Shown here: piece by piece, positions 1 to 64,000 of the stretch
Layout of the letters: every line of letters begins with the position of its first letter
How positions within the stretch are numbered: the stretch's first letter is position 1
Source: Niallia alba
GTDB taxonomy: Bacteria; Bacillota; Bacilli; Bacillales; Cytobacillaceae
Direction of reading: 5' to 3'
DNA length: 64,000 nucleotides
NCBI RefSeq assembly: GCF_012933555.1
Contig: NZ_JABBPK010000001.1
Location: 4,318,001-4,382,000, forward strand
Notes under the pieces: model-generated
The model's database searches: none
Told to the model about the DNA's origin: nothing
What the model saw: only the letters and a program-made list of their open reading frames with translations
Program-made: the position numbers and the translations under genes

Positions 1-141
1 ATCCTCGGCATTACCGATCCAAATGGCCATATTTCACTACTTCAGACTTTAATGGAACGCTTTAATATGCCTCCATTTGTTGAAAAACTGAAAAAATATG
101 AAGGAAGAGATTTATTTACGTTTTTACAAACATCTCTTTAA
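1..141 (+). CDS. PTS EIIA (galactitol/fructose type), C-terminal end
   Basis: Only the last 46 codons are in the window; the reading frame is open from the first base to TAA at 139-141. The residues (LGITDPNGHISLLQTLMERF and onward) resemble the C-terminal helix region of PTS IIA proteins of the fructose/mannitol/galactitol type, which carry phosphate from HPr to IIB. The phosphorylated histidine lies upstream of the window. The IIB gene starts 12 bases after the stop with a good AGGAGG site, so this is the upstream member of the same operon. It could instead be the IIA-like tail of a PRD-type regulator, since only the tail is visible. Confidence 0.6.
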   Translation: MLGITDPNGHISLLQTLMERFNMPPFVEKLKKYEGRDLFTFLQTSL

Positions 142-153
142 GGAGGAATCAAA

Positions 154-429
154 ATGAAAAAAGTAATCGTAGCTTGTGGTTCAGGAGTTGCAACTAGCCA
201 AACAGTAGTTTCTAAGGTTAAAAAAATCTTAGAGAAAAACGGAGTTCGCGCAAATGTTGAAGCAGTCGATATTAAATCTTTAGATTTACATGTTAAATCA
301 AGTGATGTCTATATTGCCATCACGAAAGCAAAAAAACAATATGATATTCCGACATTAAATGGAATTGCCTTTCTAACTGGGATGGGATTACAAGAAGAAA
401 CAGAAAAGTTAATCTCTCTATTAAAATAA
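154..429 (+). CDS. PTS galactitol-type EIIB
   Basis: A 91-residue cytoplasmic phosphocarrier. The N-terminal strand leads straight into CGSGVATS with the phospho-accepting cysteine at residue 8, the P-loop typical of the galactitol IIB family; length is also typical for a free-standing IIB. It takes phosphate from the IIA encoded just upstream and gives it to the sugar bound by IIC, encoded 16 bases downstream. An AGGAGG site at 141-146 sets the start. The true substrate cannot be read from sequence: galactitol is the family name, but other hexitols or ketoses are possible. Confidence 0.9.
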   Translation: MKKVIVACGSGVATSQTVVSKVKKILEKNGVRANVEAVDIKSLDLHVKSSDVYIAITKAKKQYDIPTLNGIAFLTGMGLQEETEKLISLLK

Positions 430-445
430 TATGAGGTGAAAAGAA

Positions 446-1810
446 ATGGATGTAATTCAAAGTTTCTTTCAATATATTTTAGATTTTGGAGCAGCAGTAT
501 TCGTTCCTTTACTAATGATTATCGTCGGGATCATCGCAAGAATGAAATTCCGTGAAGCCTTAAGTTCTGGGATTATCTTAGGGGTTGCATTCATCGGAAT
601 GGGGATTGTAATAGGATTTATGCTTGATGCACTAACACCTGCTGCACAGTCTCTTGTAGAAAAAACGGGAATTCAATTAAACATAATAGATGGTGGTTGG
701 ACTTCCATGGCTACTCTTGCATGGGCTTGGCCTTTAGCATTCTTAATGTTTCCCTTGCAAATGCTTGTAAACGCTATCTTACTGGTGCTTAATAAAACGA
801 AAACATTAAATGTTGATTTATGGAATGTTTGGGGCAAGATTTTGACAGCTGTCTTAATTATAGGAGTTAGCGGAAGTATTGTTTTAGCTTTTATCGTTGC
901 TGCCATTCAAATGGTCGTTGAATTGCTGTTAGCCGACGTAAACCAAAAACAGATAGAAAAAATCACTGGTATTCCAGGTATTACCTGTTCTCATAGCATG
1001 ATGATATTTGCCGTTTTCCTTCTTCCTTTCAATTGGCTATTAAGTAAAATACCTTTCTTAGATAAACATGTTGATGCTGATACATTAAAAGATAAACTTG
1101 GAATCTTTGCAGAAAATCATGTCATGGGTTTTATTATTGGAGGGCTACTGGGCATCTTTGCAGGTTATTCACTCCAAGACATATTAATGCTCGCCGTACA
1201 GGCAGCCGCAGCTTTAACTTTATTCCCAATGGTAGCAAAATTGTTTATGCAAGCTTTATCTCCGTTGTCTGAAGCTATTTCTGATTTTATGAAGCGTAAA
1301 TTTGAAAACCGTGAATTATTTATTGGACTAGATTGGCCTATTTTAGCTGGTAGTAATGAAGCTTGGGTAGCAATGATTTTGATGGTCCCAATCACCTTAA
1401 TTTATGCAATTATTCTACCAGGAAATAATATCCTTCCATTCGCAGGAATTATCAATATTTCCTTAGCAGTACCAGCTTTAATTATTACAGGAGGCAACTT
1501 GCTTCGCATGCTCCTTCTGGGTGTAATTACAACCCCAGTATTCTTATATGTTGCTACTGGCTTTGCTTCCACTATTACAAAATTAGCGAACGATACAGGT
1601 GCAGTTACCGTTCAAGATGGACAATTAATTTCCTGGAGTACACTTGAATACCCAGTGTTCCGCTATATTTTTGCAAGTACATCGGAGGGAAATATTATCG
1701 GAATTATTATGGTAGCAGTATGGCTCGCTTTATTTGTCGCTTACTATAAAATGATGAAAAAACGAACAGAGAAATTTGAGAAGGAAGAAGAACAAAATTC
1801 TGCTGCCTAA
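446..1810 (+). CDS. PTS galactitol-type EIIC permease
   Basis: A 454-residue polytopic membrane protein with about ten to twelve hydrophobic segments, matching the size of the galactitol-family IIC (GatC). It moves the sugar through the membrane while IIB phosphorylates it. Features seen are an N-terminal hydrophobic block near residues 5-65, a central polar stretch near 155-220 and a basic-acidic tail. It lies between IIB and a PfkB-type kinase with short gaps, so the four genes are surely one transcript. Substrate is inferred only from family. Confidence 0.9.
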   Translation: MDVIQSFFQYILDFGAAVFVPLLMIIVGIIARMKFREALSSGIILGVAFIGMGIVIGFMLDALTPAAQSLVEKTGIQLNIIDGGWTSMATLAWAWPLAFLMFPLQMLVNAILLVLNKTKTLNVDLWNVWGKILTAVLIIGVSGSIVLAFIVAAIQMVVELLLADVNQKQIEKITGIPGITCSHSMMIFAVFLLPFNWLLSKIPFLDKHVDADTLKDKLGIFAENHVMGFIIGGLLGIFAGYSLQDILMLAVQAAAALTLFPMVAKLFMQALSPLSEAISDFMKRKFENRELFIGLDWPILAGSNEAWVAMILMVPITLIYAIILPGNNILPFAGIINISLAVPALIITGGNLLRMLLLGVITTPVFLYVATGFASTITKLANDTGAVTVQDGQLISWSTLEYPVFRYIFASTSEGNIIGIIMVAVWLALFVAYYKMMKKRTEKFEKEEEQNSAA

Positions 1811-1825
1811 AAAGAGGGTGAAAAG

Positions 1826-2773
1826 ATGATTTACACTATAACTCTTAATCCGGCAATCGATCGGCTCATAAAAGTAAAAGGAACACTAACAAAAAAACGA
1901 ACGAATCGAGCTCATCAAGTAGAATACGATTTAGGCGGAAAAGGGTTGCACGTCTCCAATGTATTAACAAAATTCAATATGGAAAATAAAGCACTCGGTT
2001 ACATCGGAGAAACAAATCGACCATTAATGGAGAGTATTTTGGCTAAGAAGAATATCTGTCATCACCTTCTCGTTGAAGATGGCGCTTCAACGAGAGAATG
2101 CATAGTTGTAATGGACGACACCAATGCAGGGAGTTTGATGATAACAGAAAATGGCTTCCACGTTTCGAAAGAAAACCATTCTAAACTAATTGATTTTCTC
2201 CATCAGTTTTTAACAGAAAAAGATATTGTTGTTATTGCCGGCTCTATGCCGCCTAATTACACTATAGCACAATTGCTGGAAATTATTAATACCATTAAGA
2301 ACAAGAAATGTTTTATCGCCTGTGACTTGTCAGGAGAAGCTCTTGCTGCCGTTGTAGATATGGGCATAAATTTTATTAAACCGAACCAATACGAAGTGGA
2401 AGTACTTTTTCAAAATAACCAGACTACACTTATTCAAAAAATAAAAGAACTTGCAATTAAGATTGATTATGTCGTCGTTAGCTTAGGCAAGGATGGCAGT
2501 TATGTCGCACACAAGGATAACCTTTACCAAGTTACTTCTCCAACTGTCAAAGAACGAAATGATACAGGTGCTGGTGATGTATTCGTAGGATCATTTATCG
2601 CTCAATTCGTTCAAGGAAAAGATCTGAAGACTATCATGAAATATGCGACAGGCTGTTCAGCCTCAAAGGTTACCAAGCACAATTCTACTGATTTTGACAT
2701 AAAGGAAGCAGAAAGTTATTTTAATAGAATTTCGATAAAAAAATTAGGGAGCGATGAGGATGTTGTATCGTAA
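1826..2773 (+). CDS. PfkB-family 1-phosphofructokinase / tagatose-6-phosphate kinase
   Basis: A 315-residue ribokinase-fold sugar-phosphate kinase. The start MIYTITLNPAIDR and the signature NDTGAGDVF, with catalytic Asp at about residue 251, are those of FruK/LacC-type kinases, which phosphorylate fructose-1-phosphate or tagatose-6-phosphate to a bisphosphate. The gene sits between the galactitol-type PTS and a sugar-phosphate aldolase, so the expected path is uptake with phosphorylation, second phosphorylation, then aldol cleavage. Its 3' end overlaps the start of the aldolase gene, which suggests translational coupling. Which of the two substrates is used is not decided by the sequence. Confidence 0.88.
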   Translation: MIYTITLNPAIDRLIKVKGTLTKKRTNRAHQVEYDLGGKGLHVSNVLTKFNMENKALGYIGETNRPLMESILAKKNICHHLLVEDGASTRECIVVMDDTNAGSLMITENGFHVSKENHSKLIDFLHQFLTEKDIVVIAGSMPPNYTIAQLLEIINTIKNKKCFIACDLSGEALAAVVDMGINFIKPNQYEVEVLFQNNQTTLIQKIKELAIKIDYVVVSLGKDGSYVAHKDNLYQVTSPTVKERNDTGAGDVFVGSFIAQFVQGKDLKTIMKYATGCSASKVTKHNSTDFDIKEAESYFNRISIKKLGSDEDVVS

Positions 2774-3410
2774 AGAGCGAGAAGATTTATGTAAAGTTGT
2801 CAAAACAATGTTTGATCGATTTGAAACAAATGCAGCTGGTGGAAACGTTAGTGTTCGAATGAATGAAAATCATATTATTATGACCCCTACATTAATGTCA
2901 CAAGCTAAGCACTGTGACTTAAACCCAGAAGAAATTTTAGTCGTCGATATGCAAGAGCAAAAAATCGAAGGAGATGGCAAAATAACGAGGGAGATTAATA
3001 TGCATATGGCTTGCTACCGGGAGCGAAGTGACATTGGCTGTGTTCTTCATGCTCATCCAAAAGAATCAATGGTTTTTGCGACGATTGGAATGGATCTTCC
3101 TAATTTAACAGAAGCCACTCAAAAGCTTGGCCAAATCCCAGTCCTCCCTTTCGCTCCAGCGACATCCATGGAGTTAGCGCTAATAGTGAAAGAGTATGTT
3201 GCCAGTTTAAAAGAAGAAGCAATACCGAAAACAATGCTGTTAAATAAACATGGAATTTTGGTACTTGATAAGACCTTACGAAAAGCATACGACATGCTAG
3301 AGCGCGTTGAGTATAACGCATATGTCGCTGCAAAAGCACTCATTTTTGATGCACTAAACATAAAAAAAATGGATGAGAACAAAGAATATCAATTTAATCT
3401 AGAGGAGTAA
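2760..3410 (+). CDS. Class II aldolase/adducin family (L-fuculose-phosphate aldolase-like)
   Basis: A 216-residue zinc aldolase of the FucA/AraD/adducin fold. Visible motifs are the phosphate-binding GGNVSVR near residues 21-27, the catalytic-Glu segment TREINMHM near 76-83, and the zinc pair HAH at 97-99, with a further histidine in LNKHGILVL near 163. Such enzymes split ketose-1-phosphates into dihydroxyacetone phosphate and an aldehyde. I chose ATG 2760 because AGGGAG at 2746-2751 is eight bases away; ATG 2754 is only two bases from it. The gene overlaps the kinase end by 14 bases. A FucA-type rather than a tagatose-bisphosphate aldolase beside a PfkB kinase is a slightly unusual pairing. 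Confidence 0.85.
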   Translation: MLYRKEREDLCKVVKTMFDRFETNAAGGNVSVRMNENHIIMTPTLMSQAKHCDLNPEEILVVDMQEQKIEGDGKITREINMHMACYRERSDIGCVLHAHPKESMVFATIGMDLPNLTEATQKLGQIPVLPFAPATSMELALIVKEYVASLKEEAIPKTMLLNKHGILVLDKTLRKAYDMLERVEYNAYVAAKALIFDALNIKKMDENKEYQFNLEE

Positions 3411-3415
3411 AGACA

Positions 3416-3553
3416 ATGAAAGCGATCGTCCAAATATGGATATTTATTAGTGCAGGGTTACTTGTATTAGGTTACTTTTATTCATCCATAACGATATCAA
3501 CCATTGCCTTAATCACAGCTGTACTTGCCTATCGACAGTATAAGAAGGTATAA
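3416..3553 (+). CDS. Small membrane protein, 45 residues, operon end
   Basis: A short reading frame six bases after the aldolase stop, with AGAGGAG overlapping the aldolase end as ribosome site. It encodes a 45-residue peptide, almost all hydrophobic, with two probable membrane segments near residues 4-21 and 24-38 and a basic end (YRQYKKV). Spacing, site and direction fit a real last gene of the PTS operon. I recognise no family. It could be a small accessory to the IIC permease, which is inference only. The R1 repeat with its terminator begins seven bases later. Confidence 0.6.
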   Translation: MKAIVQIWIFISAGLLVLGYFYSSITISTIALITAVLAYRQYKKV

Positions 3554-3559
3554 GTGAAC

Positions 3560-3936
3560 AAGGCTGGGATATAAGTATTCCAGCCAAGGATAATTCCAAA
3601 CAATTATACGAAGGTGCTAATCAAAGTTCCGTATAATTGTTTGGTTTTTTATTCGTTTTTTAAAGGATGTTTCCATGAAGTTTAGTGCGATTACCCGCAG
3701 CCGGAATACACTTCGCTTTCCATGGGGCTCGCGCTGAGCCGCTTCAGCTTCGCCTGCAGGGTCTCAGGCTGTCTCGCTAATCCCCGTGGCGTCTTCGTGT
3801 ATTCCGGCTGCTCTGTTTTTCCCAATAATTATATTCCTCTTGTAAAAAGGATGCGAAAGTAGCCGCTATTTACTAGCTAAATTAGATATTGTTCGTCTTT
3901 ACAGAGTATCTATTTAGTTAGGTCCCATCCTCTTTG
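3560..3936. repeat. Repeat R1, copy 1 (MITE-like, carries terminator)
   Basis: About 377 bases that recur at 6659-7040 and 37293-37627. Outer ends are imperfect inverted repeats (AAGGCTGGGATATAA on the left, the complement of GGATGGGACCTAA on the right). Inside are a terminator hairpin and a GC-rich core flanked by the perfect 14-base inverted repeat CAGCCGGAATACAC (3698-3711) and GTGTATTCCGGCTG (3797-3810). The core is also found, reversed and without the arms, at 63641-63770. The right end encodes the last residues and stop of the vanZ-like gene. No transposase lies within it. Confidence 0.85.
3596..3650 (+). terminator. Rho-independent terminator inside R1 copy 1
   Basis: Perfect 15-base stem CCAAACAATTATACG (3596-3610) with CGTATAATTGTTTGG (3630-3644), followed by TTTTTT. 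It ends the galactitol-type PTS operon, 43 bases after the last gene. Confidence 0.85.
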
Positions 3937-4438
3937 TTTCTCTCTTTTTAAAAAGGAAGGTTCCTATATAACCTATAAGTAACCCTAATATTACACCGAT
4001 TCCATCAATAATAATAGCATCTTGCCAATGTCCTGTTCTTCCGGGGACAAAGCTTTGGTGCCATTCGTCTGTTAAAGCGTAAAATATTGCAAGAGCACCG
4101 CTTAGTATATATACCCATGCTCGTTTAAGCTTTGTTTGCATAATGGTGAGAAAAAGCAGAAGAGTTAGGAGGCAATAGCCAAGTACATGCCCTGCTTTCC
4201 GAAACAAAAATTCGATAAAACCGTAAGGATCAGAATCTGAGGAAATAACCTGTCCATCGTACTCAAAGGTAATGGAGGGGATAGGAACATTTGCAAGGTC
4301 TATTTTATCTCTTAAGAATGGCTTTATATCTTGTTCCTCATATGGCATATGGGAGAAGAGAAAGATAATAAACATGGAGGTAATACAGATAAAAAATAAT
4401 AAATAAAATCTTTTTTTACGGGAGAATTTCAAGGGCAA
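3914..4438 (-). CDS. VanZ-like family membrane protein
   Basis: A 174-residue membrane protein with an N-terminal hydrophobic segment, a long extracytoplasmic loop (about 35-75) and three more membrane segments. The block LTDEWHQSFVPGRTGHWQDA is the hallmark of the VanZ-like family, which includes VanZ of teicoplanin-resistance clusters and many proteins of unknown role. The start is uncertain: a TTG at 4438 lies eleven bases after AAGGA; a second TTG lies six bases further in. The last residues (about KRMGPN) and the stop lie in the end of repeat R1, so the C terminus has been set by the repeat. No operon partner. Confidence 0.8.
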   Translation of the reverse strand: MPLKFSRKKRFYLLFFICITSMFIIFLFSHMPYEEQDIKPFLRDKIDLANVPIPSITFEYDGQVISSDSDPYGFIEFLFRKAGHVLGYCLLTLLLFLTIMQTKLKRAWVYILSGALAIFYALTDEWHQSFVPGRTGHWQDAIIIDGIGVILGLLIGYIGTFLFKKRETKRMGPN

Positions 4439-4666
4439 TTTCCATTCATTCCTTTTTGTTTATTCCAATTTCAGCAAATTATCCTTTTACCTCAAAATGT
4501 AAAATTTAGTGAATTGGTGAGCGGTTTTTATTCATTATACAATTATTTATGGGAGGAAGCGTAGTTTTTTTATCTTTACACCAGAGAAAATAAACAAACT
4601 ATTCCCACTTTTCATTCGTTTATTGTATAATCAAATTAATCGTTTCGAAAAACGAAATAAAATGGA

Positions 4667-4812
4667 ACTTCCATCAGTGGGGTTTTTCTTCTTCTCTCAC
4701 TGATGGTTAGTGAACCAATCGGACCTTTACGGGCAGTTGATATCCCACCTCTCTTCCACGTATTCTCATAAGCTTACGGTTGAGTCTTACTGTCCGTTAA
4801 GAGTGGGATAAA
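4667..4812 (+). repeat. Structured repeat R2, copy A
   Basis: This is the main content of the 4439-4834 gap. A hairpin CCATCAGTG (4671-4679) with CACTGATGG (4698-4706) is followed by conserved segments seen again in copy C: CCAATCGGACCTTTA, TCCCACCT, CGTATTCTCATAAG, GAGTCTTACT and CCGTTAAGAGTGGG. ACGGGCAGT and ACTGTCCGT can form a second long-range stem with one G-U pair, and TATCCCAC can pair with GTGGGATA at the end. It ends only nine bases before the ribosome site of pepF. Other copies: 16692-16808 and 62982-63115. Confidence 0.8.
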
Positions 4813-4834
4813 TTACTAGCAGAGGAGAATGATA

Positions 4835-6643
4835 ATGAATAAAGAGATGGAAAAAACACTTTACCGTTCAGAGGTTCCTGTAGAGCACACCTGGGATTTA
4901 AGAGATTTATTCGAAAGTGAAGAATTGTGGAAAGTAGAATTACTATCCATTGAAGAAGACATTCCTACTGTCACTCAATATAAAGGAAAATTGGGCCAGG
5001 ATGCAAAAACATTATTGGATTGTCTGAAAGCACGAGATGCACTAAGCGAAAGATTAGCAAGGGCTCTCACCTACGCAAACCTTAATCAGTCTACAGATGG
5101 ATCTAATCCTGTTAATCAAGAGAACGATGCGATTGTTTCTTCCCTCTATGCAAAAGTAAGCTCTAGTCTTTCCTTTATTGATTCGGAAATTCTTGCTCTC
5201 TCAAACGAAAAACTAACTACATACATACAGGATGAAAAAGAGCTACAAGTTTTTTCCAAAACACTAACAGACTTAATGGAATTAAAACCCCATATGTTAA
5301 CACCAGAAACCGAGGAAGTATTAGCTGCCTTTGGGGAAATCCATCATTCTCCTTATATGATTTATCAAAGAAGCAAAACTTCGGATATGGAATTTTCCTC
5401 CTTTGTAACAAATGACGGATCAGAATATCCATTAACTTTCAATTCCTTTGAAAAATACGAAGAATCCTCCGATAAAGAACTAAGAAGAAAAGCATATGCT
5501 ACCTTTTCAGAAGGGCTTGATCGCTATAAAAATACATATGCGGCTATCTATGGAACAGAGGTAAAAAAACAAGTAATCGAATCACGTCTACGAAACTATG
5601 AATCTGTAACAGATATGCTATTACAAGAACAACAAGTAACGAAAGAAATGTATCATAACCAGCTGGATACCATCCTCACAGAATTGGCACCACATATGCG
5701 TAGATACGCTAAGTTAAAAGAACGGATATTAGGTTTAGAAAAAATCCATTATTGTGATTTAAAGGCACCACTCGATACTACCTATGATCCCGAAATCACC
5801 TATGAAGAAGCATCTAAGCTTATTTTAGAGGCACTTGATGTGATGGGACCAGAATATATGGAAATCATGGAAAAAGGCTTAAAAGATCGTTGGGTAGACT
5901 TAGCAGATAACCATGGGAAACGATCAGGTGCCTTCTGCTCCAGCCCTTATGGAGCACATCCCTATATTTTAATGACATGGCATAACTCTATGCGCAATAC
6001 GTTTACACTGGCACACGAACTTGGACATGCTGGACATTTTGCTCTGGCTGGCAGAAATCAAATTATTTCAAACACACGACCATCTCGCTACTTTATCGAA
6101 GCACCATCAACTATGAATGAAATGCTTTTAAGCAAGTATATTATTAAAAAATCGACAAACGATCAAATAAGAAGATGGGTCATTCTTCAATCTTTAGGAA
6201 CGTATTATCATAATTTCGTTACCCATATTTTAGAAGGAGCCTTACAAAGAAAAATTTATGACTTAGCAGAACAAGGAACTCCAATCACAGCTAAGATATT
6301 ATGTGAACAAAATGTGGATGTCTTAAAGTCATTTTGGGGGGATAGTGTGGAAATTGATGAAGCAGCCGGCCTAACATGGATGCGGCAACCACATTATTAT
6401 ATGGGACTTTACCCATATACTTACTCCGCAGGACTTACAGCTTCTACTGCCGTATCTCAAATGATCGAGGAAGAAGGACAGCCTGCAGTTGACCGCTGGC
6501 TAAAGGTTCTAAAAGCTGGAGGCACGTTAAAACCATTTGATCTAATGAAATTAGCGAATGTGGATATGTCAACACCTGAACCAATCCAAAAAGCCGTTGC
6601 TTATGTTGGTAGTTTAATAGATGAACTTGAGGCAAGTTATTAA
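4835..6643 (+). CDS. pepF: Oligoendopeptidase F (M3 family)
   Basis: A 602-residue cytoplasmic zinc metallopeptidase, the normal length for PepF. The zinc motif HELGH is at residues 394-398 within TLAHELGHAGHF, and the downstream helix with the third ligand is in FIEAPSTMNEMLL. It cleaves oligopeptides of about 7-20 residues and can degrade peptide pheromones in some Bacillaceae. ATG 4835 is preferred over ATG 4829 because AGAGGAG at 4821-4827 is seven bases from the former and one from the latter. It is a single-gene unit, with R2 copy A before it and R1 copy 2 with terminator after it. Confidence 0.95.
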   Translation: MNKEMEKTLYRSEVPVEHTWDLRDLFESEELWKVELLSIEEDIPTVTQYKGKLGQDAKTLLDCLKARDALSERLARALTYANLNQSTDGSNPVNQENDAIVSSLYAKVSSSLSFIDSEILALSNEKLTTYIQDEKELQVFSKTLTDLMELKPHMLTPETEEVLAAFGEIHHSPYMIYQRSKTSDMEFSSFVTNDGSEYPLTFNSFEKYEESSDKELRRKAYATFSEGLDRYKNTYAAIYGTEVKKQVIESRLRNYESVTDMLLQEQQVTKEMYHNQLDTILTELAPHMRRYAKLKERILGLEKIHYCDLKAPLDTTYDPEITYEEASKLILEALDVMGPEYMEIMEKGLKDRWVDLADNHGKRSGAFCSSPYGAHPYILMTWHNSMRNTFTLAHELGHAGHFALAGRNQIISNTRPSRYFIEAPSTMNEMLLSKYIIKKSTNDQIRRWVILQSLGTYYHNFVTHILEGALQRKIYDLAEQGTPITAKILCEQNVDVLKSFWGDSVEIDEAAGLTWMRQPHYYMGLYPYTYSAGLTASTAVSQMIEEEGQPAVDRWLKVLKAGGTLKPFDLMKLANVDMSTPEPIQKAVAYVGSLIDELEASY

Positions 6644-6658
6644 AAAAATAAGAAACCG

Positions 6659-7040
6659 AAAAGGGGCTGGGATATAAGTATTCCAGCCAAGGATAATTCC
6701 GAACAATTATACGAAGGTGCTAATCAAAGTTCCGTATAATTGTTTGGTTTTTTATTTGGTTTTTAAAGGATGTTTCCATGAAGTTTAGTGCGATTCCCCG
6801 CAGCCGGAATACACTTCGCTTTCCGTGGGGCTCGCGCTGAGCCGCTTCGGCGTCGCCTGCAGGGTCTCAGGCTGTCTCGCTAATCCCCGTGGCGTCTTCG
6901 TGTATTCCGGCTGCTCTGTTTTCCCCAATAATTATATTTCCTCTTGTAAAAAGTATGCGAAAGCAGCCGCTATTTACTAGCTAAATAAGAGATTGTTCGT
7001 CTTTACAGCGTATCTATTTAGTTATGTCCCAACCTCTTTT
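6659..7040. repeat. Repeat R1, copy 2
   Basis: Fills the 6644-7047 gap between the converging pepF and GH1 genes. The ends show the family's best inverted repeat: AAAAGGGGCTGGGATATAA on the left against the complement AAAAGAGGTTGGGACATAA on the right (16 of 19). It contains the same terminator hairpin and CAGCCGGAATACAC-flanked core as copy 1 and is nearly identical to it. Confidence 0.87.
6699..6754 (+). terminator. Rho-independent terminator inside R1 copy 2
   Basis: Stem CCGAACAATTATACG (6699-6713) with CGTATAATTGTTTGG (6733-6747), one G-T wobble, then a T run. Ends pepF transcription. Confidence 0.8.
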
Positions 7041-7047
7041 GCAATCT

Positions 7048-8502
<1,455 letters not shown>

Positions 8503-8563
8503 TCATCTAGCGTAATCCTATTTATTTTGTTATCTCCACGATTATTAATAATAAACATTATTC

Positions 8564-8595
8564 TTTTTACAATTGTACCGGTATAATTGTAAAAA
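8564..8595. promoter_or_regulatory. Palindromic operator over GH1 gene promoter
   Basis: Near-perfect 32-base palindrome centred on CCGG: TTTTTACAATTGTACC against GGTATAATTGTAAAAA, one mismatched pair. On the minus strand it includes a possible -10 TACAAT, with TTGTAT 17 bases upstream as a weak -35. The likely ligand is the GntR protein encoded at 8693. Confidence 0.7.
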
Positions 8596-8652
8596 TACAA
8601 TATAATTATTTTATGCGCAACTAATTAAGATTAAATTTTTTATCCTATATGC

Positions 8653-8658
8653 TATAAT
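8653..8658 (+). promoter_or_regulatory. -10 element of GntR regulator gene
   Basis: TATAAT 35 bases before the start codon; the -35 region is AT-rich and not clear. Confidence 0.45.
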
Positions 8659-8692
8659 CGAGCTATAACATTTAGATTGTCGAGGAATGAAT

Positions 8693-9403
8693 ATGTTAAA
8701 GTACCAGCAAATCGCAGGAGAAATAGAAAAATATATTGAAGAAAACGAACTTAAACAAGGAAGTAAGCTGCCTGTTATCGAGTCATTAATGAAGCAGTAC
8801 CGTGTAAGTAAAAGCACCATTACGAAAACCTTAGAGCTTCTAGAAAAAAAGGGAATTATTTTTCAAGTAAGAGGAAGCGGTATTTTTGTAAGAAGACAAA
8901 AAAGAAAAGGGTATATTAGTTTACTGTCTAATCAAGGATTTAAAAAAGATTTAGAGGATTATATACTTACTTCGAAAATTATCGAGTTAGATGTAAGAAA
9001 ACCGTCAGAAGAAGTCGCTCTCCATTTAAATATGGACCTAAACGAAGATGTTTATTATGTGAAAAGAATTCGCTATATAAATGGGCAAACCCTTTGTTTA
9101 GAGGAATCCTATTATAATAAAGCGATCATTACTTATCTAAATAAAGAAATCGTTTCAGAATCTATCTTTCATTATATAACAGAGGCTTTAGGATTAAAGG
9201 TTGGTTTTTCTGATGTTTATTTACTTGTAGATAAGTTAAATGAGGAAGAAGCAAGCTACTTAGGATTGGAAAAGAATTCCCCTAAATTATTAGTAGAAAG
9301 CCTCTTTCATTTAACAAATGGACAGCCCTTTGACTTTTCAAAAGTAACGTATAACTACCAACAATCCCAGTTTTTTATTCAGGCGAATAGCCTTTTCTTT
9401 TAA
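8693..9403 (+). CDS. GntR-family regulator (HutC/UTRA type)
   Basis: A 236-residue repressor-type protein: winged helix at about residues 1-68 (YRVSKSTITKTLELLEKKGIIFQVRGSGIFV) and a UTRA ligand domain from about 85 to the end. TreR and related members of this group bind phosphorylated sugars. ATG 8693 lies six bases after CGAGGA, whereas ATG 8687 abuts it. The divergent GH1 gene and the palindrome between them make this the probable repressor of the GH1 gene, relieved by a sugar phosphate; this is inference. Confidence 0.88.
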   Translation: MLKYQQIAGEIEKYIEENELKQGSKLPVIESLMKQYRVSKSTITKTLELLEKKGIIFQVRGSGIFVRRQKRKGYISLLSNQGFKKDLEDYILTSKIIELDVRKPSEEVALHLNMDLNEDVYYVKRIRYINGQTLCLEESYYNKAIITYLNKEIVSESIFHYITEALGLKVGFSDVYLLVDKLNEEEASYLGLEKNSPKLLVESLFHLTNGQPFDFSKVTYNYQQSQFFIQANSLFF

Positions 9404-9443
9404 CAATTTTTAACTAACAGCCTGTATTTTCAAGCTCACAAGT

Positions 9444-9475
9444 GAGGGACTGCAGAAAAGCAATCCCTCTTTTTT
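9444..9475 (+). terminator. Rho-independent terminator of GntR gene
   Basis: GAGGGA and TCCCTC with inner GC/GC pairs, then TTTTTT. It also lies just beyond the converging aminotransferase remnant. Confidence 0.8.
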
Positions 9476-9486
9476 ATTTATATTGT

Positions 9487-10746
9487 CTACAACACTTTTT
9501 CTAAGCATGCTAGGAAACTGTCAATGTCCTCTTTCGTTATGACTAATGGTGGTTGAAGAGCTAACACATCTCTATTTAGCCCATTATTTCCAATTAAATA
9601 TCCAACATCTTTTACCTTTTCTAAAATTTCATCTGTTCGTTCTGCTGATGTAATTAATGGATCGGGAGACTGAATTTGTACTCCTATCATTAACCCTGTC
9701 CCCCTTATTTCTTGAATGAACGGGGAATCTATTTGTTGTAATTTTTTCTTTAAATAATCACCTAATTCCTGTGCTTGTTTGACTAAATTGTTTTTTTCCA
9801 TATATTGAAGAACATTTAAAGCTGTTTGTGCTGCCACTGGATTACCACCAAAAGTGGAAGCTGATGGTTTTGTAAATGCCTCTGCAATTTCACTTCGAGT
9901 CGAGAAAGTGGAAATTGGGATGCCATTTCCTAAAGCCTTTGCTGTCACAATAATATCTGGAACAACCCCATAATGTTCGACCGCAAACATTTTCCCCGTT
10001 CTTCCATAGCCAGTCTGTACTTCATCAACAATAAGCAGCACTTGATAAGCAGCTAACAGCTCTTGCACCTTTTTTAAATATTCTTCTGGGTACATAATAA
10101 TGCCACCATTGCCTTGAATAGGCTCCACAATCATCGCAGCAATGTTGTCTCCATGCTTATTTAGAATCATTTCCAGCTGCTTTAAAGACTGCGTCATTGC
10201 TTCTTGCGTACTGATTTCTACAGAATGAGGGCGATCAATAAAATAAATATGCTCTTCCACTAATTGATTGTCTAAGCGCCACATTGGAATTCCAGTCACA
10301 CTTAAAGTTAAATGCGTTCTTCCATGGAGCCCCCTTTTAATGCAATAAAACCTTGTTTTTTCGTGAACAGTCTAGCTAATGCCATGGCACCTTCATTCGC
10401 TTCGGAGCCCGTTACACAAAAAAAAGTTCTTGTTATATCTCCCGGTAAGATTTGGGCGAGCTTTTCTGCAAGTTCGACCATCGGCTGAGTTAAATACAGG
10501 GTGGTCGTATGCTGGAGATCATTTACTTGTTCGTTCGTTTTCTTTGCAATTTCTGGATTGGAATGTCCGCAGTTTACTAAGGAAACCCCTGCATAAAAAT
10601 CCGTGTACCTTTTATTCTGCTCATCAAATAGGTATTGCATATATCCTTTTACAATCTGGGGAGGATTTTTGTAAAAATGACCTGTTGCTGGGCAAAAAAT
10701 ATTCTGCTCTTTTAGCGAGTATACTCGCTGGTCCAATAAAACTCAT
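9487..10746 (-). pseudogene. Class III aminotransferase (AGXT2-like), two frameshifts
   Basis: The region encodes a PLP-dependent class III aminotransferase in three frames. ATG 10746, eight bases after AAGGAG, opens frame one (MSFIGPASILAKRAEYF). At the six-T run on the coding strand (10694-10699) the frame must drop one base to continue CPATGHFYKNPPQIV. At the five-G run (10330-10334) one base must be added to join KGG to LHGRTHLTLSVTGIPMWR. The two shifts cancel, giving a 419-residue product of normal length. PLP lysine is in VTAKALGNGIP, cofactor Asp in VDEVQTGYG. As sequenced no full product is made. Because both lesions are in homopolymers, sequencing error is possible. Confidence 0.85.
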
Positions 10747-10794
10747 CATACTCTCTCCTTACTATTTTAAATGTGATCTATCTCACAATCCTAT

Positions 10795-12745
10795 TTATTG
10801 CAATACAGAAGTTTGCTTTGTGCTCTTATAACTTAAGCACCCAGCAGTATACCCTGCTCTTACAGATGCTATAGAAGCAAATAGTTCCTGACAACTTGCA
10901 GGGTAAGCAAGAGCCTCTTGATATACTTTAATAATAGTTTTTAGCTCTTCTGTTGTATAAGTCTGCCCTTCAATCCGATAGCGTAGCTTTTCCCCAAATT
11001 GAAGATGCTCTAAGATTGGTAGCATACAAAATTCTTTTGATGTATACAAATGATTTTTGCGATTTTGATCAATATAAACAGGATTTTCTCCTTTATCTGT
11101 ACATAGCGTTAGAATTTGATTATCTACATAGAAATTATCTTCTTTTTCCTCAGGAGAGAAATAATCTGTATTTTTATATTAATTATGATTCAAATACATC
11201 ACTCTTAAAGGGCCATGTACAATTAACTCAACCTGCATATTGGCAGTACTTATGAAATTCGCTAACTGATCTGATTTCATTTCTATAGAAGCTGTAAATT
11301 CGCTCGCTCCAAGCTTTTCATAAAATTCCATTGCTTTTGCATTAAAAATATTTATATTATAATCTGTAATAACCTTATAATCCGTTCCGTATTTTGCAAT
11401 TGCACCTAAATTGGAAACCAATAATCCATCAAAGTATATACCATGTTTATCTAAATACTGATCGATGATGTCAAATTGTAATTCATCCATCATTTGTGGC
11501 AAATCCAAATATAATTCTGTATCTTTTTTCATGATTACTAATTGCTTTAACTGCTCACTAGTTAAAGGAGTATCTGTCAATAAAACCTCACTTGGTAAGT
11601 AGATTCGCTCCACATCAAGTTCTACACAGGCTTTTGCCTGCTCAAAATTATTAACCTTCACAGATAACTTTTTCGAAGAAGACGCTTCTATATTATAAGA
11701 ACTAAATTCTTCTTTCATTTTGCTAATTGTCCGATCTGTCAGCTTAGGCTCTTCTGTTGGGGTAGAAAAAACTTTTCCAGTTGAATAAAATTTCCCAGTA
11801 CCTTCATAACGAGTATTAATAAAATCTACTCCGGGCTCTGAAAAAGCATAGGCTGTGGTAAAATCACGCTTTCTATTATTATATAGTTCTTCGGCACCTT
11901 GTTTACGTTGGAATGCTAATGGATTATCCAAATAGCGATCAATTGCATCTCCATATGTATTCACTAAATCAACAATAAAGTCTGTTTCCCTCATTCTTCC
12001 TTCTATTTTAAAGGAAGTAACACAGGCATCAATTAATTCAGGTATATGCTCATACATATACATATCTTTAGCAGCTAGTGGAAATTCTGTCTTATAAACA
12101 TAACCGTCTTTTTTCACTCGGTATGGCCATCTACATGGCTTAAAGCATCTTCCACAGTTTGAGCTATTCCCCCATATAAACGAACTATAATAACAGTTAG
12201 AACCATTCACTGTACACATATCACCATGAATAAAATATTCCGTTTCTATATCTAAGTGGTTTTGAATGAGCTTAGCTGTTTTTAAGTCCATTTCTCTTGG
12301 CAGCACTACTCTTGAAACGCCACATTTCTGTAATGCTTTAACAAACTCAAGGTTATGTGCATTCATCATGACAGACGAGTGAATTTCAAATTGATTAAAT
12401 TGATGGTCCTGACAGATTTGGAGTATTCCCGTATCTTGAACAATAATTCCGTCAACAGAAATACTGTTGAGAAAATCTAAATATTCGACTGCTTCATTAA
12501 TTTCATCATTGCATACTAAGTTATTGACTGTCACATATAACTTTTTGCCTTTTTCACGAGAAATGTTCAACACTTCACAAATTTGTTCATTAGAAAATAT
12601 ATCCTTTTCTAATCATCCTCATGTTAAGTTTTTGTCCCCCAATATAAATAGCATCACAATTCGCCTGTACAACTTCCCTAAAAGTTTCCATCGTACCAGA
12701 GGGTGCTAAAAGCTCAATCTTTTTCCCATTAAAAAACCTAGCCAT
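10795..12745 (-). pseudogene. U32 peptidase-family protein, frameshift plus nonsense
   Basis: A U32-family gene (collagenase-like; relatives act in tRNA or rRNA hydroxylation and ubiquinone pathways). ATG 12745 with GGAG eight bases before it opens MARFFNGKKIELLAPSGTM to GGQKLNMRM; then an extra base in AAAAGG (complement of 12603-12608) shifts the frame before DIFSNEQICEVLN. The main body has the signature cysteines (NCGRCFKPCRWPYR; FKIEGRMR). At 11179-11181 an in-frame TAA interrupts NHN-YKNTDYFSPEE, where TTA would give Leu; the frame then runs on to 10795. Restored length is 649 codons. Two independent lesions argue for real decay, though the frameshift alone could be an error. Confidence 0.85.
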
Positions 12746-12976
12746 ATCTTCATCTCCGATTTCTTTAGAAGGTTGTAAATTTCAGATGATTATTAATGAA
12801 ATAATCCGCTTCGTTACTTTCCCCTCTATATCTACTAAACTATAAGTTAATTATAATGAATGGCCTTTAAACAAACTACAAATGTCATAAAATACTCATA
12901 TTTAATTATCAGTTAGTTCACATTTTATCTATATTAAGAAAAATTGTTTTAAGTGAATCTAGTTTATTAAAATTAA

Positions 12977-12999
12977 AAATCCCCTCAAAAGAAGGGATT
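12977..12999 (-). terminator. Rho-independent terminator of chemoreceptor gene
   Basis: On the minus strand AATCCC pairs with GGGATT, followed by TTTTAATTTT; nine bases beyond the chemoreceptor stop. Confidence 0.7.
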
Positions 13000-13007
13000 A
13001 AATAGTG

Positions 13008-14693
13008 TCATATTTTAAATCGATAGACTAATTCCTGTAATTCATCTGACATTTTCGATAAAGCAATTGCTGAGCTTGAAATTTCTTGGAATGAGGCAGT
13101 TTGCTCTTCTGTTGCTGCAGCTACACTTTCTGTTCTTTCTAATGTTTCACGAGAAGTATGAGCAATTTCTTCAACAGATTCCTGCACTTCTTGCACTTCT
13201 GTAGTAATTTCTTGTGTCGTGTCCGCCATATTTTTAATATGATCGGCTATCGCTTCCACGCGATTCAGTATTTCTTTTATATGTTCATTCGTTTTATCAG
13301 ATAATTTCATTCCAGAATCTACATTATCTTTTACTAAAGACATATTTGTTTCCGTAGAATTAGATTGGTCGTGAATGGAGCTTATAAGAGTATGAATCTG
13401 ATTCACAGAAGTACTTGTCATCTCCGATAATTTTCTTACTTCTTCAGCTACAATAGCAAAACCTTTTCCATGTTCTCCAGCTCTTGCTGCTTCAATGGAA
13501 GCATTCAATGCCAGCAAATTAGTCTGATTGGAAATATCCTCAATGCTAGTTAAGACATCAATAATTTCATTTGTACGTAAAACTAAAGATTGCAAGCCAT
13601 TCCCTGCCAAATCGACAGATGCATGAATTGCTTCCATTTGTGTATGCATTTCTGCTAATGCTAATTCTCCATCTTTTGCTTTTCCTTTAATAAGCAAAGA
13701 CTCGTTTGCAACTTGTGTAGCAGTGTTTGCTACATTCTTAATATTCTCTAAGGTGTTATTAACCTCTATTAAACTATTTTGTGTAATTATGTCTTGTTTA
13801 TTTCCATTTTCAGCAATGGATTGAACAGCATCTGCAACTTGTTCTGCTGCCACAGTTGATTGTTCCATACTGGAAGCTAATTCGTCAGATGCAAGCGCGA
13901 CATTTTTAGAAGTTTGTCCTACACTGCCAATCATCGTTTGAAGAGAACCAACAAATGCGTTAAACGAATTGGCTAAATGGCTAAATTCATTTCTCCCATT
14001 TACTTTTACTCGTTGAGTTAAATCCCCTTCACCTGAAGCAATATTTTGTAATTGATTATTTATTTTATTCAATGGCCCCATGATTGCCTTTAATAAAAGT
14101 AGTCCTAATACAACACTAATAATAATAGATATAATGATAATTACTATTAATATTATTTTCGCTATTTCGTTATTCTGTTGACTCGATTCCTCTATCTTTA
14201 CTACATCTTTGTTTATATGGTCTACCAACTGATTAACAGCCGGATCGAGTACTTCTTTTCGTAACGATCGCAAATCTCCAAAATGCAAATTCTCTGCAGA
14301 AGAAGGATTTTCTACATATAGTCCTGACACTTTATCACTCATTGTCAGATAAGATTGCAAACTTGAATTAAAGGATTGGATGTTTGCTTCATAGATTGGA
14401 TAATTTGATAAGGCCTCCATTGTTTTCAATGTATTATTGATATCTGATTTTTTCTCATTTATTCCATTGATATATTGATTATCTCCTGTAAGAAGAAAGC
14501 CACGTTCATCATTAGAAATCCCTGAAATACGGTATTGTAAATGCGTAACCAAACGTTGCATTTCTTTTGCATCTTCTAATTCTTTACTGTTGTTGATTAA
14601 AGATTGCATACTATTACTGCTGTATAAGCCGATTCCTAGCATAGAAATAATTGAAACAAAAAAGATAATAACTAATTGATATTTTATTTTCAT
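13008..14693 (-). CDS. Methyl-accepting chemotaxis protein
   Basis: A 561-residue transducer. A membrane segment near residues 7-27, an extracytoplasmic four-helix-bundle-type sensor of about 150 residues (with the [14 protein letters not shown] segment typical of this sensor class), a second membrane segment near 180-203, a HAMP domain near 204-257 and the signalling hairpin. The tip motif [20 protein letters not shown] with [17 protein letters not shown] is intact. It senses a ligand and controls CheA. It stands alone, with a terminator behind it. The ligand is unknown. Confidence 0.93.
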
Positions 14694-14866
14694 TTTATCC
14701 CCCTATGTACGTTTTGCTGCAATTGCCTTTTTCTAATGTACCATATATATATCGGAGACAATTATTTTTTATATAGCTTGTATGCGATACCAATTTCATC
14801 TACAAAAAAATAAAGTTTATAAGCAGCTTAAGATTGAACTACTTACAAACTTTATTAACGGAACAA

Positions 14867-15658
14867 CTAATTTAACACCTGTATCTTTCCATTATTCGTT
14901 TTCAATTTCACTAAATTTTCTCCATTTCCAATCACTGTACTACCTTTATACTTATCCAAAATATTGACGCTACCGTTATCGACTTGAACATCAAATGTTA
15001 CATTTGTTGGTTCCTTCTCTGTCTCAATCTCGATGCTGCCATTATCTGTTTCTAGCTGTATTGGCATATCTAAAGTTGCAGTTTTCAGAGAAATTCTTCC
15101 ATTATTGGTTTTCCCTTTAATATCGCCACTTACTTGATCTAGGTTTACTTTGCCATTATCCGATCTTACTTCCACCTTTTCTGAAAGAATATTTTTGATA
15201 TTGATTCGGCCGTTATTACTTTCTGCTTTTAGCTTCTTAATATTTAGATCTGCTAAATGAACTTTTCCATTATCATTGTTAATTGTCATAGACTCATATT
15301 GCTTCTCTGGCAATGTAATCTTTAATGTCAGCGAAGAAAAATCAAGGTTAATAATACCGAACTGTCTTTCTTCCCATTTTACAACAAGTGTTTCCCCTTC
15401 TACCTTTGCAGTGAAATTTGGTATTGTTTCCTTGGATCCTTTTCCAAATAACTCCACTTTTGTTTCTGTATCTTTTGTTGGGATGATTTCGATTCCTGCA
15501 TTATTTGACTCTAATTCTATTGTCGTAATGTTGCTTTGCTTAAACACTTTTTCCTCTGAGATGTCTATTCCATGATTACGGAATGTAAGCAAACTACCTA
15601 TCGCACCGATTATAATTAGAACAATTCCGATTATCATAAATTTTTTCAAATTAATCAT
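14867..15658 (-). CDS. DUF4097 beta-helix envelope protein
   Basis: A 263-residue protein with one N-terminal membrane anchor (about 7-26) and an extracytoplasmic body built of repeating NNGRI / DNGKV / DNGSI / NNGKI turns, the mark of DUF4097 (putative adhesin, beta-helix). It is third in an operon with PadR and a HAAS-domain protein and overlaps the latter by eight bases. Such operons respond to envelope stress in Bacillus and relatives; the exact role here is not known. Confidence 0.87.
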   Translation of the reverse strand: MINLKKFMIIGIVLIIIGAIGSLLTFRNHGIDISEEKVFKQSNITTIELESNNAGIEIIPTKDTETKVELFGKGSKETIPNFTAKVEGETLVVKWEERQFGIINLDFSSLTLKITLPEKQYESMTINNDNGKVHLADLNIKKLKAESNNGRINIKNILSEKVEVRSDNGKVNLDQVSGDIKGKTNNGRISLKTATLDMPIQLETDNGSIEIETEKEPTNVTFDVQVDNGSVNILDKYKGSTVIGNGENLVKLKTNNGKIQVLN

Positions 15659-16211
15659 TCTTTAAGCCACCCTTCACCAATTTAGCATTGAACTTTAAGT
15701 ACTTGACGAATCCATTCATGGAAAGTTTGGTAATATAATACATAGCAATCACGATGAAAATTCCCAATCCTACAAGTAAAATGGACATAAACAATTGGAA
15801 ATATGCAAATCCACTTGGCTGTAATATGCTATCCACAACGACAAGTAATGGAGAAAGAAGGAAAGAAGCTCCGACAATCCATCCAGATACAATAAGTGCT
15901 GCTAATGCAATAAACGGACCAAGAACGATGACAATATTAAAAAATCCTAAACCAATCACTGCCCATATTGCTCGAAAAACATTTCCTGTTGAAATTGCAT
16001 TCTCTGCCTTTTCGAGATGGTAAGTAGCCATTAACTCCTTAGAGATTTGTTGTGGAGAACCTAATGAAGCAGCAATTTCCGCTTCTGTTTTTCCCTCTTC
16101 CAATCCATTGAAGAAATGCTCTTCATAATCATGCAATATATCCTGTTGCTCTTCTATCGAAAGCTTTTGTAATCCAGCTCGTAACTGTTTTAAAAATTGA
16201 TCTTTAGTCAT
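15651..16211 (-). CDS. DUF1700 (HAAS-domain) membrane protein
   Basis: A 186-residue protein. The N-terminal 75 residues match the HAAS domain ([44 protein letters not shown]), which usually pairs with PadR regulators; three membrane segments follow from about residue 82 to 165. It overlaps padR by eight bases and the DUF4097 gene by eight, so the three are translated as a coupled set. A role as membrane partner for the DUF4097 protein is inferred from this constant gene pairing. Confidence 0.87.
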
Positions 16212-16536
16212 TATTCACACCTTCTTTTATTAATTGATTCACGCCATTAGAAAATTCATTCCACTCTGCAATAAGTTCATAAAGATACATTCTTCCTTTA
16301 CCGGTTAACTTATAGTATTTACGTGAAGGACCTTCTGTAGACTCTTGCAAGTAGGTTGTAAAATACTCTTCCTTTGTTAACCTTCTTAAAAGCGGATAAA
16401 CAGACCCCTCAGAAATTTCTATTTGATTTGATATCTTTTGAACGAGTTCATAGCCATAGCGATCCTTTTTATCTAAAAGGACAAGTACACACAACTCTAA
16501 TACTCCTTTTTTAAACTGTACATTCACCTTTTCCAC
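16204..16536 (-). CDS. PadR-family transcriptional regulator
   Basis: A 110-residue winged-helix protein of the short PadR type ([46 protein letters not shown]). It is first in the operon with HAAS and DUF4097 genes and probably represses that operon. The inverted repeat ACAGTAC-13-GTACTGT lies 18 bases upstream of its start, in the expected place for autoregulation. Confidence 0.92.
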
Positions 16537-16553
16537 CTACCCATATTTATCAT

Positions 16554-16580
16554 ACAGTACCTTACAATAAATAGTACTGT
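16554..16580. promoter_or_regulatory. Putative PadR operator
   Basis: Perfect inverted repeat ACAGTAC (16554-16560) and GTACTGT (16574-16580) with a 13-base spacer, just upstream of padR; a further GGTACTGT occurs near 16636. PadR sites of the ATGT/ACAT class differ somewhat, so assignment rests on position. Confidence 0.6.
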
Positions 16581-16691
16581 TGTATAACTAATACTTCTTG
16601 CTAATAATATAACATCTTAGTATTATTCATTGCAAGGTACTGTTTAAAAAATAAATATATTTTTTTCTATGATGACTTTACTAATAAAGAA

Positions 16692-16808
16692 AACTTCCAT
16701 CAGTGGGGATTTTTCCTTATCCCCACTGATCGAGTTGCATTTATCAGACCTTAATAGAGGGTTTCCATCTTGAACTGGGGACTTACTGCCATTAAAAGTA
16801 AGATAAAT
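16692..16808 (+). repeat. Structured repeat R2, copy B (divergent)
   Basis: Lies in the 16537-16876 gap. Hairpin ATCAGTGGGG (16699-16708) with CCCCACTGAT (16721-16730), then ATCAGACCTTAATAG and a closing CTTAC-11-GTAAG hairpin (16782-16801). It is shorter and more diverged than copies A and C. It is antisense to both flanking genes, so it is not a leader of either. Confidence 0.7.
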
Positions 16809-16876
16809 AAATAAGGTAACAGAAACTATCCCCTCTGTTACCTTTTGAACTCGAAAAGAGGCTTTACTCCCCTTCT

Positions 16877-17906
16877 CTATTTCTTCAAATACGTTATTTC
16901 ATTTTCTTGAATAAAATGACATCCATCAACTAAAGGAGTCTTCTGCAATTGGCTGGAAAATCTATTTAACAATTGGATTAAACCTTCTTTTTCTTCTGGT
17001 TTCACATCAAAATTAATTCCATATTGATAGACATCATTATCCTCCTGCTTCCAAACAATCACTCCATTTAATGTTACTTGTTGATTCATTATCATTGCCT
17101 CAAACTGTAAAATAAAATCAGATCTCACTGGAAGTTCTAAAGTTGATACTATTTTAATGCCTCCAAAACCAATATCTTTAACCAATACTTCTGTTTTCCC
17201 AAGATCAACCTTACGTCCATTTATCGAGATTAGTGTCATCTGCGCACTTAGTGGAAACGTTAAATGGAGACGATTGTATTTTCTTCTATTTTTAATATTG
17301 GCCAATTCATCCGGATTAGTTGGATATAGAACTTTCTGTTTAAGTAACCCCTTAAATTCCGGTTCAGAAACCGGCTTACTAAATAGATAACCTTGGATTA
17401 CGTCACAATTATGACGCTGTAAAAAATCTAATTGCTCCATAGTCTCTACGCCTTCTGCTACAACTGTCATATTTAAGCCTTTTGCAAGAAATATGGTGGA
17501 CTTAATAATCATTTCAGAACGTTCATTTAATTCTTTTCCAATGAAAGATTTCGACATCGATGGGTTCACCATTTTTTTGAAATACAACGGCTTGATAGTT
17601 TTGCGCAGTCCCCTTTAGAGCACCGTCAAAATTATATTTTCTTTTCTCCAAATCTTTTTTCTCAAAAAAAGGAAGAAAACTTTCCGAAAGCTCTTTATCA
17701 TTGTATCCAAAGATTCTTTTGACTGAATTATTATAATCAAGGACATTTCCATTAACATCTAACATAAATACAGCATCTGGATGATTATCATAAAGAGCTC
17801 TAAAAGTATCAGCATTAAGGGCAGATGCATGGTCATAATTAGTAAAATCCGGATGATTTTTTTCATCCTTTTTAAATTTCTGCATAAAATCCTTAAACCC
17901 GCTCAC
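16877..17906 (-). pseudogene. PAS-[GGDEF-EAL deleted]-PilZ cyclic-di-GMP gene remnant
   Basis: The 5' part (from ATG 17906) encodes a PAS domain: NADTFRALYDNHPDAVFMLD, GNVLDYNNSVKRIFGY, then NGEPIDVEI, after which the frame runs into a stop. In another frame the sequence picks up SKSFIGKELNERSEMIIKS and VAEGVET...NCDVIQGYLFSKP, the last third of an EAL domain, then a PilZ domain (RRKYNRLHLTFPLSA). GGDEF and the catalytic half of EAL are missing. The junction (about 17549-17561) fits deletion between short ATCGA repeats in ATCGATGTCGA and the expected ATCGAxAAATC of EAL genes. The product cannot make or degrade cyclic-di-GMP. Confidence 0.85.
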
Positions 17907-18133
17907 TTTTTTCCTCCTCTTCTTACACCATTACCAATTCTTTATTGTTAGATAGCTTAAAATTTGTAAATTACAAACAGTTTGTAGCCAAGCAATATAT
18001 GGAAGTATTTCTTTTATCCTACTTCTATTTAACTATATTATAAGGAAATTGATCGAAAAAGCTAAATATTATCATTTTATAACTATTTTTTTGGGGGACG
18101 AATGAGAAGGATTTATTTGAAGTTTAGCAATGC

Positions 18134-18163
18134 AAAAAAAAAGAGAGGATTCCTCCCTCTCTT
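18134..18163 (-). terminator. Terminator of fructose-type PTS operon
   Basis: On the minus strand AGAGGGAGGAATCCTCTCT forms the stem and an eight-T run follows, 13 bases beyond the aldolase stop. Confidence 0.8.
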
Positions 18164-18175
18164 TCTTTCTTCTAC

Positions 18176-19075
18176 TTATACTAATTCCTTACGCCATGCA
18201 GTTACATTTTCTGCTCTGTAAATTTCTTCCTTTCCAATAGATTGAAATAAATTCATTTTATATTTTACTATCTCTTTGGCTGCATCAATGCACGCTGGAT
18301 AAATAGCGTTTGGATCCCATAGCTCAGTTTCAGCCAAAATTTCACGGCATTTTTTATAAAAAGCGTACTTATAATCCGACGAAATATTTACTTTTTGAAT
18401 ACCAATTTGAACAGCTTCTGCAATCTCTTGATCTGGATTAGCCGAGCCACCATGCAATACTAACGGAATATCGACCGTTTCTTTAATTTCCTTTAAAATA
18501 TCTATTCTAAGCTTTGGCTTCCTATCTTTTGGATAAATACCGTGACATGTTCCAATCGCAATAGCCAACGTATCGACACCAGTTCTTTCTACAAATTCTT
18601 GGGCATCTTCTGGTCTTGTATAAATTACTTCTGATACCCCTCCTTCAACAGATGTGCCTGTATTACCAATTGTTCCTAATTCTCCTTCAACTGATACTCC
18701 TAGCGCATGACTAACTTCCACTATTTGTTTCGTCAACTGGATGTTTTCTTCTAGTGGGAGTAATGAACCATCGATCATTACAGAACTAAATCCTACATGA
18801 ATCGCTCGCATAATATCTTCCAGATTCCCACCATGATCTAAATGCAACACAAACGGAACATGACTATTTTTTATTCTTGATAGCACATAGGAAAAAAAAT
18901 CATCCTTTACAAAGTCTAATTCAGTTGGATGTACAGCAATAATAGCTGGTGAATTATTATTCTCCGCTTCTTCTACTACAACTCTAAGAAAATTACTATC
19001 CGCTACATTAAATGCTCCTACTGCGAATTGATGCTTTTGTGCAACTTCTAATAATTGCTTCATATTTAATAACAT
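18176..19075 (-). CDS. Class II fructose/tagatose-bisphosphate aldolase, paralogue 2
   Basis: A 299-residue zinc aldolase of the Fba/GatY/KbaY family. Zinc-ligand and phosphate motifs are present: HLDHGGNLEDIMRAIHVGFSSVMIDGS, VEGELGTIG, AIGTCHGIYP, and LVLHGGSANPDQEI. It cleaves a ketose bisphosphate to two triose phosphates. It is the last gene of the PTS operon and lies 24 bases after a second, divergent member of the same family. It is slightly longer at the C terminus than its neighbour. Whether the two form a hetero-oligomer or serve two substrates is unknown. Confidence 0.9.
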   Translation of the reverse strand: MLLNMKQLLEVAQKHQFAVGAFNVADSNFLRVVVEEAENNNSPAIIAVHPTELDFVKDDFFSYVLSRIKNSHVPFVLHLDHGGNLEDIMRAIHVGFSSVMIDGSLLPLEENIQLTKQIVEVSHALGVSVEGELGTIGNTGTSVEGGVSEVIYTRPEDAQEFVERTGVDTLAIAIGTCHGIYPKDRKPKLRIDILKEIKETVDIPLVLHGGSANPDQEIAEAVQIGIQKVNISSDYKYAFYKKCREILAETELWDPNAIYPACIDAAKEIVKYKMNLFQSIGKEEIYRAENVTAWRKELV

Positions 19076-19099
19076 AATATACTCCTCTTTTCCTTAAAT

Positions 19100-19951
19100 T
19101 TATAAAGACTTTCCTTTAGAGCCTGCCAATTCAATATAATATTGAACTAACGCTTTCCCTGCCGTGATGGTTTGATGAATAATATCAAAGTAATCCAGTT
19201 CATTAGAATTCAAGTTTTCTTTTATACTATTTAACTGCGCTTTAAAAAAATCAGAACCTACATTAATCTTATTAATACCAAGTGAAATAGATTTTTTTAT
19301 GTTTTCCTCCCCACATCCGGAACCGCCGTGCAGCACAAGAGGGATACCAGTTTCCCCTTTAATTTTTTCTAAAATATCAAAACGGAAAGCTGGAACATAA
19401 CCAGCTGGGTAATCCCCATGACTGGAACCGTAAGAAATAGCCAGTGCATCAACATTTGTTTCTTTAGCATATTTAATCGCTAAATCAGGATTGGTATACA
19501 TTTCATCATCCGTCATATGATTACTAGAAATAGAACCAATATTGCCTATTTCTCCTTCCACACTTGCATCATATATTTGTGCGAACTCTACCATTTCTTT
19601 TGTTATTCTAATATTGTCATCAATTGGATAAGCAGAGGCATCCATCATTACACTAGAAAACCCATCTTTTAAACATCTCTTCACAAACCCAATATCCTGC
19701 CCATGGTCTAAATTAATGGCAACTTCTACACTCGCTGCATTTGCCATTTCTATAATGGGTCGTGTCAGCAGTTTACTTCCCAAATGCTGAATTAAATGGT
19801 CTTGTAATAAATCAATAATAATAGGTGCTTTTAATTCTTGTGCTGCTCCAATCACCGCCTTTGCTGTTTCCAAGTTAAAGCAATTAATTGCCATTACTGC
19901 GTAATTTCCCTGATTGGCCCGAGCAAGCATGCCCTTCATTGAAACATACAT
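19100..19951 (-). CDS. Class II fructose/tagatose-bisphosphate aldolase, paralogue 1
   Basis: A 283-residue protein with the same family motifs: INLDHGQDIGFVKRCLKDGF, SVMMDASAYP, VEGEIGNIGS, AISYGSSHGDYPAGY and VLHGGSGCGEENI. Start ATG 19951 (MYVSMKGML) lies nine bases after AAAGGAGG; the upstream extension carries no ribosome site. It follows the IIC gene and precedes the second aldolase in the same operon. The pathway lacks a visible kinase here, so the bisphosphate must be formed by an enzyme encoded elsewhere, or the substrate is a monophosphate. Confidence 0.9.
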   Translation of the reverse strand: MYVSMKGMLARANQGNYAVMAINCFNLETAKAVIGAAQELKAPIIIDLLQDHLIQHLGSKLLTRPIIEMANAASVEVAINLDHGQDIGFVKRCLKDGFSSVMMDASAYPIDDNIRITKEMVEFAQIYDASVEGEIGNIGSISSNHMTDDEMYTNPDLAIKYAKETNVDALAISYGSSHGDYPAGYVPAFRFDILEKIKGETGIPLVLHGGSGCGEENIKKSISLGINKINVGSDFFKAQLNSIKENLNSNELDYFDIIHQTITAGKALVQYYIELAGSKGKSL

Positions 19952-20008
19952 TCCCTTTTTCCTCCTTTCATACTTCTCTATCAAAAATAGAATTTTTTAC
20001 ACTCATCT

Positions 20009-21097
20009 TTAAAATGAAATTTTAATATCTGATAAATCTACTTCTTCCTCTTCACTAGATGTTTCTTCTATTTCTGCAACAGGTTCCTTTTTCCATAAAA
20101 ACAGCATAATTCCTGTAATGAATGAGCCGATGAGTAATGCCAGGCAAAATAGAATTGGATGTGTCATTGCAGGAACAATAAACATCCCTCCCGATGGTAC
20201 AGGAGATCCCACTCCCCACATCATAGAGAACCCTCCTCCAATTGCTGCTCCAATTGTGCAGGAAGCAACAACTCTAACAATATCAACCGCTGCAATAGGA
20301 ATAACTCCTTCCGTAATCATGCATATTCCCATTGGAAGAGCAATTTTAATATTATCTTCTTCTGATTTTGTATATCTTTTCTTACGGAATAATTTCGAAA
20401 GTCCCCATGAGATAGCCACACCAAATGGAGGAACCATTGATGCTAATATTTTTACAGCCTCTGGCTCGTATATGCCTTCTAATAGCAAACCATCTGCAAA
20501 CAAAGAAGCCACTTTATTAACTGGTCCACCAAAATCGAATGCTGCCATTCCCCCTAAAATCGCACCAAAAACAAATCGCATGGAACCTTGCATACTTGTT
20601 AAAAAGGAGGTTAATCCTTCTGTTGCCCAAACAATCGGAACTCCAAGCACAAAAAACATAAGTAATCCGATAACTAAACTAGAAATTAAAGGTATAATCA
20701 TCATTGGCATTAAACCCTCTGCCCACTTTGGTACTTTTAATTTCTTTCTTAAAAATAAGACAAAGTAACCGACAATAAATCCACCTAGCATCCCACCTAA
20801 AAATCCTGCTCCAATTGCATTTGCTATTAATCCCATTAATAGTCCGGGAGCAATACCTGGGCGATCTGCTATCGAATACGCTATTGCTCCCGAAATAACT
20901 GGTGCTAATAAGCCCATTCCAAGCACCCCTAACGAAACAAGTGCCGATGGAATATCGAATGAAGTTTTATAATCTTCAATAACTGAACCACCAGTAAGAT
21001 TGCCAATCGCAATTAGAAGTCCTGATGCTACAACAAGTGGCAGCATGTAACTAATAGCTGTTAAAGCATGCTTTTTTATTTGCATTTTCTTTAGCAT
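20009..21097 (-). CDS. PTS fructose-type EIIC permease
   Basis: A 362-residue membrane protein with the fructose-family IIC pattern: HALTAISYMLPLVVASGLLI, the GFLGGMLGGFIVGYF and FGGPVNKVASLF motifs, and ITEGVIPIAAVD. About nine to ten membrane segments, with an acidic cytoplasmic tail. It works with the separate IIB and IIA encoded upstream. Start codon follows a GAGG site by seven bases. The substrate is probably a ketose or hexitol, given the aldolases, but is not fixed by sequence. Confidence 0.92.
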   Translation of the reverse strand: MLKKMQIKKHALTAISYMLPLVVASGLLIAIGNLTGGSVIEDYKTSFDIPSALVSLGVLGMGLLAPVISGAIAYSIADRPGIAPGLLMGLIANAIGAGFLGGMLGGFIVGYFVLFLRKKLKVPKWAEGLMPMMIIPLISSLVIGLLMFFVLGVPIVWATEGLTSFLTSMQGSMRFVFGAILGGMAAFDFGGPVNKVASLFADGLLLEGIYEPEAVKILASMVPPFGVAISWGLSKLFRKKRYTKSEEDNIKIALPMGICMITEGVIPIAAVDIVRVVASCTIGAAIGGGFSMMWGVGSPVPSGGMFIVPAMTHPILFCLALLIGSFITGIMLFLWKKEPVAEIEETSSEEEEVDLSDIKISF

Positions 21098-21110
21098 ATA
21101 TTAAACCTCC

Positions 21111-21425
21111 TCACTGTTTATTTAACTCAGCGTCAATCTTTTGATAAAGTTGTTTCGGAGCCTTTATCGCAATATGAGTTGGTACCTCTACAATTTTTTT
21201 GCCTAAAAAACGTTCTTTACCACTTACCTTAATATCTGCCGCAATTATGACCAAATCTGCTTCCGCTATCTCTTTAGTCGTTAATTCATCCTCAATTCCA
21301 ATCGTTCCCTGTGTTTCAATACGAACCTTATGTCCTAGTTCTTGACCAGCTTTAATCAATTTTTCTTTTGCAATATAAGTATGAGCAATTCCAGAAGTAC
21401 ACGCTGAAATACCAACAATATTCAT
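21111..21425 (-). CDS. PTS fructose-type EIIB
   Basis: A 104-residue phosphocarrier. NIVGISACTSGIAHTYIAKE is the fructose-family IIB signature, with the phospho-cysteine at residue 9; GTIGIEDELT and VIIAADIKV complete the fold. ATG 21425 is chosen because GGAGGG lies seven bases upstream; the in-frame ATG at 21440 has none. It lies between the IIA and IIC genes of the operon. Confidence 0.93.
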   Translation of the reverse strand: MNIVGISACTSGIAHTYIAKEKLIKAGQELGHKVRIETQGTIGIEDELTTKEIAEADLVIIAADIKVSGKERFLGKKIVEVPTHIAIKAPKQLYQKIDAELNKQ

Positions 21426-21467
21426 AACAATTCCCTCCAAATTAATAAGTTTTCAGTAAGATTCACC

Positions 21468-21944
21468 TTAATCTTTTTCAGTTAATATCTTTAAAAACTC
21501 TTTCTTTGTTTGAAGTGTTTGGAACTTACTAATTGTCTCTTCATCTGCTAATAAGACAGCAACTTTTTGTAATAGTTTAATATGGATAGTTGTTTTATCA
21601 GTATCTTTAACTGCAAATAAGATAATAATATTAATAGGATTCCCGTCTAGTGATTCCCATTCTACAAAGTTGTTTGTTCTCCCAATTGCAATTGAAGTCT
21701 TTAATACATGCTTCGATTTCCCATGGGGGATGGCTACCCCCTTTTCTAGACCTGTAACACCTTCGTTTTCGCGAAACATCACATCCCTTATAAATCCCTC
21801 CTTATTTGAAATACAACCATTTTCAAATAATAAGTTGGTTAACTCATTAAGTACTTCTTCCTTTGTAGTACCTTGTAAATTTAACTCTATAAGGTCTTCG
21901 GTTACGACCTTATTAAAATCTAATTCTTCTATTCTCATGTTCAC
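21468..21944 (-). CDS. PTS fructose-type EIIA
   Basis: About 158 residues, a PTS IIA of the fructose/mannitol type. The phosphorylated histidine is in GVAIPHGKS; NGCISNKEGFIRDVMFRE and VEWESLDGNPINIIILFAV are typical. The start is most likely GTG 21944, eight bases after AGGAG; ATG 21938 is 14 bases away. The regulator gene ends 19 bases upstream, so regulator and PTS are one operon. It passes phosphate from HPr to IIB and may also act on the PRD regulator. Confidence 0.9.
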   Translation of the reverse strand: MNMRIEELDFNKVVTEDLIELNLQGTTKEEVLNELTNLLFENGCISNKEGFIRDVMFRENEGVTGLEKGVAIPHGKSKHVLKTSIAIGRTNNFVEWESLDGNPINIIILFAVKDTDKTTIHIKLLQKVAVLLADEETISKFQTLQTKKEFLKILTEKD

Positions 21945-21963
21945 TTTACACTCTCCTATCTGT

Positions 21964-23475
21964 TCATTTTTCATCGATTATAGGCTGTTGATTGTAGTAG
22001 TCCTTAATAAATTGGTCTATTTTAAATTTATCCTCTTGGTTTAGAATGGGGCTCACAAGTATAGTAGGCTTACCAATGATACTATGTGTTTTCACAGTAG
22101 AAATTACTAGTTCTATATCTTCGTAATCAGTGTGTTTTATTCGTTGCTGAGCAATTATTTTCTTTATATGGATGTTAGGAAAAGTTCTTCTTATTTTTTC
22201 ACTTAACAAATGAGAAGTGCCAATTCCACTTGTACATTCAATTAATATAGGAATTTGATTAGCAAAATGATCATCATATGAAATTTGAAAATATAAAGTC
22301 ATATAACCAATTTCTTCATCTGTTATATACTTTTCACAATGCCCCTCTTCTATTAACTGTTTTACGCTAGCCTTCACTAAGCTAAATATATTGGCAAAGT
22401 TCGCTTTTATGGACTTTATAATTGGGTTAATTATATAGATTCGATGACTTAATCGATATATCATCGCGTGCATATGCAAGGTTAATCTTTCTAATAACTC
22501 ATCATCTGTATCAAACCGATACCCGCTATTTTCTGTAACTCTTGCTATTAATCTATTAGTTAAAAGAATCACCTGTTCATTTTTATACTGCTCAGTATCT
22601 TGATTCAATAAAAACCGAGAATTAAGTTTATACGCTTTCAAAATATAATAGAGAGAAGAGATATCAAATGACTTCAATGGAATAGAAAACTGTTTTTTCA
22701 ATTCATCAATTAAATCTTTACATATACAGTAAATATTAGAACTGTTATCTATCTCTTCAAATACTATTTCTTCTTCTAACGATAGCTTATTATATTGTTT
22801 TTCTATTATGGAAAGAAGAGAACAAAATAATGTTAAATAATATGGTTGATCTAAACTTAGATCGTGTTTCACTTGAATTTCATGGAGCAATTTCTTAATT
22901 TTTAATAAATTACTATTTTTCACTTTCACTTTTTTTATGGAATCAGGAATATCATATTGACTAAAAGGATCTCCCATTTGAGTTAAGTAATTCTCGATAA
23001 TCACTGCCATCAAACGATAAATGGATAGTTTATCTCCCCTTAAAAAGGTTCCTTCATTTGTTCTTACTAACCTTAAGTTATAGAACTTTAATTCTTTTTC
23101 AATATGTTTAAAATCATTGAGGATAGAACTTTGGCTTACGATGTACTTCTCTGCTATTTTCTGAATTGAAGTCTTACAGGGTGCAATCGATAGAAGGTAT
23201 AATAATAGATTTAAACGTCGTTCATCTGGTGAATCAAATACTATCGTTTCACTTTCAAGGGTTTCCTCGATTTTTTCTAAATAATAACCAAAACTCTCCT
23301 TTTTAATGATCCGAAACGGCATTAAATTGGCTTCTATTATTTGTTGGATATCTCTATATATCGTTTTTTTCGAAACTTTTAGTGAGGCTGCTAACTCAGC
23401 AGCTGTCACGTACCGCTTCTCCTTTCGTAAGATAGTAAGAATATTTTGATGACGCTCATTTATGACCTGACTCAC
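21964..23475 (-). CDS. PRD-type PTS regulator (BglG/MtlR family activator)
   Basis: A 503-residue regulator. Order: HTH_11 DNA-binding domain (about 5-65, TAAELAASLKVSKKTIYRDI), Mga-like second HTH (about 85-150), two PRD modules (about 170-390, with conserved histidines in LTLHMHAMIYRL) and a IIB-like domain near 395-490 (LIECTSGIGTSHLLSEKI, with Cys). MtlR-type relatives carry a further IIA domain of about 150 residues; here the protein ends after IIB and a free IIA gene follows at once. Phosphorylation by PTS proteins should set its activity. It is the first gene of the operon. Confidence 0.9.
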   Translation of the reverse strand: MSQVINERHQNILTILRKEKRYVTAAELAASLKVSKKTIYRDIQQIIEANLMPFRIIKKESFGYYLEKIEETLESETIVFDSPDERRLNLLLYLLSIAPCKTSIQKIAEKYIVSQSSILNDFKHIEKELKFYNLRLVRTNEGTFLRGDKLSIYRLMAVIIENYLTQMGDPFSQYDIPDSIKKVKVKNSNLLKIKKLLHEIQVKHDLSLDQPYYLTLFCSLLSIIEKQYNKLSLEEEIVFEEIDNSSNIYCICKDLIDELKKQFSIPLKSFDISSLYYILKAYKLNSRFLLNQDTEQYKNEQVILLTNRLIARVTENSGYRFDTDDELLERLTLHMHAMIYRLSHRIYIINPIIKSIKANFANIFSLVKASVKQLIEEGHCEKYITDEEIGYMTLYFQISYDDHFANQIPILIECTSGIGTSHLLSEKIRRTFPNIHIKKIIAQQRIKHTDYEDIELVISTVKTHSIIGKPTILVSPILNQEDKFKIDQFIKDYYNQQPIIDEK

Positions 23476-23703
23476 AAATTACTTCACCTCTTTTCTTAAC
23501 TCTATGGTAATATCTTATCCAATTGAAAACGGATACACAATTACAAAATTATATTTAATTTTATGTCCCTATTGAAGCGGATTCTCCTGTTTTGTTAAAT
23601 ACTAAAAAATTTATAAACGAATATAAGAGCTGTTTAATCATCGTCGATTATAGTTAATTTTCTCTTATAAGATTTTTCTTAGCAGTAATCGTTTATTGGC
23701 ACT

Positions 23704-23731
23704 AAAAAAGCACAATAGCTATCCTATTGTA
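23704..23731 (-). terminator. Terminator of uppP
   Basis: ACAATAG (23712-23718) pairs with CTATTGT (23724-23730); on the minus strand the stem is followed by GCTTTTTTAG. This and AT-rich sequence are all I see in the 23476-23762 gap. Confidence 0.8.
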
Positions 23732-23762
23732 CTCCTCAAGCAATCTATTATTTTCTAAAAGT

Positions 23763-24590
23763 TTAAAGTAAATAAGCAACCACCAACAGTATCGAACCAA
23801 CGATAAAGCAGTAATAAGCAAAATATTTTAAGTTTCCTTTTTCCATAATACCCATTAACCATTTCATGGAGAAATATGTGAAAACTAAAGCTGTGATAAA
23901 AGCAATGAAATAAGGCAATGCCAAAGTTTTCATATCAGGGCTGTTAATCATATCCGTTACTCCAAGAATTGCTCCTCCAACACTTACAGGAATATAGAGC
24001 ATAAAGGAAAAACGCAATGCCGTGCTTTGTTTCATTCCCAATCCAATTGATGCTATAACAGTCGATCCTGAGCGACTGATACCTGGTATAAGAGCAATCA
24101 CTTGGGCACACCCAACAATAATGGCATCTTTCAAGGATAAATCGCCATCTCTTTTTACACCTCGCATATTTCTAATGATCCATAAAGCAACACCTGTAAT
24201 TAGTAGTGTAATGGAAATAGTATAAAAGGAAGTAAAATAATCAGCAATATAATCGCCAAAAAGTACACCAACGACACCGGCAGGAATGGTTCCAATAATA
24301 ACATAAAGGGAGAATCGGAAATCGGCTCGATAACTTTCCTTTCGAGTTTTTATATACAAGAAACTATGCGTTATTAGTTGCTTTATATCCTTACGATAAA
24401 TGAAGACAATCGCAATTAAAGACGCCGTATTCGTAATAATCTCAAACGATAATCCTCTCTGCTCAATTCCAAGTAACCTTTGACCGATAATCAAATGACC
24501 ACTTGAAGAAATCGGGATTGGCTCAGCAATCCCTTGGATTGCTCCTAAAATAAAATACTTAACAATTAATATAAAATCATGTAAATCCAC
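23763..24590 (-). CDS. uppP: Undecaprenyl-diphosphatase UppP/BacA
   Basis: A 275-residue membrane phosphatase that recycles undecaprenyl pyrophosphate for cell-wall synthesis and gives some bacitracin resistance. The two signature loops are present: GAIQGIAEPIPISSSGHL near residues 17-34 and PGISRSGST near 168-176. About eight membrane segments, normal length. Single-gene unit with its own terminator. Probably one of several paralogues. Confidence 0.95.
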   Translation of the reverse strand: MDLHDFILIVKYFILGAIQGIAEPIPISSSGHLIIGQRLLGIEQRGLSFEIITNTASLIAIVFIYRKDIKQLITHSFLYIKTRKESYRADFRFSLYVIIGTIPAGVVGVLFGDYIADYFTSFYTISITLLITGVALWIIRNMRGVKRDGDLSLKDAIIVGCAQVIALIPGISRSGSTVIASIGLGMKQSTALRFSFMLYIPVSVGGAILGVTDMINSPDMKTLALPYFIAFITALVFTYFSMKWLMGIMEKGNLKYFAYYCFIVGSILLVVAYLL

Positions 24591-24720
24591 TATTCAACCT
24601 CCAACACGTCTAGTTTTTCCTAGTATACGTGAAAATGAGATAGAAATACAGAGATCGCTAGCTATTATGTTCGGACTCTATTAAAGTGAATCCGTTTTAA
24701 AACCTGCTATATTAGAAAAA

Positions 24721-24741
24721 GCATAAGGATTTCCTATGCTT
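24721..24741 (-). terminator. Terminator of secreted-protein gene
   Basis: GCATAAGG and CCTATGC pair around ATTT (24721-24739); on the minus strand TTTTTCTAA follows. It overlaps the stop of the gene. Confidence 0.65.
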
Positions 24742-25913
24742 CATTTCAATATTTTAAAATCATAAGAATAAATAGAGGTTCCTTTTACAGATGATAGGAT
24801 TTTATCTAGTCCTTCTATCCCTTGCTCTTCTACCTTCTCTCCATTTTCCAAGGAATAACTTTCTAGATAATACTTATCTTTTTTGGAATCGTCATATCTT
24901 AAGACAAACAATTGATCACCTACAAAATAAGCTTCTTCATTATGTCTGATTCCATCTTGCGGAAAATCCTCAAGTAGGAATTTATTCTGTTCTTGTCCAT
25001 CTTTACTTACAGCAAATACTTCCCCTATGCCATTTACATAGAAAAAGACATCTCTCCACAAATAAGCTCCATTTTTAGAATTAATTGAAAAAGCTGCTGG
25101 ATCATTTGTCATGTACCCCGTATTTAACTCCACTTTCGTTTGTTCCAACGTTTTCTTATTAAGTAGAAATAAAACGGTATTTTCTCTATTATCATTTGAA
25201 ACTTCAGAAAGCAATATATAATAATGGAGATTATCACTCAAAATAGGCGCTAATGGAGCATACTGATATCCTTTCTTTATTTCTAATTTTTTTATATCAT
25301 TTTTTTCTAATTGATTATTTTTCAAAACCACTTTCCTTAACGTATATTCATTTTTTTCTAAATCAGCAGTTAAAAGAAAAATTTCCTCCTCTGTTGAACC
25401 AGATGACAATATATAATAAGGAAGATTCCCCCCTCGAAATCCTTCGTCATTTCCCCAATAAATATTGGAATTATAGCCATCCGTGCTATTAGTTCCGGAA
25501 TTATATATAGAGAAAAAGATATCCTGTTTTGCTAAATAACCTGTTCTTTCTCCTGTATGTTGATATTTCCTATCGATTACAGCATTCTTTTCTCCAATCA
25601 ACCTCATTGTATGCTTGTCTTCTATTAACAGTTGTTTATCACTTATTGCCATGCTTCCTAATTCTAAGCCAGCCATTTGAAAGCCACATGCTTTTCCTTG
25701 GTCATCGATAAAAACTGCATAGCTAATCCCTTTATTATTCATATCTTGATCAGCTGTTGTCGATAAATAGACTACCGCTTGTTTATCCTTTAAAAAATCT
25801 GGATGATTGATAGTATCAATAGTAAGTTCATTTTCCGAATGGCCAATTTTAGTAGTTACAGTAATCATTAGAACGATAATTATAAGCAGAGCTATACCAA
25901 GTTTCTTTTTCAT
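24741..25913 (-). CDS. Unrecognised exported protein in peptide-regulator cassette
   Basis: A 390-residue protein with an N-terminal signal or anchor segment (MKKKLGIALLIIIVLMITVT); no lipobox cysteine. ATG 25913 follows GGAGG by five bases. The body is beta-rich, with repeated short strand-turn units (YFVGDQLFVLRYD, GSYSLENGE-like), and could be a beta-propeller; I recognise no family. It is the last gene behind the XRE-TPR regulator, peptide and 208-residue gene, with gaps of 71 bases or less from the peptide gene onward and a terminator at its end. It may be an output of that peptide system. Confidence 0.7.
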   Translation of the reverse strand: MKKKLGIALLIIIVLMITVTTKIGHSENELTIDTINHPDFLKDKQAVVYLSTTADQDMNNKGISYAVFIDDQGKACGFQMAGLELGSMAISDKQLLIEDKHTMRLIGEKNAVIDRKYQHTGERTGYLAKQDIFFSIYNSGTNSTDGYNSNIYWGNDEGFRGGNLPYYILSSGSTEEEIFLLTADLEKNEYTLRKVVLKNNQLEKNDIKKLEIKKGYQYAPLAPILSDNLHYYILLSEVSNDNRENTVLFLLNKKTLEQTKVELNTGYMTNDPAAFSINSKNGAYLWRDVFFYVNGIGEVFAVSKDGQEQNKFLLEDFPQDGIRHNEEAYFVGDQLFVLRYDDSKKDKYYLESYSLENGEKVEEQGIEGLDKILSSVKGTSIYSYDFKILK

Positions 25914-25984
25914 AATATCCTCCATAGTAAAAAGGCGGTATGCCTATATTGCAAACTCGCCCTCATAATCACTGATTTTCTACA

Positions 25985-26611
25985 CTATGAAATTAATGAA
26001 TCTCTAAAACTATCTGTGGGATACAACCACTGAACGAAAATATAAGGCGGCAACAATAGTTTTCTCTCTTGTTGTTCCGATAATAAATCAGCAATTGCGA
26101 TCGTCGATTCCACGCCTCCATGTAAGGAAAGGTAATAATTTAGCTTTTTCATTACCTTAATTAACATATCCAATGTCTCTTTATCTTTTCTTAAAAGTTT
26201 ATACGATATCCCTAGATTTGACTTTATTCCAAGTTGCTTTTGATGGATTGAAATCTCTTGGTAATGATTACTTCCAAGCTGATCTAATTGAACAAAAATT
26301 TCATTTTCAGCATCTAACTTATAAATTCCATTTTTAGGTATCCCTGTAACAACATCTTGATTTAGCTTTATAATCAAAGGAGAAATGTCATTAATAAGTT
26401 CTGAATCAAACTTATCAAATACTTCGAATAAAATTTGTGCGAGCGTATTTTTATGAAAAAGTGAATCTCTTGTTTTCAACATACTTTTTTGGTGTTTTTC
26501 AATTGAACATGCTACGATATGAGAAGTTGATGGCTGTAAATAATCACAATTCATTTGATCTTGATAAGTTACAAATATCCGTTGCATCAACTGATTATTC
26601 ATCTCCACCAT
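25985..26611 (-). CDS. Unrecognised 208-residue protein in peptide-regulator cassette
   Basis: A soluble, mixed alpha-beta protein without signal peptide or membrane segment. The start is ATG 26611 (ten bases after CGGAG) or ATG 26602. Notable segments are a leucine-rich middle with several charged helices, and a C-terminal WLYPTDSFRDSL. I do not recognise a family. It begins seven bases after the stop of the exported peptide gene, so the two are co-transcribed. Its place suggests a role in peptide handling or response, without proof. Confidence 0.65.
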   Translation of the reverse strand: MVEMNNQLMQRIFVTYQDQMNCDYLQPSTSHIVACSIEKHQKSMLKTRDSLFHKNTLAQILFEVFDKFDSELINDISPLIIKLNQDVVTGIPKNGIYKLDAENEIFVQLDQLGSNHYQEISIHQKQLGIKSNLGISYKLLRKDKETLDMLIKVMKKLNYYLSLHGGVESTIAIADLLSEQQERKLLLPPYIFVQWLYPTDSFRDSLIS

Positions 26612-26618
26612 TTACAAT

Positions 26619-26747
26619 TTACTCCGTGGTTACCTTAATAATACTTAACGGACCTGGTTGTGCCTCAGCCTCAGCAAATGCTTTATCTAAATTAGTCCCA
26701 AAAGTTAAGATTACAAGAGCTAGAATAGCGAATACTACTTTTTTCAA
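26619..26747 (-). CDS. Exported signalling-peptide precursor (PapR/NprX/Phr-like), 42 residues
   Basis: A tiny gene directly downstream of an XRE-TPR regulator on the same strand. The start is TTG 26747, nine bases after GGAG. The product begins MKKVVFAILALVILTFG, a classic signal sequence, followed by TNLDKAFA, where cleavage could occur, then EAEAQPGPLSIIKVTTE. Charge and layout are those of Phr, PapR and NprX precursors, whose C-terminal 5-8 residues are trimmed, re-imported and bound by the cognate TPR regulator. The active piece is not evident; PGPLSII or the very C terminus are candidates. The next gene starts seven bases after its stop. Confidence 0.75.
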   Translation of the reverse strand: MKKVVFAILALVILTFGTNLDKAFAEAEAQPGPLSIIKVTTE

Positions 26748-26837
26748 TGTAAACAACTCCAATTCATAATATTTTATTACTATTAATTTAACGCAAAGGA
26801 ATTGTTTAGTGAAAGAAGTAAAATTCTATTAAATTTT

Positions 26838-26881
26838 CTAGTATTTAAATAGTTTTTTTCCTCTACTATTTAACAAACTAG
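26838..26881. promoter_or_regulatory. Interrupted palindrome before peptide gene
   Basis: CTAGTATTTAAATAG (26838-26852) and CTATTTAACAAACTAG (26866-26881) are near-perfect inverted arms with a 13-base T-rich spacer, between the regulator stop and the peptide start. No U-run follows on the coding strand, so an operator for the peptide operon is more likely than a terminator. Confidence 0.5.
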
Positions 26882-26905
26882 TTATCACGACGGAGTACTT
26901 CTTTG

Positions 26906-28171
26906 TTAATTTTCGTAATCAAGTGCTTTCATTAATAGATCTGCTGCCTTTTTATAGGCTTTTTTTTCATAAAAATGACTTCCAAGTTCTTTCGTAATTC
27001 TTCGAATTAGTGCACCTTGATTTAATTGCATAGCTGTATCAAGAAGTTTCTGCATTCCCTTTTCATAAGAACTTTCATTTCCTTGCAATTTTTTCACCGA
27101 AAACTTTATGATATTAAGTAGAATATAATCATACTTTAACCCATGTTTTTCTGTAATAAAAATTGCCTTTTCTAAATATTTATCTACTAAAACCCAATCC
27201 TTTAGCTCTATATAAATTTCTACTAATCTTTTTAATGGATAAACATTTTGTTGCTCTGACGAATGACTTTCAAATAATTCTATACTTTTTAAATAATATG
27301 TGACAGCCCCCTGATAATCCCTCTTTCTTTCAAAGATTCTTCCCATATTATGTTGAATCATTGCAATATAGTTCACAAACTTCTCACTCTCTTTATCCTC
27401 CACTATAATAGCTTCTGCCTTCTTCAAACAATCCATCGAAGTATCTAATTCGTTATTTAATTGATATTGAACACCAAGTGTAATTAATACAGTAATAATG
27501 TATTTTTTCTCCCCATAATTTTTAAAAATATCATAAGCCTTTTGGGAATAATAAAGACTTACTTCCTGGTTATCATACGTTCTTTGCTTAACCAAGCTGA
27601 GATTATAGTATAGTTTCGCAGCATCTAAATTATCTCGATCAATTAGTAAACTTTCGCCTTTTGAATAATAGTGATTTGCACGTTCAAAATCTTGGAAGTA
27701 ATAAAAATAGTTACCACACGCCAAAAAATAATAAAAATATTCTTCCTCTAAACCCTCACTTATTTCTCCAGAAATAAATCTTTTAGATAAATTAAAAATG
27801 CTTCTAGCCTGCTCTATTTCTCCTTTTGTCGTATAGTATCTCAACAAAACTCCATAAAGATGTAGATTAATTTTTGTAGAATTTAATTCATATGTCTGAA
27901 CAAGCAGATAGGAAAGATCTTCCTCCGATATTTTTTCACTTTGTTTATAGTTTTCCACAATTTCTAATGTCTTTTCATCTCTATTCGGAACACTTAATTC
28001 CGTTAAATCATAGCCAAGTCTTTTCGATACTTTCCTTAAAAATTCTGCTGATGGATTGATTTGCCCATTTTCAATCCTACTTAAATAAGTGATAGAACAT
28101 ATTCCTTCCGTTAATTCCTTTTGCGTCAGCTGTTTATGTATGCGCAGTTGTCTTATTCTTTCACCTACCAT
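26906..28171 (-). CDS. XRE-TPR peptide-responsive regulator (NprR/PlcR type) 1
   Basis: A 421-residue protein: XRE helix-turn-helix at about 5-58 (RIRQLRIHKQLTQKEL, SITYLSRIENGQINPSAEFL) and then TPR-like helical repeats to the end (HNMGRIFERKRDYQGAVTYYLKSIELFE is the clearest). This is the RRNPP architecture; the length is that of NprR rather than the shorter PlcR. Start ATG 28171 has GGGAG eight bases upstream; the longer in-frame extension upstream is non-coding in character. A peptide gene follows 158 bases downstream. Expected role: gene control in response to the re-imported peptide. Confidence 0.88.
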   Translation of the reverse strand: MVGERIRQLRIHKQLTQKELTEGICSITYLSRIENGQINPSAEFLRKVSKRLGYDLTELSVPNRDEKTLEIVENYKQSEKISEEDLSYLLVQTYELNSTKINLHLYGVLLRYYTTKGEIEQARSIFNLSKRFISGEISEGLEEEYFYYFLACGNYFYYFQDFERANHYYSKGESLLIDRDNLDAAKLYYNLSLVKQRTYDNQEVSLYYSQKAYDIFKNYGEKKYIITVLITLGVQYQLNNELDTSMDCLKKAEAIIVEDKESEKFVNYIAMIQHNMGRIFERKRDYQGAVTYYLKSIELFESHSSEQQNVYPLKRLVEIYIELKDWVLVDKYLEKAIFITEKHGLKYDYILLNIIKFSVKKLQGNESSYEKGMQKLLDTAMQLNQGALIRRITKELGSHFYEKKAYKKAADLLMKALDYEN

Positions 28172-28226
28172 TTTATCTCCCTTCTCTCCTGTTATTTCCA
28201 TTTCTCTATGTATTGATATTACAATT

Positions 28227-28232
28227 ATTATA
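28227..28232 (-). promoter_or_regulatory. -10 element of XRE-TPR regulator 1
   Basis: TATAAT on the minus strand, 56 bases before the start codon; no clear -35 at 17 bases. Confidence 0.4.
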
Positions 28233-28337
28233 GCGCTAATGTACCATTTTTTTGAAAATATATGATAAAAATTCACAAAGATTGTTTCAAAAGGTTTATA
28301 AACTTCACATAATTTGGATAAGGAAAGAAAAAGCCCA

Positions 28338-28371
28338 TAAAAAAACTTGACCATCAAAAATAGGTCAAGTT
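28338..28371 (-). terminator. Terminator of MFS transporter gene
   Basis: AACTTGACC (28344-28352) and GGTCAAGTT (28363-28371) form a perfect nine-base stem; seven or more Ts follow on the minus strand. Confidence 0.85.
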
Positions 28372-28396
28372 CTCTAATAAAAAGGAGGCTTGAAAA

Positions 28397-29593
28397 TTAC
28401 CCAATCGCTTTCGTAAATGCTCGGTTTCCTTTCGAAATATGAACAATGAGAGCGAAAAACGGAAAAGCAATCGCAAACAATAAAGCTGTCTCTGGACTGA
28501 ATTGATAATAACTATAGCTTCCTATCCAAGAACCAAAAGCTCCCCCTAAGAAGAAAATAGTCATATACAGCCCATTTAATCTATTTCTAATAGCCGGGTT
28601 TAAGCTAAAAATCACCTTTTGTCCTAATAGCATATTTCCTGCTACCCCGATATCTAAGACGAGTCCAGAGATTACAATAAGGGCAATGCTTATAACAGAG
28701 TGATCCCTTACAAAAAATAAGAGAAAGATAGATAAGATTACTAATCCCATTGATACATTTGTCATAAAAAAAATATACCCTTTATCTGCCAACTTCCCAA
28801 TATATGGGGTTAGTAATGCACCAGCAATGGCAACAAAGCCGATTAGCGCAATTTCATTATTAGAGAAATGCAAAGATTCGGATCTTAATAGAATCGGCAT
28901 AACCGTCCAATACAGACTAAAAGTAGCAAAAATACAAGCATGATAAAATGCTCTTTGTTGTAAAGGCTGTGTTTCTTTCAGAACCCTTACCATCGAACGC
29001 AATAAAGCTGGATAGGTTATCCCAAGATTAGATTCTACTTCAAAATTCGGTAAGAATTTTAATAATAATAGCAATATAGAAACTAGGAAAAATAACGAAA
29101 AAAGAAATACCATTCGCCAGCCCAGCCAATCCGTAACGGCGATAGAAAAGGGCCGTGCCACCATAATTCCAATCAAAAGACCGCTCATCACTTTTCCAAT
29201 ATAATTCCCCACTTGTTCTTTAGGTACCATTTTCATCGTTAACGGCACCAACATTTGGGCAGCACTTGCGCCAATACCGATGATAGTGACAACGAACAAA
29301 AAGAGCATACCGTTTGTCGAAAATAAAGCACCTACCAAAGAAAGAATTGTCACACCCAATAATAAAATAATTATTCGCTTACTTTTATACAGGTCTGCCA
29401 TAGGCACTAAGAAAAATAATCCAGCCCCATAACCAATTTGCGTTAAAGTAGTTAACAATCCAGAAACATTTGACGGAATATGTAAATCATCAGAAATATA
29501 TTGAATAATCGGCTGGGTATAATAAATATTAGCGACTAAAGCTCCACAGCTTACTGCCAATAACAAGATGAGAAAATCTGTTTTGTTCTTCAT
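28397..29593 (-). CDS. MFS transporter, 12-TM drug/sugar efflux type
   Basis: A 398-residue major facilitator protein with twelve predicted membrane segments. The loop DLYKSKRIIILLLG after the second segment is the MFS motif A region, and IGIGASAAQMLVPL and GNYIGKVMSGLLIGIM resemble the AraJ/EmrD-like exporters. Likely a proton-driven exporter of small molecules. It is a single unit between two terminators; the substrate is unknown. Confidence 0.85.
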   Translation of the reverse strand: MKNKTDFLILLLAVSCGALVANIYYTQPIIQYISDDLHIPSNVSGLLTTLTQIGYGAGLFFLVPMADLYKSKRIIILLLGVTILSLVGALFSTNGMLFLFVVTIIGIGASAAQMLVPLTMKMVPKEQVGNYIGKVMSGLLIGIMVARPFSIAVTDWLGWRMVFLFSLFFLVSILLLLLKFLPNFEVESNLGITYPALLRSMVRVLKETQPLQQRAFYHACIFATFSLYWTVMPILLRSESLHFSNNEIALIGFVAIAGALLTPYIGKLADKGYIFFMTNVSMGLVILSIFLLFFVRDHSVISIALIVISGLVLDIGVAGNMLLGQKVIFSLNPAIRNRLNGLYMTIFFLGGAFGSWIGSYSYYQFSPETALLFAIAFPFFALIVHISKGNRAFTKAIG

Positions 29594-29731
29594 TTACTTA
29601 ACATCCCTCCCTAGAGACCAGATGTAATATAATATAATTACTTACAATGGAAAAGTCTAGAATAATTGCTTGACCTAGTTTTGGTAGACTTCAAGCAGAG
29701 GGAAATCATTCTTTTAAAAAACAAAATAAAA

Positions 29732-29771
29732 AAGGAGTGTTTCCCGTATTACAAACGGTAAAACACTCCTT
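29732..29771 (-). terminator. Terminator of alpha-mannosidase operon
   Basis: AAGGAGTGTTT (29732-29742) pairs with AAACACTCCTT (29761-29771), inner CCGT/ACGG; T-run on the minus strand. Confidence 0.88.
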
Positions 29772-29777
29772 GCACTT

Positions 29778-32450
29778 TCATTCCCAAATAAATGTACAAA
29801 TTTCCTCTTCTGTTATTTGCTTGGAATCAAATACTTCTTTCTCTATTTCTTCTAATAGATTTCCTCTTTTCGGACATTTTCCTTTATATAATACAGATAA
29901 AGGCTGTTTTTCAGCTGTTAAATTATAGCCACGCAGAACTATTTCATTACTATTTTCCTTCTGCTTGAACGCCGTTAATCGGAAGGCATTCCCTTCTAAT
30001 TGAATAAACTCATATTCTGCCGGATAATCCCCTTGATGGATATCTGTTTGGACACTAGAAAGAGGAATTTGAAAGTTAATAGCTGCATGATAGGATTCTA
30101 GTTTATCCATACTACCGTGAAACCCTACTGCAAATTTCACTATCTGCTCTCCCAAACACTGGGCTTCTGGTGTCGGGAAATACCCCCAATCCCCCAATTC
30201 TCCAACCGCTCGCATCAGCGTTACCGCGATAACATCATCGATTATTTCATACTCATTTAATCCATAATTCGCAACCGTTACACCGCGAAGTTCATCATTT
30301 AAATTGACAAAGGCATGCTGATGCTGCGGATTCGTTGGATTTTCCCAGCTTGTATTCACTTGGTTCGGTCTTTTCACCACTTCAAAAATACTGTCTGCTT
30401 CGTGCTCTGCTACATGAATTCCTGTCGGGAAAAGAACACGCAATCGGTGATCCTTCATTTGATTATCAAAGGAAGTTTCAAACAAAAGTTGATTACTATT
30501 GCGTTCTAATCTTATTTTTGTTTTTAACTCCAATGTTTTCAACTTTTTCGAACGTCCCGCATTACGTTCTCTAAATTCAATCAATCCCTTTTGTTCCTCC
30601 AATAAGCTTTCATCAGCTGATTCAGGAATGACCATTTGTTGGATTATGAGCACTTCCCCGTACGATACAACATCAGAGACAATCTCGACTTTTGCATTCC
30701 CTGCCGAAGATAAAATTGCTTCATCTCCTTTTGGCATTTTATAGATATATTCATTGCCAATATCTCCAGTATTCTCAAAAACGAGAAAATTAGTGTACGA
30801 ACTATTCGTAGATTTGTCCAAAATAGTTAGTGTACCGTTTGATTCTATTTGCACCTTTACATATTCATTTTCTAAAATCCGCCCATTATTTTGGACAATA
30901 CTAACATATTTATTCTGCTGCGGCACTCCTTCGATGAGAGCATATGTCTTCCACGATAATGGACTCATTTGATCTAGCTCAAGCTCAACAAGCACATAGG
31001 CACCGATAAATGGCTGACGAAAACGATCCTTGGGGAGATCATAATCAAAACGTATGTCCGTATGAATCATTCTGGCCGGAATCTCCACTCCCTGTTCATC
31101 GATTACCTTCATAGCTGGCAGTTTTTCTTCTTTTAGCTCACGATACAACTCATCTGGTCGACCATTGGAAAACGGTAGCCGTTTCCACTCTACCTCTATT
31201 TCTACAGTACCCGTCTTGGCACTACCAGCTGTGTTAAAGACAATAAATGGATGGCTTTCATCAGGAAAATGGCTAGTATCAATTTGTTCTGCAAGTTTAT
31301 TCAACGCTTCACTTTGTATAAACTTTCCAACTTCCTCTGCTTTAGCAAAACGAGTCATCATTTCACGATGCACCGCATCCACACTACAACCACAAATGCT
31401 ATCATGCGGATGATTTTGCATTAACTGCTTCCAGGCAAACTGAAACATTTCATGCGGATATTCCCCCTTATCGTTATACGCCATAGTAGCTAGCGGCTCT
31501 GCAATATTTTCTAACAGTCTACTTACATCAGTATTTCTTTGTTTTAGATAAACTCTTGACGATGCAGTGTTTGCTAATGTATACCATCCATCTGTTTCTT
31601 GACTCGTTAACTCTCCTTTAACGGTGTGCAAGTTATCAGGAATATCCTGCTTTAAAGCCTTCATATACTCATCAAAATTACTATGTATGAAGGTTATGTC
31701 TGGATATAATTCATTTGCAACTTCAATGGCTTTCGTTATATCTTTTTGAAGTGGTTGATGGTCACAGCCATTCATAAACAATAGATGATCTGTTGATGCA
31801 TATTGAAGTGCATCGTTTATTTTCTGATCCCAAAATAGCCTTGCACCTGCTTTGTCTACTGGAATTTCATTTCCATTACTATACCAATTGGCAAAAAGAA
31901 TTCCTAAAACAGATGATTGATCCGGTCCTTCCCACCACATCTCTGAAAATGGGGAACTATAGTGATCATCTTTGATAACAATATTGTTGAATCCAGTAGG
32001 CTTAACGCCTCTGCCAAAGGCTGCTACCTCCATACCAGACTGTTTGAGAATTTGTGGCGCTTGCCCCATATTACCAAAAGTATCAGGAAAATAACCTAGT
32101 TTAACAGGTGAACCCCATTTTTTGCATTCTTCCAAGCCAATTAATAAATTGCGCACATTCGCTTCACTGCTAATCAAAAAATCATCTTGTAAAATGTAAA
32201 AGGGACCAATTTTTAATTTCCCCTCTTGAATATATTTTTTTAGCTTCCATTCATTTTGCGGTTTCACTTCGAGATAATCATCAAGTATAATCGTCTGTCC
32301 ATCTAAATGAAAACTATCAAAATCAGGATCTGTTTCAAATAACTCTAGTAAATCATCGATTAACTGAACTAACCTCATCCGATGCTGCTCAAAAGGCAAA
32401 TACCATTCTCTGTCCCAGTGACTATGAGACACAATATACACTTTTTTCAT
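29778..32450 (-). CDS. GH38 alpha-mannosidase
   Basis: An 890-residue cytoplasmic glycoside hydrolase family 38 enzyme. VYIVSHSHWDREWYLPFEQH at the N terminus holds zinc ligands; GYFPDTFGNMGQAPQIL near residue 107 and the catalytic-region MNGCDHQP and HPHDSICGCSVDAVHREM follow; the C-terminal half is the beta-sandwich. Relatives such as MngB act on 2-O-mannosylglycerate phosphate or on alpha-mannosides. ATG 32450 follows AGGAG by eight bases. It is second in an operon after the GH125 gene (40 bases). The set of GH38, GH125 and GH92 points to alpha-mannan or N-glycan fragments. Confidence 0.93.
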   Translation of the reverse strand: MKKVYIVSHSHWDREWYLPFEQHRMRLVQLIDDLLELFETDPDFDSFHLDGQTIILDDYLEVKPQNEWKLKKYIQEGKLKIGPFYILQDDFLISSEANVRNLLIGLEECKKWGSPVKLGYFPDTFGNMGQAPQILKQSGMEVAAFGRGVKPTGFNNIVIKDDHYSSPFSEMWWEGPDQSSVLGILFANWYSNGNEIPVDKAGARLFWDQKINDALQYASTDHLLFMNGCDHQPLQKDITKAIEVANELYPDITFIHSNFDEYMKALKQDIPDNLHTVKGELTSQETDGWYTLANTASSRVYLKQRNTDVSRLLENIAEPLATMAYNDKGEYPHEMFQFAWKQLMQNHPHDSICGCSVDAVHREMMTRFAKAEEVGKFIQSEALNKLAEQIDTSHFPDESHPFIVFNTAGSAKTGTVEIEVEWKRLPFSNGRPDELYRELKEEKLPAMKVIDEQGVEIPARMIHTDIRFDYDLPKDRFRQPFIGAYVLVELELDQMSPLSWKTYALIEGVPQQNKYVSIVQNNGRILENEYVKVQIESNGTLTILDKSTNSSYTNFLVFENTGDIGNEYIYKMPKGDEAILSSAGNAKVEIVSDVVSYGEVLIIQQMVIPESADESLLEEQKGLIEFRERNAGRSKKLKTLELKTKIRLERNSNQLLFETSFDNQMKDHRLRVLFPTGIHVAEHEADSIFEVVKRPNQVNTSWENPTNPQHQHAFVNLNDELRGVTVANYGLNEYEIIDDVIAVTLMRAVGELGDWGYFPTPEAQCLGEQIVKFAVGFHGSMDKLESYHAAINFQIPLSSVQTDIHQGDYPAEYEFIQLEGNAFRLTAFKQKENSNEIVLRGYNLTAEKQPLSVLYKGKCPKRGNLLEEIEKEVFDSKQITEEEICTFIWE

Positions 32451-32490
32451 CTCCAGCGCTCCTCTTTTTTTCATTTACTGCCCCTAACTA

Positions 32491-33786
32491 TTATTCTTTC
32501 TTCACTCGAATATCAAAGTAATCCATTACAAGTTCGCAAAACATCATATTCGCCCATGAGAACCACTCTCTTGTATATTGTGAAGGGTCATCTACATCAA
32601 AGCCTTCATGCATTAAATGAGTTCCCCCATCACATGATACGAGTAAATCTAGTATTCTTTCTTTCTCTTTTTTATCCGTTGTCGTAAGTCCTTCCATCGC
32701 AAGCGCAATTGGCCAGATATAATTTTCTGGTGTATGAGAACTTCCTATACCTGCTGCATATTTCCCCTTATAATAGTAAGGATTTTCATTACTAAGCACT
32801 GTCCGGCGCGTTGCTTTATATCGTTCATCATTCGCCTCTACATATCCAAGATACGGGGCAGACAATAGATTAGGAATATTCGAATCATCCATTATATTAA
32901 AGTTGCCTTTTCCATCTACTTCATAGGCGTAAATTTCTTCTCCACTTTTATTACGCACAACAGCAAACTCTTCAATCCCTTTTTGTATAGCTGCTTGTAA
33001 CTTTTTAAATTTAGGGACAAAAGTGTTTTCTTTCAAAACAGTTTCATATATTTCTATTAAGTAACCAAGAACTACACTAGCAAACATATTTGAAGGCACT
33101 AAATAACCATAAACACAAGCATCATCACTTGGTCTAAAACCTGACCAAGTCATTCCAGTTGGTACAACTTCTGGTCCTCTTCCCTTGTTTACCAGAGTAT
33201 CTTCTTTTCTGTCTGTTACTCTTTCAAACATATACGCTGAATTCGTATGATCTTGTTCTATCGTCCATACTTCAATTATTTTTTGAACTGCTTCCTGAAA
33301 TGTATGATTAAATTGATTCGTTCTCCCTGTTGCCTTCCAGAACAAATAACTAAGTTGAATCGGATAGCACAATGAATCAATTTCATACTTTCTTTCCCAA
33401 ATCCATGGATTCATTGTCGTTAAATCACTTTGGTGTCCAGCATTATCCGCCTCTTTATTGAAAGCGTTAGCATAAGGGTCCAAACAAACATACTGAAATT
33501 GTCTTTCGATTAGACCTGCAATCATATTAGCCATTTCTTCATCCGCTTCTGCTAGCACTAAATACGGTCTAACCTGTGCAGTTGAGTCTCTAAGCCACAT
33601 CGCCGGGATGTCACCAGTAAGAAGAAAAGTCGTTCCGTCCTCCAGCTTTTCAACTGTTGTTTCTAATGTATTAGCAAAGCAAGTATTAAAATTAACTGCC
33701 CAATCCGCATGTTCATCTCCACATTTTTCCGTGATCATTTTCATAAACTCTCTAACTGATGACATTGCCGTTTTTTGATATGACAT
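32491..33786 (-). CDS. GH125 exo-alpha-1,6-mannosidase
   Basis: A 431-residue protein of glycoside hydrolase family 125 (metal-independent). Clear family blocks are FLLTGDIPAMWLRDSTAQVRPYL, DPYANAFNKEADNAGHQSD and SAPYLGYVEAND, with IWPIALAMEGLTT and the HEGFDVDDP end. No signal peptide, so it acts on imported glycans. Start ATG 33786 with GGGAGGGG before it. First gene of the operon leading into the GH38 gene. A TGATATATCA operator lies 22 bases upstream of its start. Confidence 0.93.
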   Translation of the reverse strand: MSYQKTAMSSVREFMKMITEKCGDEHADWAVNFNTCFANTLETTVEKLEDGTTFLLTGDIPAMWLRDSTAQVRPYLVLAEADEEMANMIAGLIERQFQYVCLDPYANAFNKEADNAGHQSDLTTMNPWIWERKYEIDSLCYPIQLSYLFWKATGRTNQFNHTFQEAVQKIIEVWTIEQDHTNSAYMFERVTDRKEDTLVNKGRGPEVVPTGMTWSGFRPSDDACVYGYLVPSNMFASVVLGYLIEIYETVLKENTFVPKFKKLQAAIQKGIEEFAVVRNKSGEEIYAYEVDGKGNFNIMDDSNIPNLLSAPYLGYVEANDERYKATRRTVLSNENPYYYKGKYAAGIGSSHTPENYIWPIALAMEGLTTTDKKEKERILDLLVSCDGGTHLMHEGFDVDDPSQYTREWFSWANMMFCELVMDYFDIRVKKE

Positions 33787-33807
33787 TTTTTAAACCCCTC
33801 CCGAATT

Positions 33808-33817
33808 TGATATATCA
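33808..33817. promoter_or_regulatory. Operator TGATATATCA, mannosidase side
   Basis: Perfect ten-base palindrome in the extended context AATTTGATATATCATTTAA, which recurs at 33996. It is 22 bases upstream of the GH125 start, in that gene's promoter or leader. Confidence 0.75.
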
Positions 33818-33984
33818 TTTAAAATCATTTTAATTTTAAATCTCGTTATTGTCTAATCTTTCTTTTTCTTATTTTATGAAAAAAAGTGGATAGATATCAA
33901 TGAACAGAACTATTTCCTTTATTTAAAATCATTAAAAACAGTCTTTTCTTTCCATTTAAATCTTTACGGAAAGTATTTTCATGT

Positions 33985-34005
33985 TATAATAAATTTGATA
34001 TATCA
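33985..34005 (+). promoter_or_regulatory. Regulator -10 element and operator TGATATATCA
   Basis: TATAAT at 33985-33990 is followed six bases later by the second TGATATATCA copy (33996-34005), which would cover the transcription start. Repression of its own gene by the GntR-LacI protein is the simplest reading. Confidence 0.7.
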
Positions 34006-34020
34006 TTTAAGGAGTTTATG

Positions 34021-35049
34021 ATGAAAAAAGAACCACTTTATCAAAAGATCGTCACAGACATACTGGCACAAATTCAAGCTGGTGATTTAAAGCCAGGGGA
34101 TCAAGTACCAACTGAATTAGAAATATCTAAACAATACAATGTTAGTCGTATAACTTCCAAAAGAGCTTTAACCGAATTAGAAAATAAGCAATTAATCGAA
34201 CGAATCCAAGGGAGAGGAAGCTTTGTTGCAGAACAACAGCAGCCTCATTCTAATGTCATTCTCTTTATTCTTCCTTTTCCCAATAATCCCGGACTAGGAG
34301 ATTATGCGCAAGGAATTAGCCGTTTTATTGCGAACACATCCTATACTGTTCAAATACAAACAAATGCTTACTTAAGCCAACTCGATGCAAAAAAATTATC
34401 ATCTATGTATGCTGGTCTCCTCCTTTATCCAGAGGCTGGAACATCGCATTTAGATATTCTTTATACCTTATATCTCGAAAAATTTCCGGTTGTCGTGCTT
34501 GATAAAAAAATTGAAAGCATCCCATTTCCCTTTATCACATCAGACAATATGCAAGGTGGCTATCTAGCCACTCAACATTTGATTAACCATGGGCATAAGA
34601 AAATTATTTTTTATACCACACAGAATTTAGAAAGAAGTTCTACTATCCGAGAACGGTATTTAGGCTATTTAAAAGCAATACACCAAGCAAATTTAGAATA
34701 TCATGACTCCAAAGTAGTAAATCCAGATGAGGATAACAGTAGCTTTATCCATCAAATGAAAGAAGAGCAAATTACAGGACTTATAGTAGAGAACGACATT
34801 AATGCAATTCATTTAATGAAAGAAATTAAAAGATGTGGCTATCAAATTCCTAAAGACTTTTCCATTATTGGATTTGATAATATCCAAGCAGCTGAGCTTG
34901 TTGATCCAGGGTTATCCACCATCGCCCAAAGTTTCGAGGAGATTGGGTATCAAGCAGCCAAACAACTTATTCAATTAATCGATAACAACCAAGATATTCA
35001 TTCTGTAGTAGTTCCTATTGAAATGATGATTAGAGAATCCACTAATTAA
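34021..35049 (+). CDS. GntR-LacI hybrid sugar regulator (AraR-like)
   Basis: A 342-residue protein with a GntR winged helix at about 1-70 (YQKIVTDILAQIQAGDLKPGDQVPTELEISKQYNVSRITSKRAL) and a periplasmic-binding-protein-like LacI domain from about 80 to the end (IGFDNIQAAELVDPGLSTIAQSFEEIG). This fusion is seen in AraR. ATG 34021 is six bases after AAGGAG. It lies between divergent mannosidase genes and with two identical palindromes; it is very likely their repressor, with mannose or a mannoside as effector (inferred). Confidence 0.92.
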   Translation: MKKEPLYQKIVTDILAQIQAGDLKPGDQVPTELEISKQYNVSRITSKRALTELENKQLIERIQGRGSFVAEQQQPHSNVILFILPFPNNPGLGDYAQGISRFIANTSYTVQIQTNAYLSQLDAKKLSSMYAGLLLYPEAGTSHLDILYTLYLEKFPVVVLDKKIESIPFPFITSDNMQGGYLATQHLINHGHKKIIFYTTQNLERSSTIRERYLGYLKAIHQANLEYHDSKVVNPDEDNSSFIHQMKEEQITGLIVENDINAIHLMKEIKRCGYQIPKDFSIIGFDNIQAAELVDPGLSTIAQSFEEIGYQAAKQLIQLIDNNQDIHSVVVPIEMMIRESTN

Positions 35050-35061
35050 GGAGAGGTGTCT

Positions 35062-37290
35062 ATGCTAGAATTAATGGATACAAGACAAGGTACGGAGAAT
35101 CAACATAGCTATTCAAATGGGAATACCCTTCCCTATACTGGTTTTCCATTTGGTATGAATTTCTTTGTTCCACAAACTAAACACACTAATGGAAGTTGGT
35201 TCTTTCATCCAAGAGATCGGGTGTTTCAAGGATTTCGATTAACTCATCAGCCAAGCCCATGGATGGGTGATTTCTCCCATTTATTACTAACACCTCTTTC
35301 AGGTGCTTTTCAAAATGCAGATATTTACCATTATCAAAGTTCCTATCGACCTGAAAGTGCCATATTTCAACCACATTATTTACAAATAACACAGGCTCGC
35401 TATCAAATTAAGAATGAACTAGTTCCTACTACGTATGGCGCCATTCTTCGTTCCAATTATAGAGATTCCAATCTACCAGGTCTGTCACTACATCTCCCAG
35501 GTAAAGGGGAAATTTCACTAGATAGTAATAAGAAACAGATAAGCGGTTATGTCTCTAATTTTGCTGGCTGTGAAGATCCTAATTTTAAGATGTATTTTAT
35601 CATGACTTTTAATCATCCCATTGATCAAGAGCATACCGGATTTTTCCAAGGGGATAATCCATTTACTCCAGCTCTTTCAGCATCTGGTGAGGATCAGCAC
35701 TTTTTGATTCGCTTCTTATTAAACCAGGAGGAACCGCTAGAAACCCGACTTGCAACTTCTTTTATTAGCAGTAATCAAGCAGAGTGGAATTTAAACCAAG
35801 AGCTATCCCCTTTTTCTTTTGATACACTCCAAAAGCAAGCGGCAGATGCATGGGAATATTATTTAAATAAAATTGAAGTAAAAAACCAAGATTTTTCAGC
35901 AGTTAAAACTTTTTATCACTGTATGTACCGTATGTTTCTTTTTCCGCAAAAATTTTATGAAATAAATCAACAGGGCGAGCCGATTCATTATGATACAACA
36001 AGCAAAAGGGTAAAAACTGGTGTCCTATATACAAATAACGGCTTTTGGGACACATTTCGGACCGTCTATCCTCTATATTCTCTTCTTATTCCAGATGAAT
36101 ACGAGGAAATGTTGCGAGGATTTCTAAACAGTTATAGAGAAACTGGCTTTTTGCCAAAATGGCTATCACCAGATGAACGAGGTCTAATGCCAGGCACATT
36201 AATTGATGCTGTTATTGCTGATGCATCCCAAAAAGGGATTGCTCGTGATATCATTCCCGAGTTATTTGAAGCAATGGTTAAAACAGCTTCTACTGTAAGC
36301 TCAAAGCCTACTTACGGACGGCAAGGTATCGAAGACTATGATACATACGGCTACATACCTTCCAACCATCATGAAAGTGTTAATCATACACTGGATTATG
36401 CCTATAGCGATTTTTGTATTAGCAGGGTAGCGAAAGAATTAGGAAATAAAGAAATGGAGCAAATGTTTGAAAAACGGGCTTATAATTATCTTAATATTTT
36501 CCATGAAGAAACAGGATTTATGCGCGCTAAAGATAAACAAGGCAGAGTGGAAGAACCTTTTAATTGCTTTAGCTGGGGACAGGATTATGCAGAAGGAAGT
36601 GCTTGGCAAAGTAGTTTTGCTGTTTTTCATGATTTTGCTGGGTTAATTAATGCCTATGGAGGTAATAAGCCTTTTAGAGAAAAATTAGTACAGCTTTGTA
36701 ATCAAGAACCAATTTTTGAAACAAAAGGCTATGGATTTGAAATACATGAAATGAGCGAAATGGCGGCAATCGATTTTGGCCAAGTTGCCATATCCAATCA
36801 GCCGAGCTTTCATTTGCCGTATTTATTTACCTACGCTGGTGATCCTGCTTCATCTCAAGTATTATTAAAGCAATTAATGACACAGTTATTTACTAGTAGT
36901 CCAACTGGCTATCCTGGTGATGAGGATAACGGCAGTATGTCTGGCTGGTTCATTTTCAACAGTATGGGCTTCTATCCAGTCTGCCCTGGAACTGGCGAAT
37001 ATGTAATTGGAATTCCTATCTTTGATTCCATTACAATTCATCTTCCAAATGATAAGAAAATCGAGATTTCAACTAAGTTCAACCAGCCACAATTTAGTTT
37101 TGTTCATCAGGTTACCGTTAATAACGCAACATACAACAAACTAACTTTAGAACATGATTTACTTATAAAAGGTTGCACAATCGACTTTCAGCTTGGCATT
37201 GTACCGCCAAATAAAGACTATGCAGAAACAGATTTACCTTATTCCTTGTCGACAGACAGTGCCGCCTCCGAATATAAAAGCAATGTTTAA
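35062..37290 (+). CDS. GH92 alpha-mannosidase
   Basis: A 742-residue glycoside hydrolase family 92 enzyme (calcium-dependent exo-alpha-mannosidase). Family blocks include VLYTNNGFWDTFRTVYPLY, SPDERGLMPGTLIDAVIAD, NHTLDYAYSDFCISRVAKEL, and the catalytic-site segments PGDEDNGSMSGWFIFNSMGFYPVCPGTGEYVIG near the C terminus. There is no signal peptide, whereas many GH92 enzymes are secreted. ATG 35062 follows AAGGAGAGG by about six bases. Only 12 bases separate it from the regulator gene, so the two form an operon. It removes alpha-1,2- or related mannose units from imported glycans. Confidence 0.94.
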   Translation: MLELMDTRQGTENQHSYSNGNTLPYTGFPFGMNFFVPQTKHTNGSWFFHPRDRVFQGFRLTHQPSPWMGDFSHLLLTPLSGAFQNADIYHYQSSYRPESAIFQPHYLQITQARYQIKNELVPTTYGAILRSNYRDSNLPGLSLHLPGKGEISLDSNKKQISGYVSNFAGCEDPNFKMYFIMTFNHPIDQEHTGFFQGDNPFTPALSASGEDQHFLIRFLLNQEEPLETRLATSFISSNQAEWNLNQELSPFSFDTLQKQAADAWEYYLNKIEVKNQDFSAVKTFYHCMYRMFLFPQKFYEINQQGEPIHYDTTSKRVKTGVLYTNNGFWDTFRTVYPLYSLLIPDEYEEMLRGFLNSYRETGFLPKWLSPDERGLMPGTLIDAVIADASQKGIARDIIPELFEAMVKTASTVSSKPTYGRQGIEDYDTYGYIPSNHHESVNHTLDYAYSDFCISRVAKELGNKEMEQMFEKRAYNYLNIFHEETGFMRAKDKQGRVEEPFNCFSWGQDYAEGSAWQSSFAVFHDFAGLINAYGGNKPFREKLVQLCNQEPIFETKGYGFEIHEMSEMAAIDFGQVAISNQPSFHLPYLFTYAGDPASSQVLLKQLMTQLFTSSPTGYPGDEDNGSMSGWFIFNSMGFYPVCPGTGEYVIGIPIFDSITIHLPNDKKIEISTKFNQPQFSFVHQVTVNNATYNKLTLEHDLLIKGCTIDFQLGIVPPNKDYAETDLPYSLSTDSAASEYKSNV

Positions 37291-37292
37291 TC

Positions 37293-37627
37293 AAAGGCTG
37301 GGACATAAGTATTCCAGCCAAGGATAAATCCGAACAATTATACGAAGATGCTAATGAAAGTTCCGTATAATTGTTTGGTTTTTTATTTGTTTTTAAAAGG
37401 AGGTTTCCATGAAGTTTAGTGCGGTTCCCCCGCAGCCGGAATACACTTCGCTTTCCGTGGGGCTAAGCTTAAGCCTCCTCAGCTTCGCCTCCGGGGTCTC
37501 AGACTGTCTCGCTAATCCCACAGGAGTCTGCGCGTATTCCGGCTGCTCTGTTTTTCCAACTAATTATATTTCCTCTTGTAAAAAGTATGCGAAAGCAGCC
37601 GCTATTTAGTTATGTCTCAACCTTTTT
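37293..37627. repeat. Repeat R1, copy 3 (shorter)
   Basis: Begins two bases after the GH92 stop. Ends AAAGGCTGGGACATAAGTA and the complement AAAGGTTGAGACATAACTA match 16 of 19. Terminator hairpin and CAGCCGGAATACAC core as in the other copies. About 45 bases found near the right end of copies 1 and 2 (after GCAGCCGCTATTTA) are absent. Confidence 0.85.
37330..37385 (+). terminator. Rho-independent terminator inside R1 copy 3
   Basis: CCGAACAATTATACG (37330-37344) with CGTATAATTGTTTGG (37364-37378), then TTTTTTA. Ends the regulator-GH92 operon. Confidence 0.8.
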
Positions 37628-37688
37628 CTTTGCTCTAAATATAAATGTACTATGATTTAATATTTACACAACTATAAAGGTGCGGGTG

Positions 37689-37732
37689 GTATGCACTCTT
37701 TTCCTGATTAAGAGGGAAAGGAGGTGACATAC
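37689..37732 (+). promoter_or_regulatory. Hairpin sequestering the ribosome site of the small gene
   Basis: GTATG, CAC and TCTTTTCC (37689-37704) pair with GGGAAAGGAGGTGACATAC (to 37732) with two single-base bulges and a loop of about nine bases. The whole AAAGGAGGTGA site is inside the stem, two bases before the ATG. Confidence 0.75.
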
Positions 37733-37734
37733 TA

Positions 37735-37887
37735 ATGGATTTCGTATTGGACTTACTCAGAGATGTGGCAAAAATCTTTTTTACTACTCTTTCTGCTGGC
37801 TTTGCTAATCGCTTAGCAAGCAGAAAAAAGAACAAACGAAAACCTACCCCGCGCCGACCAAAGCAAAAGGATAGGTCTTCTAAATAA
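37735..37887 (+). CDS. Small amphipathic basic peptide, type I toxin-like
   Basis: A 50-residue product: an amphipathic or membrane helix at about residues 3-28 (FVLDLLRDVAKIFFTTLSAG) and a tail of mostly Lys, Arg and Pro (about 30-50). The start has a near-perfect AAAGGAGGTGA but it is buried in a long hairpin, and a short terminator follows at 37908. Size, hydrophobic-then-basic layout and locked translation are seen in type I toxins, whose mRNA is also blocked by an antisense RNA. I see no clear antisense promoter and do not recognise the family, so the toxin call is inference. Confidence 0.6.
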   Translation: MDFVLDLLRDVAKIFFTTLSAGFANRLASRKKNKRKPTPRRPKQKDRSSK

Positions 37888-37907
37888 ATATTTAGTATAC
37901 CACTCGT

Positions 37908-37931
37908 AAGGAGTTACCGCTCCTTGGTTTT
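37908..37931 (+). terminator. Terminator of small toxin-like gene
   Basis: AAGGAG (37908-37913) with CTCCTT (37920-37925), then GGTTTTTA. Confidence 0.7.
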
Positions 37932-38029
37932 TAGTTTATTTCTTATATATAATAATATACTTACTGTAAAAATTTCAATCTATCATCACTTAAAATGAAG
38001 AAGATAAGCTTCCACTAACTCTTCCATTT

Positions 38030-38065
38030 CCATCGCTGAAGAATTTAAACAAGTTACAGCGATGG
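38030..38065 (-). terminator. Hairpin after response-regulator gene
   Basis: CCATCGCTG and CAGCGATGG form a perfect nine-base stem, 12 bases beyond the response-regulator stop on the minus strand. No T-run, so terminator function is uncertain. Confidence 0.4.
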
Positions 38066-38076
38066 CATCTCTTTCC

Positions 38077-39567
38077 TTACTCATCAATCGGCTGAAATAA
38101 TTGCTGATAGCTGTCCCTAAACTCCTTCGGGGAAATCCCACAATACTTTTTAAAGTTTTTATAAAAATAACCTGGGCTCATATAGCCAATTTTTTCAGAT
38201 ATTTCATTTATATTCAATTCTGAATGGAGTAATAAATTCTGTGCTAGCTTTATTCGATAATGATTTAAATATTGGGAAAAGCTTTTATTTGTTTCTTTCT
38301 TGAAAATCTGGCCTAGATACATGACATTTAAGTGTAGCCTTTCCGCAATAGACTTTAATGTTAAATCTTCTCGAAACTCTTCTTGAATTATTTGCAGGAC
38401 ATTTTGCACATTGCTGCTGTATTCCCTTTTGAATTTCTTATACTTTAAATTATACATAAGATCTGTAATCAACATTTGAAGCTCCTTAAAGGAACTTGCT
38501 TTATTTATTTTCTCAACCATCTCTTCATAAATTAATTCATCTTGAATTTCAAGCTCCCGATAAATATCCATAAACACCAGAAAGATAATATAGCGGGTGT
38601 ATTCTGGAGAAGCAGCAGCTTCCATCAGCCCAGCAAAAATTTGCTTTATTTCTTTTTCGATCGTATCTATATTTCTTATCCCTAGCGCTTTTTTAAACGC
38701 TGAGAATGACAAATTAGGTAAACTTTCATTTAACAAGGCCATTGTTTTCGAATCTGCAAGGAGTTGCTGCCGTTCGTAAAAAGCACAAAGATATAAGCTA
38801 CTCTTCGCATGTTCATAACTAATCGAAACATCGGCCATCCTCTTTACTTCTTCCCCTCTGCCAAAGGCAACCTTTTTTTGACGATAAAGAACTTGAATCA
38901 ATTTTATTAAACGATCAATCCCCATTCTTTCGCCAAAGTAGATAATGACCCATTGCCCTTCCTCGTAATGATGAAAAAAATACAGGTCCTTTCTTTTTTG
39001 TAGCAGCTGATAGACAGCGTCATGATATTCCTTCTCATAGGTAAAGATAAGAACCTGAAACTGACTTGTCTCTGTATAGCTATCAAAGGTTGCCAGCATC
39101 TTCTTTAAATCCATATAGTCAATGTCATCATGAACCCAACGTTTCAGCAGGTGTTCAAATAAAAACTTTTCTCCTTGCATTCTCAGCTTTTCCTCTTCAA
39201 ATTCCTTGATGCACTTTTTTAACGTTTCCATTAATTCTTCCTTGTTAATTGGTTTAATTAAATAATTCTCAGCTCCCATTTGAATACTTTCTTTTACATA
39301 TTCAAATTCTTGATAACCAGACAACACGATAAAACGAAAAAAAATCGACTCTTTTTGTGACTGCTTCAAAAAGTCGATCCCAGAAAGAATCGGCATTGTT
39401 ACATCCGTTATTACGATATCTACTTTTTGCCTTTTTACAAATTCCAATGCTTCTTGTCCGTTACCAGCCGTACCGACAATTTCAAATCCAAGTTCTTCCC
39501 ACGGTATGAGCTTTTGCAAACCTCTTACGATCATGTATTCATCATCAACAAGCAGAACTTTATACAA
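38077..39567 (-). CDS. YesN-like response regulator with AraC-type output
   Basis: A 496-residue regulator. Receiver domain at 1-120 (YKVLLVDDEYMIVRGLQKLIPW; phospho-Asp in DIVITDVTMPILSG; Lys in NYLIKPINKEEL), a long linker and a C-terminal AraC DNA-binding domain (about 390-490; LTLKSIAERLHLNVMYLGQIFKKE, EISEKIGYMSPGYFYKNFKKYCG). It is the partner of the YesM-like kinase 15 bases upstream. Such pairs induce the neighbouring carbohydrate ABC importers. Because the kinase is frameshifted, this protein may lack its signal input. Confidence 0.93.
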   Translation of the reverse strand: MYKVLLVDDEYMIVRGLQKLIPWEELGFEIVGTAGNGQEALEFVKRQKVDIVITDVTMPILSGIDFLKQSQKESIFFRFIVLSGYQEFEYVKESIQMGAENYLIKPINKEELMETLKKCIKEFEEEKLRMQGEKFLFEHLLKRWVHDDIDYMDLKKMLATFDSYTETSQFQVLIFTYEKEYHDAVYQLLQKRKDLYFFHHYEEGQWVIIYFGERMGIDRLIKLIQVLYRQKKVAFGRGEEVKRMADVSISYEHAKSSLYLCAFYERQQLLADSKTMALLNESLPNLSFSAFKKALGIRNIDTIEKEIKQIFAGLMEAAASPEYTRYIIFLVFMDIYRELEIQDELIYEEMVEKINKASSFKELQMLITDLMYNLKYKKFKREYSSNVQNVLQIIQEEFREDLTLKSIAERLHLNVMYLGQIFKKETNKSFSQYLNHYRIKLAQNLLLHSELNINEISEKIGYMSPGYFYKNFKKYCGISPKEFRDSYQQLFQPIDE

Positions 39568-39582
39568 GGATTATCCTCTCCT

Positions 39583-41273
39583 TTAAAACAAGATTTCGAT
39601 TGTTAATCCTCCTAATTGATTCGTCTTTAACGTCATACTGTAAGTTTCTCCAAAAAAGGAGCGCAATCTTGCGTTTACATTATGTATTCCAATAGAGGAC
39701 TCTAGCTTATTTTCAGAAGAAGGCGTTTTCAATAATTTGTTAATATTCTCTATTTTTTCTTTTGCGACTCCTGTTCCATTATCTTTGATTATGATACAGG
39801 TATGCTGGTCTTGCTTCGCAACCTTTACACTAATTGTATTGTTTTTCCTTGTATGATCAATACCATGCATAAAAAAATTCTCAACAAGCGGTTGGATTGA
39901 AAATTTAGGAATGCTAATGTCTCCAAGCTCTTTATCAATCTGAAACCCGTATGCGATTCGATCCCGATACCTCATTTGATACAAATAAGCGTATTTCTCA
40001 CAAAATTCGAGCTCGTGCCTGATTGTTACTACTTTCTCATGTGTGATGCTATTTCTTAATAAGCTTCCAAAAACATATACAACATTCGATAATTCATCTG
40101 CTCCTTCACTAACAGCATACATGCGAATGTATTCAAGCGTATTATAGAGAAAATGCGGATCTATTTGAGACTGCAATGCCCTCATATTGGCGTCTTTTTG
40201 TTTTATTTCCAAGTTATAGATATCCTCAATATTTCGATTAATACTATCTAGCATCTGATTAATACTATGGGAAATATCCTTTAGCTCTCCTTGTTTTGTG
40301 TTTTCTTTTATTCGAACTTCCATATTCCCCGTTGAAACTTGATTGGTACCCTTTAGAATATCTTCTACTTGAATCACATATCGTTTAAACGTTTTTCGAA
40401 GACCAAAAAGTAGAATGCCATCTAAAATGGCACTAGAAAATAAAAAGAAAAACAGGCTTTGCATCGATTGTTTATATACTTCCTTTTTACTAATGAATGC
40501 TAGGACCTCAAAATCGTTACTAGTATGCACGCTTTTAATATAATATTGTTTCTCCAATTCCTTTAAACTAATAATAGATGATTCCTCTAAATTGCTTCTA
40601 TCTTTTTTTTGAAGCATCGCATCTTGTCTGTATCTTCCTTGATAGTATACTAGTTTTTTCGTATCGGAAATAATCGCTACTTGAAGAGAAGTTTTCTCTT
40701 TGTCATTATTTAAAATCCGTTCTAATTCCTTATCATTAAAGACAATTGACACAATTCCGATTTGGGATAATGTATTAGGGTCCTTTATTGCTTTTTGATA
40801 GACAACTTGGTTTTTTAGATAGGAACATGGGAATATTTCTTGCCTCCCTTGTTTTTCTTCGTCGAGTAATAGATTTCCTTATAATCATTTAAAGAGATGC
40901 TTACCGATTCAATATCATCATCCATATAGTACATCTCCGTTACAATTCTCGGCAGATAAAGAAAAGTATTATTTTTTTGCTCACTTAACGATTTTTGTAA
41001 ATATGCTGCAGGTTCCAACTCAAAATACTGATAAATACTCGTAACCATTTCTGAGTTAGCCATTAAATTGGCCACTACTTTATCTAATTTTTTCTCATTA
41101 TATGTCACAATATTTTCTAATTGGTTAGCCACCCTTTCAACGGAATCTATTGCGGTTCTTTGTTTATCCTGACTTGTATTATAGCTCACTAATAATGCAA
41201 ATAGTGTAACAGCAGCAATCAAAATGATTGAGTACGTTTTTAATAGCGAATTAATAAAATATTTACTTCCCAA
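39583..41273 (-). pseudogene. YesM-like sensor histidine kinase, frameshifted
   Basis: The 5' part from TTG 41273 (AAGGA nine bases upstream) gives an N-terminal membrane segment and an extracytoplasmic sensor to YYSTKKN; a missing base within 40845-40860 (AAAAACAAGGGA on the coding strand) breaks the frame. Beyond it the other frame continues GRQEIFPCSYLKNQVVYQKA without a gap, then a second membrane segment, HAMP, the phospho-His region ALQSQIDPHFLYNTLEYIR and the ATPase (IIIKDNGTGVA). Restored length is 563 residues, normal for YesM. The C-terminal part has no good start. It sits between DUF624 and response-regulator genes. Five As at the site leave sequencing error open. Confidence 0.87.
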
Positions 41274-41285
41274 TTAGCATCATCC

Positions 41286-41900
41286 TTAAGAAACATATAC
41301 GAGTTTTTGACTTAACCGTGCAAAGAGTTTGTTGGAAATAAAGCTTGCTAGTATGATAAACAGCGAGATACTTCCGAATAAAATCAAGGCTGGATTATAA
41401 TAGGTAAGAACAGAAACGCCGATGAGTAAGCCTCCCAGTTTAATGAGCGTCCAAAAGTCCATAAAAGACAGGAGTAACGACAGTTTCCATACATCTTTTA
41501 CCGTCGCTTCATATTGTGACTCAATAAAGAGCGCAAACAAGAAGCTGATAGCCATTAAAAATAGAGCAAAGATAAGCAAAAAGTCAATGATAAGAAATAT
41601 TAAATGATTGATTTGGAGAGAAAAATAAAGATTATAGCTTAAAATCACACCTAATATTAGGAATCCGCCAAAAAAGAAATTTCCTCTTTTAAAGCTAGCC
41701 TTAAAAGTAGAAAAAACATTCTTCCATGATAATTCCTGATGGTTCCAGCGAAATTCTAAAAACAGCTTTGCAATCGACAAAAATGCAGGTCCAATGCCAA
41801 AAATAATCCCTCCCATTATGGTTAGCAGCCAAAAATAAAGATTTAGTTTTAATACCACATAAAATCGATTAAAAAAAGTAGTCAAAAGGGATGCGATCAT
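41286..41900 (-). CDS. DUF624 (YesL-like) membrane protein 1
   Basis: A 204-residue membrane protein with about five hydrophobic segments and the YesL-like start YVVLKLNLYFWLLTIMGGIIFGIGPA. DUF624 proteins are found with carbohydrate ABC importers and YesMN two-component systems; their task is unknown. It is 12 bases upstream of the kinase gene and downstream of a terminator that follows the solute-binding protein gene, so some read-through or an own promoter is needed. Confidence 0.88.
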   Translation of the reverse strand: MIASLLTTFFNRFYVVLKLNLYFWLLTIMGGIIFGIGPAFLSIAKLFLEFRWNHQELSWKNVFSTFKASFKRGNFFFGGFLILGVILSYNLYFSLQINHLIFLIIDFLLIFALFLMAISFLFALFIESQYEATVKDVWKLSLLLSFMDFWTLIKLGGLLIGVSVLTYYNPALILFGSISLFIILASFISNKLFARLSQKLVYVS

Positions 41901-41931
41901 GTCTTTTCTCCTTTCTATTATTATATGATGA

Positions 41932-41966
41932 AAAAAGGCACGTTAACTAGAGCTAACGCACCTTTT
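41932..41966 (-). terminator. Terminator/attenuator after solute-binding protein 1
   Basis: AAAAGGCACGTTA and TAACGCACCTTTT pair; TTTTTTC follows on the minus strand. It separates the importer genes from DUF624-kinase-regulator. Confidence 0.75.
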
Positions 41967-41971
41967 CGAGA

Positions 41972-43438
41972 TTAGTTTTTAGATGCTTGAAATGCATCAA
42001 ATTGCTTTTGCATTTCTTCACGCACTTTTTCATATCCAGCACCTTTTAATTTCTCATTTAATTCTGGAATAGCTTTATCTGGATCTAATGTTCCAGTATT
42101 TAATCCATCAAGGTATTGGCTCATCACATTAGAAATATTCGTAATTTCTGTTTTCACCGAATCCGTATTAAAGGTGAAACCTAGAATTGGAGAGCTTGTC
42201 GCATTCGCGATATTTTCATCTCTTTGAGTAATCTGTTCATCTGTAATTGAATCTTGAACATAAACAATTTTATTATTTCCTGTATTCCAAGCTGCCATAT
42301 GGTTATTGGATTTATAACCATCTAATAATTTCACTTTGTTTTCTCCAACCTTTTCCCACGCATTGCCTTCTTCACCATAAATGAGACCATTTAATAAGTC
42401 CGGATCTGAATTTAGAAGCCCTAAGAACTCCACTGCTTTTTCTTTATTCTTGGAGTTACTGGAAACGACAAAGTTTGCCATTTGCGCTTGTGCTGTTGAC
42501 TTAATTGGATCAGTAATAGCCTTTGATACAATTGGCTGCTCCGCAACTGTTGATAATAGTGTATCACCATAGTCATACGGTCCTTGTGTTTCTTGACGAA
42601 TAAACCATGTACCACTATTTAATGGATATTCCGTATTGCTTGTTGCAGCATCCTTGGCAATATATCCTTCATTATAGTATTGATGCATAATTCTTAAGTT
42701 ATCTTTCATTTGTTCATTATCATACTGATTAATAATTTTTGATGTATCTCCATTTAAATCGACTGCAAAAGGCATGCCATTTCCTAATACAAAATCCATA
42801 TTAGGTAGTACACGGAACCCTTGCCCAACAGAGAATGGCATCACATCTGTTTCGTTTTCTTTGATTACTTTTAATAGAGGTCCGAGATCTTTGTATGCTT
42901 TAACATTAGAGATATCTAAGTTATATTTATCGATATACTGCTTATTAAAGGAGAACATCGTTTGTGCATATACATTGCCGTTTACCGGGAATGCATAAAG
43001 CTTCCCATTTACTGTATTTCCTTCAATGTAAGCTGAATCTAGCATGTCATATGCTTCTTTCGCATATTTCGGAAATAACTCCGTTAAATCTGCATAAGCA
43101 CCTTTTTGTGCATTCGTTACATAATTATTTGCATACGCAATATCATAATTCTCACCGGAGGATACGATAACTGACATCTTTTTTTCATAGTCTCCCCAGC
43201 CGATATATTGTAAATTAACACGAACACCAAGTTCTTTTTCTGTTTTCTTATTGACATTTTCCATCAACACATCGAAATTTTCTGGTTTATCTCCAATTTG
43301 ATACATTAATAATGTTGTTACTCCATCTTTAGAACTGTTATCAACCGTAGAATTCCCTTTAAGACTACAACCTGCTAACACAGCGCCAATCAGTAACATT
43401 AACACAAGTAGAAAAGGAACTTTTTTCTTCATCTTCAT
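41972..43438 (-). CDS. Carbohydrate ABC transporter solute-binding lipoprotein 1
   Basis: A 488-residue extracellular solute-binding protein. A lipoprotein signal with lipobox LAGC (Cys near residue 24) anchors it outside the membrane. The body belongs to the family-1 binding proteins with a DUF3502-like C-terminal part. It is third of three importer genes (permease, permease, binding protein) read leftward from 45330. Ligand probably an oligosaccharide; the linked GH2 hints at a beta-galactoside or beta-glucuronide. Confidence 0.9.
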   Translation of the reverse strand: MKMKKKVPFLLVLMLLIGAVLAGCSLKGNSTVDNSSKDGVTTLLMYQIGDKPENFDVLMENVNKKTEKELGVRVNLQYIGWGDYEKKMSVIVSSGENYDIAYANNYVTNAQKGAYADLTELFPKYAKEAYDMLDSAYIEGNTVNGKLYAFPVNGNVYAQTMFSFNKQYIDKYNLDISNVKAYKDLGPLLKVIKENETDVMPFSVGQGFRVLPNMDFVLGNGMPFAVDLNGDTSKIINQYDNEQMKDNLRIMHQYYNEGYIAKDAATSNTEYPLNSGTWFIRQETQGPYDYGDTLLSTVAEQPIVSKAITDPIKSTAQAQMANFVVSSNSKNKEKAVEFLGLLNSDPDLLNGLIYGEEGNAWEKVGENKVKLLDGYKSNNHMAAWNTGNNKIVYVQDSITDEQITQRDENIANATSSPILGFTFNTDSVKTEITNISNVMSQYLDGLNTGTLDPDKAIPELNEKLKGAGYEKVREEMQKQFDAFQASKN

Positions 43439-43463
43439 TTACATATCCCCCTTATCATTTACA

Positions 43464-44381
43464 CTACTCTTTTACACCGCCAATAGTTAAGCCACTAACA
43501 AAATAACGTTGGAAAAATGGATAGCTGCACGCAATTGGTAGGGTAGAAATAACAACCATCGCCATTCGAGTTGCTTCTTTTGGAATGGCAGCCAACCCCC
43601 CCGATAAATTCCCACTTAAACCAGCATTTTGCGTCATAAAATCAATATTGCTTTGGATCTTCATTAATAAGTATTGAAGTGGTACTAGATTATCGCTTTG
43701 GATATATAGCAATGCATTAAACCAATCGTTCCAGTATCCTAAGGCAGCAAATAAGCTAATTGTTGCAATTCCAGGAACAGCTAATGGTAAAACAATCTGT
43801 GTAAATATCCTCATTTCACTTGCTCCATCAATACGGGAAGATTCAATAATCGATTCTGGAACCTGTCTTCTAAAGAAAGTGCGCATCACAATAATGTTAA
43901 AAGGACTTAAAGCCATCGGAAGGATGAGGGCCCATACTGTATCTTTTAACTGTAGCATATTGGTCATGACAATATAGCTCGGTACCATCCCAGGGCTAAA
44001 TAACATCGTAATTAAGGCGAAGATTGTAAAAAATCGCTTATATCGAAAATTTGGCCGGGAAATGGCATAGGCATAGCTTGACGTGAAAGCTACATTAATA
44101 AAAGTTCCAATAACAGTTACAAATACGGTAATAAATAATGATTGAATGATTTGGTCTTTCAAATCAGCCAAATACGTATATCCTTGAATACTCCATTCGC
44201 TCGGCCACAATGCATAACCATTTGTTATAAGTGAAGTTTCACTAGTAAACGATATAATAATTACAAATAAGAATGGAAAAATACAAGAGAATGCAAACAA
44301 CCCTACCATGATATTAAAAAAGATATTTGTATTTTTATTAAAGGTTCGAACTTGAACATGCTCTATTTTTTTCTTTTTCAC
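43464..44381 (-). CDS. Carbohydrate ABC permease 1B (LplC/YtcP type)
   Basis: About 305 residues with six membrane segments. The EAA loop for contact with the ATPase is ESSRIDGASEMRIFTQIVLPLAVP. The start is uncertain: GTG 44381 lies 13 bases after AAGGAGGT, the only usable codon near that site. It pairs with the permease encoded just upstream. Ends in the family's typical QRYFVSGLTIGGVKE. Confidence 0.9.
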   Translation of the reverse strand: MKKKKIEHVQVRTFNKNTNIFFNIMVGLFAFSCIFPFLFVIIISFTSETSLITNGYALWPSEWSIQGYTYLADLKDQIIQSLFITVFVTVIGTFINVAFTSSYAYAISRPNFRYKRFFTIFALITMLFSPGMVPSYIVMTNMLQLKDTVWALILPMALSPFNIIVMRTFFRRQVPESIIESSRIDGASEMRIFTQIVLPLAVPGIATISLFAALGYWNDWFNALLYIQSDNLVPLQYLLMKIQSNIDFMTQNAGLSGNLSGGLAAIPKEATRMAMVVISTLPIACSYPFFQRYFVSGLTIGGVKE

Positions 44382-44403
44382 TGTGTGATTTGGACCTCCT
44401 TCA

Positions 44404-45330
44404 TCAAAACAACGCAGATTCTTCATCAAATTTGCGAACAATAAAGTTAGCTAGTACTACTAAAATACAGCCGACAACTGATTGATAAAGACCGGCAGCT
44501 GCAGTCATCCCGATATCTCCTGTACTCGTTAATCCATTATAGATATAAGTATCCAATACACTTGTTACCTCATATAAAGCACCAGAGTTTCTCGGTATTT
44601 GATAGAATAATCCAAAATCAGCTCTAAAAATATTTCCGACAGACAAAATAGATAAAATTGAAATTAATGGGATTAATTGTGGAATCGTAATATTTTTAAT
44701 CTGCTGCCATTTCGATGCTCCATCTACCATCGCCGCTTCATAATAATCTGAGTTGATTCCCATAATGCTTGCAAAATAAATGACGCTATTATAGCCGACA
44801 CCCTTCCATATTCCTAATATAATCAAGATAACTGGCCAATATTTTTGTTCGTTGTACCAATTAATTTCTTCACCGCCAAAAAGGGTGAGGATGCTATTCA
44901 TTAACCCTTTATCTGGACTCAAGAAGGCAAATACAAAATAACTGATAATAACCCATGATAAAAAATACGGAAATAGCATTGATGTTTGATAGATTTTAAT
45001 CATTCTTTTTGAACGTAACTCACTGAGCACAATAGCCAAGAAAACAGCAAAAATTAATCCTAACACAATAAAGGCCACATTATATAAGACTGTATTTCTT
45101 GTAATTAAATAAGCATTATTGGATGAAAATAAAAATTTAAAGTTATCCAATCCAACCCAAGGACTTTCTCGTAAACTTTGAAAAAATCCGCCGCTGGAAT
45201 AGTGAAAATTTTTAAATGCTACAATATTACCGAATACTGGTATATAGAAAAATAAGATAAGCCAAATGGTGCCTGGCAATGCCATGAATAAAAACGCCTT
45301 ATTTCTCCACAAATTTCTTAACATGGCCAT
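44404..45330 (-). CDS. Carbohydrate ABC permease 1A (LplB/UgpA type)
   Basis: A 308-residue inner-membrane permease with six segments and the EAA loop YEAAMVDGASKWQQIKNITIPQLIP. Start ATG 45330 follows a GGGGGAG site by about eight bases. First gene of the importer unit; a cre-like palindrome lies 24 bases upstream. No ATPase gene is in the window, so a shared MsmX-like ATPase is expected to drive it. Confidence 0.92.
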   Translation of the reverse strand: MAMLRNLWRNKAFLFMALPGTIWLILFFYIPVFGNIVAFKNFHYSSGGFFQSLRESPWVGLDNFKFLFSSNNAYLITRNTVLYNVAFIVLGLIFAVFLAIVLSELRSKRMIKIYQTSMLFPYFLSWVIISYFVFAFLSPDKGLMNSILTLFGGEEINWYNEQKYWPVILIILGIWKGVGYNSVIYFASIMGINSDYYEAAMVDGASKWQQIKNITIPQLIPLISILSILSVGNIFRADFGLFYQIPRNSGALYEVTSVLDTYIYNGLTSTGDIGMTAAAGLYQSVVGCILVVLANFIVRKFDEESALF

Positions 45331-45353
45331 TTTTCCATCTCCCCCCTCTCTTT

Positions 45354-45367
45354 AGAAAACGCTTTCT
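45354..45367. promoter_or_regulatory. cre-like catabolite site
   Basis: AGAAAACGCTTTCT matches the CcpA-binding pattern (TGNAANCGNTTNCA-like) well; it is placed for repression of the importer genes in good sugar. Confidence 0.6.
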
Positions 45368-45528
45368 CAAGTATGGATAAATTATAATATGGGAGAGAAT
45401 CATAACCAATAAACAAATTATAGGAAAAAATAAACGAATTATATGTTTTTGTGGTTGTACTATGCATTAGATTCAAGTATCTTTTATTTTAACATCTGAA
45501 TGAGTTTAGTATTTCGCTTTACCATCGC

Positions 45529-45560
45529 AAAAACGCTTAAGACAAAAAGTCTTAAGCGTT
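45529..45560 (-). terminator. Terminator of GH2 gene
   Basis: AACGCTTAAGAC (45532-45543) and GTCTTAAGCGTT (45549-45560), perfect 12-base stem with a T-run on the minus strand. Confidence 0.85.
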
Positions 45561-45596
45561 CCATTTCAACATTACCTTAAAGCCCTATTCGTAGGT

Positions 45597-47930
45597 CTAA
45601 AGTTTATACATTTCAAAAATCTCGAGACTACGATTTTTTTCAAAGCTGCACTTTATGGAAGTTGCCTGGGAAATGACGGATTGCTCCATTATCCAAAGAG
45701 GAATATAGACATCAAACATTTGATTAACTTTCACTCCATATGTGCGATAAGAAGACCTTTTTCCTTCTTCATTTCTTATTTCAATATCAAAGCCATCTTC
45801 ATTCTCTTTATCTAATACTCTAATAACTAAATAATGATTTTCTGAAAGGTCAACCGGCTGCTGTAAAGTCCAAATTACACTTCCCTTTTCTTCTTCATCA
45901 CTTATCCCTTTTAAAGCAATTGGCTTTACAGAAGAACCTTTTATCCCTATACCGTTTGTCTTTTCCGTTAATCTAGTATGATCCCTCACGAATTCTTCAT
46001 ACAATGGCTTCGTTGTTTGACGGTCCATTCGATACATTCCCATCGTTTGATAGAAATTATTATGATTGACATACCAGTCAAATGCTGTCCAATAATCAAT
46101 ACCTGCCATATAGCCATCTTGATTTAGAAGTCCTTGTGGATAAACAGTTGCCTTTTCAAGCAAGGCATATTGGACATCCTTATATATTTCTACTTGTTTC
46201 TCAAGGAAACTATCATCCGCGTTACTCCAAATCCCATATTCCGTGTTTATGATGGGCTTATCTGGCCATTTGGCATGTGCTTGCTCAATAAAGTTACGAG
46301 TCCCTTCATATGGGGTACTGCCATGGAAAATGCCAAAATACATCGTCCAGCCTGCTACATCGAGCGGTTCCATTGAAGCATCTTCATAGCCAGGTTGATC
46401 TGCCGCTGCACTTTGTGTAATTAGTCGCCCATCGTTATATGTTTCCTTTAACTCCTTCACTAATTTTTCATTATATGCTTTTCGATAAAGAACATCACTT
46501 GATTCATTCTGTGTACTCCACAGCATAATCGAAGGTCTATTATAATTAGAAAAAACCATTTCTCTCCACATTTGATAAGATATTTTTCTCGTTTCCTGTG
46601 CTTGATAATGGCTTGTTTCAAACTGCCAGAGTGGAATCTCACTCATCGAAGGCAAGCCTATTCGATCAAGAAGTAGAAAGGTATAAATATGGTTAGGATA
46701 ATGGGCAGTTCTGATTAGATTAACTTGCAAATCGGCAATTTTTAATAAGTCATCTTTGATGCGATTCCAAGATGCTGTCCTACCATAATCCGGCCATTCC
46801 TCATGTCTAGCAACACCTGCTAAAAACACGGGATGATCATTTAAAAGGATGTTAGCATTTTTTGCTTCCAGTGTACGAATCCCGAACTGAGTCGCAAATC
46901 GGTCTATTTTTTTCTGATTAGATGATAGTTCTACGGTGAGAACATATAAATTGGGTTCTCTGATGCTCCAAAGCTTCGGATTTTCTATGTTAACATGATA
47001 GGTAATGATTTTTGTTCCCTTTTCCTCCAGTACTACTTTCGTTTCTTCCAACCCTGACACTACAACCGATTGATTACAGATACTTTCAGCAGAAGGACTA
47101 GTTAACCAGCTTTCTGTTCGATAATCTGTATCAAACAGCTCCCCCTTTAAAATTACCTCTACTTCCTGTTTCAAACGATTTTCTAATGTTACCGAAATCT
47201 CTACGTCGCCCTGCAAATTTTTCGGGACAATATCTGCTCTTGCTACATGGACTCCTTCTGTTGCCTCTAGATATAAATCATGAATAACACCCGTATAGTT
47301 AAAAAAATCATTATTTTGTGCAGGAACAGTATCTACTCTTGTTGTCCAAGGTGGATTATCTACTCGGATAGTAATCGTGTTAACGCCACTTTTAATAAAG
47401 GCAGTGACATCAAATGCAAAGGGAGTATAACCGCCCTCATGGTAGCCAACATACTTTCCATTGATCCAGAAATCACTCACATAGGAAACAGCTAAGCATT
47501 TTAGTGTAATACTTTTGCCCTCCCAATCAGCATCTATTTCAAAGGTTTTACGATACCAAACACCATTTTCGTATGTTTCTGCCCCTCCCTTTTCTTCTTT
47601 TCCCGTTAACTTGTTCTCCGGTAATGGTAATGAATGGTTTTCCCACTTTTGATCATCAAACCCTGACTTCGTAATCCCTTGTGCCTCCTCTTCTGTCTTC
47701 TGGATCCACTTAGCGTCACGATAGGATAAAGACCAATCATGATCTGCTTCAAAGCGCTTTTTCTTCCACAAGCCTGCAAGAGACAATACTAATCTATTTT
47801 GTGGTTCAAAGGATGGATACGGAATTTTATTTTGAAAAGCAATGGTTTTTCCATCTATCTCCTTTAATAGCATGGAAGCTGCTAAACTACCAATATTCTT
47901 TTCTTTTTCTTGTATTGCTATCTTTGACAC
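45597..47930 (-). CDS. GH2 beta-galactosidase/beta-glucuronidase-like
   Basis: A 777-residue family 2 glycoside hydrolase: sugar-binding domain (about 60-230, WYRKTFEIDADWEG, VSYVSDFWINGKYVGYHEGGYTPF), immunoglobulin-like domain, TIM barrel with acid/base E476 (TQNESSD) and nucleophile E564 (INTEYGIW), and a further C-terminal beta domain. No signal peptide. The start GTG 47930 has a poor site just before it, so the exact start is unsure. It lies between the two importer sets and ends at a terminator. Confidence 0.9.
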   Translation of the reverse strand: MSKIAIQEKEKNIGSLAASMLLKEIDGKTIAFQNKIPYPSFEPQNRLVLSLAGLWKKKRFEADHDWSLSYRDAKWIQKTEEEAQGITKSGFDDQKWENHSLPLPENKLTGKEEKGGAETYENGVWYRKTFEIDADWEGKSITLKCLAVSYVSDFWINGKYVGYHEGGYTPFAFDVTAFIKSGVNTITIRVDNPPWTTRVDTVPAQNNDFFNYTGVIHDLYLEATEGVHVARADIVPKNLQGDVEISVTLENRLKQEVEVILKGELFDTDYRTESWLTSPSAESICNQSVVVSGLEETKVVLEEKGTKIITYHVNIENPKLWSIREPNLYVLTVELSSNQKKIDRFATQFGIRTLEAKNANILLNDHPVFLAGVARHEEWPDYGRTASWNRIKDDLLKIADLQVNLIRTAHYPNHIYTFLLLDRIGLPSMSEIPLWQFETSHYQAQETRKISYQMWREMVFSNYNRPSIMLWSTQNESSDVLYRKAYNEKLVKELKETYNDGRLITQSAAADQPGYEDASMEPLDVAGWTMYFGIFHGSTPYEGTRNFIEQAHAKWPDKPIINTEYGIWSNADDSFLEKQVEIYKDVQYALLEKATVYPQGLLNQDGYMAGIDYWTAFDWYVNHNNFYQTMGMYRMDRQTTKPLYEEFVRDHTRLTEKTNGIGIKGSSVKPIALKGISDEEEKGSVIWTLQQPVDLSENHYLVIRVLDKENEDGFDIEIRNEEGKRSSYRTYGVKVNQMFDVYIPLWIMEQSVISQATSIKCSFEKNRSLEIFEMYKL

Positions 47931-47975
47931 TCCTCATCACCAGCCATTCTATTCTTTTAGTTGATATGCCTATTA

Positions 47976-48014
47976 AAAAGGAAGAATAAGGAGAGATACT
48001 CCTTTCATTCTTCC
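47976..48014 (-). terminator. Terminator of solute-binding protein 2 gene
   Basis: GGAAGAAT (47980-47987) and ATTCTTCC (48007-48014) with inner GGAG/CTCC; TTTTTAATA follows on the minus strand. Confidence 0.8.
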
Positions 48015-48024
48015 AAATTTTTAT

Positions 48025-49653
48025 CTATTTATTTAAACCAAGCTTTTCAATATTTTTTTCCATCTTTTCATTACGGACTTTTACAATCGAATCAAAATTA
48101 TTCCCGTCCAAAAATTTCTTATAGTCATTTAAAACTTGATCAAATTGTTCGTCATTTTTTACTCTTAATAAGGTTGCTAATGTAGTTGCCCATTGGGAAT
48201 TAATATTTGTTAAAGATCTTGCTTCTGCTGTTCCTTGATCTGGATCTATATTTTCAATAACGAACTGCGGTTTTAAGTATGGAGTTCCCCAAGCTTGAAT
48301 CTGTTCCGTAGACTCTAGCGGCTCCACTTCCCCATGCTGGACTTTAAATGTATCATGCCCGAAGAACCAGAACTCTCCTAAACGATACTTTGTTTTATAT
48401 TCATCTGGGTTATCTTGTTGCAATTTCGCTACCTCTGGTAATAAGGTTGCTTTGCCATCTTCATTAAATTCAAATGTCTCGTCTTCCACCCCAAATGTTG
48501 TTAAATACTGCCCTTCTTCACTTAATAAATACGTATACAACTGAATCGCCTTTTGTGGGTCTTTTACTTTTTTCGAAATATAAGTTACGGACCAACCAGA
48601 GATTCCAGATTGAGTCAAGGTTGGTTCGTTTCCTACTGTACTTTTTGGACCGTCGATAGCAATATATTTTTGATCAGGATGTGCAGCTAGATTTTTTTGT
48701 AGAAAAGTGTAAAGCTGCGCTACCCCACTTGCCATAATTGTCGCGTATTTTCCATTAGAAACTTTTTCCTCGAATAATGGACCATCATCCGAAAAAGTAT
48801 CATCATTTAAATAACCAAGCTTATACGCTTCATTAAATGCTTTAATCCAAGTTAAATAGTCTTCATCTAGATTTCTGTCATTCCATTTTCCATCACTTGT
48901 CGTAATTGGAACGCCAATATGATTTTGGAATGAAGCACCTAAAGAGCCAGCATCCCCAGCAGCAGAGAATCCTTTAAAGCCAAAAGGAACTAAATCAGGG
49001 AATTGTTTCTTTATTTTGTCTAAAGCAGCTAAAAACGTATCTGGTGTGGACATATCTGGGCTGCCAATTGCTTTATATACATCCTGTCTAATGATAAATG
49101 CATCATTACCTGGGATTGCTCCGCTTTCATAATGCTCTTGTGTATTTGAATAACTAGGATAGCCGTATGTGTTTCCGTCATCTAATTTATACCAATCCAA
49201 TGTTTGCTGTTGTGCTACTTTATAAAAATAGGGATCATATTTATCTGCTAATTTATTTAATGGGAGCGCCCAAGATTCTGCATCTAATGCAGCCTTTGTA
49301 TTCCCGCCAAAAATAGTTACGATATCTGGTAAGTCACCACCAGAGAAATATGTATTTAGTTTCGTATCATCCCCGGTTAAAAACTTAATATCAAGGTTAA
49401 GATCTTCTTTTAATTTTTTCGTAATCGTATCATTGCCGTAATCTTTGTTCCACCATTCTGCATTCACATACCAAGTTAACTCGGTATTTTCTTGTTTATC
49501 TAATTTCCATGCTGGGGTATTCTCATCGATTGTATATCTTGCCTCTTCATCTAAATTTGCCTCTGTCTTTTTCGAAGTATTGCTACAGCCCGTGAATATT
49601 AACGAAATAGCTAATAAGAAAACCAAACTTATCCGATAGATTGATTTATTCAT
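48025..49653 (-). CDS. Carbohydrate ABC transporter solute-binding lipoprotein 2 (LplA-like)
   Basis: A 542-residue lipoprotein: signal sequence with lipobox FTGC (Cys near 23), then the LplA/YtcQ-type binding fold (TWYVNAEWWNKDYGNDTITKKL). It collects an oligosaccharide for the two permeases encoded upstream. There is a 215-base gap to the permease gene, in which I see no terminator, so processing or an own promoter may raise its level. Confidence 0.9.
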   Translation of the reverse strand: MNKSIYRISLVFLLAISLIFTGCSNTSKKTEANLDEEARYTIDENTPAWKLDKQENTELTWYVNAEWWNKDYGNDTITKKLKEDLNLDIKFLTGDDTKLNTYFSGGDLPDIVTIFGGNTKAALDAESWALPLNKLADKYDPYFYKVAQQQTLDWYKLDDGNTYGYPSYSNTQEHYESGAIPGNDAFIIRQDVYKAIGSPDMSTPDTFLAALDKIKKQFPDLVPFGFKGFSAAGDAGSLGASFQNHIGVPITTSDGKWNDRNLDEDYLTWIKAFNEAYKLGYLNDDTFSDDGPLFEEKVSNGKYATIMASGVAQLYTFLQKNLAAHPDQKYIAIDGPKSTVGNEPTLTQSGISGWSVTYISKKVKDPQKAIQLYTYLLSEEGQYLTTFGVEDETFEFNEDGKATLLPEVAKLQQDNPDEYKTKYRLGEFWFFGHDTFKVQHGEVEPLESTEQIQAWGTPYLKPQFVIENIDPDQGTAEARSLTNINSQWATTLATLLRVKNDEQFDQVLNDYKKFLDGNNFDSIVKVRNEKMEKNIEKLGLNK

Positions 49654-49868
49654 GATAAAGCCTCCCCTATAATTGGTATTTATAAAAGTAGATTATCTCT
49701 GTGACAAATACTAGTTCTTATCTGTCCCACTATTGTGAATAACATTCTATTTATTTAGACTAAATCATTTCTCCCTTAAATCCTCTACCTAAATTATTGG
49801 AAATAAAATATGATCGTTTTTTCTGAAAGAACCACCTCCTTCATACTTTAGAGAAAAACTTCCCTATC

Positions 49869-50795
49869 CTATTCTTTCACTGCCCCAATCATCATTCCTG
49901 ACAAGAAATATTTCTGCAAAAAAGGATAAACAAGGACAATTGGTACCGTCGCAATCACAATCGTAGCTAATTGTATTGACTCTGAGGTTGTGGGGATGAC
50001 CACAGAAGTTGCCGTTTGCATATTGGCAGCAGCTTGAGTTTGAACGATAATCTCATATAGTTTCATTTGAATTGGATACAAGGCTTCATTGCTAATATAT
50101 AATTTTGCTGTCATATAATCGTTCCATTGAAACACACCATTAAATAAGGCAATTGTTGCTAACACAGGCGTGGAAAGCGGTAGGACTATTCGCATAAAGA
50201 TGGTCCATACACCAGCACCGTCCATTTTTGCTGATTCTTCTAGCGAATGAGGAATCTCACGGAAAAAGTTCATCAAAATCAGCATGTCATAGTAGCTAAA
50301 TAGCGATGGGATAATATAAACCCAAAAGCTATCAAGCAATCCAAGGGATCTCATTAATAAATAGGTTGGAATCATCCCACCGCTAAAAAACATTGTTCCC
50401 ACACCTAAAATGGTGTAAAAATTTCGCCCAATCAGATTTTGTTTACTCATACCGTAGGCAACCATTGCTGTTAAAAGCACATGTGTAAAAACTCCTATCA
50501 CTGTCTTTAGAACGGAAATCATAAACGCATTCCAAATAGTAGGGTCATTGAATACGAGTTTATAGTTTATAATGGAGAAATCCTCTGGCCATAGTTTTAA
50601 TCCGACTTGATAAAGGGTATCTGGACTACTAAATGATTTAACAACAATATTCCAGATTGGATAGATGATAACAATAGTAAATAGCGATAAAAAGATGATA
50701 TTCACGATATTGAAGACTCTGTTTTCTTTTGGCTTTTGATTTTTTTGACGAAAAACTTTTGGATTTAACTCCGTTATATTCGGATTTGTTTTCAT
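49869..50795 (-). CDS. Carbohydrate ABC permease 2B (LplC/YtcP type)
   Basis: A 308-residue permease with six membrane segments and the EAA loop LEESAKMDGAGVWTIFMRIV; typical end KYFLSGMMIGAVKE. It follows permease 2A after nine bases. Works with binding protein 2 and a shared ATPase. Confidence 0.92.
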   Translation of the reverse strand: MKTNPNITELNPKVFRQKNQKPKENRVFNIVNIIFLSLFTIVIIYPIWNIVVKSFSSPDTLYQVGLKLWPEDFSIINYKLVFNDPTIWNAFMISVLKTVIGVFTHVLLTAMVAYGMSKQNLIGRNFYTILGVGTMFFSGGMIPTYLLMRSLGLLDSFWVYIIPSLFSYYDMLILMNFFREIPHSLEESAKMDGAGVWTIFMRIVLPLSTPVLATIALFNGVFQWNDYMTAKLYISNEALYPIQMKLYEIIVQTQAAANMQTATSVVIPTTSESIQLATIVIATVPIVLVYPFLQKYFLSGMMIGAVKE

Positions 50796-50804
50796 GACAT
50801 CCTC

Positions 50805-51722
50805 CTAGAAAACAGACTTATTATCATTCATTTTTTTAGTAAATTTATTGGTCACTAATACAAGAATTAAGGAAACAACTGAGACGGCTAACCCAACAGC
50901 TGTTGCATAGGAGAAGTCCCCTTGGGCCAATCCTACTTTATAGACATAAGAATTGATTACTTCCGCATGAGATGCATTTAACGGATTTATTAATACTAAC
51001 GTTTGATCCAAGTTAGATCCCAACAAACCACCTACTGCTAAAATGAACATTAAGGAAATAATAAACTTCATCAAAGGCAGTGTAATATGGAAAATTTGCT
51101 GTAGTTTTGTTGCTCCATCCATCTTTGCTGCTTCATAATAAGTTGGATCAATTCCTGACATAGTTGCTAAGTAGATAATCGTTCCCCAGCCAGCTTCCTT
51201 CCATACATCTGATAATACAGCGATTAGCCAATAGCTATTCGCTTCAATCATGAAATTCCGCGGTTGATCTAATATTCCAACCCCAACTAACAGCTCATTG
51301 ATAATTCCAGTTGTGGATAGCCAGCTTAGCAGCATTCCCCCCACTACAATCCAAGACAAGAAATGCGGTAAATAAGAGACAGTTTGCACAATTTTTTTAA
51401 ACCAGCCATTTTTCAATTCAAAAATAAGAATCGAGAGAATAATAGGCGCCGTAAAACCAATCAATAACTTAAGGAAACTGATTGCTAGTGTATTGACTAC
51501 AGACTCCCAAAAGAATTTATCAGAAAAGGCAATTCTAAAATTTTCTAAGCCTACCCATGGGGCAGAAGCAATCGTGTCCGTTACAGAATAACTTTTAAAA
51601 GCAATAACAATCCCGTAAATAGGAACATAACAAAAGACAATCATAAAAATAATGCCTGGCAAAACCATCATTTGTAACGGCAGCTGCGCCCTAAATCCTT
51701 TCCCAAAATGGCTTTTTTTCAT
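50805..51722 (-). CDS. Carbohydrate ABC permease 2A (LplB/YteP type)
   Basis: A 305-residue permease; EAA loop YEAAKMDGATKLQQIFHITLPLM. First gene of importer 2, 98 bases after the LacI gene. Two LacI-type operators (51749-51758 and 51780-51789) stand in that gap, so the importer is under the control of the LacI regulator. Confidence 0.92.
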   Translation of the reverse strand: MKKSHFGKGFRAQLPLQMMVLPGIIFMIVFCYVPIYGIVIAFKSYSVTDTIASAPWVGLENFRIAFSDKFFWESVVNTLAISFLKLLIGFTAPIILSILIFELKNGWFKKIVQTVSYLPHFLSWIVVGGMLLSWLSTTGIINELLVGVGILDQPRNFMIEANSYWLIAVLSDVWKEAGWGTIIYLATMSGIDPTYYEAAKMDGATKLQQIFHITLPLMKFIISLMFILAVGGLLGSNLDQTLVLINPLNASHAEVINSYVYKVGLAQGDFSYATAVGLAVSVVSLILVLVTNKFTKKMNDNKSVF

Positions 51723-51748
51723 TTGAATACCTCCTTACAAAATGAATT

Positions 51749-51758
51749 AAAACGTTTT
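51749..51758. promoter_or_regulatory. LacI-type operator 1 (AAAACGTTTT)
   Basis: Perfect ten-base palindrome between lacI-type gene and permease 2A. Confidence 0.75.
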
Positions 51759-51779
51759 TATCAAAAACTGCAATATATT

Positions 51780-51789
51780 AAAGCGTTTT
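51780..51789. promoter_or_regulatory. LacI-type/cre-like operator 2 (AAAGCGTTTT)
   Basis: One-base variant 21 bases from operator 1; the AAAGCGTTTTC form also fits a CcpA cre site. Confidence 0.6.
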
Positions 51790-51820
51790 CATTTTATATA
51801 ATAAGGTAATACATAAAATA

Positions 51821-52840
51821 TTACCTTATTAATATGTTTTTATTGATGGTGCATGAATCTCTGACAATTAAGCTTCCTTGCAATTTATCCAATTTCCCTA
51901 CTTCTTCTCCTCTAATAATACCAAGCAGCCTTTCTATCGCATGCTTTCCGAGCATAATAATAGGGTTATTTACCGTTGTTAACGGGGGAGTGAAGTATTC
52001 GCTTAAATCTATATCATCAAAACTAATTATACTAATATCTTTTGGAACCAAGATCCCTTCCGATTTCAATGCTTTAATACAGCCAATTGCACTAAGATCA
52101 TTAGCAGCCACAAATGCATCAGGCAAATCTTTTCCACTTCTCACAAATGCTTTTACCGCACTAAAGCTTGCTTCTTCTTCAAAATATCCGATTAATAAAT
52201 CTTCTTCATAAAAAGGAATATTGGCATCTAGTAATGTATCTCGAAAGCCCTCATATCGCTTTATATCATCATATAAATGATCATACCCTCTAATATAGCC
52301 AATCCGTTTATGCCCGAGATTGATAAGATAACGTGCTACATCTTGCCCTCCTTTATAGGAATCAAAGACAACGGATGAACTTGTTTTGCTTACTCTTTCT
52401 CGATCAATGAATACGACAGGAATTCCTGCTTCTTCCAGAACGGCAACATCCTTTTCATCGATAAATTCATTGGAAATAATGGCTCCATCTACTCTTTTCC
52501 CCAAAATATTACTTAACGCTGTCCGGTCATTTTTCGTAATAAAAATATTTAGTTCATACCCTAACTTTTCACATTCTTTCGAGATAGAATCAACCAACTG
52601 ATCATAATAAGGTCCTCTCATGCTTGTGATGAATAGGCCAATTACTTTTGTCGCATTTGATTTCAGGTTCTTACCATTTAAATTCGGAATATAATTCAAT
52701 CGTTTTGCGACATTTAATACATGCTCTCTTGTATCTGGATGCAGAACATCGACGCCATTTAGAGCATTGGAAACAGTGGAAATCGATACTCCCGCTTCTC
52801 TTGCAACATCTTTAATGGTAACTTTAGAAATGGGAATCAC
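51821..52840 (-). CDS. LacI-family sugar regulator
   Basis: A 339-residue repressor: DNA-binding HTH VTIKDVAREAGVSISTVSNALNG near residues 7-29, hinge helix, then the periplasmic-binding-like domain (IGYIRGYDHLYDDIKRYEGF, ISIISFDDIDLSEYFTPPLTTVNNP). The start is odd: the perfect AGGAGGTGAT site overlaps the only GTG (52840), while an ATT nine bases further in (52831) is at ideal distance. It sits between importer 2 and the GH30 gene, and seven matching palindromes surround these genes. Confidence 0.92.
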   Translation of the reverse strand: MIPISKVTIKDVAREAGVSISTVSNALNGVDVLHPDTREHVLNVAKRLNYIPNLNGKNLKSNATKVIGLFITSMRGPYYDQLVDSISKECEKLGYELNIFITKNDRTALSNILGKRVDGAIISNEFIDEKDVAVLEEAGIPVVFIDRERVSKTSSSVVFDSYKGGQDVARYLINLGHKRIGYIRGYDHLYDDIKRYEGFRDTLLDANIPFYEEDLLIGYFEEEASFSAVKAFVRSGKDLPDAFVAANDLSAIGCIKALKSEGILVPKDISIISFDDIDLSEYFTPPLTTVNNPIIMLGKHAIERLLGIIRGEEVGKLDKLQGSLIVRDSCTINKNILIR

Positions 52841-52852
52841 CTCCTCGTGATT

Positions 52853-52862
52853 AAAACGTTTT
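52853..52862. promoter_or_regulatory. LacI-type operator 3 (AAAACGTTTT)
   Basis: Palindrome just upstream of the LacI gene; autoregulation is likely. Confidence 0.75.
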
Positions 52863-52913
52863 TATTTCTATATTCTTTTATACCATATATAGTTGGTGCT
52901 GTCACCGCGGCAT

Positions 52914-54251
52914 TTAAGCTAGTATAGCGGTAACAATCGAATTGGCTGCTATAGAAAATTGACTAACTTCTCCATTCATTCGCAAAGCAACCGGCAAATC
53001 TTCTTCGAATCGATTAAGCAGTACGAGAACAATTTGATTATTAGGATTCTTCATCGCAACAAGCTCTAACTTATCTGTATATTTAGTAGCAGCTATTCTT
53101 TTTGCTCCAGGTTCGATATATCGGCTGAAATGACCTATATATGTATAAGAAAGATTTTTCATCATTTGATCATTCTCTGTGTCACACATAATCGGAGCAT
53201 CACAATAATTCCCAACATGATTTGGACCTCCCTGTCTGTCTAGAATGATATTCCAGTCAATAAAGGCATTCATCCCAGCATTTATATTACCAATCATGTC
53301 ATGTGCATACATTTGTGCTTTTTGTAATTGGCCTGCAGTGTTAAATCTGCTGTATTCGACACAGCCTTCTGTAAAAATTAATTTTTTATTTGGGAACTTC
53401 TCACGTACTAGACCAATGGCGTCAAAGTGGTCACCTGTATACCAATGGAAAGCTACGCCAGCAATCATATTGTCCGTTTGATTATCAATTATCGCAGCAG
53501 CTCTTTCATACATTCTTTCTTTATTATGGTCCCAGATCAACACTTCTATCTCACTTAAATTATTTTTTTGCAGAGTAGGATATAGATAGTCTCTAAGAAA
53601 TTCTTTTTCTTCGATATCTGTATATAAACAAGAATCCCATGATTGTCTAGCATTGGGTTCATTTTGGATCGTTAGCATTTTTACAGGGAAACCTTTCAAT
53701 TGGTATTCCTTTATGTAGTGGCAGATATAATCGGCCCAAAATTGGCGAAACTCTGGTTTCAATTTACCACCTTTTACTCTTTCCTCGTTCGTTTTCATAA
53801 AAGATGGCGGAGACCAGGGAGATAGCATTAAATCAAACGGCTTAGCAGAAACTTCCGTCACTTTTTTCAATAAAGGCAAAATATATTCTTCGTCTCTAGC
53901 TAGGGAAAAAGACTGGAATTCCTTATCCTCTGGATTACTCATTGCCTCATATTGACCGACAGAAAAATCACAGCTGTCAATATGTGTTCGAATCAGATTG
54001 TAGCGATTGCCGTTTTCTCCAAAATAGGCGTCTACTAACTTCTGTTGTGAACTCTCACTCATTTTCGAATACGTATAGCCAGCAGCCTCGGTAATCGCAC
54101 CACCAAATCCATCAAATGTTTGGTACTCTATTTCTGGATATATATTCACTACTTTCATTTCTACATTATTATCTTTTGTAAATTCAGCTATGGTATCATT
54201 TGTTACCGGTTTGTTTTCTTCATAAGTAGTTGTAGATAAGTTAATCTTCAT
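52914..54251 (-). CDS. GH30 glycosidase (glucosylceramidase/endo-beta-1,6-glucanase-like)
   Basis: A 445-residue family 30 hydrolase with TIM barrel and beta side domain. QTFDGFGGAITEAAGYTYSKM at the start of the barrel, acid/base E198 (TIQNEPNAR), nucleophile E295 (IFTEGCVEYS). No signal peptide, so it acts inside on imported oligosaccharides. ATG 54251 follows AAGGAG by eight bases. Its promoter region carries LacI-type operators. Substrate is likely a beta-1,6-glucan, xylan or related fragment; not fixed by sequence. Confidence 0.92.
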   Translation of the reverse strand: MKINLSTTTYEENKPVTNDTIAEFTKDNNVEMKVVNIYPEIEYQTFDGFGGAITEAAGYTYSKMSESSQQKLVDAYFGENGNRYNLIRTHIDSCDFSVGQYEAMSNPEDKEFQSFSLARDEEYILPLLKKVTEVSAKPFDLMLSPWSPPSFMKTNEERVKGGKLKPEFRQFWADYICHYIKEYQLKGFPVKMLTIQNEPNARQSWDSCLYTDIEEKEFLRDYLYPTLQKNNLSEIEVLIWDHNKERMYERAAAIIDNQTDNMIAGVAFHWYTGDHFDAIGLVREKFPNKKLIFTEGCVEYSRFNTAGQLQKAQMYAHDMIGNINAGMNAFIDWNIILDRQGGPNHVGNYCDAPIMCDTENDQMMKNLSYTYIGHFSRYIEPGAKRIAATKYTDKLELVAMKNPNNQIVLVLLNRFEEDLPVALRMNGEVSQFSIAANSIVTAILA

Positions 54252-54273
54252 CTGATGCACTCCTTTTCCTATA

Positions 54274-54283
54274 AAAACGTTTT
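54274..54283. promoter_or_regulatory. LacI-type operator 4 (AAAACGTTTT)
   Basis: Palindrome 23 bases upstream of the GH30 start. Confidence 0.75.
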
Positions 54284-54342
54284 TATTATTTTTATAAAAA
54301 ATACCCACATTTTCTGGTAGGTAATTATCTAACATTCAATAT

Positions 54343-54352
54343 AAAGCGTTTT
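54343..54352. promoter_or_regulatory. LacI-type/cre-like operator 5 (AAAGCGTTTT)
   Basis: One-base variant between the divergent GH30 and DUF624 genes; may be a cre site. Confidence 0.6.
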
Positions 54353-54420
54353 CGAATTTTAAAAGCAACTTAATAAATGAAATAAGAGCTGAAACGATAG
54401 AATTTACTACAATCCTTATA

Positions 54421-54430
54421 AAAACGTTTT
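54421..54430. promoter_or_regulatory. LacI-type operator 6 (AAAACGTTTT)
   Basis: Exact palindrome in the middle of the 54252-54639 gap, which otherwise holds only AT-rich promoter sequence. Confidence 0.7.
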
Positions 54431-54597
54431 CTTCGTTTATAGAATAACACCTTCCTATACTAGTGACAATACTTTTTTTCATAAATATTTTGATTTTCCT
54501 TTTAAAAAACGAAGAGCAGAACAATTTTTTTCTTTTATTATTATTTTATTTACCAATTAAAAATGGCATGTAATAATAGAATTATCACGTAAATATA

Positions 54598-54607
54598 AAA
54601 ACGTTTT
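54598..54607. promoter_or_regulatory. LacI-type operator 7 (AAAACGTTTT)
   Basis: Exact palindrome 32 bases upstream of the DUF624 start, near its expected promoter. Confidence 0.75.
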
Positions 54608-54639
54608 AATTTTTTATAAAGAGATTGGAGGAACTCATT

Positions 54640-55314
54640 ATGGAGACAAAAAGTATAGTTACTCGTCTGTTTATTGTTTCAGAATGGATTACAAGAATTG
54701 CTTTTTTAAATCTTATTTGGCTGCTATTTAATCTTCCTATTTTTTATTTATCCTTTCATTTATTTGTTAGTACTCTGTCACAACAATTGCTCGCTATTGT
54801 CTCACTTATAGCTGTCTTATCACCATTACTCCTTTTTCCATCTACCACTGCCCTCTTTGGTGTAGCACGAAAATGGGTGCAAGGGGAACTAGGAGTAAAA
54901 TTGCTTCCTTCTTTTTGGAAATTATATAAAGAGAATTATTTACGTAGTTTATTAGGCGGCATTGCTTTCACTATTGTTTGGCTATTTCTGATATTGGACT
55001 TTTACTACTTCTCCACTATAAAGTCACCTATTTATTATCTATTTTTAGTTGTAGCCCTATTTATGGTAGTTATTACGATTAACTTTTTCTCACTCTCTGT
55101 ACATTACGAGGGAACACTTTTTCAGACAATGAAAAATGCCTTCTTACTAACATTGGGACGTCCCGTTCATACACTCGGTATTGCATTTATTAGTATCGCC
55201 TGTTTTTATATAAGCTTTAACCTTTTACCTTTTTTACTATTCTTAGGATTTGGATCCCTTTGTGCCTACGGATCTTTCTTCATCTTTCATCGTGGGGTAA
55301 CTCCAGCTGCGTAG
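54640..55314 (+). CDS. DUF624 (YesL-like) membrane protein 2
   Basis: A 224-residue membrane protein with about five hydrophobic segments; VSEWITRIAFLNLIWLLFNLPIFYL is the DUF624 opening. ATG 54640 follows GGAGG by eight bases. Second DUF624 in the window, here divergent from the GH30 gene and with a LacI-type operator before it, so it belongs to the LacI set. Function of the family is unknown. Confidence 0.88.
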   Translation: METKSIVTRLFIVSEWITRIAFLNLIWLLFNLPIFYLSFHLFVSTLSQQLLAIVSLIAVLSPLLLFPSTTALFGVARKWVQGELGVKLLPSFWKLYKENYLRSLLGGIAFTIVWLFLILDFYYFSTIKSPIYYLFLVVALFMVVITINFFSLSVHYEGTLFQTMKNAFLLTLGRPVHTLGIAFISIACFYISFNLLPFLLFLGFGSLCAYGSFFIFHRGVTPAA

Positions 55315-55329
55315 TTTAGCGGAAAATGA

Positions 55330-55395
55330 AAAAAATCTTCCATATATGCTATTTTTAGCTTCAAGCGAAAGGCAGCATAAGGAAGATTTTTTTCT
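55330..55395. terminator. Bidirectional terminator, DUF624 / peptide gene
   Basis: AAAAATCTTCC (55331-55341) and GGAAGATTTTT (55381-55391) with inner ATGCT/AGCAT pairs; T-runs on both strands. It closes the DUF624 gene from the left and the peptide gene from the right. Confidence 0.8.
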
Positions 55396-55459
55396 CTTCT
55401 CGGAAATTTATATTGATAAGGAATCAGTAGAACCATCCCCCTGAGGACATGCTTTATCC

Positions 55460-55531
55460 TTATACTGGAGGCCAAATTGGATGTGCTAGGGCAACTAAAA
55501 GGATTGCTGAAGCTAATAAGAATTTTTTCAT
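55460..55531 (-). CDS. Exported signalling-peptide precursor with C-terminal heptapeptide HPIWPPV
   Basis: A 23-codon gene fused in translation to the regulator before it: the sequence TAATG makes the regulator stop and this ATG share one base, and GGAGGG in the regulator's last codons lies eight bases upstream. The product is a basic start and hydrophobic core, MKKFLLASAILLVALA, ending in a canonical ALA cleavage site, followed by exactly seven residues, HPIWPPV, and the stop. Heptapeptides at the C terminus are the active form in PapR and NprX systems. No other reading of this piece is as coherent. A terminator follows 65 bases on. Confidence 0.82.
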   Translation of the reverse strand: MKKFLLASAILLVALAHPIWPPV

Positions 55532-56760
55532 TATTTTCTTCCCTCCATTTCTATGTATTTAATAGCTATTTCAAATTTTCCTAATCGTTTATAGTATTTA
55601 GATAGTTGATTAGAAAAATAATGAAGCTCTTCTCTATGTTCTCCAATACTTTCTAAATAAGGAATGATTTTATTCTCTAAATACTTGAATCCGACTTCTT
55701 CATCGCCATTTATCATATGTAGATAATAAATAGATAAATACTGATACTTCAAATTGTTTAGCTCTTTTGATAAAGCATATACCTTTTCAAAAAAAGCCTT
55801 TGCTTCACTAGAATTAAGATCATGATAACATTGTGCCACTGTATACAGACTAATAATATAGTGAACAGTCCCGGGAGTTTGCATATTTAAACCTAGTTTG
55901 TAATAATAAAGCGATTCTTCATGAAGACCCATCTTATGCTTTAAATATCCTAGATTATTATAAATTCGTGGCAGTAATGATGTCTCTTTCAAGAGCTTTA
56001 CATTTCGAATGATATGTTTATAGCAATCTAATGCCTCTTGATAAATGCCAGCATGTGTATAATTAATCGCAAGTAGCATAAGTGTATGAATAATTCGTTT
56101 AAAATTATACTGATTGGTAAACAATTGCAAAGCTTTCTTTCCATAGAAAATGGCTTGTCCCGATTTCTCTAGAGATCCCTTCACTAATGCTATATGATAG
56201 TATAACTCTCCTGATGCAAGAGGGTTTGTTACATCATCATGCAAAAGCTGCAATAATTGATCTCTTGCATCATTGAATTCTCCTCTTAATATTAAGTGTA
56301 TTCCATGATAATAAGAAAATAAATAGGATTCATGTTGGGAAAAATTTTTTCTTTGCTTATATAGCCATTTACGGTGATTGTCGGCTTTTTCTAGATTTTT
56401 AATAAATAAAAAATATCGATATTTATAAAGCTCGTATAGATAGATATAAGGGGTAAAAGTGATTAGTTCGTTTCGTTTCTCTAGTTCTACAAAGGCAAAT
56501 CCAGCTTCCTCCTCTTCAAAGTATTCCATATGTTCAATAAATCTAGTAATGAGTGATTTAATTTGCTTCATATCGTTTTCTACTACTTGAAGATCAATAT
56601 GCAAACGCTCAAATAATAGTTTGACTGTTTCTTGATTTGCTTCTTTATGATTATTTTCAATTTTACTTAAGTGTGGAATCGAACATATACCCTCTGCAAG
56701 CTCACTTTGTGTCAAATTTGCTTTCGTTCGATAGTATTTCAGTAATGAGCCAGTTTTCAT
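55531..56760 (-). CDS. XRE-TPR peptide-responsive regulator (NprR type) 2
   Basis: A 409-residue regulator: XRE helix-turn-helix at about 4-57 (LLKYYRTKANLTQSELAEG, SIPHLSKIENNHKEANQETV) and TPR-like repeats to the end (IYNNLGYLKHKMGLHEESLYYYKLGL is the clearest). ATG 56760 is seven bases after AGGTGG; an ATG six bases earlier is too close. It overlaps the peptide gene by one base and is divergent from a neutral protease gene 303 bases away. By analogy to NprR it should bind the re-imported peptide and switch on the protease; the analogy is family knowledge, the link here is inferred from position. Confidence 0.9.
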   Translation of the reverse strand: MKTGSLLKYYRTKANLTQSELAEGICSIPHLSKIENNHKEANQETVKLLFERLHIDLQVVENDMKQIKSLITRFIEHMEYFEEEEAGFAFVELEKRNELITFTPYIYLYELYKYRYFLFIKNLEKADNHRKWLYKQRKNFSQHESYLFSYYHGIHLILRGEFNDARDQLLQLLHDDVTNPLASGELYYHIALVKGSLEKSGQAIFYGKKALQLFTNQYNFKRIIHTLMLLAINYTHAGIYQEALDCYKHIIRNVKLLKETSLLPRIYNNLGYLKHKMGLHEESLYYYKLGLNMQTPGTVHYIISLYTVAQCYHDLNSSEAKAFFEKVYALSKELNNLKYQYLSIYYLHMINGDEEVGFKYLENKIIPYLESIGEHREELHYFSNQLSKYYKRLGKFEIAIKYIEMEGRK

Positions 56761-57063
56761 GGACATACCACCTATTTTCTTATAGTTAATCACTTATGAT
56801 ATATAATTAGTATATTAATAGAATTAATATTGAACTGTAAATGCTATCCAATCGCATTTTTCCCAAATTTAAAAGGTTGTAAAGGATAGATTTCTCATTC
56901 TAAAGTCCCTATTTCCCACCTATAAACTTATTAAAATGGCAATTTTAGTCCATTTGCTCCTTAATATTTTCCCAATTATCCCTACTATTTTTCTATGATA
57001 TTATCACACTAAGAATTTTTTTAATATTCTTTTTTCATTCCAAAATTAAAGGAGCGATAACAA
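56761..57063. promoter_or_regulatory. Divergent promoter region, regulator 2 / neutral protease
   Basis: AT-rich 303-base gap. The perfect inverted repeat ATATTAAT-AGA-ATTAATAT (56812-56830) lies 52 bases before the regulator start and is a candidate operator. On the protease side, AAAGGAG at 57048-57054 is the ribosome site. No small gene or terminator seen. Confidence 0.5.
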
Positions 57064-58701
57064 ATGAAGAAAAGTTTATCTCTATTACTAGCAACTGGTC
57101 TAGTATTCGGAGCTGCTATTCCAAGTGGATTAGCAGCAAGCAATGAACAAAAAAAGTTAGAAAAGTTCCAATTGTCTCAGAAAAATTGGGATAATAAAAA
57201 AGATTTACCCACCTTCCTATCTGGAAAACTATCTACTAAAAAATATAAAGTAGAAAAAGAGATTAGAGCTTATTTAAAAGAAAATGAGACACTCTACAAA
57301 ATTAACCCAAGTAAAGATCTTACGCTATTAGAAGAAACAACAGACGAGCTTGGAATGAAACATTATCAATATGTTCAATCAGTAAATGGTGTTCCTATTG
57401 AAGGCGCGGCATTTTATGTTCACACAAATAAAGCTGGTGAAGTCGTAGCTGTCAATGGTGGATTACATCCCGAAGCATCAAAGAAAGTTACAACAACAAA
57501 AGCGAAACTAGCAGACAAGGATGCAATCGAGAAAGCATGGAAGCACTTAGATTTATCTAAAGAAGAGACAAGCAATGGCGATACAGTTGAATTAAAAGGA
57601 TTAAGTAGCAAAGCAGCAAGTGAATCAACTACTGTTGAGAAAGACTCATTAGTTGTGTTTGAGAAAAATGGAATTTACCATCTAGCATATAAAGTAGAAT
57701 TTCAATTTATCGACCCATATCCAGCAAACTGGCAAATTTTCGTTGATGCCAACGATGGAACAATTATAGATTCCTTAAACGCAGTAACTGATGCAGCAAC
57801 CACAGGTCGTGGAACTGGAGTAAACGGAGACACTAAAACATTAAATACATATTTTTCAAACGGGACGTATTATTTGTATGATACAACAAAGCCAATGAGT
57901 GGCGGCGTTATTCAAACAGCTACTGCACAAAATCGTTCGACGCTTCCTGGGGTGTATTCAACAGATGCTGATAACGCTTGGACTGCAAGTAATCAACGTG
58001 CAGATGTAGACGCTCATTATTATGCTGGAGTAGTGTATGACTATTATTACAATACTCATAACCGAAATAGCTACGATAATAGAGGAGCATCTATTACATC
58101 AACCGTTCATTATCAAACAAACTATAATAATGCCTTCTGGAATGGTTCACAAATGGTTTACGGGGATGGAGATGGAACTACTTTTGCACCACTTTCTGGC
58201 GCACTTGATGTAGTGGCGCATGAAATTACCCATGCAGTAACAGAAAGAACAGCTGGCCTGCAATACCAAAATCAATCTGGTGCACTAAATGAATCTATGT
58301 CTGATGTGTTTGGCTATTTCCTTGATCCTAATGATTGGTTATTAGGAGAAGATGTCTATACACCAAAAGTTTCTGGCGATGGTCTGCGTAGTTTATCTAA
58401 TCCTGAAAGCTATGGACAACCTTCTACAATGAGCAATTATGTCAATACAACAAGTGATAACGGCGGGGTTCATATTAACAGCGGTATTCCTAACAAAGCA
58501 GCTTATTATACAATTAGTTCTATCGGAAAAGCACAAGCGGAAAAAATTTATTATCGTGCATTAACAACCTACTTAACACCTACAAGTAATTTTAGTAACG
58601 CAAAATCTGCTTTATTACAAGCTGCTTCAGATCTTTATGGCAGCAACAGCAGCACTTATAATGCGGTAAAAAGTGCTTGGGATCGTGTAGGTGTAAACTA
58701 A
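57064..58701 (+). CDS. npr: Bacillolysin, neutral metalloprotease (M4, thermolysin family)
   Basis: A 545-residue secreted preproprotease. Signal peptide to about residue 25 (ending SGLAA), FTP and PepSY propeptide domains (about 30-235), then the mature enzyme. HEITH at 386-390 and the third zinc ligand E410 in [12 protein letters not shown] have exactly the thermolysin spacing (24 residues from first His to Glu); the catalytic-site His is in [18 protein letters not shown]. It degrades extracellular protein and supplies peptides in stationary phase. Divergent from the NprR-like regulator, so peptide-controlled expression is expected. Confidence 0.96.
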
Positions 58702-58705
58702 TTTT

Positions 58706-58753
58706 GATGGGCAGTTTCCTTTTAAGGGTAACCTTGACAAGGAACTGCTCATC
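58706..58753 (+). terminator. Hairpin after neutral protease gene
   Basis: GGCAGTTTCCTT pairs with AAGGAACTGC and flanking GATG/CATC. There is no T-run on the plus strand, so it may stabilise the mRNA rather than stop transcription. Confidence 0.45.
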
Positions 58754-58885
58754 CTGCAAAAAAAAAACGAATACCAATTAACAACCTCTCTCCCTATATC
58801 TAATAACCCCCTCCTTAATCAAAAAAAATATATAATATAACAAAAGAAAACCTGCAATTTACAATCCAAATATTCAGATCTCCCA

Positions 58886-59767
58886 TTATTTCAAATTATC
58901 TTGTATTTTTCTCACATCACTTTTAGGCGGCAATCCAAACATTCTACTGTATTCTCTACTAAACTGTGATGGACTTTCATAGCCAACCTGAAAAGCTGCT
59001 TCTGCAGCTTCTAATCCTTCTGATAACATTTGCCTTCGTGCTTCCTGTAGACGGACCATTTTTTGAAACTGTAAGGGAGACATACCGGTAATCGACTTAA
59101 AATAATGATGAAAAGATGAAAGGCTCATATTCACAGATTTAGCTAATTCCTCTACGCGAAGTGGTTTAGCATATGCATGATTGATTATTTGAATAACCTC
59201 TTTTATTGCTTGTGCATGGCTCCCTAAAATAGCAAATTGCTTGATTTGATCTCCATCCTCATTTTGTAAAATTCGATATAAAATTTCCTTTTGATATAAA
59301 GGTGCAAGAACAGGAATATCTTTTGGTGAGTCCAGCAGCTTTAATAGCCTTACTAATGCATCTGTCATATCTGAGGTAGTTTTATTTACTAGCATCGCCC
59401 TTCTAGGAGGATAGGAATCTGCTTCCTTTTGATTGGCAACAGCTTCTAAAATCTGCTCTGTTGTAAATCCAAGTCTTATGCATAAGTACGGTTTTTCTTC
59501 GTCCGCTTCTGTAATTTTCCCGCGAATCGGCAGATGGACAGAGGTGACAAGATATTGACTGGAGTCATAATGAAATAGTTCCTCGCCTAACATCACTAAT
59601 TTGGAACCTTGCACAATGAAACATACAGAAGGCTCTATAATAGAATGCAGTGGTTCTGTTAAGGTAGATGCTCGAATAATGTTTAAATGGTTTATCTCGG
59701 TTTCATGAGTACCATCTATTTTTATGTGCTTTTCTATTAATCTCGTTAACTCCCTTTTAGTGTCCAA
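58886..59767 (-). CDS. AraC-family regulator (AraC_N cupin type)
   Basis: A 293-residue regulator with an AraC_N cupin-like domain (about 15-165; LHSIIEPSVCFIVQGSK, YDSSQYLVTSVHLPIRG) and a C-terminal double HTH (about 190-285; LRVEELAKSVNMSLSSFHHYFKSITGMSPLQFQK, AAFQVGYESPSQFSREYSRMFG). It is divergent from the SDR gene at 59926 and very likely controls it; this type of AraC-SDR pair is common. Effector unknown. Confidence 0.9.
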   Translation of the reverse strand: MDTKRELTRLIEKHIKIDGTHETEINHLNIIRASTLTEPLHSIIEPSVCFIVQGSKLVMLGEELFHYDSSQYLVTSVHLPIRGKITEADEEKPYLCIRLGFTTEQILEAVANQKEADSYPPRRAMLVNKTTSDMTDALVRLLKLLDSPKDIPVLAPLYQKEILYRILQNEDGDQIKQFAILGSHAQAIKEVIQIINHAYAKPLRVEELAKSVNMSLSSFHHYFKSITGMSPLQFQKMVRLQEARRQMLSEGLEAAEAAFQVGYESPSQFSREYSRMFGLPPKSDVRKIQDNLK

Positions 59768-59925
59768 GATATCCCCCCTTTATTTTTTTATTCATTTTAC
59801 ATCTTATTTGGAGAATTAGGCAAAGATTATACATGAATCTTCTATCTCCCTTTCTTCTGGCTTCCTTATAATAACCATACATCATCCTTAAAAGGATGAA
59901 AAATTATACATATTGGAGGGTAATG

Positions 59926-60666
59926 ATGAGTAATTTACAAGACAAAGTAGCTATTATTACTGGTGCTTCTAGAGGAATTGGCACAACGATTGCAGAAGAG
60001 CTTGCACAATTAGGTGCTAAAGTGATCATTAACTACGCAAATAGTTCAGATAAGGCAAAAGAAGTTGTTACAAACATTGTAAATAATGGTGGGAAAGCAA
60101 TTGCCATCCAAGCAGATGTGAGCAAAATTAAAGAGCTAGAACGTTTATTTGCAGAGACACTTCAACACTATGGAAAAATAGACATTCTTGTAAATAATGC
60201 AGGAATTATGCACACCATTCCGTTAAATGATGTAACAGAAGAAGAATTTGATTTGCATTTCTCCATCAATGTTAAAGGAACGTATTTTGCATGTCAGCAG
60301 GCGCTCAAATATATGGAGCAGAATGGGAAAATCATTAATTTTTCTACATCAGTGGCAGGGATGATGTTCCCTGGATACAGTCTATACACTGCCACAAAAG
60401 GCGCTGTGGAACAGATTACTAGACAGTTGGCAAAGGAATTTGGACCAAAGGGCATTACTATAAATACAATCTCACCTGGCCCTACAAACACAGAATTATT
60501 TATGAATGGCAAAAGTCCAGAACAATTAGAAAATCTAAAAAAGCTTAATGCCTTTGGACGCTTTGGAGAAACCGATGATATATCGAAAGTTGTTGCCTTT
60601 CTAGCAAGTGATGACGCCCGTTGGATTACAGGACAAACGATTCGCGTAAATGGTGGAATGGTTTAA
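59926..60666 (+). CDS. Short-chain dehydrogenase/reductase (classical SDR)
   Basis: A 246-residue oxidoreductase with the Rossmann motif TGASRGIG, structural NNAG, catalytic Ser in NFSTSVAGM, YTATK (Tyr-Lys) and the C-terminal ITGQTIRVNGGM. The motif set fits a NADP(H)-preferring classical SDR. ATG 59926 is five bases after GGAGGG. Single gene with a very strong terminator. Substrate unknown. Confidence 0.93.
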   Translation: MSNLQDKVAIITGASRGIGTTIAEELAQLGAKVIINYANSSDKAKEVVTNIVNNGGKAIAIQADVSKIKELERLFAETLQHYGKIDILVNNAGIMHTIPLNDVTEEEFDLHFSINVKGTYFACQQALKYMEQNGKIINFSTSVAGMMFPGYSLYTATKGAVEQITRQLAKEFGPKGITINTISPGPTNTELFMNGKSPEQLENLKKLNAFGRFGETDDISKVVAFLASDDARWITGQTIRVNGGMV

Positions 60667-60673
60667 TCAAAAG

Positions 60674-60733
60674 AAAAACGATTGAAAGAGTGGATAACAT
60701 CAAGAAGTGTTATCCACTCTTTCAATCGTTTTT
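60674..60733. terminator. Bidirectional terminator, SDR / DHA2 transporter
   Basis: Perfect 26-base stem (60674-60699 with 60708-60733) and eight-base loop; poly-A on the left and poly-T on the right, so it serves both converging genes. Confidence 0.92.
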
Positions 60734-60753
60734 TCGTTCTGAAATTTACTTTA

Positions 60754-62217
60754 TTAATGAGATGGATGATCCACTTTCACACGTTTAATAAAGAAAGATA
60801 GAACAAAACCAATTATTGCGACAATAATTGCGAAGCTAAATGATTTTTGTACGCCCGCTGTAAAGGCAAGCAATGGATTTAACGGATTGGTTAAATCTGT
60901 CGCATTGCTCAAATAATTGCTAGTACCTGAAGCTAATAAAGAAATTGCAATTGCTGTTCCGATTGCACCACCAACCTGTTGCAATGTATTCATAATTGCA
61001 GTTCCATGTGGATACAATTCTGGCGGCAGCTGGTTTAACCCATTTGTTTGTGCCGGCATCATTACCATCGATACACCAATCATCAGAACAATTAGAAGAC
61101 CAATAATAAAGCCTGATGATGTATCAATATCAATGGTGGAGAATCCGAATAATGCAAGAGTTGCTAACGCAAGACCAGGAATAACTAGCCATTTAGGTCC
61201 AAATTTATCAAAAAGGCTTCCCATAATAGGTGATAGAAATCCATTTATTAATCCACCAGGCAGAAGCAATAATCCTGCTGTAAATGTACTTAATGCGAGA
61301 ACGTTTTGTAAATACAGTGGCAATAGGATCATTGACGAAAGCATTACCATCATAATCATAATAACGAGCACTAATCCCAACACAAACATCGGGTATTTAA
61401 ACGCACTTAAATTCATCATTGGCTGTTCCATTTTTACTTGACGGATAGAGAAGATGATTAGTGACACAAGACCAATTGCGATTGAGATAATTACAACCGG
61501 GTTTCCCCAACCTCCACCTTCTCCAGCATTACTGAACCCATAAACAATTCCGCCAAATCCAATGGTTGATAGAATTATCGATAAGATATCAATTTTAGGC
61601 TTCGTTGGTGTCGTTACATTTTGCATAAATACACTTCCAAAAACAAGCGCAAAAACTAATAATGGGAGTGATACCCAGAAAATCCAATGCCATGTAAGAG
61701 AGCGAAGAATTAAACCAGAAATAGTTGGCCCTACTGCCGGCGCAAAACTAATTACTAGCCCCATCATTCCCATTACTTTTCCACGATTATGCGGCGGAAT
61801 TAATACAAGAATTGTGTTAAACATCAGCGGTAATAAGAGTGCTGTGCCGACTGCCTGGACAATACGAGCAATCATTAAAATAGTAAAGGTTGGCGCAATT
61901 GCCCCTATTAGTGTTCCTGAAATCGAAAAGATTAACGAAGTAATAAATAACTGCCTTGTTGTAAACCATTGCAGAATAAGTCCAGAAACAGGAACCAATA
62001 TACCAAGTGTTAATAGAAACCCAGTTGTTAACCATTGTACGGTTGTTTCCTTTATAGCAAAATCAGTAATAATTGTATTTAATGCCATATTCAGTGCCGT
62101 TTCACTAAATAATCCAACAAAACCCGCTATTAAAAAAGATGCGATAATAGGAAGTGTCTTAAACTCACTTTTTCCGATTGCATCGCCTTTAGCGGAAATA
62201 TCCATTGTCATATTCAT
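60754..62217 (-). CDS. DHA2-family multidrug exporter (LmrB/EmrB-like)
   Basis: A 487-residue, 14-segment major facilitator exporter. Motifs: IVQAVGTALLLPLMF and the antiporter motif C region GPTISGLILRSLTWHWIFWVSLP. LmrB and EmrB relatives expel lincomycin, puromycin and other drugs. The start is ATG 62217 (AAAGGAGG three bases before) or ATG 62211 (nine bases). It follows a TetR gene by 25 bases, as in the lmrA-lmrB pair of B. subtilis. Confidence 0.92.
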   Translation of the reverse strand: MNMTMDISAKGDAIGKSEFKTLPIIASFLIAGFVGLFSETALNMALNTIITDFAIKETTVQWLTTGFLLTLGILVPVSGLILQWFTTRQLFITSLIFSISGTLIGAIAPTFTILMIARIVQAVGTALLLPLMFNTILVLIPPHNRGKVMGMMGLVISFAPAVGPTISGLILRSLTWHWIFWVSLPLLVFALVFGSVFMQNVTTPTKPKIDILSIILSTIGFGGIVYGFSNAGEGGGWGNPVVIISIAIGLVSLIIFSIRQVKMEQPMMNLSAFKYPMFVLGLVLVIMIMMVMLSSMILLPLYLQNVLALSTFTAGLLLLPGGLINGFLSPIMGSLFDKFGPKWLVIPGLALATLALFGFSTIDIDTSSGFIIGLLIVLMIGVSMVMMPAQTNGLNQLPPELYPHGTAIMNTLQQVGGAIGTAIAISLLASGTSNYLSNATDLTNPLNPLLAFTAGVQKSFSFAIIVAIIGFVLSFFIKRVKVDHPSH

Positions 62218-62242
62218 TTTCCTCCTTTAATATCCATAGAAA

Positions 62243-62818
62243 TTACTGTTTTAACAGCACTGCTATTTGATTTGAAATGCAGCGAAGCGGGTTACTGCTC
62301 TTGTTTGTTAGAGCTAACATACATCCACCTTCTATCATTGCATTTAACGTTATACCTAACTCTTGTGCTAGCTCTTTTTTAAAGCCAAATTCTTCTAATC
62401 GATTCGTATAAAGAGCTTGCCAGTCTGTAAAAGTAGCATCACATGCTACTCGCAGCGTTTCATGTGTTAACGCTGTTTCAGAAGCAATCAAACTAATTTG
62501 CAAACCTTCAAGTGCACTACAGCCCATTTGATCAAATTCATTTGCGATAGAGTTCACATGTTGCTGAAAAGCAGACACAGGGGTATCGCCATCATTTAAG
62601 TCTTCTCTCATTTTCTCCACTACTAGTTCCCTCATTCGCTTAATTGCTTCTAAAGCAATTTCTTCTTTCCCATTCGGAAAATGATAATATAAGGAGCCTT
62701 TAGGAGCGCCACTCTCTTCAATAATTTGATTAAGTCCAGTAGCGTGAAATCCTTGTAGCTGAAATAATTTAGTTGCAGTAGTTAGAATTGCTTCTCTTTT
62801 ATTGTTGGATTTCTTCAT
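62243..62818 (-). CDS. TetR-family regulator (LmrA/YxaF-like)
   Basis: A 191-residue repressor with the TetR HTH at about 8-55 (ATKLFQLQGFHATGLNQIIEES, APKGSLYYHFPNGKEEIALEA) and a ligand-binding C-terminal domain. ATG 62818 is eight bases after AAGAGA. First gene of the operon with the DHA2 exporter; expected to repress both and to be released by exported drugs. Confidence 0.92.
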   Translation of the reverse strand: MKKSNNKREAILTTATKLFQLQGFHATGLNQIIEESGAPKGSLYYHFPNGKEEIALEAIKRMRELVVEKMREDLNDGDTPVSAFQQHVNSIANEFDQMGCSALEGLQISLIASETALTHETLRVACDATFTDWQALYTNRLEEFGFKKELAQELGITLNAMIEGGCMLALTNKSSNPLRCISNQIAVLLKQ

Positions 62819-62981
62819 TAGAATCATCTCTTCTTAATAAAATTATAACAACTGGTCTACATAATATTAATGACATCAATGAGAAGTGTCAAGAAATTAA
62901 TTGTGATTTTTTCTTATAAACAGACAATATTTACGTATTTTTTAAAGTAAGCATTTACATTTACAATTCTTATAAAGCGAA

Positions 62982-63115
62982 ACTCCATCAGTGGGGTTTT
63001 TCCTCATCCCCACTGATGGTTAGTTGACCAATCGGACCTTTATCTCCCACCTATCTTTCTCGTATTCTCATAAGTTTGAGGCGGGAGTCTTACTCCGTTA
63101 AGAGTGGGGTAAAAT
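62982..63115 (+). repeat. Structured repeat R2, copy C
   Basis: Hairpin CCATCAGTGGGG (62985-62996) with CCCCACTGATGG (63008-63019), then the same ordered blocks as copy A (CCAATCGGACCTTTA, TCCCACCT, CGTATTCTCATAAG, GAGTCTTACT, CCGTTAAGAGTGGGGTAAA). CTCCCACCT can pair with AGGCGGGAG. The nitroreductase remnant starts within five bases of its end. Confidence 0.82.
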
Positions 63116-63119
63116 AAAA

Positions 63120-63575
63120 CATTCATCTTGGGGAGCCCATACAAAAATTCCTGCTGCAAGCCATTTTGTGATTTTATTGGCTAGAACAAAATTGGATACA
63201 GCCTATGATTCTGCCTATTTAAAAGATCAATTTACAAATGTATCAAAGCTTCCTGCTGAAGTTATTCCCAAAGTGATGGAACGCATAGAAGCATTTCAAA
63301 AAGATGACTTCCGTTTATTGGACAACGACCGTGCATTATTCGACTGGGCTTCCAAACAAACCTATCTTGCTCTTGGTAATATGATGACAGCTGCTTCCCA
63401 AATCGGCATTGATTCTTGTCCAATTGAAGGATAAATGAATCAGCTTCTAAAGGAAGAAGGACTTTTAGAGGATGGGCATTTAGGCATTTCCGTTATGGTA
63501 GCATTCGGCTATCGTGCCAAAGAACCTTATCCGAAAACACGTAGAGCATTTGATGATGTGGTAAAGTGGGTATAG
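63120..63575 (+). pseudogene. Nitroreductase (YfkO/NfsB-like) remnant, 5' truncated with internal stop
   Basis: The open frame starts without a start codon at HSSWGAHTKIPAASHFVILLA, the middle of an FMN-dependent nitroreductase; roughly the first third is missing and R2 copy C stands in its place. It continues through LFDWASKQTYLALGNMMTAA and IDSCPIEG, then an in-frame TAA (63432-63434) interrupts the conserved stretch, after which MNQLLKEEGLLEDGHLGISV to VVKWV completes the C terminus. Not expected to yield an active enzyme. Confidence 0.85.
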
Positions 63576-63640
63576 GATTGTTCGTTTTATTAATACCGAT
63601 GAAAAGATTTTTAGAAGCTTACATTGAATTTTCATGCGTT

Positions 63641-63770
63641 GCTTGGAGTGGAAGGGGTGAGACTCCTGTGGGATTAGCGAGACAGCTTAGACCCTGCAGG
63701 CTGTAAGCAGACCGCGGCTAAGCGCGAGCCCCACGGAAAGCGAACCCCTGGAGCGGAAAGCAACATCCCT
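63641..63770 (-). repeat. Repeat R1 core, copy 4 (reverse orientation, arms lost)
   Basis: GGGATTAGCGAGACAGC, CCCTGCAGG and GCGAGCCCCACGGAAAGCGA match the complement of the GC-rich core of R1 copies 1-3. The AATACAC inverted arms, the terminator hairpin and outer ends are absent; the flanks are instead GTGAGACTCCTGTG and CCCCTGGAGCGGAAAGCAAC. GC-rich repeats with such flanks are, from memory, common between genes in Bacillaceae. Confidence 0.75.
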
Positions 63771-63792
63771 ATTCAAAGGGACTGATAAATAT

Positions 63793-63839
63793 ACTGTAGA
63801 CAAACCTTTATATCTAAAATTCAGAGGTTTGTCTACAGT
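63793..63839. terminator. Hairpin after nitroreductase remnant
   Basis: ACTGTAGACAAACCT (63793-63807) and AGGTTTGTCTACAGT (63825-63839), perfect 15-base stem; no T-run, probably part of a double terminator with the next hairpin. Confidence 0.6.
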
Positions 63840-63842
63840 CTG

Positions 63843-63880
63843 AAGTGACGTTTTTATATACGTCACTTCTTATTTATTCT
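63843..63880. terminator. Terminator hairpin in convergent junction
   Basis: AAGTGACG (63843-63850) and CGTCACTT (63861-63868), followed on the plus strand by CTTATTTATTCTTT. Together with the repeat core this accounts for the 63576-63906 gap. Confidence 0.65.
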
Positions 63881-63906
63881 TTAGGGAAATCTAATTACTG
63901 CCTCTT

Positions 63907-64000
63907 TTAATTCTTTCGATACTGATGACTATATGGATTAAACGGAGTGAAATAAGAAACAGAATAATCCAAGTTTATCATCTCACTATATTCAAATACT
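63907..64000 (-). CDS. Unidentified gene, C-terminal end
   Basis: On the minus strand an open frame enters from the right edge and stops at TAA (63907-63909): FEYSEMINLDYSVSYF then TPFNPYSHQYRKN. Terminators lie just behind it. Only 31 residues are visible and I do not recognise the protein. Confidence 0.4.
   Translation of the reverse strand, partial: VFEYSEMINLDYSVSYFTPFNPYSHQYRKN

Follow-up and report, generated by a model that had tools for sequence, protein, structure and literature searches.

A putative receptor–pheromone module with an xPIxPPx-class signal and its predicted link to extracellular proteases in Niallia alba and relatives

A regulator gene of Niallia alba and the 23-codon peptide gene adjoining it appear to form a self-contained receptor–pheromone module that would serve as a quorum-sensing switch for extracellular proteases, a reading to which we assign a probability of roughly 0.8. 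The pair lies in a stretch of 64,000 nucleotides (contig NZ_JABBPK010000001.1, positions 4,318,001 to 4,382,000), referred to below as the window. The gene pair, the conserved signal, the receptor clade, the linkage to proteases and an operator-like box are all read from sequence.

The regulator is encoded on the minus strand at 55531–56760 (409 aa, starting with the ATG at 56760, a GTG at 56793 opening a longer frame), and Pfam, its matches to NprR and an AlphaFold2 model identify it as a receptor with an HTH_3 domain and TPR repeats. The pro-pheromone ORF (55460–55531, minus strand) follows directly. Its ATG has base 55531 in common with the regulator stop codon TAA (55533–55531), giving TAATG, and GGAGGG is found inside the final regulator codons ahead of it. 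The full translation is MKKFLLASAILLVALAHPIWPPV, laid out as Lys-Lys, a hydrophobic core, A-L-A, seven residues and the stop, i.e. MKKFLLASAILLVALA followed by HPIWPPV, as judged by eye with regard to the secretion signal. HPIWPPV, at the C terminus of the propeptide, is the predicted mature signal. The initial annotation had reported the one-base overlap, a ribosome site in the last regulator codons and a signal-type leader ending in ALA with exactly seven residues before the stop, and all of these were seen as claimed. It had also described the peptide gene as fused to the regulator; the two genes do adjoin, but they overlap by a single base and are not fused. Downstream (3') of the pro-pheromone ORF, a hairpin with a U-run (55318–55400, minus strand; -29.8 kcal/mol, z -6.2) is a probable terminator, possibly common to this ORF and a convergent DUF624 gene. 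A consensus terminator scan of 55250–57150 returned no terminator, and no RNA element in the window reached the gathering threshold. Divergent from the regulator, npr (57064–58701, plus strand) encodes a secreted M4 (thermolysin-like) neutral protease (Pfam PF01447/PF02868), the predicted target.

Elsewhere in the window, a second HTH+TPR receptor gene (26906–28357, minus strand) has a secreted-type small ORF downstream of it (26619–26762, minus strand) whose translation reads ...AEAEAQPGPLSIIKVTTE, and QPG[AP][LF]SI stands at the same place in relatives from four other genomes of the genus (L003–L006). This system may represent a second, unrelated pheromone class.

Conservation of the small ORF was followed in two sets of relatives, with many genomes common to both. 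Set 1 comprised the 98 family genomes with a receptor homologue, all fetched, together with 11 weaker paralogues; one locus (L079) runs off its contig, leaving 97. Beside these receptors, which are 33–51% identical to that of the window, a small ORF carrying xPIxPP[V/I/L/A/M] was present in 94 of 97 cases: 84 had P[ILV]xPP[VIL] near the receptor stop, and 10 more had PIxPP followed by A or M, one of them beginning 169 nt 3' of the receptor. At L038, NPIQPPV is present but in a frame that differs from that of the leader; at L104, the receptor frame is interrupted and PPILPPY follows, the peptide still being there; and at L137, the contig stops at HPIQPPV. L038 and L104 are possibly silenced systems or assembly errors. 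Some propeptides of this set have tails after the motif (G, KEA, KEDS, LL and the like), and no obvious signal sequence was seen in those of L073, L090 and L092. The strict motif was found in none of the 11 paralogues, one of which (L106) has DPIQPPT.

Set 2 came from an alignment-based scan of genome contigs, which gave 196 relatives; the best 80 of the 196 were kept, and one runs off its contig, leaving 79 loci. The contig scan with a single receptor protein as query gave no relatives. Of the 79 loci, 77 have a P[ILV]xPP ORF at the receptor stop, the remainder being L159, which reads AIRPPV, and L177, which is cut by the contig end. With other bounds the count was 76/79, compared to 0–1/79 in each of ten order-1 Markov randomisations and 0/79 on the opposite strand. 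A chance ORF is ruled out by this conservation and by the randomised controls, and the proposal that the 23-codon peptide gene is real was thereby confirmed. In both sets the signal is kept while the remaining propeptide varies. HPIWPPV itself recurs identically in two other genomes, G133 (L050) and G143 (L056); L050 and L204 are one contig, from Neobacillus niacini MER531 (G133). The expectation that relatives would carry the small gene overlapping the receptor held for its presence, with a signal ORF beside the receptor at 94/97 loci, but not for the one-base overlap, since the small ORF begins anywhere between -17 and +21 nt relative to the receptor, and once at +169.

Tandem 7-mers, in two to five copies, occur in some propeptides of both sets: HPIHPPL has two to three copies in L080, L083, L086 and L087, HPIYPPL three in L094, TPIYPPL three to five in L096, L098 and L099, and IPIHPPIG three in two Psychrobacillus of set 2. 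Just as HPIWPPV follows ALA in the window, the first HPIHPPL copy of several propeptides comes directly after ASA. The tandem copies indicate that the seven-residue unit is the signal; together with the conservation they strongly back the earlier prediction of a small secreted-type pheromone with a C-terminal 7-mer. They also weigh against a role of the small ORF as membrane micropeptide or translational-coupling element in place of a signal. A short hydrophobic N terminus and the overlap with the receptor stop would suit such a role, but the conserved portion is the hydrophilic C-terminal 7-mer, present in up to five copies in relatives, and the overlap is not conserved, so that we regard this explanation as very improbable. 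Position 4 of the signal is the variable one: Q was found in 24, L in 21, Y in 14, H in 12, W in 4 and D, R and F in one each of 78 rows (77 loci plus the window). This residue and its neighbours probably define pherotypes.

With regard to the receptor, Pfam found HTH_3 and TPR repeats (HTH_3 at residues 8–59, counted with one extra leading Ser, the native number being one lower), and no NCBIfam model scored above cut-off. Among solved structures NprR was the top match both by phmmer (7.6e-22) and with a 21-row profile built on 20 of the 98 relatives plus the window (5.4e-44). Rap proteins came next, none stronger than 1e-17, with designed TPR proteins interspersed. The AlphaFold2 model, computed from the window and 40 of the 80 named loci, had a mean pLDDT of 92.1 and a pTM of 0.83, and Foldseek matched it to NprR first (5dbk/4gpk) and Rap second. 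The features by which RRNPP(A) systems are recognised thus appear to be present, namely a TPR receptor of Rap/NprR fold, as modelled, and an adjoining small propeptide gene with a predicted secretion signal and a short C-terminal signal. As for the NprR subfamily, the HTH and the NprR-like TPR domain are found, and the Spo0F-contact residues, the NprX-contact residues and a SKPDIVG-type signal are not matched.

The contact residues, whose roles in NprR are taken from the available portion of PMC4970707, were counted in 41 aligned rows, window included. At the Spo0F contacts, D107 is changed in all 41 rows (Phe in 40), Y118 is Lys in all 41, E188 is Glu in 4, and Y223 is Tyr in 6, the window among them. 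At the NprX contacts, R126 is Arg in 4 rows, H201 is His in 3 and N306 is Asn in 9; D309 has no Asp in any row, and W167, which stacks on the NprX Lys, has no Trp among the residues listed (Tyr in 24, Phe in 10). The tetramer position F225 is Phe in 38/41 rows. Moreover, N270, which aligns to N275 of NprR, is invariant in the rows, and may be the backbone-binding Asn of the RRNPP family described in the accessible part of PMC3601957.

These counts bear on the simplest alternative, an ordinary NprR–NprX orthologue whose peptide has drifted and which retains a Rap-like Spo0F function. NprR is the closest solved relative of the receptor, a neutral protease adjoins and the peptide gene lies directly 3'; however, the identity is only ~23–24%, most Spo0F/NprX contact positions are changed and the HPIWPPV-class signal is unrelated to SKPDIVG. 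We therefore consider this explanation improbable. Accordingly, the description of the regulator as NprR-type is apt as far as closest relative and architecture are concerned, but not for most of the tested contact residues. Covariation between the signal and the TPR groove, which had been suggested as a check, is weak: column 113 changed in 6 of 12 close pairs differing at position 4 compared to 0 of 21 pairs not differing, but when weighted for divergence it gave p ~0.007 among 203 columns (0.04 for the NprR-H201 position), which is not significant after correction.

Next, the receptor was traced outside the window. No close homologue was found in 12 other genomes of the genus, four of which have paralogues of ~25% identity. 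In the family search a homologue was present in 98 further of 193 genomes (33–51% identity, E < 1e-60), and the receptor is also found in members of Lysinibacillus, Psychrobacillus, Paenisporosarcina and Chryseomicrobium. A quick maximum-likelihood run on 102 rows joined the window and 79 named loci in a single group (SH-aLRT 97), to which L105/L106 came out as sister (SH-aLRT 96). The window sits on a long branch that is possibly wrongly joined to L174; by identity its nearest row is L146 (51%). A phage origin was considered and gave no phage match; a plasmid origin was likewise dropped, as the eight plasmid records are distant homologues only (24–56% identity, some with HTH-only coverage). 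Among four outgroup plasmid receptors, three are accompanied by other peptides, ending in EEFPEPTVAQVLI, QDYPNP, or EEFPPPLAP/EELPPPLAP repeats; L314 has no evident peptide, but an S8 peptidase neighbour. The propeptide with the EEFPPPLAP/EELPPPLAP repeats (L315, 3763–4176) is found 3' of a Mesobacillus foraminis plasmid receptor, beside a non-ribosomal peptide synthetase, and is a candidate for another proline-rich repeated signal. Two records, L187 and L155, are titled Chryseobacterium sp. ISL-80 and Paenibacillus sp. BSR1-1; their receptors nest among those of Mesobacillus and Neobacillus, and the records are probably mislabelled. G147, G146, G130 and other genomes contain five to seven receptor homologues each (E < 1e-15), which may mean that one cell uses several peptide languages in parallel.

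The receptor is linked to secreted proteases. An S8 subtilase gene (PF00082) is located in the flanks of 55/79 loci, in 54 of the 55 within ~0.5 kb upstream of the receptor (further off in L184) and in 45 on the same strand. In B. infantis (L186; L186 and L064/G014 are one contig), as in the window, the receptor has an M4 protease gene as its neighbour instead. Within the genus, npr occurs in the Niallia alba genome only and is missing from the 12 others, the same distribution as that of the receptor. In the family npr is present in 25 of 193 genomes, the other 24 copies being 61–65% identical, and the receptor was found in 24 of the 25 npr genomes compared to 75 of 168 others (p 3e-7, uncorrected for kinship).

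A short box, TTTTCCCAA, was first spotted by eye upstream of the S8 genes and then counted. In the form TTTCCCAA it precedes 55 of the 57 protease genes (54/56 S8 genes and that of the window), compared to 0.85 on average and 5 at most in shuffles, and the same string ranked top in an unguided 8-mer count. Its CCCAA portion is kept in 55/57 protease upstream regions in a single orientation. At L203 and L225 the signal and S8 gene are present and the box is absent. The receptor gene itself is also preceded by the box, in all 24 loci that lack S8 (20 times forward, 4 times reversed) and in 11 of the 55 that have S8; background was 76 of 1171 random 423-bp stretches, and 3 of 21 paralogue or outgroup upstream regions contained it.

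In the window, one operator-like box, TTTTCCCAAT (56967–56976, plus strand), is located 96 nt before the npr start and is followed by TATGATA at 56994–57000; a second, TTTTCCCAAA (56858–56867, plus strand), is located 205 nt before npr and ~98 nt before the regulator start. The combination of TTTTCCCAA with a TATGATA 15–22 nt downstream occurs once in the window, with none expected. Twelve of the 24 npr promoters from receptor-bearing genomes were examined, and all 12 had two boxes. In nine these stand at -82 to -85 and -172 to -183, with the receptor on another contig or millions of bases away; in the window they are found at -96 and -205, and at two npr genes of g2 genomes, which adjoin the receptor, they are reversed. 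By itself the box is not specific: the Niallia alba genome has 88 sites compared to 61 for the backward pattern, a weak enrichment, and 67 of the 86 sites beyond the npr region lie inside ORFs. A search of this genome for a regulon by box alone (ORFs of at least 80 aa) gave nothing convincing except npr. In favour of a tie to the receptor, the 44% identical M4 gene of G115 has no box. Our reading is that this receptor branch uses the box as its operator, possibly in common with other NprR-like receptors, with receptor binding as a prediction.

The box might instead be the site of another protease regulator such as CodY, the receptor acting elsewhere. In several S8 promoters a TCWGAAAATT element was seen by eye ~40 nt downstream of the box, which we take to resemble half of a CodY site and which has AATTTTC in common with the box; an inverted copy near the S8 -10 had been our first guess for a second receptor half-site, but looks more CodY-like. 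Furthermore, npr of G142 has one forward and one reversed box though the clade receptor is absent, and in the B. cereus group CodY controls nprR, according to the part of the review PMC4147580 at hand. Against this, CCCAA keeps a single orientation upstream of 55/57 protease genes, the box precedes the receptor gene in all 24 loci without S8, and the S8 homologue of the receptor-less G023 has no box, which makes another regulator unlikely as its owner. In G142 (L331, L328), npr, an NprR-like receptor (26% identical to that of the window) and a different small ORF stand in a row; the pairing of the npr box with a different receptor and peptide may mean that a promoter can persist when its receptor and pheromone are replaced.

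The favoured reading can be put as a scheme. Translation of the receptor would be followed directly by that of the 23-aa propeptide; Sec would export the propeptide, and a cut behind ALA would free HPIWPPV, which would build up with cell density. As in the RRNPP family, an oligopeptide permease would re-import the peptide, which would dock in the TPR groove of the receptor, and the HTH would recognise the TTTTCCCAA boxes. The receptor with its peptide would then activate npr and probably its own gene as well; in relatives, the signal class and the box go with an S8 subtilase gene next to the receptor or with an M4 protease gene at another place in the genome. Activation is favoured because the nearest relative, NprR, is an activator and because the -10-like TATGATA is preceded, not covered, by the proximal box; for the same two reasons the opposite arrangement, in which the receptor represses npr and the peptide relieves repression, seems rather unlikely. 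The prolines of the signal (x-Pro start, Pro-Pro) may shield it from the very proteases it would induce.

A broader proposal, for and against which we hold about even odds, is that these loci make up a separate RRNPP subfamily for extracellular proteolysis (Neobacillus, Mesobacillus, Robertmurraya, Lysinibacillus, Psychrobacillus and others), characterised by a protease-resistant xPIxPPx signal, position-4 pherotypes, a receptor without Spo0F function and a TTTTCCCAA operator that outlasts the signal. If this is true, a peptide language would time protease secretion in 99 of the 193 family genomes searched and in members of four further genera, the box would be a concrete candidate site for the receptor branch and perhaps also for NprR-like receptors in general, and the fixed core with one freely varying position would offer a natural set for studying how signal–receptor specificity evolves.

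As far as the available text of the RRNPP surveys PMC9765709 and PMC10075063 goes, NprR-class receptors were reported in 21 genera, with repeats in 17 of 17 large propeptides and 21 novel clusters. The xPIxPPx receptors may be among those surveyed; the PIxPP signal, the box and the protease linkage were not found in these portions, supplementary tables aside. An xPIxPPx pheromone class was likewise not found in the accessible portions of the literature searched (including PMC12700828 and PMC11343458), again apart from supplementary tables. Searches for the motif strings gave matches unrelated by title and abstract, those for the box strings gave none recognisably on the subject among the matches listed, and a phrase search found no DNA site of NprR, the sequence recognised by NprR–NprX being still to be determined as of 2014 in the part of the review PMC4147580 at hand.

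Among known systems, NprR–NprX of the Bacillus cereus group is the most like that of the window, with an HTH+TPR receptor, a small peptide gene directly 3' and a neutral protease next door, although the usual target in the relatives studied here is an S8 subtilase. PlcR–PapR is alike in outline, a C-terminal heptapeptide acting with a TPR transcription regulator of secreted enzymes. No PlcR chain was among the profile or fold matches listed, which are nine-TPR or Rap folds, from NprR and Rap, instead of the five-TPR PlcR. With regard to the signals, neither SKPDIVG of NprX nor the PapR heptapeptide ADLPFEF (as given in the available portions of PMC4970707 and PMC6568020, respectively) resembles xPIxPPx, found here at or near the C terminus; the initial annotation had noted that HPIWPPV is unlike both, which is borne out, HPIWPPV being one variant of the class. 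Rap–Phr systems have in common with this pair the TPR fold, as seen in the second-best matches, and a short peptide from a downstream gene, but Rap proteins have no HTH and only an N-terminal three-helix bundle, whereas the receptor described here combines HTH_3 with an association to a DNA box.
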